Shown piece by piece: positions 1 to 48,738 of a stretch of 48,738 bases of DNA. The stretch spans positions 1 through 48,738 of the forward strand of contig CAMBUL010000010.1 in NCBI GenBank assembly GCA_945871065.1. The letters are read 5' to 3'. A program made the position numbers and the translations under genes. Origin of the DNA: Chthoniobacter flavus (GTDB taxonomy: Bacteria > Verrucomicrobiota > Verrucomicrobiia > Chthoniobacterales > JACTMZ01). The notes below the pieces were generated by a model that worked only from the letters and a program-made list of their open reading frames with translations, was not told the origin of the DNA and did not search any database. Numbering within the stretch: the stretch's first letter is position 1; every line of letters starts with the position of its first letter.

Positions 1-2361
1 TCCTTGCGGGCACGCGCTCTTTCCCGTTACTCCTCCACCGCCATCCGCTATGCCGAGTACTTGGTCAGCGAGGGCCAGTACGCCAAGGCGGAAGCCGTAG
101 CCCGCGAAGTTCTCGAGCCGCGCTACAACCCGGACTACCGGCCGGCTGCGGTCTTCCTCTCCCGACTCGAGCAACCCGATTACTTTAACAAAACGATCAC
201 CCCCGAATTTGCCGAGGACCGCACCAAAGTCGACGAACTGCTGCTTCAGGCCAATGGCTACTTCGATTCCGGTCGTTTTGACCTCGCGCAGAAGCGCTAC
301 CAACAAGTACTTGCGGTCGACAAGTACAACTCGGCGGCTTTCCGCGGCATGGAACAAGTCGAGTTGGGCAAGCAGCGCTACTACGATTCCGCCTACAACG
401 AAACCCGGTCGCGCATGCTTTGGCAGGTGGACAAAGCCTGGGAACGTCCCAAGCGCCGTTTCGTTGACGCGCGCTCCACCGACTCGTCCGCTTTGGCCGA
501 GGAGCGGCGGGGCACCGAACTCATGGTGGCCCGGCTCAACGGAATTCTCATTCCCAGTGTCGACTTCCGCGATGCGACCGTGCGCCAAGCGGTCGGTTTC
601 CTCCAACAGCGCAGCCGCGACCTCGACACGACCGAGGACGACCCCGAACGCCGCGGAATCAACATCGTCTTGAAATTGCCTCCCACTTCCGCCCCCGCAC
701 CCGACTCCCTAATGGTGGAGGGCGAAACCGCGGCCTCCGCAGGCGACAGCGCGGATAGCCGTATCACGCTCAACCTCAGCAATGTCCCCCTTTACGAAGC
801 CCTGCGCTACGTGGCCACTTTGGCCGGCCTGAAGGTGAAGGTGGAGCCCTTCGCCGTCTCGATTGTGCCTCTTTCGGAGCCGACGGACGCCCTCCAGCAG
901 CGGGAATTCAAAGTGCCACCAGGCTTTATCACCGGAGGCCCCTCGACGGAAGTCGAGCCCGCCGCGCAAGCCGGTGGCGACACCGGCATCGCCGGAGGGG
1001 GCGCCCGGCTCGCCGTACGCCAAGGCGCAAGAGACTTCCTTGAGGCACAAGGGGTGGAGTTTCCGCCCGGCGCCAGTGCTAACTTTAATCCAGGCAGCAG
1101 TCGCCTCGTCGTCCGCAATACGGCTCCTAATTTGGACCTGATCGAATCGCTGGTTGACGCCGCAATGGGCGAACAACCCACCCAAGTCGAAATCGAGGCC
1201 AAGTTTGTCGAGATCTCGCAGAACAATCTGAAAGAACTGGGATTCGATTGGGCCCTCGGCCCCTTTTCTCTCCCGGGCTCCGATGCCGTTTTTGGTAGCG
1301 GCGGCACCATCATTCCTCCAGGACAAGGATCACAATGGCCTTTTATCAACCCCGGCACCGGCGGAGTGGTCGGCGGTGACTCCATCACGAGCGGCCTGCG
1401 CAGCGGAAGCGGGACGGGGCCCGGCGACGGCCTTTCGGTCAACAGCCTCAATGCTCTTCTCGCGAAAAATTCTGGGGTTGGCAGTGGTGCCGCTCCGGGG
1501 TTCTTTGCCCTCTCCGGGGTCTTCACCAACCCGCAATTCCAGATGGTGATCCGCGCGCTTAACCAAAAGAAAGGCGTCGATCTCATGGCCGCCCCGAAGG
1601 TCACGACGAAGAGCGGACAAAAGGCAACCATCAGTATTGTCCGAGACTTCCCTTACCCTCAGGAGTTCGAACCGCCGCAGATCCCGCAGAGTACAGGGAG
1701 TGGAAACGTGTCGATCGGGGGCACAGCTCAAGAGCAAGACCCGGTGGTCACGCCGAGCTTTCCGACCGACTTCACCACCCGCCAACTCGGGGTCAGCTTG
1801 GAGGTTGAGCCGCAAATCGGACCGGATGGCTACACCATTGACCTTTCCCTTAGTCCCGAAGTTGTCGATTTCGACGGATTTATCAACTACGGCAGCCCGA
1901 TCCTGGCACCGCAGAGAAATATTGTCGGCGGCGCTGTGACAGCCGCGCTCAACCCGCTGGAGGTGCTCAGCGCCAACCAGTTCTTTACTCCGACTCTCCT
2001 GACCGAAAACATCATCAATCAGCCCATCTTCAGCGTAAGAAAAGTCACCACCAGTGTCAGCATCTGGGACGGCCAAACCGTGGCCCTCGGGGGTCTCATC
2101 CGCGAGGACGTGCAGAAGGTCAACGACAAGGTACCCGTGCTGGGAGATATTCCCTTGGCCGGAGCTTTGTTCCGCTCGGAAATCGACCAGAAAATCAAAC
2201 AAAACCTCATAGTTTTCGTCACCGCTCGGCTCATGGATGCCGCAGGCCAGCAATTGCGTCCGGAAGACGATACCGATCAAGAGGAAATCGTCGAACCCCT
2301 CGGACTGCCTGAGGATCTGCGCAAGCCCAGCATCACCGCTAAAGGCTTCCGGCAGAAATAA
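1..2361 (+). CDS. Type IV pilus/type II secretion-like secretin, 5'-truncated
   Basis: The frame is open from the first base, so the true start lies outside the window; a TTG at 4 is only the first possible start seen. Visible are an N-terminal repeat region with a TPR-like helix pair near residues 77-122, a charged linker, a possible short secretin N-domain-like segment around 255-300, a Gly/Ser-rich stretch near 420-500, and a C-terminal secretin domain from about residue 520. The C-terminal hallmark VPVLGDIPLAGALF near residue 711, preceded by VALGGLIRED, is the classic secretin gate/beta-barrel signature. Secretins form multimeric outer-membrane pores for pili or exported proteins. The TPR-plus-secretin layout resembles the Verrucomicrobia/Akkermansia Amuc_1098 group (from memory, not searched). 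Pilus partner genes, if linked, would lie upstream. The domain call is firm; the exact system is inferred. Confidence 0.88.
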   Translation, partial: SLRARALSRYSSTAIRYAEYLVSEGQYAKAEAVAREVLEPRYNPDYRPAAVFLSRLEQPDYFNKTITPEFAEDRTKVDELLLQANGYFDSGRFDLAQKRYQQVLAVDKYNSAAFRGMEQVELGKQRYYDSAYNETRSRMLWQVDKAWERPKRRFVDARSTDSSALAEERRGTELMVARLNGILIPSVDFRDATVRQAVGFLQQRSRDLDTTEDDPERRGINIVLKLPPTSAPAPDSLMVEGETAASAGDSADSRITLNLSNVPLYEALRYVATLAGLKVKVEPFAVSIVPLSEPTDALQQREFKVPPGFITGGPSTEVEPAAQAGGDTGIAGGGARLAVRQGARDFLEAQGVEFPPGASANFNPGSSRLVVRNTAPNLDLIESLVDAAMGEQPTQVEIEAKFVEISQNNLKELGFDWALGPFSLPGSDAVFGSGGTIIPPGQGSQWPFINPGTGGVVGGDSITSGLRSGSGTGPGDGLSVNSLNALLAKNSGVGSGAAPGFFALSGVFTNPQFQMVIRALNQKKGVDLMAAPKVTTKSGQKATISIVRDFPYPQEFEPPQIPQSTGSGNVSIGGTAQEQDPVVTPSFPTDFTTRQLGVSLEVEPQIGPDGYTIDLSLSPEVVDFDGFINYGSPILAPQRNIVGGAVTAALNPLEVLSANQFFTPTLLTENIINQPIFSVRKVTTSVSIWDGQTVALGGLIREDVQKVNDKVPVLGDIPLAGALFRSEIDQKIKQNLIVFVTARLMDAAGQQLRPEDDTDQEEIVEPLGLPEDLRKPSITAKGFRQK

Positions 2362-2412
2362 AGTGGCCCTGCGGGGTCTCCGTCTCCCACCGGTCTTTTC
2401 TCTCTCGCCTCT

Positions 2413-3009
2413 ATGTTGCTCGGAATTACTGGTGGGATAGCCACTGGAAAATCCACCTTAACCCGTCTTCTGGCCAAAGCCCATTCCTTCACCGTGTTCG
2501 ACGCCGACGCCTGCGTCCACGAAATGCTGCGCACCGATCGGGAGGTCCTTGCGAAAATTTATGGTGAATTCTCTCTGCCACGGACCGGAGGATTACTCCC
2601 CCTCGACCGCGCCGAATTACGCCGACTAATCTTCTCCGACTCCTCCGCGCGGCACCGGTTGGAAGCCATCATTCATCCCGTCGTCCGCCAACGCTGGATG
2701 GCATTGCGCGCCGAGTGCCTTGACCTCGGCCGGGACTTCCTCGCCGATATCCCCCTGCTCCTCGAAACCGGGGCCGCACCCGAATTCGACGCTCTGGTCG
2801 TTGTGGCGGCCGCACCCCGCACTCAACGAGCGAGGCTGGCCGCCAGGGGGCTCGAAGCGGCCATGGTTGAGGCCATGCTTGCCAGCCAGTGGCCGATCGG
2901 GCAAAAGATAGTGGAGGCCGATCACGTAATTTGGAACGATGGATCTTTGGCCGGACTTGAGCGGCAAGCCTCCTTGCTCCTCGAATACCTATTTTCCCGC
3001 GCGGCATGA
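2413..3009 (+). CDS. coaE: Dephospho-CoA kinase
   Basis: This enzyme catalyses the last step of coenzyme A synthesis, ATP-dependent phosphorylation of the 3'-hydroxyl of dephospho-CoA in the cytoplasm. The 198-residue protein has the family P-loop GGIATGKST at residues 7-15, the FDADACVHEML segment (family DAD...H motif) and the DIPLLLETG motif in the CoA-binding region. Length is normal for the family (about 200). The ATG at 2413 is the first in frame, 51 nt after the secretin stop, with no convincing Shine-Dalgarno sequence. Its stop overlaps the rho start in an ATGA, suggesting translational coupling. No anomalies were seen. Confidence 0.95.
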   Translation: MLLGITGGIATGKSTLTRLLAKAHSFTVFDADACVHEMLRTDREVLAKIYGEFSLPRTGGLLPLDRAELRRLIFSDSSARHRLEAIIHPVVRQRWMALRAECLDLGRDFLADIPLLLETGAAPEFDALVVVAAAPRTQRARLAARGLEAAMVEAMLASQWPIGQKIVEADHVIWNDGSLAGLERQASLLLEYLFSRAA

Positions 3010-4340
3010 GCATTTCCCGTCAAAAGCAAAGCATTCCCCGCACTGATATCTCTCGCTTTCCGACGGATGCCATCTCCGTGGCTGGAGCGCAGCTCCGCCT
3101 TTCCCATCTCCAGTCCCTGCCCCATATTGCCCTGGCTGAGTTGATCGCACGCTACGGGCTACGTCTACGCCCCGACGGCACCCGACGACACCTCGTGTCG
3201 GACCTCTGCCGCTTTTTGCTCTCCGCCGGTGCAGTCATCGAGGCGGAAGGCCTGATCGAGGACGTGGGAGACCATGCCATGATCCGTTGGCCTTGCCACA
3301 ACATGGCCGAAGGTCCCGACGACCTCTTTGTCTCCATCGGTCTGGTCCGCGATTTCCACCTGCAAACCGGCCTGCAAGTGACCTGCACTTTGCGTGCCCC
3401 CCACGAGAGGGATCGTTATTGCGGAGTGGAGCAAATTTCCTCCATCGAGGGAATTCCGGCGGCCGAATGGCAGTCGCCGGCTCCGTTTGACAAACTGACC
3501 CCGCTTTTCCCGCAGGAACGCATCCTGCTCGAGTCGACCAAAGAACCGACCCTGAGCACGCGCGCGGTCGATCTCATCGCGCCACTCGGCAAAGGGCAAC
3601 GGGCCCTCATCGTAGCTCCGCCCCGCACCGGCAAGACCATCCTGATGAAGCACATCGCCCAGGCGATTCGCTCCACTTCGCCCGAGGTCCGGCTCATGCT
3701 TCTTCTGGTCGACGAGCGCCCGGAAGAAGTCACCGATCTGCGGCGCTCGATTGAGGCCGACATCTACAGTTCCACCTTCGACGAGTCGCCCCTCCGGCAT
3801 ACGCAGCTGGCGGAATTCGTCATCGAACGGGCCAAGCGTCTGGTCGAACTCGGCCAAGATGTGGTCATCCTGCTCGACAGCATCACCCGTCTGGCCCGTG
3901 GCTACAACAACCTCCAGCCCGGGAAAGGCCGCATCATGTCGGGTGGCGTCGACGCCCAGGCTCTGATGAAACCTAAGCGGTTTTTCGGCGCGGCGCGCAA
4001 CACAGAAGAGGGCGGCAGCCTCACCATTGTCGCCACCGCCCTGGTCGAAACGCAGAGCCGCATGGACGACCTGATTTTCGAGGAGTTCAAAGGCACGGGC
4101 AACATGGAGATCCACCTCGACCGCACCATCGCCGACCAGCGCGTCTTCCCCGCGATCCACGTGACCAAGTCGGCGACCCGGCGGGAGGAGAATCTTTACC
4201 ATCCGGACGAGTTATCGCGCATCATCGTGCTGCGCAAACAACTCAATGAATTGCCCGCCGTGGAGGCCATGGAGACCTTGGTGCGGAATCTTCACCGCAC
4301 CAAAACCAATGCCGAATTGCTTCTACGCGGACTGCAGTGA
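3006..4340 (+). CDS. rho: Transcription termination factor Rho
   Basis: Rho is the hexameric RNA-dependent ATPase helicase that ends transcription. The protein is 444 residues (E. coli 419). Conserved elements include Walker A APPRTGKT (Lys210), the [10 protein letters not shown] segment, the Q-loop region [11 protein letters not shown], the R-loop region [20 protein letters not shown] and [13 protein letters not shown]. The N-terminal RNA-binding domain is recognisable (GPDDLFVS and a RTG-like turn, QTG), but the RNP1 motif DGFGFLR of the primary RNA site is replaced by GDHAMIRWP at residues 88-96 (see findings). The start ATG overlaps the coaE stop. The gene is followed four bases later by rnc, so coaE-rho-rnc looks like one operon. 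It could be the only Rho or a divergent paralogue; the window cannot tell. Confidence 0.95.
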
Positions 4341-4344
4341 ACCC

Positions 4345-5079
4345 ATGGAACCCGACTCACCCGCCACCGACCTCACTCCCGCGCAACTGGCCGCCCATAT
4401 GAACCCGCTCGAGCGGCACATCGGCTACAAGTTCCGCAACTCGCTCCTCCTCGCCGAAGCCCTGACCCATCCGAGCCTCTCGTTCGAGCGCAAAACATTC
4501 CACTTTGACAATCAGCGGCTGGAATTTCTCGGCGATGCCGTGCTCCAGCTGGTGGTCACCCAGCACCTCTACCGATTGTTTCCGACCTTCAGCGAGGGAC
4601 AGTTAACCAAGCTCCGCTCGCGGCTGGTCTCGCGCGACGGGCTGAAGAAGCACGCGCTCACCCTCGGCCTCGGCCACTACCTCATGCTCGGTCGCGGCGA
4701 GGAAGCCAGCCATGGCCGCGAACGGGCGTCCACCTTGGCTGATGCCTTTGAAGGCCTGGTCGGCGCCATGTATCTCGACAGTGATCTTGAAACCGTGCGC
4801 CGCTTTCTCCTCCGGGTCGCGAGCGAAGACCTCGCCGCATTGGCCCGCGAGCCGGCCGAACACAATCCCAAGGGCGAACTGCAGGAAATCCTCCAGTCCA
4901 TCTCCCCACAAAGCCCCGCTTACGAGGTGGTCTCCGAAACCGGACCGGACCACCTCAAAGCCTTCATCTGCCGGGTGCTTTGGGAGGACAAGGATCTGGG
5001 ACGTGGCTCCGGGCAAAGCAAAAAGCAGGCAGAAATCAATGCGGCTTCCGACGCCCTGGAGCAAAGGCTCTGGGAATAA
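4345..5079 (+). CDS. rnc: Ribonuclease III
   Basis: RNase III cleaves double-stranded RNA during rRNA and mRNA processing. The 244-residue product has the family signature NQRLEFLGD at residues 56-64, the second acidic cluster DAFEGLVGAMYLD, and a C-terminal double-stranded RNA-binding domain beginning at NPKGELQEIL and ending in KKQAEINAASDALEQ. I chose the ATG at 4345, four bases after the rho stop; an internal ATG at 4399 (MNPLERHIGYKF) would also leave the catalytic domain complete. The reading frame extends further upstream inside rho, but that part looks like shadow coding. Gene and function are secure; the start is moderately sure. Confidence 0.94.
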   Translation: MEPDSPATDLTPAQLAAHMNPLERHIGYKFRNSLLLAEALTHPSLSFERKTFHFDNQRLEFLGDAVLQLVVTQHLYRLFPTFSEGQLTKLRSRLVSRDGLKKHALTLGLGHYLMLGRGEEASHGRERASTLADAFEGLVGAMYLDSDLETVRRFLLRVASEDLAALAREPAEHNPKGELQEILQSISPQSPAYEVVSETGPDHLKAFICRVLWEDKDLGRGSGQSKKQAEINAASDALEQRLWE

Positions 5080-5111
5080 CGGCCCTCATTCTCCGGTCAC
5101 CGCCGAGTTCG

Positions 5112-8342
<3,231 letters not shown>

Positions 8343-8452
8343 AACTTAAGCGGCCTCCTTGTCTAATCGGCCGAAGCGTCCGGTGCAATCCGCCGGTTCG
8401 GTCTGGCACTTGATCCTTGCCGCCGAAGGCCCCGGTCCCGACACTGGAACGT

Positions 8453-8695
8453 ATGGTGGAACTGCAAGTCTATGCCGTCGGCGTTCGTGCTCCCGACAAG
8501 CTGATGGGCTTGGATTTGGAACTGGGTGCCATCCCCGGGGTGCGTTACAAGGCGGACACTCTGCATGACATGATTTTTCTCGAATCCGACGGCCCCATTT
8601 CTCTGGAAGAAATCCGCAGTATTTTCAACAAGCTCGACCTCCAAGCGCGGTTCGTCGGGCCGATCCAGCCGGCCGCCCAAGTGGCTCGTCTCTAG
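8453..8695 (+). CDS. Small unknown protein leading the mla-like operon
   Basis: I do not recognise this 80-residue protein. The chosen ATG (8453) gives MVELQVYAVGVRAPD; an in-frame TTG at 8417 would add 12 residues that look non-native. The pattern of hydrophobic strands and helices (VELQVYAVGV, a helix, GVRYKADTLHDMIFLES, SLEEIRSIFNKL, ARFVGPIQP) suggests a beta-alpha-beta-beta-alpha-beta ferredoxin-like fold as in HMA or ACT domains, but there is no CxxC metal motif. It ends 14 nt before the MlaE-like gene on the same strand, so it is probably cotranscribed with the lipid-transport genes. Function is unknown; the fold is inferred. Confidence 0.7.
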   Translation: MVELQVYAVGVRAPDKLMGLDLELGAIPGVRYKADTLHDMIFLESDGPISLEEIRSIFNKLDLQARFVGPIQPAAQVARL

Positions 8696-8709
8696 CCCGT
8701 TTTCTCGCC

Positions 8710-9498
8710 ATGGCGCCTGCCCGCTACGTCGGAGACCTCATTTTCTCCTTCGCCCGTTACCTTGGCGACCTTGCCTTGCTCGCCGGGGAGACCATGCGCG
8801 GTATCTTCCACGGCGAGGTGCGGCCGCAGTTGGTCGTCCAACAAATCTACGAGGTGGGGTTCCGCTCGCAGTTGGTCGTGCTCATCACGGGTGCGTTCAC
8901 CGGTGCGGTCTTCGCCACACAGACCTACTTCCAGTTCCACCGCCTGCAAATGGATACCGCGGTGGGCCCGGTGGTTAGCGTTTCGATGTTCCGCGAGCTG
9001 GGCCCCGTGCTCTGCGGCCTCATGGTCGCCGGTCGGGTGGGTGCCGCGATGTCCGCCGAACTTGGCACGATGAAAGTGACCGAGCAACTCGATGCCCTCC
9101 GTGCTCTGGCCGTTCACCCCGTGGACTACCTCGTCGTTCCACGTTTTCTCGCCATGCTCGTTTCCATGCCGCTCCTCGTGGCCGAGTGCATCGGCGTCGG
9201 CATCCTTGCCGCCTACCTCTTGACCACGCAGATCCTCGGGGTCTCCGAGACTTATTACGTGCACAACATGCTCCACTTCACCGGTGGTCGCGACGTGGCC
9301 ATGGGGCTGATCAAAGGGATGGTCTTTGGCGTGGTTATTGTTTTTGTCAGCTGCCACCAGGGACTCAATGCCCGCGAGGGGGCGGTTGGTGTCGGCCGCG
9401 CCACCACCGAGGCTGTGGTCATCGGTTCACTCTTCATTTTGGTCGTGAATTTTTTCCTCACCATGACCCTCAACATTTTCTTCCCCGCCGGCAAATGA
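8710..9498 (+). CDS. mlaE: MlaE-family lipid ABC transporter permease
   Basis: This is the inner-membrane permease of a phospholipid-transport (Mla/MCE) ABC system. The 262-residue protein has the MlaE family core: FTGAVFATQTYFQF, FRELGPVLCGLMVAGRVGAAMSAE and TEQLDALRALAVHPVDYLVVPR, followed by several membrane segments and the C-terminal region NAREGAVGVGRATTEAVV. The ATG at 8710 starts MAPARYVGD. Its stop overlaps the start of the ATPase gene in an ATGA. In context (ATPase and MCE-domain protein follow) it forms the core MlaFED unit; no MlaB or MlaC homologue is present here. The symbol is by homology to the E. coli system. Confidence 0.92.
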   Translation: MAPARYVGDLIFSFARYLGDLALLAGETMRGIFHGEVRPQLVVQQIYEVGFRSQLVVLITGAFTGAVFATQTYFQFHRLQMDTAVGPVVSVSMFRELGPVLCGLMVAGRVGAAMSAELGTMKVTEQLDALRALAVHPVDYLVVPRFLAMLVSMPLLVAECIGVGILAAYLLTTQILGVSETYYVHNMLHFTGGRDVAMGLIKGMVFGVVIVFVSCHQGLNAREGAVGVGRATTEAVVIGSLFILVVNFFLTMTLNIFFPAGK

Positions 9499-10259
9499 CC
9501 GAGCACGCCCACCCCAGCGAGGTCATTACGGTCGACAACCTTGTCCAGACGATCGGCGGTCAGGAAATCCTGCGCGGCTTCAGTCTCAAAGTTTACCAAG
9601 GAGAAACCCTGGTTCTCCTCGGCCGCAGCGGCGGGGGAAAAAGTGTGTTCTTGCGCCATCTGATCGGACTGATGCAGCCCGTTTCCGGCACCGTGACGGT
9701 CGGCCAAGAAGTCATTTCCGGCCTGCAAGAGCGCGAGTTGGCCAAGGTCCGGCGGTCGATGGGCATGCTTTTCCAGAATGGCGCGCTCTTTGATTCCTTG
9801 ACTGTCGCGGACAACGTGGCCTTTCCCTTGCGGGAGCGCGGCGAAACGGACGAGACAATCGTGACTGCCAAGGTGGAAGAGGCGCTACAAATGGTCGACC
9901 TCGCCGGGCATGAGGCCAAGATGCCGGTCAACCTCAGCGGCGGGATGCGCAAGCGGGTCGCTTTGGCCCGCGCCCTGGTCAACCAGCCACGCTGTATGCT
10001 CTACGACGAGCCCACGGCAGGTCTGGATCCCATCGTGGCCGACAGCATTGATCTGCTCATCCGGCGGCTGCAGAGAAAACTCGGGGTGACCTCCATTGTG
10101 GTCACCCACGACATGAAAAGCACTTTCACCATCGCCGACCACGTCGCCCTGCTCCACGAGGGGCGTTGCTACTTCTACGGAACCTGCGACCAATTGCGCG
10201 CCTCGACGGATCCCGTGATTCGTGATTTTGTAGAAGGCCGGTCGCACGATGAGCCCTGA
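9495..10259 (+). CDS. mlaF: MlaF-family ABC transporter ATP-binding protein
   Basis: This ATPase powers the MlaE-type lipid permease. The 254-residue protein has Walker A GRSGGGKS at 43-50, ABC signature LSGGMRKR near 147, Walker B CMLYDEPTAGLDP around 167-179 and a switch His in VVTHDMKS. The signature LSGGM with RKR is typical of the MlaF/TTG2A group rather than nutrient importers. The start is the ATG at 9495, which overlaps the permease stop; the frame stays open upstream, but that part is antiparallel shadow of mlaE. Five bases separate its stop from the next gene, so it is tightly operonic. Confidence 0.94.
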   Translation: MTEHAHPSEVITVDNLVQTIGGQEILRGFSLKVYQGETLVLLGRSGGGKSVFLRHLIGLMQPVSGTVTVGQEVISGLQERELAKVRRSMGMLFQNGALFDSLTVADNVAFPLRERGETDETIVTAKVEEALQMVDLAGHEAKMPVNLSGGMRKRVALARALVNQPRCMLYDEPTAGLDPIVADSIDLLIRRLQRKLGVTSIVVTHDMKSTFTIADHVALLHEGRCYFYGTCDQLRASTDPVIRDFVEGRSHDEP

Positions 10260-10264
10260 ACACT

Positions 10265-11056
10265 ATGTATAATCGCGATTCCCGCATCGAAACCAAGGTC
10301 GGCTTTTTCGTCATTGCCGGCCTCGCCGTGGTGGCCTTTCTTGTTGTCTACTTCGGACGGCTCGGCCAGGGCTTGGAAAAATTCTATGACCTGCAGGTTG
10401 ATTTCCCCAACGCCAGCGGCCTGCTCGCCGGGGCCGACCTTCTTCTCGGGGGCGCCCGCATTGGGTACGTGGGCCGCGATCCGCGCGTTTTACCGGCCAT
10501 GCAGGGAGTTGCGGTGGAACTGAAAGTGCGGGAGGAGGTAATACTTCCCTCCGCCTCCAAATTCATCATCGGGAGCTCTGGGTTGCTCGGGAACCGCTTC
10601 GTTGACGTTATTGTCCCGCCGGATGCCGACCTCGGGCAGCGATTGGAGCCAGGGTCGACCGTCGAGGGCCAACGGGAGACCGGCATCGAGGATCTCACCC
10701 GGGACAGTGCCGCTTTGATGGCCGACGTCCGCAAGGCAGTGGCCACGGTCAACACCACACTCGAGCGATTGGACAAGACCGCATTGAGCGAAGAATCGCT
10801 CCAAGATCTCCGGCAGACCCTGGCCAATCTGAAAAAGGGCAGCGAGGGCTTTGCCAATATCGACCAGACGAGCAAAGACCTTCAGGCTGCCGCGGCCGAT
10901 GCACGCCGGCTCATGGCCTCGGCCCGCAGCGGATCGGGCCCCCTACCCATGATGCTCAACGATCAACAGGCCGCGACCGACCTCAAAGCACTCATCGCCA
11001 ACCTGCGCCGGAACGGGGTGCTCTGGTACAAGGATTCACAAAAACCCACCCGCTGA
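10265..11056 (+). CDS. mlaD: MlaD-family MCE-domain substrate-binding protein
   Basis: This is the MCE protein that docks to the MlaFE complex and channels lipids through the periplasm. The 263-residue product has a short cytoplasmic start (MYNRDSRIETKVG), one membrane anchor (about residues 13-32, FFVIAGLAVVAFLVVYF) and an MCE domain from about 40 to 120 (FPNASGLLAGADLLLGGARIGYV, SSGLLGNRFVDVIV). A helical C-terminal part (about 145-250) resembles the coiled or tunnel-forming extension of MCE proteins. It ends the operon; its TGA directly abuts the folA stop on the other strand (TGATCA), so the two transcription units converge with no spacer. Confidence 0.92.
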   Translation: MYNRDSRIETKVGFFVIAGLAVVAFLVVYFGRLGQGLEKFYDLQVDFPNASGLLAGADLLLGGARIGYVGRDPRVLPAMQGVAVELKVREEVILPSASKFIIGSSGLLGNRFVDVIVPPDADLGQRLEPGSTVEGQRETGIEDLTRDSAALMADVRKAVATVNTTLERLDKTALSEESLQDLRQTLANLKKGSEGFANIDQTSKDLQAAAADARRLMASARSGSGPLPMMLNDQQAATDLKALIANLRRNGVLWYKDSQKPTR

Positions 11057-11554
11057 TCAGGGCGGCGCTTCCAATCTCGTGCGCGGCAGTTCGCGCACCT
11101 CGTCATTGACCAAGTGGACGATGCGCATCTCCGGGGTCTCGCGCAGCTGGGAGGAAAATCGGAAGACATCCTCGAAGACCGGCATCCGGCGGTCACCGTC
11201 TACCTCGCGCCGCACCTCGGTCAAATAAAGATCCCGGCAATACGGCAAGGCCGCGCGGTAAATTTCGGCCCCGCCAACCACGAAGACTTCGCTGTCGCCG
11301 GACGCTTGCCGCAATTGGCTCAAATCCCGAATGACTGCCACCCCGGGAATCTGCCAACCCTCCCGCCGACTCAAGACAATGGTCTGGCGCCCGGGGAGCG
11401 GCCGTCCGATCGATTCGTAGGTTACCCTCCCCATAAGCAGGGTGCCCCCCATGGTCAATTCCTTGAACCAACGCAGGTCTTCCGGAAGATGCCACGGAAT
11501 GCGTCCGGCATGACCAATGACCCGGTTCACGGCCATGGCCGCCACGGCGATCAT
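11057..11554 (-). CDS. folA: Dihydrofolate reductase
   Basis: FolA reduces dihydrofolate to tetrahydrofolate with NADPH, regenerating the cofactor consumed by ThyA. The 165-residue protein starts [14 protein letters not shown] and has the active-site stretch [13 protein letters not shown] (substrate-binding Trp and acidic Asp), [18 protein letters not shown] (NADPH-binding) and [14 protein letters not shown]. The ATG at 11554 overlaps the thyA TGA (ATGA on the minus strand), a strong reason for this start; the frame extends upstream within thyA, but only as shadow. This thyA-folA order is a common folate-cycle operon. It converges with mlaD. Confidence 0.96.
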
Positions 11555-12345
11555 ACGGCGACCGGCGCCTTGATTGCCGGATGCGGGTCGTAGCCTTCGA
11601 GGAGGAAATCTTCGTAGACAAACTCGTCCAACTCGCGCCTCTCCGGGGCGAGTTTCATCCGCGGCAAGGGCCGCGGCGCTCGCGCCAGTTGCTCCCGCGC
11701 CTGATCGAGATGATTGGTGTAAAGATGCAGGTCTCCGAAGGTGTGGATAAACTCTGCGGCCCGCAAACCGCAGACCTGCGCCACCATCATGGTGAGCAGC
11801 GCATAGGAAGCGATATTGAACGGCACACCGAGAAAAAGGTCCGCGCTGCGCTGGTAAAGTTGGCAGCGCAAGTCGCCTTGATCGACGTGAAATTGGAAAA
11901 GGAGATGGCACGGCGGCAGTGCCATCTGCCCGATCTCCGCCGGGTTCCAAGCCGAGACCATGATGCGCCGGCTGTCGGGCTGGGTGCGGATCAGGTGCAC
12001 CGCTTCGGCCACTTGGTCGACGGTCTGGCCGTCCGGGCCGCGCCAAGTCCTCCATTGCGCTCCGTAGACCGGGCCGAGGTCGCCGTTGGCGTCCGCCCAC
12101 TCCTCCCAAATGGTCACGCCGTTCCGCCGCAGATAGTCGACATTGGTCTCCCCACGGAGGAACCAGAGCAACTCGTGGATGATCGACCTCAGGTGGACTT
12201 TTTTTGTGGTGACGAGAGGAAACCCTTCCCGCAGGTCGAAGCGCGCTTGGGCACCGAAAACTCCAAGGGTACCGGTGCCGGTCCGGTCATGGCGCGGACT
12301 CCCCTGCTCGAGGACCATTTTGAGAAGGCGATGGTATTCTTGCAC
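11551..12345 (-). CDS. thyA: Thymidylate synthase
   Basis: ThyA methylates dUMP to dTMP using methylene-tetrahydrofolate. The 264-residue protein matches the E. coli-type enzyme in length and motifs: [11 protein letters not shown] near the start, [12 protein letters not shown], the catalytic cysteine in [13 protein letters not shown] (Cys146, same number as in E. coli), and the dUMP-binding run [20 protein letters not shown]. The ATG at 12345 begins [15 protein letters not shown]. It is translationally coupled to folA through a 4-nt overlap. The divergent gene upstream is the MBL-fold hydrolase; the 93-nt gap between them contains a 12-bp inverted repeat. Confidence 0.97.
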
Positions 12346-12367
12346 GCCCGCTTTTTAGCTCAGGAGC

Positions 12368-12403
12368 AACCGCTTTGGCCATGACCGAAACGCCGAAGCG
12401 GTT
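12368..12403. promoter_or_regulatory. 12-bp inverted repeat in the thyA/MBL divergent intergenic region
   Basis: AACCGCTTTGGC at 12368-12379 pairs with GCCGAAGCGGTT at 12392-12403, with one mismatch that is a G-U wobble in RNA; the loop is 12 nt. It lies between two divergently transcribed genes, where an operator or a 5'-UTR hairpin would be expected. No U-tract follows, so it is unlikely to be an intrinsic terminator. Function is inferred only from position. Confidence 0.35.
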
Positions 12404-12438
12404 TGCCCCAGCCCGACTGTGTCGTTAGCCTGCGCAGC

Positions 12439-13236
12439 GTGGAACTTATCATCCTTGGCAGTGGGAGCAGCGGAAACACCGCGGTCCTGCGGGCAGAGGG
12501 ACAAACTATCCTTCTCGACGCGGGATTGAGCGCGCGGAAAACCCTTCAGCGCCTCGCCTTGGCCGGCGTCGACCCCGGCGAAATTTCCGCCATTCTCCTC
12601 ACCCACGAACATGGGGACCATACCGGGGGATTGCCCGTCCTGCTGCGCTCCCTGCAGTGCCCGGTATACGCCACGCGACTGACCGCCGAAGAGGTTCGCG
12701 GGCAAGACGGGCGCAATGCCACTGCCGATTGGCGCCTTTTTTCGACTGGGGGTCGTTTTTCCCTCGGCGCATTCGAGGTCACCGCCTTTTCCGTACCCCA
12801 TGACGCCTCGGATCCGGTCGGCTTCACCATCCGCTGCCGCTCGCTTTCGCTCGGCCTCCTGACAGACCTCGGGCACGCCAACCACTCGGTGGTTCATCAC
12901 GTGACCGGTGTCGATTGCCTGTTCATCGAAGCTAATCACGACGAGGAACTGCTCCGAGCCGATAACAAACGACCTTTCTCCATCAAGCAGCGCATTATGT
13001 CGCCGCATGGCCACCTCTCCAACCGTGCGGCGGCTGACCTCGCGGTGCGTGCGCGCACCGCAACCCTCCGCCACGTAGTGCTCGGACACCTGAGCCGCGA
13101 CTGCAACCGTCCCGAGTTGGCTGCCGCACTCGTCAGCGGGGCCTTGAATGATTCCACCGTCAACGTCGTTTGCGCACCGGAAGACGGTATCTCCGAATCC
13201 TTTGCCGCCGTGGTCCGCCTCACCCTCCCTGCATAG
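12439..13236 (+). CDS. Metallo-beta-lactamase-fold hydrolase, YycJ/WalJ-like
   Basis: This is a 265-residue MBL-fold protein. The metal-binding signature THEHGDHTGG (His56, His58, Asp60, His61) is intact, with later ligands likely in TDLGHANH and FIEANHDEE; GHLSRDCN near the C-terminus matches the YycJ/WalJ family (proposed DNA-associated exonuclease or processing hydrolase). I chose the GTG at 12439 because the protein then begins MELIILGSGSSGNT, the canonical family start; a TTG 36 nt upstream would add 12 unconserved residues. It converges with the next gene with a 17-nt overlap. The substrate is unknown. Confidence 0.88.
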   Translation: MELIILGSGSSGNTAVLRAEGQTILLDAGLSARKTLQRLALAGVDPGEISAILLTHEHGDHTGGLPVLLRSLQCPVYATRLTAEEVRGQDGRNATADWRLFSTGGRFSLGAFEVTAFSVPHDASDPVGFTIRCRSLSLGLLTDLGHANHSVVHHVTGVDCLFIEANHDEELLRADNKRPFSIKQRIMSPHGHLSNRAAADLAVRARTATLRHVVLGHLSRDCNRPELAAALVSGALNDSTVNVVCAPEDGISESFAAVVRLTLPA

Positions 13237-14077
13237 CTTGGCCAACGGCCGAGAGAAGGAATGTTGTCGCCAGCACCGCAATCGCGACCCAGAAGAGCAG
13301 AAAGAGAAGGGCCGGCAAAATGACCGCCACCGCCGCGCGGGTCCGCGAGATTTCGTGCACCACCGACAAGCCGATCACCTTGAGCACCAAATTGCTGGCC
13401 ATGGCCGCCAGCACCCCGATGAGGGGGAGCAACTGCAACACGTAGGACGACCCCCCCGCATAACTCACCACGCGGAATGTCGCCTGAAACGGCCGCCGCG
13501 CGCCCCCGACCAGGAGTAAGGCGCCATGGGTCAGAAGGGACGAAAAAAAAGCTTCAAAGATGACGTAAAGCGGCAGCATGACAATCGACGCACCAATAAT
13601 GACCGGCGAAGACATCCAGGAGGCAAGCATCGCTTCGCTGCCGGACGCTTCCGCGGCGCCGACCGACTGCCAGACGGCCTGATAGAAGATCGCCGCCATA
13701 CCGGCGACACTACCGAGGATGACGTAGTAAAAAAGCGGCGCGCCCAACCCGCCCGTGCGCCCCATGGCCGTAAAGGCATTTGTTGGCTCGAGTAAAAAAA
13801 GACGGATCGTTTCAAACAAGGCCGTCAGCATTCCCCTTTCGCCGCGGAATTCCCATGGAGGACCAGCTTGCGGCTTGGCCTCTCCTGTCACCGCTTGGGC
13901 CTGCTCATCGGCCGGAGCAAACTCATCGATGACCTCGGAAAGCGGCCGCCACGAAACCATCCCGTCCCGCCATGCGAGGTCGCCCGCGAGGAATCTTCCG
14001 TCTCCATAACCCGTGCGGAGTTCCTCCGGGGTGAATTGTCCCAACGACTGCCCGGCGCGACTGAGGTGAATCTTCAT
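13220..14077 (-). CDS. GYF_2 plus Yip1-like membrane protein
   Basis: The 285-residue protein begins with a GYF_2-type domain (about residues 1-55: the pattern GQFTPEELRTGYGDGRF..GDLAWRDGM..WRPL). After a linker it has a C-terminal membrane region (about 110-285) with five or so hydrophobic segments, including PLFYYVILGSVAGMAAIF and VILPALLFLLFWVAIAVLA, matching the Yip1 domain. Such GYF_2-Yip1 proteins occur in bacteria with unknown roles; GYF_2 may bind protein partners. The ATG at 14077 (MKIHLSRAGQSLG) is preferred over a longer frame. It is a single gene, divergent from the redoxin gene and convergent with the MBL gene. Confidence 0.85.
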   Translation of the reverse strand: MKIHLSRAGQSLGQFTPEELRTGYGDGRFLAGDLAWRDGMVSWRPLSEVIDEFAPADEQAQAVTGEAKPQAGPPWEFRGERGMLTALFETIRLFLLEPTNAFTAMGRTGGLGAPLFYYVILGSVAGMAAIFYQAVWQSVGAAEASGSEAMLASWMSSPVIIGASIVMLPLYVIFEAFFSSLLTHGALLLVGGARRPFQATFRVVSYAGGSSYVLQLLPLIGVLAAMASNLVLKVIGLSVVHEISRTRAAVAVILPALLFLLFWVAIAVLATTFLLSAVGQAMQGG

Positions 14078-14177
14078 CGGAGAAGATTTTTCCGTCCCGT
14101 CCCGCGGCGTCAATCACCATTGTTGCCCGGAGGAACCAGAGTTGCTTTTCCCCCGAACGACGACAACCATTGGGCTC

Positions 14178-14732
14178 ATGGCTCTGACCAACAGCTCTCC
14201 CTTTACTCCGGGCATTCTTTTGCCTCAGTTCTCCCTGCCCGACGTCACCACGGGTCACACTGTCACAGCAAAAGATTTTGCCGCTTCGCCTCTTTTGGTT
14301 GTTATTTTTCTCTGCCGCCATTGCCCTTATGTCGTCCATGTTTTGCCCGAAATCCCTCGCCTTGCCGCGGATTACCTCCCCCGTGGCGCAGCTTTCGTCG
14401 GCATTAGTTCGAACGACGCCGCAAGCTACCCCGAGGACTCGCCGGAAAATCTCGCGAGAATGGCGAGAGATCACGTCATTCCGTTTCCCATCCTCCACGA
14501 TGCCTCGCAGGAAACGGCACGCGCTTTTGAGGCCGCCTGCACACCCGAGTTCTATGTCTATGACGCTGGGCGGACCTTGCGCTATCATGGACGCCTCGAC
14601 GGCAGCACCCCTGGCAATGGGCAGCCGTGCGATGGCTCTGAGCTCCGCCGTGCGCTTGACACCTTGGTCGCCGGGCTTCCCTTGCTAGAAGCGCAACATC
14701 CGAGTACGGGCTGCAACATCAAGTGGAAGTAG
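14178..14732 (+). CDS. Thioredoxin-family (AhpC/TSA-like) redox protein
   Basis: The 184-residue protein has a redoxin-like start (ILLPQFSLPDVTTG) and a CxxC redox pair in FLCRHCPYV (Cys46, Cys49). EFYVYDAGRTLRYHGRLDG is typical of peroxiredoxin-like thioredoxin-fold proteins, and the C-terminal STGCNIKWK is a recurring ending of the same family. The likely role is cytoplasmic thiol-disulfide or peroxide handling; no signal peptide is seen. I chose the ATG at 14178 over an earlier TTG. The gene overlaps the glgX start by 10 nt and may head the 14-19 kb operon. Confidence 0.87.
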   Translation: MALTNSSPFTPGILLPQFSLPDVTTGHTVTAKDFAASPLLVVIFLCRHCPYVVHVLPEIPRLAADYLPRGAAFVGISSNDAASYPEDSPENLARMARDHVIPFPILHDASQETARAFEAACTPEFYVYDAGRTLRYHGRLDGSTPGNGQPCDGSELRRALDTLVAGLPLLEAQHPSTGCNIKWK

Positions 14733-16885
14733 CATCGCCCCCCGGCAAGACTCCCGCGGTCGCCGCCCGCAACCACCACCCGACGCATCACCACGGCGTC
14801 TTCCGTTTGCGCTATGGCCACCCACTACCCTTCGGGGCCAGTCTTGTTCCCGGGGGAATCAACTTTTCGGTTTTCTCCTCGCACGCCACCTCGTGCACCC
14901 TAGTTTTGTTCGAAAGGGACGCTTTACGCCCTTTTGCCGAGATCCCTTTCCCGCCGGAATTCCGGATGGGCGACGTCTTCGCCATGATGGTCTTCGATCT
15001 CAATCCCGAAAGAATTGAATACGGCTACCGCATGGAGGGGCCCTTCAATCCCCGCGCTGGGCATCGTTTCGACCGGCGTCACATCCTGCTCGATCCTTTC
15101 GCCCGTTCCGTCGGCGGACGTCCGGTTTTTGGCGGGCTTTCGGGGCCGCGCAACATTTTTCCGCACCGTGGGCGAATTCCGGAAAACAACTTCGACTGGG
15201 AACACGACAGGCCTCTCGACCTTCCTGTTTCCGAACTGATCATCTACGAGTTGCATGTCCGAGGTTTCACCCGTCACTCGTCTTCCGGGGTGGCTCATCC
15301 GGGCACCTTTGACGGTTTGCGCGAAAGAATTCCTCATCTCGTCGACCTCGGAATCAATTGTGTCGAACTCATGCCCATCTTTGAATTCGACGAGCACGAA
15401 AGCACACGGGTGAATCCCCTCACCAATGAGCGGCTTTGCAACTACTGGGGCTACAGCACCTTAGCATTCCGCGCTCCCAAGGCCGGTTTTGCCGCCGGCG
15501 GCCGGCACGGTCAGGAGGTCAACGAGCTCAAGGAATTGGTCAAGGCGTTTCACGCGGCCGGGATCCAGGTGATTCTCGACGTCGTCTTCAACCACACGGC
15601 GGAAGGAGACGCCACCGGGCCAGTCATTTCTTTCCGCGGACTGGACAACAAAACCTATTACCTCCTCACTCCGGACGGCGCCTACCTGAATTTCAGTGGC
15701 TGCGGAAACACCCTCGATTGCAACCACCCGGTAGTCCGCGATTTTGTCCTCGATTGCCTCCGCTACTGGGCGGCCGAATACCACATCGACGGCTTTCGTT
15801 TCGACCTCGCGTCCGTGCTCGGCCGTGATTCGCAGGGCCATCCCCTGCCCAACCCGCCCCTCCTCGAATCGATTGCCTACGATCCGGTTTTGGCTCATTG
15901 CGAACTCATCGCCGAGGCCTGGGATGCAGGTGGGCTCTACCAAGTCGGCAATTTTCCCAGCTACGGACGCTGGATGGAATGGAATGGGAAATACCGTGAT
16001 GCGGCCCGCCGCTTCCTCCGCGGCGATGACAATTCCGCGGCTGAAATGGTGCAACGCATCATGGGTTCGCCAGACCTCTACCGCGAAAGTGGCCGGAAGC
16101 CATCTGCCTCGGTCAATTTTATCACCTGCCACGATGGGTTTACCCTCGCCGACCTTTTTGCCTACGCAAAAAAATACAATCTCGAGAATGGTGAAAGTGA
16201 TGCGGATGGCGGCAACGAGAATTACTCGTCGAACTGCGGGGCAGAAGGACCCACGGACGAGGGTACGGTCAACGAGTTGCGGCTGCGCTGCGCGAAAAAT
16301 GCCATGACCATCCTTCTCGTCAGCCAAGGCGTGCCCATGCTTTTTATGGGAGACGAAATGGGACGCACCCAGCGTGGCAACAATAATGCCTATTGCCACG
16401 ACGAGGAATGGAATTGGCTCGACTGGGGACTGGCCGCCCGGGAGGCCGACCTGTTGCGCTACGTCCGCCTGCTCGTCGCCTTCCGGCGCGACCATGCCAG
16501 TTTGCACCGGGCCGACTGGTTCACCGGGGAGGATGAGGTCGGTAGCGGCTACGCGGACATTTCTTGGCATGGGGTCCAACCGGCTCAGGCGGACTGGAGT
16601 GAGCGCAGCCACTCCCTTGCCTTCCTGATCTGCGGCGGCCACGATCGCGCCCTCGGCGGGCGTGGAGATTTTTTCTACGCTGCCTTCAACATGCACACCG
16701 AGGCTCTCGATTTCACACTTCCCGGCCTGCCGGCCAATTACCGCTGGTCGCTGCTGGCCGACACGGCACAGTCTTCACCGCACGACATCCACCAACCCGG
16801 GGCCGGGCCGCAACTCGAAGACCACGCGGTTGTTCGCCTCGTGGCAAAAAGTTGCGTTCTGGCCCTTGGACGCGAGCCAGACTGA
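14723..16885 (+). CDS. glgX: Glycogen debranching enzyme (isoamylase type)
   Basis: GlgX cleaves alpha-1,6 branches of glycogen limit dextrins. The 720-residue protein has an N-terminal CBM48 module (about 25-130, HPLPFGASLVPGGINFSVFS) and a GH13 barrel. Catalytic residues are visible: nucleophile Asp361 in GFRFDLA, acid Glu398 in LIAEAWD and Asp471 in FITCHDGFT; VVFNHTAEGD is region I. The start is a GTG at 14723 inside the end of the redoxin gene; no ATG lies close by, and a later start would cut into the CBM48. The length fits the family (650-720). It pairs functionally with glgP at the window's right end. Confidence 0.95.
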   Translation: MEVASPPGKTPAVAARNHHPTHHHGVFRLRYGHPLPFGASLVPGGINFSVFSSHATSCTLVLFERDALRPFAEIPFPPEFRMGDVFAMMVFDLNPERIEYGYRMEGPFNPRAGHRFDRRHILLDPFARSVGGRPVFGGLSGPRNIFPHRGRIPENNFDWEHDRPLDLPVSELIIYELHVRGFTRHSSSGVAHPGTFDGLRERIPHLVDLGINCVELMPIFEFDEHESTRVNPLTNERLCNYWGYSTLAFRAPKAGFAAGGRHGQEVNELKELVKAFHAAGIQVILDVVFNHTAEGDATGPVISFRGLDNKTYYLLTPDGAYLNFSGCGNTLDCNHPVVRDFVLDCLRYWAAEYHIDGFRFDLASVLGRDSQGHPLPNPPLLESIAYDPVLAHCELIAEAWDAGGLYQVGNFPSYGRWMEWNGKYRDAARRFLRGDDNSAAEMVQRIMGSPDLYRESGRKPSASVNFITCHDGFTLADLFAYAKKYNLENGESDADGGNENYSSNCGAEGPTDEGTVNELRLRCAKNAMTILLVSQGVPMLFMGDEMGRTQRGNNNAYCHDEEWNWLDWGLAAREADLLRYVRLLVAFRRDHASLHRADWFTGEDEVGSGYADISWHGVQPAQADWSERSHSLAFLICGGHDRALGGRGDFFYAAFNMHTEALDFTLPGLPANYRWSLLADTAQSSPHDIHQPGAGPQLEDHAVVRLVAKSCVLALGREPD

Positions 16886-16886
16886 G

Positions 16887-17339
16887 ATGGCCACCACCCC
16901 CGCGAGCAAGACCGGCAAGCGCCTGTCGGTTATGGCCTGGATTGAGGACGCCTACGGGGCTGTTGTCCTGGTCAAGCAAGCAAAGGGCAGCCGCCGTTGG
17001 TCCCTGCCAGGCGGCAAAGTCAACACGGGCGAAGCTCTGATCAATGCGTTGCGCCGCGAGGTGCGCGAGGAAATCGGCATGCAAATCGCAACCGCTGCGC
17101 CGATCGACATTCTCGACCGCCCGCGCTCCGCCTCCGTCACCATCCTTTATCGTGTTCTGCTCAAACCTGGCGTGATGAAACCCCGGGCCGGGGAAATCGA
17201 TAAGATCGCCATCCGGCGTCGCCTGCCCAAGGAAGCTTCCGAAGCAGCAGTGTATTTTTGGAGGCGCGCCCAGCACTCGTTTGAACCCCTCTCGCTTCTC
17301 ATTCATCCCGCCGGCACGAAAAGCCGGCACGGGAGTTAA
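16887..17339 (+). CDS. Nudix hydrolase
   Basis: The 150-residue protein contains a perfect Nudix box GX5EX7REUXEEXGU: G-KVNTG-E-ALINALR-REVREEIG at about residues 46-68, preceded by WSLPGGKV. Nudix enzymes hydrolyse nucleoside diphosphates linked to other moieties; the substrate cannot be predicted here. The N-terminal basic segment (ATTPASKTGKRLSVM) precedes the first strand. The ATG at 16887 follows the glgX TGA by one base, implying coupling. A Nudix enzyme next to a glucan gene could act on nucleotide sugars, but that is speculation. Confidence 0.9.
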   Translation: MATTPASKTGKRLSVMAWIEDAYGAVVLVKQAKGSRRWSLPGGKVNTGEALINALRREVREEIGMQIATAAPIDILDRPRSASVTILYRVLLKPGVMKPRAGEIDKIAIRRRLPKEASEAAVYFWRRAQHSFEPLSLLIHPAGTKSRHGS

Positions 17340-17366
17340 GACCGTCTTCGTGCACTTGCCTTGACC

Positions 17367-18368
17367 ATGCATACGGTGGAAATCATCGGCGGCGGATTGG
17401 CCGGGCTGGCTCTGGGCCTCGGACTCCGCGCCCGGGGCGTTCCCGTGCGACTTATTGAGGCAGGCAAGTACCCGCGACATCGCGTCTGTGGCGAGTTCAT
17501 CACCGGCCTCGACCATGATACCCGCCAGGAACTGCAACTGACCGATATTCTGGCCGGAGCACGCCAGGCCCGCGGTGTCCTTTGGGCGGAACCGGGGCGC
17601 CCCAGTGTGCGGCATGATTTACCCGAGGTGGCCCTTTGTCTCAGCCGCTACCGCTTGGATCAAGCCATGGCCTCCGCCTTCGCTGCGGCCGGCGGTGACT
17701 TGCGCACGGGGTGCCGCGGCCCGTCCGATGCGCAACCGGGGCGCATCATGGCCAGCGGAAGACGTCCCCAGGCCGGTTCACGCTGGGTCGGCCTCAAGCA
17801 GCATTTCCATCAGCTGGATTTGCGGGAGGACCTCGAACTTCATCTTGGTCAAGGGGCTTACGTGGGTCTAACCCGGATCGAAGGCCGGGCCGTTAATGTG
17901 TGCGGCTTGTTTCCGCGTCCCGGCCGTGGTGAGGCCTGCGGGTTAATCGATCGCGTGCGCGCGGCCGGACTCGCCTCTCTCGCGCTCCGTCTGGAATCCG
18001 CCACCCCGGTCGAAGCGAGCGCCTGCGCCGTGGCCGGCCTCGACTATGGCCGGCCAGCTCCGCAACCGGCTGCCCTCGGCGACTACCACGGACTCATTCC
18101 TCCCTTCACCGGTCACGGTATGACCGTGGCCATGCAAAGCGCCGCTCTCGCGGCACGCCGCCTCGAACCATGGGCAAGGGGACGTTTTACCTGGGACGAA
18201 ATGCTCGCCTTGCTCCAGCAGGACCTGCGCCGGCGTTTCGCCCGAAAATTGGCTTGGGGCCGGGTTCTTCACCCGTGGCTTCTTGTCCCGCAGGGGCGTT
18301 GGGTTGTTCACCTGTTGCACCGCTGGGGAGCCCTACCCCTCGGACCCCTTTACCGCCTCTGCCATTGA
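17367..18368 (+). CDS. FAD-dependent oxidoreductase (UbiH/geranylgeranyl reductase-like)
   Basis: The 333-residue flavoprotein starts with a Rossmann FAD motif, EIIGGGLAGLALGLGLRARG (GxGxxG at residues 8-13), followed by LIEAGKYPRHRVCGEF. The CGE segment is typical of the geranylgeranyl reductase/aromatic hydroxylase superfamily. A C-terminal second FAD contact is seen in YHGLIPPFTGHGMTVAMQSA. The start is the ATG at 17367 (a TTG two codons earlier is less likely). It is 5 nt upstream of the type III PKS, a pairing known from alkylresorcinol clusters (Streptomyces srsA-srsC), where the flavoprotein hydroxylates the phenolic product to a quinone. That role is inferred from the neighbour. Confidence 0.88.
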   Translation: MHTVEIIGGGLAGLALGLGLRARGVPVRLIEAGKYPRHRVCGEFITGLDHDTRQELQLTDILAGARQARGVLWAEPGRPSVRHDLPEVALCLSRYRLDQAMASAFAAAGGDLRTGCRGPSDAQPGRIMASGRRPQAGSRWVGLKQHFHQLDLREDLELHLGQGAYVGLTRIEGRAVNVCGLFPRPGRGEACGLIDRVRAAGLASLALRLESATPVEASACAVAGLDYGRPAPQPAALGDYHGLIPPFTGHGMTVAMQSAALAARRLEPWARGRFTWDEMLALLQQDLRRRFARKLAWGRVLHPWLLVPQGRWVVHLLHRWGALPLGPLYRLCH

Positions 18369-18373
18369 GTTCC

Positions 18374-19420
18374 ATGCACCTCCACGCTCTGGCCACGGCC
18401 ACCCCACCCCACTCGTTGACCCAAATCGAGTGCCTTGATCTCGTGCGCAACTCCCCGGCACTGCAGCGGGATCTGGACCGCCGCTCCCGCCTTATGCTTT
18501 CGAGCATTCTGCGCGGCGACTCGGGTATCGCGCGGCGGCAATTCGCCACCCGCGATGTCGGGCGACTTTTCGCGCTGGAAGCAGATGAACTGAATGAGGA
18601 ATTCCGTCATTCTGCCCCCTCCCTAGCCTCCCAGGCACTCCGCCCCGCATTGCAGGCAGCTGGGGTTGAGCCGCACGAAGTCGACGCCTTGGTGGTGTGC
18701 ACCTGCACCGGTTACCTTTGCCCTGGCGTGAGTAGCTATGTTGCGGAGTCTCTCGGCTTGCGGAACGATGCGTGGCTTCAAGATTTGGTCGGACTCGGCT
18801 GCGGTGCGGCTATCCCCGCCCTGCGGGCGGTCAACGGTGTCCTGGCCTCCCACCCGGCAGCCACCGTCGCCTGCGTGGCGGTCGAAGTCTGCTCTGCCGC
18901 GTTCTACCTCGACAATGACCCCGGCGTCATCATCAGTGCCTGTTTGTTCGGGGATGGCGCGGCGGCCAGCATCTGGCGCTCGCAACCGGGCCCTACGGGC
19001 GTCCGATGCCATTCGTACGACACGCACCACGACCCAGAAAACCGCGACCGTATCCGGTTTGAGCAACGCGGTGGCAAGTTGCGGAATTTGCTCCATCCCT
19101 CCGTACCTCGCCTGGCCGCCGGTGCCGTACGAGACCTTTATCATCGCGCGACCGCCTGCCATGGGCCGCCGATCGCCCGCATCCTCAGCCACGCGGGCGG
19201 CAAAGACGTGCTTGCCGCCCTGGAAGCAGAACTGCCCGGGCACGACCTCTCCATTTCGCGGGAAATTTTGCGCCGCCACGGCAATATGAGCAGTCCCTCG
19301 GTTCTCTTTGCCTTGGCTGAAGCGCTGAGCGAAGACCGGCCGCGGCCATCGGAAGATTGGTGGCTCACCTCGTTCGGCGCAGGGTTCAGTGCCCACGCCT
19401 GCCGACTCAGCGCCGCTTAG
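18374..19420 (+). CDS. Type III polyketide synthase (chalcone/stilbene synthase-like)
   Basis: The 348-residue homodimeric KS-like enzyme condenses an acyl-CoA starter with malonyl-CoA units. The Cys-His-Asn triad is complete: Cys143 in LVGLGCGAA, His273 in ILSHAGGK and Asn304 in RHGNMSSPS. Spacing (130 and 31 residues) is close to chalcone synthase (139 and 33). GAGFSAHACRL matches the C-terminal GFGPGL-like motif region. The ATG at 18374 follows the flavoprotein stop by 5 nt. No methyltransferase gene is adjacent, unlike many bacterial T3PKS loci. The product is probably an alkylresorcinol, alkylpyrone or quinone; the starter cannot be deduced. Confidence 0.93.
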   Translation: MHLHALATATPPHSLTQIECLDLVRNSPALQRDLDRRSRLMLSSILRGDSGIARRQFATRDVGRLFALEADELNEEFRHSAPSLASQALRPALQAAGVEPHEVDALVVCTCTGYLCPGVSSYVAESLGLRNDAWLQDLVGLGCGAAIPALRAVNGVLASHPAATVACVAVEVCSAAFYLDNDPGVIISACLFGDGAAASIWRSQPGPTGVRCHSYDTHHDPENRDRIRFEQRGGKLRNLLHPSVPRLAAGAVRDLYHRATACHGPPIARILSHAGGKDVLAALEAELPGHDLSISREILRRHGNMSSPSVLFALAEALSEDRPRPSEDWWLTSFGAGFSAHACRLSAA

Positions 19421-21927
19421 AAACGGATCGGCGGCGGCGCAGGCAGACTCATGGCCGGCCTTTCTGTTTGCACCGCGGCCGAAACCCCGGCGGCTTGAGC
19501 CGGACGGACTTCCGGGATGGCACTGTCCGCGCCGCCAACCGTTCCAGCGGGTAGAACAAACGCATTGACAGCCACGGCTTCGGCCACCGGCATTTCCGCG
19601 GCCATACCTCCCATAGAAGCGGGGGAAACACTTTGGTAGGGATCCGCCGCGCCGACCACCGGGAGCGAGGAAACATCGACCGGACGGATCTTGCTCAGGT
19701 CGATCGCGGCGGCGGCGCGCGGCCACTCCTCCTCGGAAAACTCCTTCACATAAGATTGCGGCCCGCCCGAATGGAGAGGACAGGCGGCGGTTGGCGCTTT
19801 GCCAATGCGCGCGTATTCGGTGTACGCGGTCGACTCGGTGACCTCCGTCCCGTCGGGACGCCTGATTTTCTCGATGCACTTGTCCGTGGCGAGGTCCCCG
19901 CTGAGGCGGCACACCTGCACCTGCTCGACGGTGACCGGGGCTTTGAGCGGGCTGGACGGAAAATCCCCGCGTGAAGCATTCATCACATCGACCCAGACCG
20001 GAAGGGCGAGGTCACGGCTAAAAGCACCGCGAAAAATCTGCTGCGGCTTGTCAAACCCCATCCACACTCCGCAGGTCAGCTTCTCATCGTAGCCCAGAAA
20101 CCATAAATCGGTGAACCCGTAGGATGTTCCCGTCTTGCCGGCCGCCCCGGCCACAGCCAAGCCGTAATCGGTCATTGCCTTCGAGGCAGTCCCCCGGGCC
20201 AGCGCGTCGGTCATCAGACTGTGCACCTGCCATGCGGTGGCAGCGGAAACAACCTCTTTGCGTTCTTCCGTCCGCCGATAAATGGTTTCGCCCTCGCCGT
20301 CATCAATACGGTCTATGATGTGCGTTCGTGCGGGACGGGACCCGCCGCCCGGGAACATGGTGTAGGCAAGGGTCGACTCTTCCAAGGTGAATTCGCTCGA
20401 TCCGAGGTAGGCATTGGCAAAAGGGCGCAGCGGCGAGCCGATCCCGGCATCTTTGGTCAGCTTGCCCAACGCATCGAGGCCAGTTTTGAAACCGACCCGG
20501 ACCACCGCGGCATTTTTACCCCGCACAAAGGCATCCCGCACCGTGACCTCACCCTCGTATTCGTTGTCGGCCCGTTCCACTCCCCACTCCCCGAGCACCC
20601 CCGAACTGCCGCCGATGCCGACCAACCGGTTGTCCAGCGCCCAGTCTTGCACGACCGCCCCAGGGAAGACGCCTTTTTCGAAGGCTGCGGCATAGAGCAG
20701 GGGGACAAAAGCCGTGCCCAGAGGACGGCGGCCTTGCACGCTGCGGTTGTATTCGCTGTGACGAAAATCACGACCGCCGACCATGACAACGATACCGCCG
20801 CTGAGGTTGTCGAGCACGAGGACGGCTCCCTGCAGATAGGTCGGGGGCATGGTGTTGGAAGCACCTGGCTTCGGCGGACGCGCGTCATAGCGGCGGCGAA
20901 AATCCTCGAATGTTTCGTTGGCATATCCCGGCCGTTTCTCCACTTCGGCAAGCCGCCGTTGCAGTGCGCGCTCAGCCACGCGCTGCATCTCCGCATCAAT
21001 GGTGGTGTAAATGCGAAATCCGCCGTTCATGGCCCGCTCAAAACCAAGCGAAGCAATGGCCTGCTGGCGGATGTGGTCGAGCGCGTAAGACTCTTTGACC
21101 GGGCTGGGCCGCTCCCGAATCACCAGCTGGTCCGCCACCGCTTTCTGATATTCGAGGCCAGTGAGAAAGCCCATGTCGCGCATTTGCCTGAGCACGACAT
21201 CGCGATTTTCACGGGCACCTGCGGGATTGGCCCAGGGAGAAAGACTGTTCGGGCTCTTGAGAAGTCCGGCCAAGGTGGCCGCCTGCGAAGCTGTAAGTTC
21301 CGCAGCGGAAACCCCGAAATAGCCCCGCGCCGCCGCCTCCGCACCGTAAAGACCGCCGCCGAAGTAGACGCGGTTGAGATACATCTCCATGATTTTTTCC
21401 TTGGGAAATTTTTTCTCGATCTGCACGGCTAGCGCCATCTCAAGGAGCTTGCGACGATAGGTCCGCTCTTTCAGGTCGAAGGAGTTGCGCGCCAGTTGCT
21501 GCGTGACCGTGCTCGCCCCCTGACGGATACGTCCTGCCGTCCAATTGGCCTGAGCGGCCCGGACTATGCCCCAATAATCCACGCCCGTGTGCTCCCAGAA
21601 TCGTTGGTCCTCGGCCGCGACAACTGCTTTGACCAGCCAAGGCGACAGCTTCTCATAGGGGACCGGATCACGGTTCTGGATAAAGATCTTACCCATCAGG
21701 TCGCCCTTGCGGTCGTAAATGAGCGAGGCTGACTCCATGCGCTCGAGCCGGCTGAGATCAAACTGTCCGGCCAGGATCAGAAACTCGGAACGAGCCGAAA
21801 GGACAACGACAGCACCCACGGCCGCACCGAGCAGAATGAGAAGCAAGGGCAGTAGCAACAGCCAGCGCCAGGCTCGTCGGCGGCGAGGCTGCGGGTCATT
21901 CTCCCAAGAGTATTTCTGGCTTGGCAT
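19417..21927 (-). CDS. Class A penicillin-binding protein (PBP1A/1C-like) with degraded transpeptidase motifs
   Basis: The 836-residue bitopic protein has a basic N-terminus, one membrane anchor (about 19-43) and a GT51 glycosyltransferase domain with catalytic Glu106 in AAEDQRFWEH, QGASTVTQQLARN, and EKIMEMYLNRVYFGG around Glu181. A penicillin-binding domain follows (about 320-640). In that domain the SxxK box is TAFV (405-408, context RRPLGTAFVPLLYAAAF), the SxN box is GKN (470-472) and only KTG (598-600, AAGKTGTSYG) remains. The catalytic Ser and Lys are therefore absent. The last 130 residues are Ala/Pro-rich. I chose the ATG at 21927 (MPSQKYSWEN); a longer start at 21981 adds 18 residues. 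Its stop overlaps the PKS stop by 3 nt. Confidence 0.92.
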   Translation of the reverse strand: MPSQKYSWENDPQPRRRRAWRWLLLLPLLLILLGAAVGAVVVLSARSEFLILAGQFDLSRLERMESASLIYDRKGDLMGKIFIQNRDPVPYEKLSPWLVKAVVAAEDQRFWEHTGVDYWGIVRAAQANWTAGRIRQGASTVTQQLARNSFDLKERTYRRKLLEMALAVQIEKKFPKEKIMEMYLNRVYFGGGLYGAEAAARGYFGVSAAELTASQAATLAGLLKSPNSLSPWANPAGARENRDVVLRQMRDMGFLTGLEYQKAVADQLVIRERPSPVKESYALDHIRQQAIASLGFERAMNGGFRIYTTIDAEMQRVAERALQRRLAEVEKRPGYANETFEDFRRRYDARPPKPGASNTMPPTYLQGAVLVLDNLSGGIVVMVGGRDFRHSEYNRSVQGRRPLGTAFVPLLYAAAFEKGVFPGAVVQDWALDNRLVGIGGSSGVLGEWGVERADNEYEGEVTVRDAFVRGKNAAVVRVGFKTGLDALGKLTKDAGIGSPLRPFANAYLGSSEFTLEESTLAYTMFPGGGSRPARTHIIDRIDDGEGETIYRRTEERKEVVSAATAWQVHSLMTDALARGTASKAMTDYGLAVAGAAGKTGTSYGFTDLWFLGYDEKLTCGVWMGFDKPQQIFRGAFSRDLALPVWVDVMNASRGDFPSSPLKAPVTVEQVQVCRLSGDLATDKCIEKIRRPDGTEVTESTAYTEYARIGKAPTAACPLHSGGPQSYVKEFSEEEWPRAAAAIDLSKIRPVDVSSLPVVGAADPYQSVSPASMGGMAAEMPVAEAVAVNAFVLPAGTVGGADSAIPEVRPAQAAGVSAAVQTERPAMSLPAPPPIRF

Positions 21928-22035
21928 GCCTTGTGTGCGATGTTGGCCAGTCGGCGAACGCGGACACCCGCGGACGGGCACCGGGCCAAGACAACTGGAC
22001 TTGCACCCTACACCATTGCAGGGTCGTTAGCCAAG

Positions 22036-23913
22036 ATGGACGAACACCGAAGCCAGAACCAGTCCGTCCTTTACTGGGACGCGGACTGCGCCTTCTGCCG
22101 GCGCTGGGTCGAGCGGTGGCAAGCTGGCACCGGCGAAGCGGTCATTTATCGCACCCTGCAAGCAGCACCGCCCGACGTCATGGCCGCGGCCGGTGGCGAG
22201 CCTTTCCAGCGCATCGTGATGTCCTGCCCGGACGGGTCCCTCATCACCGGCGCCCATGCGGCACTGGCCGCTCTGGCCGCGGACCAGCCCGGGAGCAATC
22301 TGCTGCTGCGTGCTTACCATACCCTGCCGCTGTTCCGCCAGATCGCCGAAGCCGCCTACCATTGGGTGGCCAGACACCGGAGTTGGTGTGCCATTATGAC
22401 AAACTTTTTCTGGGGACGCGAAACGCTGGTCACAAGATACTGCATTTCCGGATATTTTTTCCCCCGTCTCATCGGCCTGATCTATGTCTTCGCCTTCCTC
22501 TCGCTCTGGTCGCAGATCGACGGGTTGGCCGGGTCCCTGGGAATTCTGCCGGTCGAGGCTCACCTCACAACGGTGAAGGAGAGCTTCACGGCGGCCGACC
22601 ATCCATGGTCTGCCTGGTGGGCGGTACCGAGCCTCCTCTGGTTCGGATCCAGCGACCTCATGCTCCACCTGTGGCTTGCCGCGGGAACGGCTGCCTCGGT
22701 GGCACTCGTCCTCGGCCTGCTCCCGGCGGTCTCCGCCCTCACTGCTTGGATTTGCTACCTCTCGTTGGCCTCCGCGGTCCCGCTTTTTCTCAATTTCCAG
22801 TGGGATGCACTCCTGCTCGAGGCAGGCCTGCTGGTTGTCTTCTACGTTCCTTGGTCACTGCGCGCGCCCTGCGGCGCCTCGGCCCCGCCATGGGCCGCCC
22901 GTCTTCTCGTCTGGTGGCTTCTTTTTCGTCTGATGTTCGAATCCGGCTTGGTCAAGCTCTACGGCTTCGACGCCACCGGACGCAACACATGGCTCGAAGG
23001 CACCGCGCTGGACTACCACTATTTCACCCAGCCAATTCCGGTCTGGACAAGTTGGTGGTTCGCGCAATGCCCCGACTGGTTCCATGTTCTTTCCCTCACC
23101 GTTGTCTTCGCCATCGAATTGCTCGGGCCATTTTTTATAATCGGTCCGCGGCGCCTGCGGATGGCCGCATTTTGGGCCTTCAGCTTGCTCATGGTTCTCA
23201 TCATGGCCTCCGGCCACTACGGCTTCTTCAACCTGCTGACCCTTGCTCTCTGCGTCAGTTTGGTCGACGACGCCTGCTGGCCCTCTTGGCTGCGGCAGCG
23301 CTTCGCCGGGAGTACCGTGGCCACAGCGGCGTGGCCCGCGCGCCTTCGAGGCAAACTTTTGCCCTGGTTTGCCATGCTCATAGTGGTTCTCACCACCCTG
23401 CAACTGCTCGTCGTCCTGCGGTTTGTCCATCCGTCGGCGGTTGCACCCCTGCTCGGAGCATTTGCCCCACTGCGCAGTGCGAATTCGTACGGACTCTTCA
23501 GTGTAATGACGACCGAGCGTCCGGAAATCACCATCGAAGCCAGCGTGGACGGCCGTAATTGGCAGCCTTACCGTTTTCGCTACCAAATGGCGGCGAATAA
23601 AAACACCCTGCCCTTTTTGTTGCCTCACATGCCCCGGTTGGATTGGCAGATGTGGTTTGCCGCTTTGGAATACCGTTCCTCGGGTCAACCCCCGGGATGG
23701 ATCATGCCCCTGCTCGGCCGCCTGCAGGAGCAGTCCGGCCCGGTTCTTGGCTTGCTTTATCCGGACGGCAATCCGGATTTGTCGCCGTCCTTTTTTCGCT
23801 TGCGTCTCGACTTGCTGACCTTCGCGCCGCGTGAAATGCATGCCGCCACCGGATGTGTGTGGCAGGCATCACCCCTGCCCGGCTACACCATCGAGGGCAA
23901 TCTCCAGCGCTGA
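22036..23913 (+). CDS. DCC thiol-disulfide oxidoreductase fused to a lipase maturation factor-like domain
   Basis: The 625-residue protein opens with a DCC (DUF393) domain: VLYWDADCAFCRRWVERW carries the DxDCxxC signature (Cys18, Cys21), running to about residue 120. The remainder is a polytopic membrane region with some ten hydrophobic segments and ends in a soluble C-terminal part (about 480-625, SYGLFSVMTTERPEI, WFAALEYRSS, PPGWIMPLLGRL) typical of the lipase maturation factor family. LMF proteins help lipases fold in eukaryotes; bacterial roles are unknown. The ATG at 22036 was chosen because the fold begins just after it. It is divergent from the PBP gene with a 108-nt gap. Confidence 0.88.
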   Translation: MDEHRSQNQSVLYWDADCAFCRRWVERWQAGTGEAVIYRTLQAAPPDVMAAAGGEPFQRIVMSCPDGSLITGAHAALAALAADQPGSNLLLRAYHTLPLFRQIAEAAYHWVARHRSWCAIMTNFFWGRETLVTRYCISGYFFPRLIGLIYVFAFLSLWSQIDGLAGSLGILPVEAHLTTVKESFTAADHPWSAWWAVPSLLWFGSSDLMLHLWLAAGTAASVALVLGLLPAVSALTAWICYLSLASAVPLFLNFQWDALLLEAGLLVVFYVPWSLRAPCGASAPPWAARLLVWWLLFRLMFESGLVKLYGFDATGRNTWLEGTALDYHYFTQPIPVWTSWWFAQCPDWFHVLSLTVVFAIELLGPFFIIGPRRLRMAAFWAFSLLMVLIMASGHYGFFNLLTLALCVSLVDDACWPSWLRQRFAGSTVATAAWPARLRGKLLPWFAMLIVVLTTLQLLVVLRFVHPSAVAPLLGAFAPLRSANSYGLFSVMTTERPEITIEASVDGRNWQPYRFRYQMAANKNTLPFLLPHMPRLDWQMWFAALEYRSSGQPPGWIMPLLGRLQEQSGPVLGLLYPDGNPDLSPSFFRLRLDLLTFAPREMHAATGCVWQASPLPGYTIEGNLQR

Positions 23914-23914
23914 G

Positions 23915-24014
23915 TTGGCCGGCGGAAGGTCCGGCGACATCTGCACTGGATCGGGGCAATCACCCGGACATCGTCCGTCCCCTCCCCGGCCAAAGCCAGG
24001 CGAGGCCCTTTTTT
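23915..24014 (+). promoter_or_regulatory. Nested inverted repeats with T-tract between the DCC-LMF gene and ribE
   Basis: TTGGCCGG (23915-23922, just after the stop codon) pairs with CCGGCCAA (23986-23993). Inside it GTCCGG (23929-23934) pairs with CCGGAC (23964-23969). The 3' arm also shares GGCC (23988-23991), which can pair with GGCC at 24004-24007 immediately before six T residues at 24009-24014. This could be a weak terminator of the upstream gene or an RNA leader with mutually exclusive stems controlling ribE. The consensus FMN riboswitch core is not visible. Confidence 0.35.
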
Positions 24015-24065
24015 CGCGTTGTCGAAACTTCCCTTCCGAGGATGATTGTGTCATTATTGCCAATT

Positions 24066-24668
24066 ATGTTTACGGGTTTGGTACGCGAAGTTGGTCAGGT
24101 TGTTTGGTTGCGCCGCTCCGACCGCATTGTGCAGCTCCTGGTCAAAGGCCCCCGCACGGCGACACGAGTGCGGGTTGGGGAAAGTGTCTCGGTTAATGGC
24201 TGCTGCCTTACGGTGACCGCCCAGCGCGAGGACCAATTTATGTTCGACCTGCTCGCCGAAAGCCTGGACCGGACCAACCTCGGACACCTCAAACCCGGGC
24301 GCCCGGTAAATTTGGAGCGCGCCCTGCGGGTGGATGGAAGGCTTGGCGGTCATTTTGTCCAGGGTCATGTTGATGGCACCGCCCAAGTTGTTGCTCTGGA
24401 AGAAAAAGGACCTGATCTGCGCATCGATATCGCGCTCCCTGAAGAATTTGCCCGCTATGTGGTTTACAAAGGATCCATCGCGATCAACGGCGTCAGCCTC
24501 ACCGTCTCCGCCGTCAATCCAGCAAACTTCTCAGTATGGGTCATCCCCCACACCTTGGAAAACACCAACCTCGGCGACCTCGAAGCCGGTGATCTGGTCA
24601 ATTTGGAATTCGATATTCTCGCCAAGTACGTGGAGCGCCTGATGGAAACACGCGGGCCGGAGCGCTGA
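24066..24668 (+). CDS. ribE: Riboflavin synthase, alpha subunit
   Basis: The enzyme dismutates two 6,7-dimethyl-8-ribityllumazine molecules into riboflavin and pyrimidinedione. The 200-residue protein is a duplication of two lumazine-binding barrels: the first begins MFTGLVREVGQV with SVSVNGCCLTV, the second begins GHFVQGHVDGTAQV with SIAINGVSLTV. MFTGLV is the universal family start, so I prefer the ATG at 24066 over one at 24042. It is preceded by a 152-nt gap with nested inverted repeats. No other rib genes adjoin it, although a RibD C-terminal-like fragment occurs near 43.4 kb. Confidence 0.96.
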   Translation: MFTGLVREVGQVVWLRRSDRIVQLLVKGPRTATRVRVGESVSVNGCCLTVTAQREDQFMFDLLAESLDRTNLGHLKPGRPVNLERALRVDGRLGGHFVQGHVDGTAQVVALEEKGPDLRIDIALPEEFARYVVYKGSIAINGVSLTVSAVNPANFSVWVIPHTLENTNLGDLEAGDLVNLEFDILAKYVERLMETRGPER

Positions 24669-24677
24669 GCCCCACGA

Positions 24678-25586
24678 TCAGGGCTGGCTCGTGACGATTT
24701 CCAGCTGATCGGGGGTAGTGATCCGTATCTGAAGCTGGCGGCCTTTGTAGTTCTCCAGCGTGCCGCGCACGAGGACTTGCTGGTTCACATACTGGTCAAA
24801 ACCTTCCGGAAACTTGTCGTAGGACATGCGAAAAACCACCGCCACCAATCCGGACTTCCGATCGCCGAAGTTGAGGAAGGTGATTCCGCCGTTGGCATCC
24901 TGGCCGACATTTTTGATCACTCCTTCAACCGCCACCTCCGAGCCGACACTTGACTGCAGGCCGGCCACATCTTCGGCCGGCAAGACATCCGCCCCGGGGG
25001 ACGTTCCGCGGGCGGAGGGGAGCGTGGCTTCGCCCGTCCCGGACCGGAGCGAATCGGTGACTGCCGGCGCTTCATCGCTTCCATCCGTCTCGGTGGCCGT
25101 TTCTGAAGGTGCCGGCAGATCGCGACCGAGGACTTCCTCTATCTGCTCCTCACCAAGATTCGTGGGATGCCCCGCCCAGACAACTTTGCCCGAAGCGTCG
25201 GCGAGAAAAGCATGGGGTATGCCATCCACCCCCATCTCCCGGTTGAGCTTGCCCCCGGAGTCGGTGGCCACGGCGTAGTCCATCGGGGTGGTCCTTTGGA
25301 ACTTGCGAATGACGCCGGAGGATTCGTCGGTGACCCCGATAATAACCAGTCCGCGGTCTTTGTATTTCGCGTGGAGTTCGTTGAGATGCGGAATACTTTC
25401 CCGGCAAGGGGGACACCACGTCGCCCAAAACTCGAGCAGCACCGGCTTTCCCGCTTGGACCGGATCGGGGCCGAGAAAGTTTAGCCGCATATCCGGCAAG
25501 GATTCACCGATGGAAACAGCTTCCGCCGGACAACAAGCCAACGAAAGCGCAGTCAGACATATCACGCAGAGGGAGTTAATTTTCAC
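24678..25586 (-). CDS. TlpA-like exported thioredoxin with C-terminal OB-fold domain
   Basis: The 302-residue protein starts (GTG at 25586) with a signal peptide KINSLCVICLTALSLACC, no clear lipobox, then a TlpA/ResA thioredoxin domain (about 25-155). The redox pair is Cys58 and Cys61 in FWATWCPPCRES, with the cis-Pro loop in VDGIPHAFLAD. A Glu/Ser/Thr-rich linker (about 160-215) leads to a C-terminal domain (about 220-302; VEGVIKNVGQDANGGITFL, QVLVRGTLENYKGRQLQI) that reads like a small OB-fold barrel. The frame continues upstream into the neighbour, but no signal peptide would fit there. It probably acts as a periplasmic thiol reductant; the OB tail is unusual. Confidence 0.86.
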   Translation of the reverse strand: MKINSLCVICLTALSLACCPAEAVSIGESLPDMRLNFLGPDPVQAGKPVLLEFWATWCPPCRESIPHLNELHAKYKDRGLVIIGVTDESSGVIRKFQRTTPMDYAVATDSGGKLNREMGVDGIPHAFLADASGKVVWAGHPTNLGEEQIEEVLGRDLPAPSETATETDGSDEAPAVTDSLRSGTGEATLPSARGTSPGADVLPAEDVAGLQSSVGSEVAVEGVIKNVGQDANGGITFLNFGDRKSGLVAVVFRMSYDKFPEGFDQYVNQQVLVRGTLENYKGRQLQIRITTPDQLEIVTSQP

Positions 25587-25708
25587 AAGACTGATTGAAC
25601 GGCGTGAGCGACCTTCGGGCAAGAGCGCGCTCTCGACCCCGGGCCTGCCATCGAAGTTTGAGGCCGCAAGACTGCCCGCCCGGCTGACTATCCGTCTCCG
25701 CATGGGTC

Positions 25709-27178
25709 TCAGGCCTGCCCCACCGGCCTGCCCTCTGGCGCGCTTCGCGGCTTGGGCTGCTGGCGTGCCAGATGCCAGCCGAACAACTTCATGACCAAAA
25801 GATGCATCGGCGCCTGCGTGATGCGGTAAAACCACCATGGCAAGGAGGGGCTGTAGTTGAAGATCGCGGCCAATACACTCCGCCGGTCCGGACTTTCCCG
25901 GAACTCGAGCCGCGCCGGGGCCCGGCCGTCGGGAACATCGTCTGCCCTGACCAGCAACCCGCCGGTAATGTAGTAGAGCGGACGGTCGACCGACGAACGG
26001 TTGCTAGAATAGCTCAGCTCGAGCAACGGACGGCGGAGGCCGGACACGCGGAAAGCCAGATTGAGTTGATCGTCGACCGTCACCCGCAGGACCCGCCGGA
26101 AGAGCGACGGGAGCCAACTGGCATACTCGCGCGCCACCCACGTGGCATCATAGCCCGGCGGAAGCGGCAACCGTTGGATGGAGCACACATAGCGACCTTG
26201 CTCGCTGTGCACGTGGCGCCGGGCCAAATGCTGGTCGATTTCGGGAGCCGGCGCCTTGACGCCCGGCAGCGCCTCCTCCAAAGCCTCGTCAAACGATTGC
26301 GGCTCGATCCCCGCCCTCTCCTGCAAAGTCGGGGAATGCGCCACCATGGCATGACGCAAACTTTCGACCAGCGGGGCAATAAGCTCACGGTGTCCGCCGG
26401 TCACCAACCGCACCCCGAGCACGCCCAGCCGGGTCGGAATAAAAGGCAGGGCGATGATCAGGCGCTTTTTTCCCAGCCGCACGGCGGTGCGCCGCATGAG
26501 ATCGAGATAAGTCATCACCTCGGCCCCGCCGAGGTCGAAGGCGCGGCCATACATTTCCTCCCGACCCACGCAAAAACGCAGCAACTTGACCACATCGCGC
26601 AAACCGACCGGTTGGGTCATCGACCGCGTCCAGTGCGGACACAACAAGACCGGCGAGCGTTCCACCAATCTCGCCACAATGCGGAAGGACGACCCTTGCG
26701 CGCCGACGATCAGCCCCGCGCGCAAACTGGTGACCGGCACACCACGTGCCGCCAACACACGCTCTACCTCGAGACGGCTGGCCAAGTGACGCGACAACTG
26801 GGTGTCGTCCGGAATGATGCCTCCCAGATAAAGGATTTGCTTCACGCCGGCCCGCGCGGCCGAACGGGCAAAGTTGTCGGCCAGAATGAAATCCATGTCT
26901 TCGAACCGCGCCTGAGTCAGCCGGGCCGGCAGCATCGAATGAACGAGATAGACCGCGTAGTCCGCACCCTCGAGGGCGCGTTCCGTCTGCAGCATGGAGA
27001 ACAGATCGCATTGCCGCCATTCCACGCCCGTCAGTTCCGCTGCCGGCGAACGCCGCAGGGCAATCACATCGAAGTCCGCGGCCAGCACTGGAAGCAAAGC
27101 CGTGCCGACAAAACCGGAGGCACCGGCCACCGCAACCACCGGACGCTTTTTGCCTGCCACCATGCCGCCATCAAACAC
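25709..27178 (-). CDS. NAD(P)-binding epimerase-like protein with C-terminal DUF2867-like domain
   Basis: The 489-residue protein has an atypical short-chain dehydrogenase/NmrA-NDUFA9-like domain: nucleotide-binding VAVAGASGFVGTALLP (GxxGxxG at about 19-25), the ILYLGGII and SLRAGLIVG strands, and no classical YxxxK in its place. The C-terminal third (about 320-475; SIQRLPLPPG, YYITGGLLVRADD, LEFRESPDRR, PWWFYRITQAPMHLLVMKLFGWHL) matches the DUF2867 tail found in YbjT-like proteins. It may be a quinone- or redox-related reductase; the substrate is unknown. An alternative ATG five codons in (27163) is equally possible. It is separated by 122 nt from the TlpA gene on the same strand. Confidence 0.85.
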   Translation of the reverse strand: MFDGGMVAGKKRPVVAVAGASGFVGTALLPVLAADFDVIALRRSPAAELTGVEWRQCDLFSMLQTERALEGADYAVYLVHSMLPARLTQARFEDMDFILADNFARSAARAGVKQILYLGGIIPDDTQLSRHLASRLEVERVLAARGVPVTSLRAGLIVGAQGSSFRIVARLVERSPVLLCPHWTRSMTQPVGLRDVVKLLRFCVGREEMYGRAFDLGGAEVMTYLDLMRRTAVRLGKKRLIIALPFIPTRLGVLGVRLVTGGHRELIAPLVESLRHAMVAHSPTLQERAGIEPQSFDEALEEALPGVKAPAPEIDQHLARRHVHSEQGRYVCSIQRLPLPPGYDATWVAREYASWLPSLFRRVLRVTVDDQLNLAFRVSGLRRPLLELSYSSNRSSVDRPLYYITGGLLVRADDVPDGRAPARLEFRESPDRRSVLAAIFNYSPSLPWWFYRITQAPMHLLVMKLFGWHLARQQPKPRSAPEGRPVGQA

Positions 27179-27206
27179 GCCCGGGCCGCGGGGGCAAGCC
27201 CTTCGG

Positions 27207-27629
27207 TCAGCCCGCTTGCTTCTTCAGCAGGTCGCGAATCTCGGTCAGCACCTTTTCCTCGGCCGAAGGCTCGGGCGGAGCCGCCGGTTTGTCGGCTTCC
27301 TTTGCCTTCAGCGCGTTGATTCCTTTGACCAGCAGGAAAATCGCCCACGCGATGATCACGAACTGGATGGCGACGGTGACAAAGTTGCCGTAATTCAAGG
27401 TCGGCGCCCCGGCCGCTTGGGCCACGGCCAAAGTTTCGTAGGCCTTGCCGTCGAGGCTGATATAGAGCTGACTGAAGTCCACGGTGCCAAGGATCAACCC
27501 GATCGGCGGCATGATGATGTCGTCGACCAGCGAGGAGACAATTTTCCCGAAAGCCGCGCCGATCACTACGCCAACGGCGAGGTCAATGGCATTGCCTTTG
27601 GCGATAAAGGTTTTGAATTCGTTCAACAT
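27207..27629 (-). CDS. mscL: Large-conductance mechanosensitive channel
   Basis: MscL is a pentameric inner-membrane channel that opens under hypo-osmotic shock. The 140-residue protein shows the canonical start [28 protein letters not shown] (first membrane helix, Gly/Ala-packed pore), a periplasmic loop, the second helix [19 protein letters not shown] and the C-terminal cytoplasmic helix [12 protein letters not shown]. Family length is normal (about 130-150). I chose the ATG at 27629 because it gives exactly the family N-terminus; the frame opens earlier without homology. Confidence 0.96.
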
Positions 27630-27683
27630 AGAACCCAACAACTGAACGCCCTCCGCCTCGCGCACCAGCAAAAAACGCTGTTG

Positions 27684-27712
27684 TTGACACGGATCGCCCT
27701 GACGCTTCCTAT
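27684..27712 (+). promoter_or_regulatory. Putative sigma70-type promoter of the binding-protein gene
   Basis: A perfect -35 TTGACA at 27684-27689 is followed after 17 nt by a weak -10 TCCTAT at 27707-27712. The ATG at 27719 lies seven bases after the -10, so the transcript would be leaderless or nearly so. This is a prediction from sequence only. Confidence 0.4.
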
Positions 27713-27718
27713 CGCAGA

Positions 27719-28483
27719 ATGCGCCTCCTGCTTCTCCTTCTCGCCTCCATCGCGGTTACCACCGCCGAACCTATCCCGCTCCGCGTGGGCATGGACCTTT
27801 CCTACCCGCCATTCGAGACGATCGGGCCCGATGGAAAGCCCGCCGGCATCTCGGTTGAACTAGCCCAAGGGCTAGCCGATAGCCTGGGACGTCCACTTGT
27901 CATTGAAAACATCTCCTTCCTGGGGCTCATTCCCTCGCTCAAATCCGGCAAGATTGACGTCATCATTTCCTCCATGACCGCGACGCCCGAGCGGGCCAAA
28001 GCCGTCGCTTTTTCCGAACCGTACCTGACCGCAGGTCTGGCCGCCCTCGTGCCCGCCGCCAGCAGGGCCCAAGGACTCTCCGACCTCGATCAACCCGGCC
28101 GTACCATCGTGGTCCGCCAAGGCACCACGGGCGAAGTGTTTGCCCGGACCCATGTGCACAAGGCTGCCCTCATCAGGTTGGAAAAAGAGAGCGCCTGCGT
28201 CCTTGAGGTCACCCAAGGCAAGGCCGACGCTTTCATTTACGACCAGATGTCGGTTTACCAAAATGCCAAGCGCAACCCGCGAACCACCCGGCCCATGCTC
28301 AATCCCCTACAAAAAGAGTCGTGGGCTATTGCCGTGCGCCAAGGCGACGAGGAACTTCGCACGCAGGTCAATACCTTCCTGACTGACTTCCGCGCGGACG
28401 GAGGCTTCGACCGGTTGGCCGACAAATATCTGACCGAGGAAAAGTCCGCCTTCGCTGCTCTGGGGGTCCCGTTTTTCTTCTAG
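27719..28483 (+). CDS. ABC-type amino-acid/polar substrate-binding protein
   Basis: The 254-residue exported protein has a short signal peptide ([16 protein letters not shown]) and the SBP_bac_3 family fold: [55 protein letters not shown], and [13 protein letters not shown]...[19 protein letters not shown]. Such proteins capture amino acids or similar solutes for an ABC importer. No permease or ATPase gene lies beside it, so it is an orphan binding protein whose partner is elsewhere or which acts otherwise. It converges with the amylase gene; the stop codons overlap in CTAG (28480-28483). Confidence 0.9.
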
Positions 28484-30333
28484 TCCCGGAGGGGGGCGCT
28501 TTCGCTTTCCCGCACAAGAATCGCTGCGCCCCGAGGCGACAAAAGAAGCTTATTTGCACCATCGTGCTTGGCGGCGAGCTCGGTGTTGTTCCAAAGATCG
28601 CGCCACTTACCGTTGAGGGCCAACTCTGCGACCTGTTCGTGGTCGGAATTGTTCAGTATCACGACAACCTCCTCATGGTCCAACTCGCGGCGAAATCCGT
28701 AAAGCTGACGATCATCGTCCACGATGAGCGGCTCAAAAGTTCCCCTTCTCAGCGACGGCAGGGCGTGCCTCAGAACGATAAGCCTTTTGTAGTGATCGAA
28801 CAGCTCCTGGTTCACCTCCACCTTATCCGGGATGTCCCTAGATGACCCGTCGGGCAAAACAACCTCGTCCTCATAGACCAGATCAGCCCAAACCATCGGC
28901 TTGCGGCAGTCCGGGTCGTTTGCACCCCACATCCCGACTTCATCGCCATAATAGATCATCGGCGCACCCACGTAGGTCATCTGCAGCACGGCGAAGAGCT
29001 TTTGTGACTCCAGTTCCCCGGGCGTCGGCTTGCGCGGGTTGTATTGGCCGTTCTCCACCTTGGAAAACTCGAAGTAAGCCTGCCAGTTGCCGGCATGCTC
29101 CCGGTCGCGGTTGACAATGTGGGATCCGATTCGATCCGTATCGTGGCTGCCGAAAAGATTCTGCTGCACCTCGGCCACCCCGGCGGGAAAAGCTTCGCGC
29201 AACTCCCGCAGGCGGCGGTCGAACTCACTTGTGCTGATCCGGGATTTGTCATCGGCGAAATAGTCGGAGCAGGCAAATGCGAAGTTGTAGTTCATCACCG
29301 CATCAAATTCATCGCCCTGCAGATAAGGTTTCAGTTGAGGCACCGGATCAATGAGTTCGGCCGTGACGTAAGCCTCGGGATTCACTTCTTTCACCACCTT
29401 GCGCCACTTTTTCCAGAAGGGATGGGCCACGCAAAAAGCCACATCAAGCCGCCACCCATCAATGCCGTCGGAGGGATCACCATCACCATCCGGATCCATC
29501 CATCGCCTCGTCGCTGCAAATATGTAATCCCGGGGGCCAGGCACAATCCCCTCTTCGTCTTCGCGGAATTCAGGAAGTGTTTTGTGGCCGAACCATCCCT
29601 CGTAATCGAACTTTTCCCCCGTTGCGGGATCACGCCATGACTTGACCGAAAACCAGTCGGCGTAGGGCGAATCCTGTTGCTTTGCCAACACATCGAGGAA
29701 AGGCCAACTGCGCTGACCCATGTGGTTGAAGACCCCGTCAAAAATCACGCGGATCCCGCGACCGTGGCACTGTTTGATCATTTCCAAGGCGAGTTTGTCC
29801 GCCGACGTCCACACCCAAGACGCCGGATTGTCCGGGTCTTCGCCGGCCATCAACTTCCGGTCGCCCTCCGGGTCCGGCCCGAAGTTGGGATCGATATGGT
29901 GATAGCTGTTCCCGTCGTACTTATGCGCCGAGGGCGAATCAAAGACGGGATTCAGGTAAATGGCGTTGACCCCTAAATCCTGCAGGTAATCAAGTTTGTC
30001 GATGATCCCCTGCAAATCTCCCCCGTAGCGCCGCCGCTGGAGAAGGTGATGAAAAGGAATCGGCGCACCTTTCTCGTAGTCTTGTCGCGCATACCAATCG
30101 GACGTCCACGGATGCACCCTCCACGGCAAATTCGGCGCGTCGGGGAAAGCCCCGGCAATATCCGCCTTGGTCGGATCGTTCGAGGCATCCCCATTGCGGA
30201 AGCGTTCGGGAAAAATTTGATACCAGACAGCATCTTTGGCCCACGCCGGAACGAATTCCCCCGACTCCGCCAGCACCGAGGACAAAGACAACGCCGTGGT
30301 GCCCATGGCCAAGAGTGCCGCGCGTGCGGTCAT
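28480..30333 (-). CDS. Exported GH13 alpha-amylase-family glycoside hydrolase
   Basis: The 617-residue protein starts [24 protein letters not shown] (signal peptide, cleavage near residue 23) and then [13 protein letters not shown], typical of cyclomaltodextrinase/neopullulanase-like GH13 enzymes. Region I is FDGVFNHMG; catalytic residues are Asp297 in GWRLDVAF, Glu326 in VTAELID and Asp398 in [13 protein letters not shown]-terminal beta domain starts near 540. It probably degrades maltodextrin or related alpha-glucans in the periplasm. The ATG at 30333 overlaps the transketolase stop (ATGA). An apparent upstream extension of the frame is shadow of tkt. Confidence 0.92.
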
Positions 30334-32327
30334 TGTCTCGCCAGCAGGGCCCGTCCGGCCTGAAGCAGGGCGTCGACGCTGATGCCGAGGGTCTTCAACA
30401 CTGTCGCGCCAGGCGCACTGAGACCGAAGCGGTCGATGCCGATCACCACGCCCCTGCGGCCGACATAACGGTACCATGGTTGCGAGACGCCGGCTTCGAT
30501 GGAAATGCGGCGCACACACTCCGGCGGGAGAACGAAGTCACGGTATTCTTCCGTCTGACGCTCGAAGCGTTCGAAGCAGGGAAGCGAGACCACTCGCACC
30601 GAGGTTCCGAGCTTCTCCGATGCCTCCATGGCCAACTGCAATTCGCTCCCCGTGGCCAACAGTGTCAGCTCAAGCGGTGATGTCTCCCGTCGGGCAATGT
30701 ACCCGCCGCGCAAAGTGCCCTGCCGTGCCTCCTCTTCCGGGATTTGCCGCAGGGTCGGCAAGGCCTGACGCGACAAGGCGAGCAGGGTTGGACCGTCTTT
30801 GCGGTCGAAAGCGGCCGCGAAAGCGCCGGCGGTTTCCGCCGGGTCGGCTGGCCGGATAACATCAAGGTTCGGCATGGCGCGAAGGGCGGCGAGAGTTTCG
30901 ACCGGTTGATGGGTCGGACCGTCCTCGCCAACCCCGACCGAGTCGTGGGTGAAAATGTAAACCACAGGAAGGTGTGAAAGCGCCGCCACCCGGATGGCAC
31001 CGCGGGCGTAGTCGCTAAAAACAAGGAACGTGGCTCCGCTTGCGTGGAAGATCCCATCGTAGGCGATGCCGTTGAGAAGGCCCGCCATACCATGCTCGCG
31101 GATCCCGAAACGGATGTTGCGGCCGGAACGATTGCGGGCGTCAAAGTCCCCACCGTCTTGGATGTAGTTGAGCGTGGAACCGTGCAGGTCCGCACTCCCG
31201 CTAACCACCAGTGGCAATGCCTTGGCCACATACTGCAAAATATCGCTGCCCGCTTTGCGCGTCGCGATGTCCGGAGCCTCGGCCGGATAATCCGGGATGC
31301 ACGTGAGCAGATCCGGGTAATTTTTCGCCACAGCGGCATCCAATTCCGCGGCAAGGTCTTTGTTAGCCGCGCTCCAGGCCTCGAAACGCGCATGCCATTC
31401 GGCACAGGCACTCTCAAGCCCGGCGGCATGGCGGGCAAAGAATTCCCGCACTTCGGGAGCAACGAAAAATTTCTCCTCCGGCAGACCGAGACCTTTGCGC
31501 GCCTCGTCCGCGAATTTAGCCCCACCCTCGCCATGCGCTTTGCTCGTGCCCGCCACCTCGGGAATGCCTTTGCCGATCAGCGTCTTGGCCACAATGAGCT
31601 GCGGTGAACCCGTGGCCGACTTCGCCTTGTCGTAAGCACGGTAAAACTCTTCCATATTTTGCCCGTCAACCTCTTGCACGCTCCATCCGTAGGCTTTGAA
31701 CCGCGTCGCCGTGTCCTCGCTCTGCGTGAAGAGCGCCATGGCGTCGAGCGTCACATTGTTGGAATCGTAGATCAGGATAAGGTTGTCCAACTGCAGGTGG
31801 CCGGCCAGCGCACAAGCCTCGCTCGCCACTCCCTCCTGCAGGCAGCCGTCGCCGGCCAGGCAGACGATCTTATGGTCAAAAATGCGATGTTCGGCCGTAT
31901 TGAAACGGGCTTCGGACATTTTACCGGAGACGGCCAAGCCGACCGCGTTGGCCACACCTTGCCCCAACGGACCGGTGGTGCACTCCACGCCCGGTGTCTC
32001 GCCAAACTCCGGATGCCCTGGTGTCATACTGCCTAGCTGGCGGAACTTTTTCACCTGGTCGAGGGGCAAATCATAACCCGAAAGATGAAGCCACGCGTAA
32101 AGGAACATGCTGCCGTGACCGGCGGAGAGGACAAAACGGTCACGGTTTAGCCAGCGAGGTTCCTTCGGATTATAGCGCAAGGCGAAACCGAAAAGAACGG
32201 CGCCCATGTCGGCGCACCCCAAGGGCAAACCCAGGTGCCCTGATTTGCTGGCCGCTACAGCGTCGATCGCGAGTCCCCGCGCATCACGCGCGGCCTTGGT
32301 CAGTATTTCGGTGGGCAGGGTCATCAT
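30330..32327 (-). CDS. tkt: Transketolase
   Basis: Transketolase moves two-carbon units between sugar phosphates in the pentose-phosphate pathway, using thiamine diphosphate. The 665-residue protein has the TPP-binding motif AGDGCLQEG (GDG at 159-161), active-site His31 in [11 protein letters not shown], the [21 protein letters not shown] stretch, and the C-terminal half [19 protein letters not shown] (catalytic Glu) and [17 protein letters not shown]. The start at 32327 (two adjacent ATGs, MMTLPTEI) is chosen because the family begins here. It is translationally coupled to the exported amylase and divergent from thrB. Confidence 0.96.
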
Positions 32328-32429
32328 GGACCGTGTATTTCGCCGCGACCGGGGCCCTGCGGCAAGCAAACTCTCTCGAGCGGGGAAAATTGCCACGCGC
32401 AGGGGTTTCAGCCAAAGTGCTTGGGGTCT

Positions 32430-33266
32430 ATGAACAAGGTCACCATACGCGTTCCCGCCACCAGTGCGAACCTCGGCCCGGGATTCGATTGCCTCGGTCT
32501 TGCCCTCGATTTGCACAACCGCGTCACGGTCGATCGCGCGGGCCGGGGAATACCGGATGCCATGGTTGGCGCGGCAGCAGATACCTTCTTCGCCACAGCC
32601 GGCCTCCCGGCCTTTGCCTACGGCTGGTCGATCGAGGGCAACATTCCGCGTTCTCGCGGACTGGGTAGCAGCGTCGCCGTGCGCCTCGGCATCCTTCACG
32701 GTCTCAACGAGCTGGCAGGACGCCCACTTGATGTAACTCAACTTTACCTTATTTGCGCCAAGCTGGAGGGACATCCCGATAACGCGGCGCCTGCCGCCTT
32801 CGGGGGCTTTGCCGCCGCACGCCCCGACGGCGCCTATTATCGCTGCGACATTTCTCCGGACCTACGCTGCATTCTGCTCATTCCAACGGATGAGGTCGAC
32901 ACCGACATCTCTCGCACCAGACTCCCGGACCATATCACCCACCGCGATGCGGTATTCAACATCTCCCACGCGAGCTTGATCACCGCCGCTTTCGCCTCGC
33001 GGCGTTACGAACTACTTCGCGGCTCCATGTCCGACCGCTTGCATCAGCCTTATCGCGAAGCCGTTATTCCTCACTTGCGGCCAGCCATCGCAGCTGGCCT
33101 AAACGCGGGTGCTCTTGGTGGCTATCTCAGCGGGTCCGGATCTTCTGTTGCCTGTCTGACGCTCGACGATCCCGGGGCGGTCGCAGCCGCCATGCAATCC
33201 GTCCTCCCTCGTGCTCGCGTACTGGTTCTCGCTGCGGACAACCATGGTGTCGGGGTGGAAAGCTGA
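32430..33266 (+). CDS. thrB: Homoserine kinase
   Basis: ThrB phosphorylates homoserine on the way to threonine. The 278-residue GHMP kinase starts [20 protein letters not shown] and has the ATP-binding motif [13 protein letters not shown] at about 72-84, [14 protein letters not shown], and the C-terminal [14 protein letters not shown] motif. It is slightly shorter than E. coli ThrB (about 310). The ATG at 32430 is chosen because it yields exactly the family N-terminus. It is followed three bases later by lpxK. No thrC or thrA is adjacent. Confidence 0.93.
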
Positions 33267-33268
33267 TC

Positions 33269-34474
33269 ATGCGCGTCGTCCTCGAAAGGTTCGAGCGCTA
33301 CGCCGTCGATGTCATTCTCGAGCGCCGCGAGGGTGGACGGGCCAATGCACTTAAGTTTGTCCTCGGTGGCTTTGCCCGGCTTTACCAGCGTGCGGTGCAG
33401 ATCCGTCTGGATCTCTACCGCCGCCGCATCCTGCGACCCCAGGAACTCGGATGTCCGGTGGTCAGCGTGGGCAACCTCACCGTCGGTGGCACGGGCAAAA
33501 CACCTGTGGCCGAAATGCTGGCGCGGGAACTGCAGCGTCGCGGGCGGCGTGTGGCCATCCTCAGCCGCGGCTACAAGAGCGTCCCCCGCCCCTTCATGCA
33601 ACGCCTGCGCAACAAGCTCTTCAAGCACCTTGACCTTTTCCCGCCGCGCATCGTCTCGGACGGCAAAAAAGTCCTCCTCGATTCGCGCCGCGCCGGGGAT
33701 GAACCGCATATGCTCGCCAAGAACCTTCCTGGCGTCTGCGTGCTGGTCGACAAAGACCGGGTCAAAAGTGGGCTCCACGCTCTGCGTCATTTCGGCAGCG
33801 ACATCCTGCTCCTCGACGATGGGCTCCAGTACCAGCGTCTCCGTCACGGGATCGACATCGTCCTTATCGACCGCCAATCTCCCTTCGGAAACGAACATCT
33901 GCTACCCCGTGGCACCCTCCGCGAGCCACCGGCCAACCTTAGCCGCGCGTCCTACATCATCGTGACCAAGTCGGGCCCAGAACCGGACGAGGCCCTCCTT
34001 GCCCGCCTGCGTACCTTGAACCGCACGGCGTCCATCATCGAATGCAGCCACGCCCCGCGCCATTGGGAGGATCTCAAGACCGGGGTGCATTACCCCCTCG
34101 ACCACCTGCGGGAACGGCATGTCGGGGCCCTCAGTGGCATCGCGCGGCCCGAGAGTTTCGAGGAAGGCGTACGCCAACTCGGTGCCGTGGTCGAGGTGTC
34201 CAAAGCATTTGCTGACCATCACCGCTTTACCAAAAAAGAAATCCTCCGCTTTCTCGAATGGTGTGACCGGCGTTCGCTCGACGCTCTGGTCACCACGGAA
34301 AAAGACGCCGTCCGTTTCCCGGACATCGACCAGCCTCAGGTCCCCATGCTCTTTCTACGCGTCGAAATTGAAATCCTCCGCGGAGCAAACCACTGGGAAG
34401 AACTCCTCGCGCGCCTCGCCGCCGCAGGCGCTACAACTGGCGGTGCCAGACATAACGCTGCAGCACGACTTTGA
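33269..34474 (+). CDS. lpxK: Tetraacyldisaccharide 4'-kinase
   Basis: LpxK phosphorylates the 4' position of the lipid A disaccharide at the inner membrane, showing that the cell makes lipid A. The 401-residue protein has a P-loop VGNLTVGGTGKTP (Walker A around 68-78), the LSRGYKS segment, DDGLQYQRL (Asp183, Asp184), GNEHLLPRGTLREP and TTEKDAVRFPD. It is longer than typical LpxK (about 330), partly from an N-terminal helical segment and an insert around 100-130. The ATG at 33269 follows thrB after two bases. Its 3' end overlaps the convergent AI-2E gene by 44 nt. Confidence 0.93.
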   Translation: MRVVLERFERYAVDVILERREGGRANALKFVLGGFARLYQRAVQIRLDLYRRRILRPQELGCPVVSVGNLTVGGTGKTPVAEMLARELQRRGRRVAILSRGYKSVPRPFMQRLRNKLFKHLDLFPPRIVSDGKKVLLDSRRAGDEPHMLAKNLPGVCVLVDKDRVKSGLHALRHFGSDILLLDDGLQYQRLRHGIDIVLIDRQSPFGNEHLLPRGTLREPPANLSRASYIIVTKSGPEPDEALLARLRTLNRTASIIECSHAPRHWEDLKTGVHYPLDHLRERHVGALSGIARPESFEEGVRQLGAVVEVSKAFADHHRFTKKEILRFLEWCDRRSLDALVTTEKDAVRFPDIDQPQVPMLFLRVEIEILRGANHWEELLARLAAAGATTGGARHNAAARL

Positions 34475-35609
34475 TTGTCGCGGTTAAGGGCACCGCCAAA
34501 AGCGAGCCGAGCAAAACCCCCAAAATCAAGCTCCAGACGAGAGCGGAAAATATCACGGTCAAAGGATGGAGGCTCACCGAACTGCCCACCACCCGCGGGG
34601 CGATAAAGAAGCTCTCCACATTACTCATGCCGACAAAAATCGCCGTGACGATGAGAGGGTGCGTCCAATCCCCGAATTGCGCCACCGCGATGAGAACCGC
34701 CGGAATCCAGCAAATGGTCAGCCCGACGTAAGGAATGAGGGCAAGCAGACAAACCGCCAAGCCGATGAGCAGCGCGAAATTCAGCCCCACGAGGTAAAGA
34801 GCAGCGCCGATCAGCGCACCGTCGATCAGACTCACCGTGAACTGACCACGGAAATACCGCACCAGGTAGCTGTTGATCTCGTTGAGCAGCCAAGCCACCT
34901 CGTCGCGGAGCTTGGATTCCGGCAGCGGGATGTACTGGCGCCACTCCTGGGAAAACCGGGCGGAATCTTTGAGGAAAAAGAAAAGAAAGAGCGGCACCAA
35001 GAGCAAACTCACTGCCACCCCGGCCACCCCGAGAAAGCCGCCGGCACTGCGCTGGAGGAAAGAGCCTACGGTGGACAATATTTCCGGCAGCCGCTGCTGC
35101 ACCCACGCGGCCAATCCCTCCACGTAACTGCCGACTATCGCCCACAATTCATCCCGTATCGTCCGATCTTCTCCGAGCACGGGGACGGGCTGCAACTGGT
35201 GCTGCAAGCCGCGCACCCAGTCCAAAGTTGAGAGCAGCAAGGTCTGCCCGCGTGCCGCTTGATCAGGAAGAGTCTGGCCGAACTGTGAGGTCTGTTGCCA
35301 AAGAACAGGCCCGACCCAGAGCCCGATGCCGGCCAGTCCCAGCCCGATGGCCAAAAAAAGAACAATCACCGCGGTTGTCCGCCCCAGACCGAACGAGCAC
35401 AGCTTGTCGACCACCGGCCCGAGCAGATAGGTCAGGATGACGGCCGCCACGACAGGAATGAGCAATGGCTGGAGGAACGCCGCAGTGCGCCCCACCAGGA
35501 AAACCACGCCCGAGAGCACGCCCACCAAAGCCACCACGGCGAGGGCTGTCAGGGCGGCATACCAGAACCGCTGCTGCCATGCGGCCGGTCGGATCTCGTC
35601 AATCTGCAC
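34431..35609 (-). CDS. AI-2E family (PerM/YhhT) transporter
   Basis: The protein has about eight membrane segments and the AI-2E superfamily layout: an N-terminal pair (ALTALAVVALVGVLSGVVFL, LLIPVVAAVILTYLLGPVVDKL), a soluble stretch (about 110-205), then SYLVRYFRGQFTVSLIDGALIGAALYLVGL, LIPYVGLTICWIPAVLIA and the C-terminal IAPRVVGSSVSLHPLTVIFSALVW. The transported substrate is unknown; many members have no link to autoinducer-2. I prefer the GTG at 35609 (MQIDEIRPAAW), giving 392 residues. An ATG at 35690 would add 27 residues that overlap the WYL gene and look like shadow coding. The start is uncertain. Confidence 0.87.
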   Translation of the reverse strand: MQIDEIRPAAWQQRFWYAALTALAVVALVGVLSGVVFLVGRTAAFLQPLLIPVVAAVILTYLLGPVVDKLCSFGLGRTTAVIVLFLAIGLGLAGIGLWVGPVLWQQTSQFGQTLPDQAARGQTLLLSTLDWVRGLQHQLQPVPVLGEDRTIRDELWAIVGSYVEGLAAWVQQRLPEILSTVGSFLQRSAGGFLGVAGVAVSLLLVPLFLFFFLKDSARFSQEWRQYIPLPESKLRDEVAWLLNEINSYLVRYFRGQFTVSLIDGALIGAALYLVGLNFALLIGLAVCLLALIPYVGLTICWIPAVLIAVAQFGDWTHPLIVTAIFVGMSNVESFFIAPRVVGSSVSLHPLTVIFSALVWSLILGVLLGSLLAVPLTATIKVVLQRYVWHRQL

Positions 35610-35646
35610 AAGTTCAACCTGAGCGAAGAACGGGACGGTTTGAATC

Positions 35647-36690
35647 CTAATCTTTGCCGCCGGGGCCGGACGCCGCGCCGTAAATGGCAATCGTCGCCGC
35701 CGCTGCCCGGGCCACGTCCCTTCGCAATTCTTCCGGTTCCAGCACCTCGGCCTCCCCGCCCCAACCGAGCAGCCACTGCCGGAGATCCGGTGAAAGCCCA
35801 GCCCGCATCTCCAAAATCAGCCCCTCCGGATCCGGAGTGAGCTTCTGAGTGGCATGCCAGACGCGTTCACCGATCAAACGCGCGGCCACACCGGTGAAAC
35901 GCACCCTCACCTTGCGCGCCCTCCCCCCTTCGAAGACGGCAAAACTGCCCTCGAGCATTTTGGCGAGGGAGAAGTTCTTCGGCCGCCGGAATTTTACCCC
36001 GGTCCGCCCGACACCCCGGATGCGCGGCAAGGCGAATGTGCGCACCGCACCGCGCGAGCCGTCGTGACCGAACATATACCACTGGTTCTCGATACAGCCG
36101 AGATGGTAAGGCTGCACGGTCCGCATCTCCTCCTTCTCCCCGGCCAGCTTGTGGTAAGCCAGCTCCACTTCCGCACCTTCGGTCACCGCCTTGGCCAAAG
36201 CATCAAAAACCTGCACATCAGCCAGCCCGGTCCCGCTGCTCCGCACGGACAAGGCACCCTCCAATTCGTGCCAGGCGACCTCCATGTCGCCGCCGAGTGA
36301 ACGACTCAACTTGCGGAAAGCGCAGGCCAGCGGGCGCTCGAAGGTCGTGCCGCGGAATTGCTCGAGCGATTTCTGGGCGAGCAGCAAGGCGGCAACCTCA
36401 CCCTGCGAAATCTTCATGACCGGAAAGTCACGCACCGCCCCGGTGTAATAAAACCCGTGCTTCACCGCGTCGTATTCCAGCGGCAAGCCAAGCCGGTCGC
36501 GCATGAACTCCACGTCGCGCATCACCGTCTTGGCCGAGACCTCGAGTTGCGCGGCAAGGCCCTGGCAGTTGGGGTGATCGCCTTCGGAGATCTCGCGGTG
36601 GATGCGCCACATCCGCTCCATAGGCGGACGCGTGCTGCCCTCCGCGGGCATCTTGGCACCGGGTGATTTTTTTCGTGGTTTGGAGGGCAT
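35647..36690 (-). CDS. WYL-domain transcriptional regulator
   Basis: The 347-residue protein has an N-terminal helix-turn-helix (about 27-80, HPNCQGLAAQLEVSAKTVMRD), a WYL-type ligand-sensing domain (about 165-245, VELAYHKLAGEKEEMRTVQPYHLGCIENQWYMFGHD) and a C-terminal WCX extension (about 255-340, VRVRFTGVAARLIGERVW). WYL regulators bind nucleotides, nucleic acid or other ligands and often control DNA-damage or defence genes, but the target here is not obvious. The gene reads toward the AI-2E gene and is separated from a small plus-strand frame by 42 nt. Confidence 0.9.
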   Translation of the reverse strand: MPSKPRKKSPGAKMPAEGSTRPPMERMWRIHREISEGDHPNCQGLAAQLEVSAKTVMRDVEFMRDRLGLPLEYDAVKHGFYYTGAVRDFPVMKISQGEVAALLLAQKSLEQFRGTTFERPLACAFRKLSRSLGGDMEVAWHELEGALSVRSSGTGLADVQVFDALAKAVTEGAEVELAYHKLAGEKEEMRTVQPYHLGCIENQWYMFGHDGSRGAVRTFALPRIRGVGRTGVKFRRPKNFSLAKMLEGSFAVFEGGRARKVRVRFTGVAARLIGERVWHATQKLTPDPEGLILEMRAGLSPDLRQWLLGWGGEAEVLEPEELRRDVARAAAATIAIYGAASGPGGKD

Positions 36691-36732
36691 TGGACAGCGG
36701 ATGTCCTACCCCATCGTTGAAACTCGCGGGCG

Positions 36733-36906
36733 ATGAAAGCAAAAAACCACACCCGTTCCGGTCACCGCACCCTCAGCATCCGCCGCAACGATCCATTGCC
36801 CCACGAGTTGGGCGTGCACATGTTCGCCCTGATCAAGCGCAACCTGCTGGCCCGGCGTCGATCGCAGGACACGCCGAGCGCCAGCCAACTGACCTTTGTC
36901 TTCTGA
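36733..36906 (+). CDS. Possible small basic protein of 57 residues
   Basis: An ATG-initiated frame of 58 codons lies between the WYL and FHA genes, divergent from WYL and convergent with FHA. The product starts MKAKNHTRSGHRTLSIRRND, is strongly basic with several Arg/Lys clusters (RRRS, KRN) and ends SQLTFVF. I do not recognise it. It fills an otherwise empty gap and its codon use resembles the neighbours, which is modest support. No clear ribosome-binding site or homologous motif is visible, so it may be non-coding. Confidence 0.4.
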   Translation: MKAKNHTRSGHRTLSIRRNDPLPHELGVHMFALIKRNLLARRRSQDTPSASQLTFVF

Positions 36907-36964
36907 CCACATGAGCAAATCGGAGGCCATGTCCCCCCCACAAGATCCTCTCCGACTCGTCGCG

Positions 36965-37474
36965 CTAGCTTGTCGCCACGACGACAAGGGCGTAAAGCGC
37001 CGCCGCCACACCTAAGCCAAGCGAACCCCAAGCAGCCAACGCAAGGGTGTCGCGCTTTTTGGCCTCAGGCGGCAAGGGCGAGAGCGGACGGAAACCATCA
37101 GGGTGCCCGCCCTCCCCTGCATCCGGAACAAAATCCAGATCCGGCGTCGCGACCACCGCGACCTCCGGTTCGTCCATCTCGGCGCCGGACGGTTCCATAA
37201 AAACAGTGCGTATGCCACCAAAGTAGATCTCATCGCCCTCGCCCAGAGGATGCTCACCGGTGATTTGCTCGCGGTTAAGAAACGTTCCGTTGGTCGAATC
37301 AAGATCGCGCAAGACCATTGCGCCCTCCACCCCGGAGATCTCAGCATGGCGACTGGAAATCGAATCATCGTCGATCGATACGTCATTGTCGGCGAGACGA
37401 CCGATGCTCAGGCTCTCCCCCGTCCAATTATGGATCGCCGGGTTGTCATCAGGGAAATAGACAGTTAAGCGCAT
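36965..37474 (-). CDS. FHA-domain protein with C-terminal membrane anchor
   Basis: The 169-residue protein has a forkhead-associated domain (about 20-92) with the phosphothreonine-binding signature: SIGRLADNDV, SISSRHAEI, and LRDLDSTNGTFLNREQI. A linker of acidic and proline-rich sequence leads to a hydrophobic C-terminal segment near 148-167 (WGSLGLGVAAALYALVVVA), predicted to tail-anchor it in a membrane. FHA proteins read Ser/Thr phosphorylation; no kinase gene is adjacent. It is 12 nt downstream of carA, probably cotranscribed. Confidence 0.9.
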   Translation of the reverse strand: MRLTVYFPDDNPAIHNWTGESLSIGRLADNDVSIDDDSISSRHAEISGVEGAMVLRDLDSTNGTFLNREQITGEHPLGEGDEIYFGGIRTVFMEPSGAEMDEPEVAVVATPDLDFVPDAGEGGHPDGFRPLSPLPPEAKKRDTLALAAWGSLGLGVAAALYALVVVATS

Positions 37475-37486
37475 AGCCGATTCAAA

Positions 37487-38668
37487 TTACCCGCCCGCCT
37501 TGGTCTCATCAATAAGTTTGGCGAACTGGTCGAAAAAGTATTCCGCATCGTGCGGACCGGGCGCGGCCTCGGGGTGATATTGAACACTAAAGACCGGAAT
37601 GGCATTGCTGCGCAAGCCCTCCACCGTGCCGTCATTCAAGTTGACATGCGTAACCTCTGCATCAGGCGGCAAAGACTCCGGGTCAACCGCGAACCCATGG
37701 TTCTGCGCCGTGATCGAAACCTTCCCGGTGAGCAGATCCTTGACCGGTTGGTTGCCGCCACGATGGCCGAACTTCAGCTTGAACGTCTTTCCGCCCAGAG
37801 CGTAGGCCAGAATCTGATGGCCCAGACAAATCCCGAAGATGGGTTTTTTCCCAAGTAAGCCGCGTACGTTTTTGTGGACGTAATCCAGCGCGCCGGGGTC
37901 ACCCGGACCGTTGGAGAGGAAAATTCCGTCCGGCTCCAAACTTAGCACCTCCTCGGCCGAGGTGTCGGCCGGCACGACCCGCACCGCCAGGCCGCGCTGG
38001 CGCAGTCCGCGCAGGATATTGCGCTTCATCCCGAAATCATAAGCCACCACGCGGTGCCGCACCGGGGGCAGAAAGCCAAAAATGTTGCCCAGAGGATCGC
38101 GCAATTCGCCTGCCGCATTTGTTCCTTGGGCCACTTTCCACGGACGGCTTTCCGCATCCATCGGGTCCCAGTCAAAGGCCTCGCGGGGCGTCACTTCCCG
38201 GACAAAATCCATCCCCACCACACCGTTGCCCTGCTTCGCCCGCTGCACCACCTGTTCGGGAGAGATCACTTCCGTCGTGAGGCAGGCCTTCATGGCTCCA
38301 CGTTCACGCAGATGCTTGGTCAAAGCCCGCGTGTCGATTTCCCGAATGCCCGGGACTCCATGACGTTGCAAGTAATCATGCAGGGATTCTTCCGACCGCC
38401 AATTGCTCGGTGCCTCGCTCAATTCCTCGATGACAAAACCCCGCACCTGCGGCCCCCGGGCCTCTTCATCGAGCACATTGATGCCGTAATTGCCAATATG
38501 CGGATTCGTCATGGCCACGATCTGTCCGAAGTACGAGGGATCGGTCAGCACCTCCTGGTATCCACTCATGGACGTGTTGAAGCACATTTCTCCCGTCACC
38601 GTTGCGATGGCACCAAATGCCTCCCCGCAAAAAATTCGCCCGTCTTCAAGTGCCAGAATCGCCGTCAT
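37487..38668 (-). CDS. carA: Carbamoyl-phosphate synthase small subunit
   Basis: CarA is the glutamine amidotransferase that feeds ammonia to CarB. The 393-residue protein has an N-terminal CPSase_sm domain ([40 protein letters not shown]) and a class I GATase domain with nucleophile Cys281 in FGICLGHQI and His365/Glu367 in VQYHPEAA. I chose the ATG at 38668 ([10 protein letters not shown]). The upstream 362-nt gap holds a terminator and a structured region. carB is about 29 kb away. The FHA gene follows after 12 nt. Confidence 0.97.
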
Positions 38669-38787
38669 GATCGAACGCATCTTTTATCTGCTCGGCCGGT
38701 CGCCCGCAAATCCCAAAGAGCGGCCCTCCCGCTGCGTCGAGCGAATCCATTCAGCGCTTTCGCCCAGGCCCAGTCCAGTCGCAAAAT

Positions 38788-38820
38788 AAAAGCGCCTCCC
38801 GTTGGCACGGGAGGCGCTTT
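38788..38820 (-). terminator. Rho-independent terminator upstream of carA
   Basis: A 10-bp GC-rich stem, AGCGCCTCCC (38791-38800) against GGGAGGCGCT (38809-38818), is extended by A-T pairs and has an 8-nt loop. On the minus strand it is followed by TTTTATTTTG, a good U-tract; on the plus strand the tail is only three T residues, so it acts mainly in the minus direction. It would end read-through from pheT or a short transcript made in this gap, or attenuate carA. Confidence 0.72.
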
Positions 38821-38987
38821 GCCAAGTATTGCCCCAGGTGAGCCGTCACGACCCAATTCCCGATCCCTTGAAGACAAGGGCGGACGACCGCCGCGGCTAG
38901 CGCGGACTTCCAACGAAGGCATGTCCTTGCCGGCCACAGCTCAGCCTCCTGGGATGATATAATACGGTTCGGGGCTTGAATCGTTTA
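38821..38987 (-). ncRNA. Candidate structured small RNA or carA leader (family not recognised)
   Basis: This part of the 362-nt pheT-carA gap can fold: CCTGGG (38948-38953) with CCCAGG (38833-38838), and GCTC (38939-38942) with GAGC (38840-38843), form a closing helix. Inner hairpins include 38865-38870/38875-38880 and 38891-38895/38901-38905. A terminator follows at 38788-38820. A -10-like hexamer, TATTAT on the minus strand, lies at 38959-38964 (the plus strand reads a perfect TATAAT one base away), with no clear -35. I could not match it to 6S, SRP, tmRNA or RNase P. The remaining gap, to 39030 and from 38669 to 38787, shows nothing recognisable. Confidence 0.35.
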
Positions 38988-39030
38988 CTCGAACTCTCCA
39001 GGGCAAATTGTCTGCGGCGATGCGAAAGAT

Positions 39031-41322
39031 CTAGGCACGAAATACAGCGCCGAGCACCGATTTCGCGTGATCGCGCAATGTTTCGACCGCGCGGTCAACT
39101 TCCTCCGAAGTCAATGTTCGTACCTCGTCGCGGAATGTCAAGGTGACGGTCAAGGAACGTTGCTCCGCCGGCAAAGTCACACCGCTCGGATCCTCGAAAA
39201 CATCCTTCAGTCCGACCGAAAACAAATGCGGCGCCTGCGCCGCGGACAAAGCTTTCTCCACCGCCGCATACCGTGTGGTTTTCGGCAGGATCAGCGACAA
39301 GTCGCGCGTGACAGCCGGAAACCTCGGCAAGGGGCGCACCCGCACGGGAGCGGGCACGGTCTCCAGCCAACCATCGACATCTATCTGCGCATAATAAAGC
39401 GGGGACTTGGCTGCGAATTTCTCCCCGAGCGCCCTCGGCAGTCTCCGCAGCAAGCCCTCGACGCCCAGGCCAGTCACGCGCAAGGCAAGACTATCCTCAG
39501 GCCTGAATTCCACCGCGCCGAGCACGGCCTGCAGACCCCCTTTCACATCAAAAAGTCCCGCCTCTGCGCCCGTGCAAAGCAAAGCCAGGGCCGTCCCCTC
39601 CTCCTTGCCTGCCGCGCGGAAAACCGGCCCGATCTCGAACAAGCGTACACTCACCGCTCCGTGGCGCAGGTTCCTAGCCAGCGCTTCGAGCAAACCCGCA
39701 AGCAAAGCCGGCCTCAGCAGTGCCTGATCCGCACCCAGTGGATTTCTTACCGCCACCGCGTCATCCGTCGTCGCGCCCACCCGCTGCAACGCATCCGGAG
39801 AAACAAAGTGCGAGGTTCGCGCCTCGCTGAAGCCCTGTGCCCTCAGGCGTTCGCGCAACTTTTCTGCATTGTCATGCCGCAAATCCGCCACGCTCGCTGG
39901 CGCCGGAAACCCGCGCCGGCGCGAGGGCACCCGCTCGATCCCCGCCATGCGAATGACCTCCTCGATCAAATCCACCTCGCGGGTCAGATCCGGACGAAAT
40001 CCCGGCACGCTCCATTGGCCGCCAGCTTGGGTCAGTCCGAGCCGCGCAAAGATGGCGTCAATTTCCCCGTCGGCGATTTCCAACCCGAGCAAGGCGCGGC
40101 AGCGGTCGTGGCTGAAGGTGATCGCTGCCAAGTTCCGCGGTTCCCGGCCCGCGACCAACACCTCCGCATCGGCTGCACCGCCCGCCGTTTGCAAAATCAA
40201 CTCCGCGGCGCGTGCCGATGCCGGCAAAACTCCCGACGGATCAACCCGTCGCTCGAAGCGGTAGCTTGAGTCGGTGGAAAGCCCCAACTGGCGTGAAGAC
40301 TTGCGCACCCGCGAGGGCTCGAACCACGCGCCTTCGAGTAGAATATCCCTTGTTTCGTTCGTCACTCCAGTTTCCGCTCCGCCCGTCACCCCGGCCAGCG
40401 CCACGGCTTTCCCTAGGTCGGCGACAACCAAATCATGGGCCCGCAGCTTGAGTTCCGAACCATCCAGAGCCTTCAGCATCTCACCCTCATGCGCGTTGCG
40501 CACCACGATTCCCTGCTCGAGTTTGGCCAAGTCGAAGGCATGCAAAGGCTGGCCGGTTTCCAAAAGAACGTAGTTGGTCACATCGACCACATTGTTGATC
40601 GGCCTCAGCCCCGCGGTCGCCAAGCGGTCGGCCAACCATTGAGGGCTGGGCCCGACATTGACCCCGCGGATGATCCGCGCGGTGTAAAAGGGACATCCGG
40701 AATCTTCCAGCCGGACAAATCCGTCCGCCGGTTTCTCCGGGACGGACGGCAGCGCAGCCAATATTGCTTCGACTTTGGTCAGAGCCGCCACCTCTCGAGC
40801 CACACCGCGGTAGCCGAGCAAATCAGGTCGGTTCGGAGTCACCTCCAATTCGAGCACCGTGTCGGGAGGAAAGAGGTCCTTCACCGGTCGGCCCACCGGA
40901 AAGTCTCCCGCCAAAATGAGCAAGCCATCCGCATCTTCGGCCAGCGCCAACTCCTTGGCACTGCATAGCATGCCGTCCGATTTTTCGCCGCGCAGCTTTC
41001 CGGCCTTGATTTTGAAATCCGGGCCGAGCACCGCGCCGGGCCGCGCGAGCGCCACCTTGTCGCCGACCTTGAAATTTTTCGCACCACAAACAATCTGCCG
41101 CGGTTGGCCCGATCCGTCATCGACCTGACACACGCTCAAGCGGTCAGCATTGGGATGTGGCGCACTGGAGAGGATTTGGGCGACGACGATTTTTTCCGGG
41201 ATATTCCCCCGTTCTTGGCGTCCGACCACTTCGGTGCCGCCGTTGGTCAAAGCCTCGGCCAACTCGTTCGCCGATTCCGGCAGTCCCACGTAATCTTTAA
41301 GCCACTGAAGGGAGATTTTCAT
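39031..41322 (-). CDS. pheT: Phenylalanyl-tRNA synthetase beta subunit
   Basis: This is the large subunit of the (alpha-beta)2 enzyme. The 763-residue protein has the full domain order: N-terminal start MKISLQWLKDYVGLPESANEL, EMAP-type tRNA-binding domain (about 40-150, PHPNADRLSVCQVD, VCGAKNFKVGDKV), B3/B4 editing domain (about 205-360, PINNVVDVTNYVLLETGQPLH), B5 domain (about 400-470) and C-terminal ferredoxin-fold anticodon-binding domain (about 670-763, LPRFPAVTRDLSLILP). The ATG at 41322 overlaps the pheS stop (ATGA), fixing the start; an upstream frame is shadow of pheS. Confidence 0.97.
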   Translation of the reverse strand: MKISLQWLKDYVGLPESANELAEALTNGGTEVVGRQERGNIPEKIVVAQILSSAPHPNADRLSVCQVDDGSGQPRQIVCGAKNFKVGDKVALARPGAVLGPDFKIKAGKLRGEKSDGMLCSAKELALAEDADGLLILAGDFPVGRPVKDLFPPDTVLELEVTPNRPDLLGYRGVAREVAALTKVEAILAALPSVPEKPADGFVRLEDSGCPFYTARIIRGVNVGPSPQWLADRLATAGLRPINNVVDVTNYVLLETGQPLHAFDLAKLEQGIVVRNAHEGEMLKALDGSELKLRAHDLVVADLGKAVALAGVTGGAETGVTNETRDILLEGAWFEPSRVRKSSRQLGLSTDSSYRFERRVDPSGVLPASARAAELILQTAGGAADAEVLVAGREPRNLAAITFSHDRCRALLGLEIADGEIDAIFARLGLTQAGGQWSVPGFRPDLTREVDLIEEVIRMAGIERVPSRRRGFPAPASVADLRHDNAEKLRERLRAQGFSEARTSHFVSPDALQRVGATTDDAVAVRNPLGADQALLRPALLAGLLEALARNLRHGAVSVRLFEIGPVFRAAGKEEGTALALLCTGAEAGLFDVKGGLQAVLGAVEFRPEDSLALRVTGLGVEGLLRRLPRALGEKFAAKSPLYYAQIDVDGWLETVPAPVRVRPLPRFPAVTRDLSLILPKTTRYAAVEKALSAAQAPHLFSVGLKDVFEDPSGVTLPAEQRSLTVTLTFRDEVRTLTSEEVDRAVETLRDHAKSVLGAVFRA

Positions 41323-42338
41323 GACACAAATTGCCCCAGAAACCGCTGGTCGTTTTCGACAAACATCCGAATATCCGGCACGCCGTAAAGGATCATGGCG
41401 AGGCGTTCGAGGCCGAAGCCGAAGGCGAAACCAGTCACCTTGTCCGGATCGAAAGCCTTGTCGCCGCGCCGATCGTTGATTTGCGCAAAAACGGCAGGAT
41501 CGACCATGCCGCAGCCCGCCAACTCGAGCCAACGCTCGCCGCCGCCCAAGGCCGCCGCACGCACATCGATTTCGTAACTCGGTTCGGTGAAGGGGAAAAA
41601 ATGCGGACGGAACCGCACTTTGGTGTCGGATCCGAATAGTTCACGAAAGAAAAATTCGAGCGTGCCCTTCAAGTCTCCCAGAGTGACCCCTTCATCGACG
41701 TAGAGGCCCTCCATCTGCGTGAATTGAGCCAAATGGGTGGCATCCACCTCGTCACGACGGTAAGCAGCACCCGGGGCGATAATCCGGATCGGGGGCGTCT
41801 CCCTCTCCATCGTGCGGATCTGCACACTAGAAGTATGCGTCCGCAGCAAGCGGCCGTCGGGCAGATAAAAGGTGTCTTGATCGTTGCGCGCCGGATGATC
41901 GGGAGGTGTATTGAGGGCGTCGAAACAATGCCACTCGGTCTCGATGTCGGGGCCCTCAGCCAAAGAAAATCCCATCCTCCGGAAAATTTCCACCGCCCGC
42001 CGCTGCAAATGCTGCAGGGGATGCAAACTTCCGACCGTCCGCGCCACACCGGGCAACGTTGGGTCGATCTGCGACAACTCCGCTTCCTCGGCCGCGGCGG
42101 AAAGTTCCGCCCCGCGCACCTCGAGCGCACCGAGGATTGCAGTGCGGACTTCATGGAGAAGCTTGCCGATTTCCGGACGCTCCTCCTTGGACAAGTGCCG
42201 CATCTGCTCTCCGGCCCGAGTGAGCCCGCCCGAACGCCCCGTGATCGCCACCCGGACCAGTTCGAGTGACGACAGGTCCGCCGCGCCCGCGATATCGCGG
42301 AGCGCCTGCTCGCGCAGGGCAGTCAGTTCCTCACGCAT
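41319..42338 (-). CDS. pheS: Phenylalanyl-tRNA synthetase alpha subunit
   Basis: This is the catalytic subunit of phenylalanyl-tRNA synthetase. The 339-residue protein has an N-terminal coiled-coil helix (about 1-85), the class II motif 2 region (RTHTSSVQIRTM, IIAPGAAYRRDEVDATH), FTQMEGLYVDEGVTLGDLKG, and motif 3 GFAFGFGLERLAMILYGVPDIR. Length matches the family (327-345). The ATG at 42338 (MREELTALREQA) is the first suitable start. It is coupled to pheT by a 4-nt overlap. The 82-nt gap to rplT contains a palindromic element. Confidence 0.97.
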   Translation of the reverse strand: MREELTALREQALRDIAGAADLSSLELVRVAITGRSGGLTRAGEQMRHLSKEERPEIGKLLHEVRTAILGALEVRGAELSAAAEEAELSQIDPTLPGVARTVGSLHPLQHLQRRAVEIFRRMGFSLAEGPDIETEWHCFDALNTPPDHPARNDQDTFYLPDGRLLRTHTSSVQIRTMERETPPIRIIAPGAAYRRDEVDATHLAQFTQMEGLYVDEGVTLGDLKGTLEFFFRELFGSDTKVRFRPHFFPFTEPSYEIDVRAAALGGGERWLELAGCGMVDPAVFAQINDRRGDKAFDPDKVTGFAFGFGLERLAMILYGVPDIRMFVENDQRFLGQFVS

Positions 42339-42348
42339 GGTGTGCCCA

Positions 42349-42415
42349 TTGTAGCCGCGGCAGTCTCTGCCGCGCCAGCTTGGCGTAGAGACGACAGAAG
42401 CTGCCGCCTCTACAA
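42349..42415. repeat. 67-bp imperfect palindrome between rplT and pheS
   Basis: TTGTAG (42349-42354) and GCGGCAG (42357-42363) pair with CTACAA (42410-42415) and CTGCCGC (42401-42407), a 13-bp outer stem with a 2-nt internal mismatch. Inside, CGCCA (42373-42377) pairs with TGGCG (42381-42385) and TCTCT (42364-42368) with AGAGA (42387-42391), giving a cruciform. GCGGCAG can alternatively pair with CTGCCGC at 42367-42373. It resembles a small dispersed palindromic (REP-like) repeat. Its core GTAGAGGCGG (minus strand) also occurs in the element at the right window edge. Confidence 0.5.
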
Positions 42416-42420
42416 CACGA

Positions 42421-42783
42421 TCAGGCTGCTTTCAACGCGGCCGCACCTCTCGCCACGATCTGCTGGAACGCGACTTCGTCGGTCACGGCCAGATCGGCCA
42501 GCATCTTGCGGTTGATCGCGATGGATGCCCTTTTCAGACCCTCCATCAACCGGCTATAGGTGATCCCCTCGGCGCGGCACGCGGCATTGATGCGCGTGAT
42601 CCACAATCCGCGGAAATTCCGCTTGCGCGTCTTGCGGTCGCGGGTCGCCCAGACTTGGGCCTTCATCCGCGCGTCTTTCGCGTAACGGAACAGCTTGCTG
42701 CGACGGCCACGGTAACCCTTGGCCTTCGACACCATCGTTTTGCGCCGCTCACGACTGGCCGGCGCGTTTGTTGCTCTTGGCAT
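42421..42783 (-). CDS. rplT: 50S ribosomal protein L20
   Basis: The 120-residue protein carries the L20 hallmarks: basic N-terminal extension (MPRATNAPASRERRKTMVSKAKGYRGRRSKLFR), RDRKTRKRNFRGLWITRINAACR and YSRLMEGLKRASIAINRKMLADLAV. L20 is essential for early assembly of the large ribosomal subunit and autoregulates its operon in E. coli and B. subtilis. The ATG at 42783 has a 5-bp hairpin (42792-42805) just before it and an AAGGAGA sequence further upstream (minus strand). It lies between rpmI and pheS in the usual order. Confidence 0.97.
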   Translation of the reverse strand: MPRATNAPASRERRKTMVSKAKGYRGRRSKLFRYAKDARMKAQVWATRDRKTRKRNFRGLWITRINAACRAEGITYSRLMEGLKRASIAINRKMLADLAVTDEVAFQQIVARGAAALKAA

Positions 42784-42902
42784 CTATTTTTCCGCCTCTC
42801 GGCGGTCTCCTTGGGACAGATCGTTTCGTTGTTCGGCCGTGCACCTCATCCATCCCGTGAGCCCCGTATCGCGGGGCCAGGTGCGCCAGCCGGCGTCAAT
42901 CT
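42784..42902 (-). promoter_or_regulatory. Structured rpmI-rplT intergenic leader
   Basis: On the minus strand the 119-nt spacer can form GCACCT (42841-42846) with AGGTGC (42879-42884) enclosing GCCCCG (42861-42866) with CGGGGC (42872-42877), and a second hairpin, CCGCC/GGCGG (42792-42796/42801-42805), directly before the rplT ATG. AAGGAGA, the only good Shine-Dalgarno-like run here, sits about 23 nt from the ATG unless this hairpin folds and brings it nearer. This may be the L20 autoregulatory site; the pairings are seen, the role is inferred. Confidence 0.4.
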
Positions 42903-43112
42903 CTAACCAAACGGCAGGTTCTCCTTGATGCGGGCCACGTCGGAGGCGTCCACTAGGGCGCTCTTCGCGAGGTGCCGCTTCCGCTTGGCGCTTTTCGACG
43001 ACATCAAGTGACGTCGGGAAGCGTGGGAGCGGAGGACCTTGCCGGTGCCAGTGACCTTGAAGCGCTTGGCCACTGCTTTCTTTGTTTTTCTGCGAGCTAC
43101 CGATTTCGGCAT
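42903..43112 (-). CDS. rpmI: 50S ribosomal protein L35
   Basis: The 69-residue basic protein matches L35: MPKSVARRKTKKAVAKRFKVTGTGKV, then HASRRHLMSSKSAKRKRHL and a C-terminal VARIKENLPFG. L35 binds the large ribosomal subunit. The ATG at 43112 gives the canonical length; an upstream start would add an unrelated 13-residue extension. infC, which usually precedes rpmI, is not here; instead a small membrane protein lies upstream. rpmI, rplT, pheS and pheT follow in standard order on one strand. Confidence 0.95.
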   Translation of the reverse strand: MPKSVARRKTKKAVAKRFKVTGTGKVLRSHASRRHLMSSKSAKRKRHLAKSALVDASDVARIKENLPFG

Positions 43113-43158
43113 AAGGGGTGGGAACCTATCGTGCGAAGGGAGAGCTGGCAAGCCTTTC

Positions 43159-43305
43159 CTACTCCATCCAGTTCAGGATGTTGAAATTGGCACTAACCAG
43201 CACCGTGATGGTCACTGCCACGGCAAGCAAACCAATCGCTGTCCCTGTGGCGGCCAGAAGAATCAGCCAACGGATGAATTCGTCTACCGGATTGCGTGTT
43301 TGCAT
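43159..43305 (-). CDS. Small single-pass membrane protein, unknown
   Basis: The 48-residue product starts MQTRNPVDEFIRWLILLAATG and has one long hydrophobic segment (about 13-38: LILLAATGTAIGLLAVAVTITVLV, given as separate runs), ending NFNILNWME. I do not recognise a family. The ATG at 43305 overlaps the upstream gene's end by 22 nt, consistent with an operon with the RibD-C-like gene before it and rpmI after it. The compact frame, hydrophobicity and position support a real small membrane protein; the function is unknown. Confidence 0.6.
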   Translation of the reverse strand: MQTRNPVDEFIRWLILLAATGTAIGLLAVAVTITVLVSANFNILNWME

Positions 43306-43628
43306 GGTGACTTCTTTACAACCTTGGCCGAGACCGCGGAAGCAAAAATCCCCGCGGACCGCACGCTGTATTCCGCCTCGTAACCCCGACCGCGGCAACG
43401 CAGGCCCTCAAGACGCAGGCGAACCGACTTGTCGAGCAGCGAGCGCAGCCCCGGGCCGATCAGGGTCGGGGTACTCGCCCCTCCAACTATCTCCGGGACA
43501 AAAACAACACGCAATCGCTGCAAAGTTCCCGCCGCGAGCATGGCCGCCAACGTCCCCGCCTGCCCGCGCGGCCCGAGCAATTTGCCGTCGAAGCTCAGCC
43601 GGACCCGGACCTCACCCGCCTTGCTCAC
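43284..43628 (-). CDS. Short RibD C-terminal-like protein, possibly a fragment
   Basis: The 114-residue product contains TLAAMLAAGTLQRLRVVFVPEIVGGASTPTLIG (read in pieces), which resembles the second half of the RibD C-terminal reductase domain (family pattern: ligand loop, LVDEL, VAPvLLGG). The N-terminal half, with the nucleotide-binding strand, is missing, so catalytic activity is unlikely as annotated; it may be a relic, a partner protein or a mis-recognised fold. The start is a GTG at 43628 that overlaps the upstream flippase-like gene's stop (GTGA). The family call is inferred with moderate confidence; the reading frame is well supported by coupling. Confidence 0.62.
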   Translation of the reverse strand: MSKAGEVRVRLSFDGKLLGPRGQAGTLAAMLAAGTLQRLRVVFVPEIVGGASTPTLIGPGLRSLLDKSVRLRLEGLRCRGRGYEAEYSVRSAGIFASAVSAKVVKKSPCKHAIR

Positions 43629-44647
43629 TCGCTGTGCTCGATTTGATCCTCGAGCTGGTCGACCTCCTCCCGCATGTCGCGCAGGTTGATCGATTCATGT
43701 GACGACGAACGGTAGAAAAGAAAAATAATCCCGCCAGCTAGACTACCCAACGTGTTGATGAGAAAGCCGGTAACGGAAATCAAGGTGGCGATGGCCGCCC
43801 CCACCCCGAACGGGGCAAGCAGGGAAACAAAGAGACTCTCCCTCAGACCAATGCCCGAGACACTAATCGGGATCGCCGTAATCACCGCGACAATCGGCAT
43901 GACCGAAAAAATATCAACTACCCCAAGCAGGTCGGTGAAGGCGCGGGCCGCGCAATAGAACGTGGTAAAAAACATCCCGAAGAGCGGAAAGGAAATGAGC
44001 AAGGCCCAAATGGTTAGGCGCCAGCCTTTGGCATACATATGGCAAGCCGCCGAAATTTCCACGATCCTCCCCCGCAGGGGTGTCCATTGCGGCAGATAGT
44101 GCACCCAGCCCAGACCCGAAACGGCAAACATGCCCAAAATGGTGATCAGCGCGGCACCGAGCAGCCACAAAAGCAAATTCAGCAAGGTCGAGCTTCCCTC
44201 CGCGTGATTGAGCAAGTCGTAACGGAAATAAAGGAAGGCCACGCTCAGAAAAATCAAAGCGAGCATCCCGATCACCCGGTCCATGAATACGCTGAGCAGC
44301 GCCGCTGCTTTATTGTCCTTCGCTTCGCGCATGGTCAGAAACATTTTCACCACGTCACCGCCGGTCGACCCGAGCATGAAGAGGTTGAAGAACATCCCGA
44401 TCATGAACAATTGCCAGGTCCGCAGCCAGGTCATGTGGATATTTTGCACGGCGAGAAGGATTTTCCACCGGGCCGTGGCCACGATGGTGCAAAGAAAAAA
44501 CACACCGACGCCGGCCCCCAGCCAGCGCCAGTCGGCCAGCTTGACCGCCCCGAGCATCTCACGCCGGCGCTCGGGATCATGGAAGACCCACCACAAGAGG
44601 CCGATGGTGACAGCCAACTGCAGCATGGTGAGCAAAGTTTTTTTCAT
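43625..44647 (-). CDS. Flippase-like (LPG synthase TM/UPF0104) membrane protein
   Basis: The 340-residue polytopic protein has about eight membrane helices and the family motifs: MLQLAVTIGLLWWVF near the N-terminus, WLGAGVGVFFLCTIVATARWKILL, FFNLFMLGSTGGDVVKMF, SVFMDRVIGMLALIFLSV and ISVSGIGLRESLF. This family is related to the membrane domain of MprF and includes lipid flippases and enzymes with unknown substrates. No aminoacyl-transferase domain is present. It heads the run of minus-strand genes leading to rpmI and is separated from the next gene upstream by 23 nt. Confidence 0.85.
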   Translation of the reverse strand: MKKTLLTMLQLAVTIGLLWWVFHDPERRREMLGAVKLADWRWLGAGVGVFFLCTIVATARWKILLAVQNIHMTWLRTWQLFMIGMFFNLFMLGSTGGDVVKMFLTMREAKDNKAAALLSVFMDRVIGMLALIFLSVAFLYFRYDLLNHAEGSSTLLNLLLWLLGAALITILGMFAVSGLGWVHYLPQWTPLRGRIVEISAACHMYAKGWRLTIWALLISFPLFGMFFTTFYCAARAFTDLLGVVDIFSVMPIVAVITAIPISVSGIGLRESLFVSLLAPFGVGAAIATLISVTGFLINTLGSLAGGIIFLFYRSSSHESINLRDMREEVDQLEDQIEHSE

Positions 44648-44670
44648 ACGCCGTGACGGGATAGAATCAA

Positions 44671-45915
44671 TCAGTTAAGCGCCTCGGGCGAAATCACTTT
44701 TTTGGCGACCTCCTCGCCGCTGGCCATCACCGCGTCGATGCTGGCCCCGCAGTTGGCATCACCAACCACCTGCACCCCGGGAGGCAGCACGCCCCAGGGC
44801 GAAGGACGGCGACGGAAGCCCGGCAACTGCTCGGGCACCGCATAGGGGACTTCGATCAAAGCCAAGGGACGCATCGATCGCGGGTCTTCTCCAAACCATG
44901 ACGCCACCTCTGCCCGCACCAATTCCGCATCCGCCGCGCGGGGATGGCCGGGCAGAACGGTTACACTCCACAAGTGCGCGCCCCGCGGCGCCAGACTGGG
45001 CGCGGCATTGCTGACCAAGGCGGCATGCAAGACCGGACTTTCTTCGCGCCTCGGCGGAAGGCAGAGCCACGCGCCGCGATAAAAAGGACGGTCTGCCGCA
45101 AAATAATGGACGGCCGTGGCCAGCGCGGGCCGTGGCCGGCCGCTCCCGATCAAGCGGCAGGCCGCCGGTTCGTCGACGGCCAGAATGACGTCGTCACCGG
45201 CCAGAAACACTCCGTTGGCGAAGCGTACCCCGCAAACCCTTCCCCCCGCGAAGACCAGTGCCTCCGCTCGCATTCCGTAACGGACCATGCCTTGGGGAAT
45301 CCCCGCCACCAACTGCTCAGCAAGAGCACCGATGCCCCGGGCCGGAAGCAGGGCCCGCCCCGTGACAAAGCGCCTCAAGTAACCAAGGAACACCTCTCCA
45401 CTGGTCCGCAACTCCGGGTCGAGCAACACGCCACCGAAAAAAGGCCGGGCAAAGCGCGTGAAAAAAGTTTCACTGAATCCGTAGCGCCGCAACATGGCCC
45501 CGGTCGAAAAGGTTTCCTCCGCTCCCCTGGATCCGAGGGACTTGGTAACCAGACGGAGCAAACGGAGCAAGTCGGCCCAGGGGATGACCTCCGCTCGTAG
45601 CGCGCCAAAGAGCGCCGGCGGCCGGCGCAAGGGGTTCTCCAGGCAACTCGGACGGCCACCTCCGACAAACATGGCGCCTGCCCGGAAGCGTCCGCCGCCC
45701 AATGCGGCAAAATCAAGATGTCGACGCGCCGTCGGATAGGAATCGAGGAGCACCTGGAACCCGCGGTCGAGTACGAAACCGTCCGGGGTCCGATCGGAAA
45801 CCGCCCTCCCACCAGGACGGTCGGATGCTTCGCAGAGGACAAACGGATGCCCGGCCCCCGAGAGCACCTTCGCGCAAGTCGAACCCGCCAACCCTGCGCC
45901 AACGACAATGGTCAT
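44671..45915 (-). CDS. FAD-dependent amine oxidase/phytoene desaturase-like protein
   Basis: The 414-residue protein starts MTIVVGAGLAGSTCAKVLSG (FAD-binding GxGxxG at 6-11) followed by EASDRPGGRAVSD, and ends VVGDANCGASIDAVMASGEEVA, the C-terminal FAD motif of the flavin amine oxidase/protoporphyrinogen oxidase-like superfamily. The middle region (GRALLPARGIGALAEQL) fits the same family. The substrate is unknown; carotenoid or amine substrates are both possible. The ATG at 45915 is chosen as the first with the complete nucleotide fold. It is divergent from glgP (83-nt gap). Confidence 0.88.
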   Translation of the reverse strand: MTIVVGAGLAGSTCAKVLSGAGHPFVLCEASDRPGGRAVSDRTPDGFVLDRGFQVLLDSYPTARRHLDFAALGGGRFRAGAMFVGGGRPSCLENPLRRPPALFGALRAEVIPWADLLRLLRLVTKSLGSRGAEETFSTGAMLRRYGFSETFFTRFARPFFGGVLLDPELRTSGEVFLGYLRRFVTGRALLPARGIGALAEQLVAGIPQGMVRYGMRAEALVFAGGRVCGVRFANGVFLAGDDVILAVDEPAACRLIGSGRPRPALATAVHYFAADRPFYRGAWLCLPPRREESPVLHAALVSNAAPSLAPRGAHLWSVTVLPGHPRAADAELVRAEVASWFGEDPRSMRPLALIEVPYAVPEQLPGFRRRPSPWGVLPPGVQVVGDANCGASIDAVMASGEEVAKKVISPEALN

Positions 45916-45998
45916 GAGGTTGTCAATACGCCCACACCCCGCTTTGAACAAATATTTCTCGCACCATTCGCATTCTACATTAACGTCCGACGCACATC

Positions 45999-48443
45999 AT
46001 GCACCAGATTCCACCTCTGAAATTCGAGAAGGAAATCATCGACGAGTTAAAATACACCATGGCCCGCGACCAAGGCACAGCGTCGCGACGGGAATGGTGG
46101 ATTGCCACCTCCATGGCCATCCAGCGCATCGTCATCGAGCGCATGATGAAAACCCTCGCTGTCCATAACGAGCAGAACGTCCGCCGCGTCTACTACATGT
46201 CCATGGAGTTCCTCATGGGCCGCCTCTTTGCCAACAACATGATTGCCGCGGGGGTCTTCAACCAAGTCAACGAAGCCCTCAACAACCTTGGTCACCCCCT
46301 CGAAGACACCCGCGACGAGGAATACGACATGGCGCTAGGCAATGGCGGCCTCGGGCGTCTCGCCGCCTGCTTCCTTGACTCGCTGGCCACTCTCGACCTC
46401 CCCGCCGTGGGCTACGGCATCCACTACCAATACGGACTCTTCAAACAGGAATTCCGCCACGGTTACCAAGTCGAACTTCCCGACGCGTGGATCCAATACG
46501 GCTCGCCTTGGGAAATCATCCGCCCCTCGCACCAGCAAGAGGTCCCGGTCTACGGCCATGTCGAGGCAGTGGACGACGGCTTCGGCCACACCCGCTCGGT
46601 CTGGGTCGATTTTCGCAAGATCATCGGTGTCCCTTATGACATTCCCATCCCCGGCTACGGCACCGAGACGGTCAACTTCCTCCGCCTCTGGGAATCCAAG
46701 GCTCCCGAAGAATTCGATTTCGACGCCTTCAACCGCGGCGGTTACGAGGAGGCGGTCCGCCAGAAGAACATGGCCGAGACGATCAGCAAAGTCCTCTACC
46801 CGAACGACAACACCGAGGCAGGCAAGGAACTTCGCCTCCTCCAGCAATACTTTTTCACCGCATGCTCCCTGCGCGACATCATCCGCCGGTTCCAGAAAGA
46901 CAACTCGGACTGGTTCAAATTCCCGGAGAAAGTCGCCATTCAACTCAACGACACCCACCCGGCCATCAGTATACCCGAACTGCAGCGCCTTTTGGTCGAT
47001 GACTACGACCTTACGTGGGACCAAGCCTGGTCCATCGTCACCCGCACTTTTGCTTACACCAACCATACCCTTCTGCCCGAGGCGCTAGAGAAGTGGAGTG
47101 TTGCACTCCTCCGCAAAGTCCTTCCCCGCCACGTGCAGATCATTTTCGAGATCAACAAAAGCTTCCTCGAGGAAGTCGAAAAGAAGTGGCCGGGCGATGT
47201 GGAGAAAAAGCGTGTTCTCTCCCTCATTGAGGAAAGCCATGAGCAAATGGTTCGGATGGGCCATCTCAGCGTGGTCGGCAGCCACTCGGTCAACGGTGTG
47301 GCCGCCCTGCACACCAAGCTGGTCAAATCCGACCTCTTCCCCGAATTCGACGCGCTTTATCCCGGACGGATCAACAACAAGACCAACGGCATCACCCCGC
47401 GGCGCTGGCTGGTGGCCTGCAACCCGCGCCTCTCCGACCTCATCACGCGCACGATCGGCAACGGCTGGGAGCGCAACCTGGACCTTCTTCGCAAACTCGA
47501 ACCCCACGCCAATGACGCCGAGTTCCGCGAGGAATTCATGGCGGTCAAACACGCCAACAAAGTGAAGCTGGCCAAACGCATTTTTGATGAATGCACCGTC
47601 ACCGTCGAACCCTCCGCCATGTTCGACGTGCAAATCAAGCGCCTCCACGAATACAAGCGGCAACACCTCAACCTTCTCCACATCCTTTGGCTCTACCGAC
47701 GTCTGCTCAAGGACCCGAATCTCGACATCCCGCCGCGTGTTTTCATCTTCGCGGCCAAAGCGGCGCCTGGCTATGACACAGCCAAACTCATCATCAAGGC
47801 GATCAACGCCGTAGGTGCGAAAATCAACGCCGACAAGCGCATCAAGGACAAACTCAAAGTTGCCTTCATGCCCAATTACCGCGTGTCCTTGGCCCAGCGC
47901 ATCGTTCCCGCCGCCGACCTCTCCGAACAAATCTCCACCGCCGGCAAGGAGGCCTCCGGGACCGGCAACATGAAACTTGCGCTCAATGGTGCGGTCACGA
48001 TCGGCACCCTCGACGGCGCCAATGTCGAGATCCTTGAAGAAGTCGGCGAAGACAACATTTTCATTTTCGGCCGCACGGTCGACGAAGTGCGCGAGTCGGT
48101 TGCCGCCGGCTATGACCCGCAGAAGTTCTACGGTTCCGACCCCGAACTCGCCGCCATCATCGACTGGCTGGGCACAGACTACTTCACCCCGGACGAAGGC
48201 GCCCATGTTCTCGCCCCGCTCCGCGACAATCTTCTCTATCACGACCCCTACCTTTGCCTGGCCGACTTCAAATCCTATTGCCACGCCCAGGAAAAAGTCT
48301 CCGCCGCGTTCCAAGACAAAGCCCGCTGGGGCAAAATGGCGGTCCTCAACACCGCGCGGGTCGGGAAATTTTCCAGCGACCGCACCATTTTGGAATACGC
48401 CAAAGACATTTGGCACCTCGATCCGGTTCCGATCCCCGGATAA
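45999..48443 (+). CDS. glgP: Glycogen/maltodextrin phosphorylase
   Basis: GlgP phosphorolyses alpha-1,4-glucan ends to glucose-1-phosphate using pyridoxal phosphate. The 814-residue product has the PLP-binding Lys659 in [20 protein letters not shown], preceded by the phosphate-binding segment [12 protein letters not shown]. Family motifs [60 protein letters not shown] and [13 protein letters not shown] are intact. Length matches the family. The ATG at 45999 ([11 protein letters not shown]) is the first start in the frame. Together with glgX and the amylase it indicates glucan turnover. A 295-nt tail without a gene follows. Confidence 0.97.
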
Positions 48444-48599
48444 TTTTCGCGGCACCGGCCACAAGCTGGTTACCCCAACCTGCCTCTACCGCAAATCCCC
48501 GTCTCATCGGTGAGTACAGGCAACCCGACCGGGCGCGGGTCCCTTTGGTCACGTCCAAGTCTACACCCGATTCTGCCGGAGCCCGCGTCCTGCCGGGGC

Positions 48600-48637
48600 C
48601 GGAACAAAAGGAGAATGAGACGGAACAAAAGGAGAAT
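48600..48637 (+). repeat. Two 17-nt direct repeats, 21-bp period
   Basis: CGGAACAAAAGGAGAAT occurs at 48600-48616 and again at 48621-48637, separated by four bases. The repeat period of 21 bp is about two helical turns, as in tandem binding sites for a regulator, and each copy contains AGGAG. No gene starts immediately downstream within the window, so the purpose is unknown. The rest of 48444-48599 shows nothing recognisable. Confidence 0.55.
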
Positions 48638-48669
48638 TCTCTAAACAGAGGTCTTATCGGGCTTGACAC

Positions 48670-48738
48670 CCGTATTCGCTCCGCCTCGCAGGAGGCCGGA
48701 GCGTAGCGGAGGCCGACGTAGAGGCGGAGCGAATACGG
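48670..48738. repeat. 18-bp inverted repeat element at the right window edge
   Basis: CCGTATTCGCTCCGCCTC (48670-48687) is the exact reverse complement of GAGGCGGAGCGAATACGG (48721-48738), which is the last sequence in the window, so the element may continue. The 33-nt interior repeats the same sub-motifs (GGAGCG, GGAGGCCG). It could be a terminator, a mobile-element end or a dispersed palindromic repeat like that at 42349-42415, with which it shares GTAGAGGCGG. Confidence 0.6.

Follow-up and report, generated by a model that had tools for sequence, protein, structure and literature searches.

A family of verrucomicrobial class A penicillin-binding proteins with an intact glycosyltransferase and a catalytically dead-looking transpeptidase domain

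Results

Domain layout and active-site boxes of P0001

The window, the whole stretch of 48,738 nucleotides analysed here, comes from contig CAMBUL010000010.1 of a Chthoniobacter flavus assembly (GCA_945871065.1). Its minus strand, which carries all of the features listed below with window coordinates, encodes a class A penicillin-binding protein (PBP) of 836 amino acids plus stop, P0001 (19417..21927), assigned by Pfam and NCBIfam matches and by single-copy orthologues. The open reading frame starts with an ATG at 21927 and ends with a stop codon at 19417-19419. An alternative, longer frame with a GTG start reaches 21981; the ATG start is supported by the sequence MPxxxYSWE, which is kept across the genus.

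The protein has the architecture of a class A PBP. A transmembrane helix at residues about 17-54 (21766..21879; helix 17-54 in the AlphaFold model) precedes a GT51 transglycosylase domain at residues 77-249 (21181..21699; PF00912, 213.8 bits), which has the EDxxFxxHxG motif with the catalytic Glu106 and the second glutamate, Glu163. The penicillin-binding fold of the transpeptidase (TP) domain (PF00905, residues about 367-616, 20080..20829) was recognised by Foldseek, by the model and by a Pfam match of 53.5 bits, which is weak but over the cut-off of 22.1. A beta-rich C-terminal extension (about 660-723, 19759..19950), seen in the alignment and the model, contains the conserved cysteines Cys673, 684 and 716. 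With 466.4 bits, P0001 falls below the cut-off of 508.75 for TIGR02074 (PBP_1a_fam). It also falls below that of TIGR02070, the monofunctional transglycosylase (161.6 against 182.65 bits), and it has a TP domain.

An active DD-transpeptidase carries the boxes SxxK, SxN and KTG, and in P0001 only the last is retained. The SxxK position reads TAFV (405-408, 20704..20715), with Ser replaced by Thr and Lys by Val; the SxN position reads GKN (470-472, 20512..20520); and KTG stands at 598-600 (20128..20136), with K598 and G600 each present in 115 of 116 family members. Between SxxK and SxN lies an insert with the invariant, family-specific motif DNRLVGIGGSSGVLGEWGVE (432-451, 20575..20634), which is defined by the alignment and modelled with low pLDDT. 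The sequence-only reading had placed these three boxes, and Glu106 in EDQRFWEH, at exactly these positions, and its interpretation of the motifs holds both in the multiple alignment and in the AlphaFold model.

Several trivial explanations of the altered boxes were rejected. Sequencing error or misassembly is contradicted by orthologues of 99, 97 and 89% identity that agree with P0001, the two closest of which (97 and 99%) come from two other genomes and carry the same boxes; the orthologues from the order all show altered boxes too. There is no alternative SxxK nucleophile in the TP domain, as the only SxxK strings in P0001 are at 275, 659 and 725, and no conserved Ser or Cys with a following Lys was found elsewhere. 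Chance loss is at odds with an alignment of class A PBPs in which the Ser of SxxK is kept by all of about 70 proteins from other phyla and by 38 verrucomicrobial paralogues.

Structural model

An AlphaFold model built from a 51-row alignment had a mean pLDDT of 84.7, mostly above 93 in the GT and TP domains. Its top Foldseek matches were E. coli PBP1b and A. baumannii PBP1a, with an E value of 3e-38 to E. coli PBP1b, and the TP domain is predicted to retain the PBP fold despite its altered boxes. T405 opens helix 404-417 of the model, the place of the SxxK Ser in PBPs, and K598 lies on strand 596-601, also as in PBPs. In the family-specific segment 440-451 pLDDT falls below 50; family members, query included, make up just 7 of the 51 rows there.

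Active-site states across the family

Active-site residues were counted in 116 aligned family members. Position 405 is Thr in 111 and Ser in five. Lys408 remains in 19 members, 15 of them with Thr at 405, and is lost in 97, where it is replaced by T, L, F, V, I, A, G or Q. Position 470 is Ser in 70 members, Gly in 45 and Ala in one, and position 472 is Asn in 85, Ile in 25, Val in four and Thr in two. One member, L252, has lost all three TP boxes (TGFL/SKI/QTS). By comparison, S, K, S, N, K and G occupy the box positions in all 38 verrucomicrobial paralogues.

Glu106 and Glu163 of the GT domain are present in all 116 members, and the other GT51 motifs are conserved in the family. The segment DNRxVMIGGxTGILGEWGxE between SxxK and SxN is invariant in the family, including the members with Ser at 405, and absent from the paralogues. 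Glu447, Glu451 and Lys598 are nearly invariant, the two glutamates being family-specific. P0001 belongs to this clade by phylogeny, by Thr at the SxxK position and by the GGxxGxLGEWGxE motif.

Distribution

A survey of 57 genomes from the genus and order of P0001 nearly always found an orthologue, 43-99% identical over most of the length. The exceptions were two 0.9-Mb genomes without any match, G022 (94% complete), where just the paralogue is present, and G042 (73% complete); G038 yielded no more than a fragment. Almost every genome sampled from the window's order (Chthoniobacterales/Spartobacteria) thus carries the pseudo copy, and orthologues were also found in families f35 and f15. L097 is the copy of the Akkermansia muciniphila type strain, with the boxes TAIL/SKI/KTG; f35 is probably Verrucomicrobiaceae, and V. 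spinosum probably also has a pseudo copy. The earlier suggestion of a lineage feature of PVC bacteria holds for the window's order plus Akkermansiaceae- and Verrucomicrobiaceae-like families, but not for the whole PVC group or the whole phylum.

A family HMM, searched within this phylum, separated the family clearly from other class A PBPs. The lowest-scoring member had 834 bits in 384 genomes of the class, with the next best class A PBP at 721, and 893 versus 721 bits in 338 genomes of the phylum. In the phylum sample, 49 of the 50 genomes with a pseudo copy also had another class A match that passed the threshold of E 1e-140, and all full-length paralogues that were read keep SxxK, SxN and KTG. 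A single internal stop (TGA) was seen in about 140 family copies.

The window's own genome (2.53 Mb, 95% complete) follows this pattern. It has two GT51 proteins, P0001 and a copy at G000:C110, a class A PBP in which GSSVK and SRN are present and whose gene is cut off at the contig end. It also has three intact class B PBPs (TP domains without GT51) with GSTFK/GSTYK-type boxes and KTG, and two SEDS polymerases. Because an intact paralogue and class B PBPs are present, cross-linking capacity exists elsewhere in this genome. The sequence-only reading had proposed that a bifunctional enzyme became a polymerase dependent on another enzyme for cross-linking; other cross-linkers do exist, but P0001 is a separate paralogue that stands beside an intact class A PBP.

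Selection on the TP domain

Rates were compared in 23 genomes that have both pseudo and live copies. The median ratio of TP to GT distance was 1.20 in the pseudo family and in the live paralogue alike, and the ratio was larger in the pseudo family for 123 of 253 pairs. Within genera, dN/dS of the TP domain was about 0.02-0.2 (Nei-Gojobori, with some dS values near saturation), similar to the live paralogue. The GT domain of the pseudo family likewise evolves as slowly as that of the live paralogue. The TP domain is under purifying selection, which has not relaxed despite the loss of catalytic residues.

Phylogeny and the Ser-type genus

The family forms one clade (SH-aLRT 100) in a tree from which the motif columns were left out, and trees of the GT domain only and the TP domain only each recover this split. 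The five members with Ser at 405 all belong to one genus of the order (f6 g30) and are nested among TAFK members. Four of them have a complete set of Ser, Lys, SxN and KTG, and the fifth reads SAFL. Orthologues with intact SxxK and SxN, which had been named as evidence that would speak against a dead TP domain, therefore do exist, but only in this genus (4 of 5 genomes) and inside the Thr-bearing clade.

The tree requires two changes between Thr and Ser, six at the Lys and six at SxN, counts that alone cannot tell gain from loss. A topology with the Thr members as a single clade that leaves out the Ser-type genus was rejected (AU test, p 0.003, on a quick tree of a reduced set). Gene conversion or a domain swap as the origin of the Ser-type genus was rejected as well, because GT and TP trees both put the genus in the same subclade; conversion limited to a very short stretch around SxxK may still have occurred. 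The economical reading of these sequences would be one basal Ser-to-Thr change followed by a reversal in f6 g30, in which case the TP catalytic site may have been re-acquired there. Alternatively, Ser-to-Thr changes may have occurred repeatedly and independently.

A divergently oriented Methyltransf_28 gene adjoins the PBP gene in members of f9, f5, f6, f35 and f15. This neighbourhood supports vertical inheritance predating the split of the two orders. In the window's genus the neighbours differ from the Methyltransf_28 arrangement, and only local neighbours are shared. The Methyltransf_28 gene itself offers no functional clue.

Discussion

An intact GT domain joined to a catalytically dead-looking TP domain, as the sequence-only reading had it, remains the best reading of P0001. 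We consider it likely that the protein is a glycan polymerase whose pseudo-transpeptidase persists as a structural or regulatory domain. In this model, the GT51 domain would polymerise lipid II in the usual way of class A PBPs, and the TP domain would keep the PBP fold and not acylate donor peptides, because its nucleophile is Thr instead of Ser, the general-base Lys is lost and SxN is altered too. The TP domain might orient the GT domain, bind the stem peptide or a partner, or pair with the live class A paralogue or with class B PBPs. Strands made by P0001 would be cross-linked by the live class A paralogue and the class B PBPs.

Some observations count against a dead TP domain. Thr405 is found in 111 of 111 members without Ser, which is stricter than a purely structural site needs, and K598 and G600 are almost invariant. 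Based on their boxes, some members might be active, namely the 15 Thr members that keep Lys and the four nested members with complete SxxK, SxN and KTG. The strict Thr405, together with the new Glu/Trp motif, would be compatible with ligand binding or with chemistry of an unusual kind. One interpretation is that the TP domain has remained catalytic, with Thr405 as the nucleophile of a slow, beta-lactam-insensitive transpeptidase or carboxypeptidase and with Lys408 where kept, the invariant Glu447 or Glu451, or Lys471 or Lys598 as the base. The strictness of Thr405, the near-invariance of Glu447, Glu451 and Lys598, of which the first two are found only in this family, and a constraint on the TP domain equal to that of the live paralogue are all in line with this interpretation. 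We nevertheless think it unlikely, given that most members have lost the Lys at +3 and carry dissimilar residues there, that SxN is also gone in many (GKN, SKI), that L252 has none of the three boxes, and that the model, with pLDDT below 50 in the new motif, does not fix where this motif lies with respect to the site.

Other explanations fare worse. If the GT domain were inactive too, the whole protein would be a non-catalytic scaffold or a protein that binds lipid II or peptidoglycan. The degenerate TP domain, and a genome that encodes a further class A PBP as well as two SEDS polymerases, would suit such a role, which is improbable for a family in which both GT glutamates are universal, the remaining GT51 motifs are also conserved and the GT domain is as slow to evolve as its counterpart in the live paralogue. 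Neutral decay, with the TP domain a functionless relic, would account for three degenerate catalytic boxes; it is very improbable and is contradicted by the relative TP rate and by dN/dS, as well as by the new invariant motif, the retention across two orders and the near absence of internal stops. Least credible is that ordinary TP activity is kept and that our reading of the motifs is an alignment artefact, with another Ser and Lys in use. The SxxK of the four nested members is the point in its favour, against which stand a TP domain lacking SxxK, the absence of a conserved Ser or Cys with Lys elsewhere and the position of T405 at the start of the model helix.

The history of the family allows a bolder proposal, which we consider rather unlikely. 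The family may be an ancient regulatory pseudo-transpeptidase, fixed with its invariant Thr and with a new invariant Gly/Glu/Trp motif that would bind a specific ligand or partner, or support new Thr-based chemistry, with f6 g30 having re-acquired the complete SxxK, SxN and KTG. If this is true, a dead enzyme has been brought back to life in this genus in nature.

P0001 resembles bifunctional class A PBPs such as E. coli PBP1A and PBP1B and A. baumannii PBP1a in its membrane anchor, GT51 motifs, TP fold and domain order, and differs from them in lacking the Ser and Lys of SxxK and the Ser of SxN and in having the insert described above. The general idea of class A PBPs without SxxK is already known from Streptomyces (SAV_4423, STRVI_3845 and others), where 13 of 100 sequences lacked the motif and were judged able to function as PBPs (PMC6273383). 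Compared by published description, both groups are natural class A PBPs that lack SxxK and mostly retain SxN and KTG. The family described here comes from another phylum, is one clade fixed over two orders and has been subjected to selection tests. Like the monofunctional GT51 enzymes MtgA and SgtB (TIGR02070), P0001 would be expected from its motifs to polymerise without cross-linking; unlike these enzymes, which have no TP domain at all, it keeps one under selection. A TP domain that works without catalysis would be analogous to non-catalytic roles of class B PBPs, such as FtsI activating FtsW. In C. difficile, septa still form when PBP1 is TP-dead, and PBP3 has a non-catalytic role (PMC12539705). 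FtsI, whose partner is a SEDS polymerase, and C. difficile PBP3 both have SxxK, whereas in P0001 the TP domain shares one polypeptide with its GT51 domain.

Class A PBPs are customarily treated as bifunctional and are counted that way in surveys. Akkermansia, for example, was scored as having classical peptidoglycan synthesis because of its aPBP (PMC8406291). In the open-access literature that we searched (subscription journals being outside the scope), we found no description of a verrucomicrobial pseudo-transpeptidase family, nor of an entire clade, spanning two orders, whose dead TP domain is under selection. In nearly every sampled genome of the order, and in two further families, one class A PBP has a TP domain that, judged from its residues, is apparently unable to bind penicillin and is kept for another purpose. 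If our reading is true, the family offers a natural separation of polymerisation from cross-linking, a setting in which to ask what role other than catalysis a TP domain plays for its GT domain, and a glycan polymerase with a TP domain that beta-lactams cannot acylate. The relative V. spinosum has canonical peptidoglycan with ordinary tetra-tetra cross-links and dimers, and depends on essential class B PBPs (PMC12283558); cross-linking in these bacteria therefore falls to the live paralogue or to different enzymes. The clade probably includes lineages with genetic tools, as Tn-seq and targeted mutagenesis have been carried out in V. spinosum (PMC12283558).

Variation in the penicillin-binding boxes

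Within the Thr-bearing clade of the pseudo-PBP family, Ser occupies the Ser position of SxxK in one genus (loci L107, L108, L242, L243 (f6 g30) and L241). SxxK, SxN and KTG are all present in four of these five loci, and the remaining one reads SAFL. The Ser-type site of f6 g30 is possibly either a re-acquired active site or the sole retention of one. A family member at L252 (genome G609, family f124) keeps none of the three boxes (TGFL, SKI and QTS).

The copy at L132 (CAMAZK010000065.1), from a MAG titled Akkermansia muciniphila, reads TAFT and GRN. It is closer in type to the proteins of f35, a family that is probably Verrucomicrobiaceae, than to the copy carried by the type strain of A. 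muciniphila, where the boxes read TAIL and SKI; the name given to this MAG may be wrong. Two reduced, single-contig 0.9 Mb genomes from the order of the window (G017 and G027), which are probably host-associated, had no class A PBP matches.

Genes near the pseudo-PBP

A divergently oriented Methyltransf_28 (PF02636) gene adjoins the pseudo-PBP in several families across two orders (L129:4767-5996, L130:4806-5915, L132:1-1071 and L150:4798-5910); the window has no such gene at the corresponding place. At window 17361-19420, a FAD-binding oxidoreductase gene and, after it, a gene resembling type III polyketide synthases (PF08392) are kept beside the PBP across the genus. The window also encodes a DCC1-like thiol-disulfide oxidoreductase domain fused to a lipase maturation factor (LMF1) domain (21931-23913), and a single chain in which a thioredoxin-like protein precedes an OB-fold (tRNA_anti-codon) domain (24678-25838).
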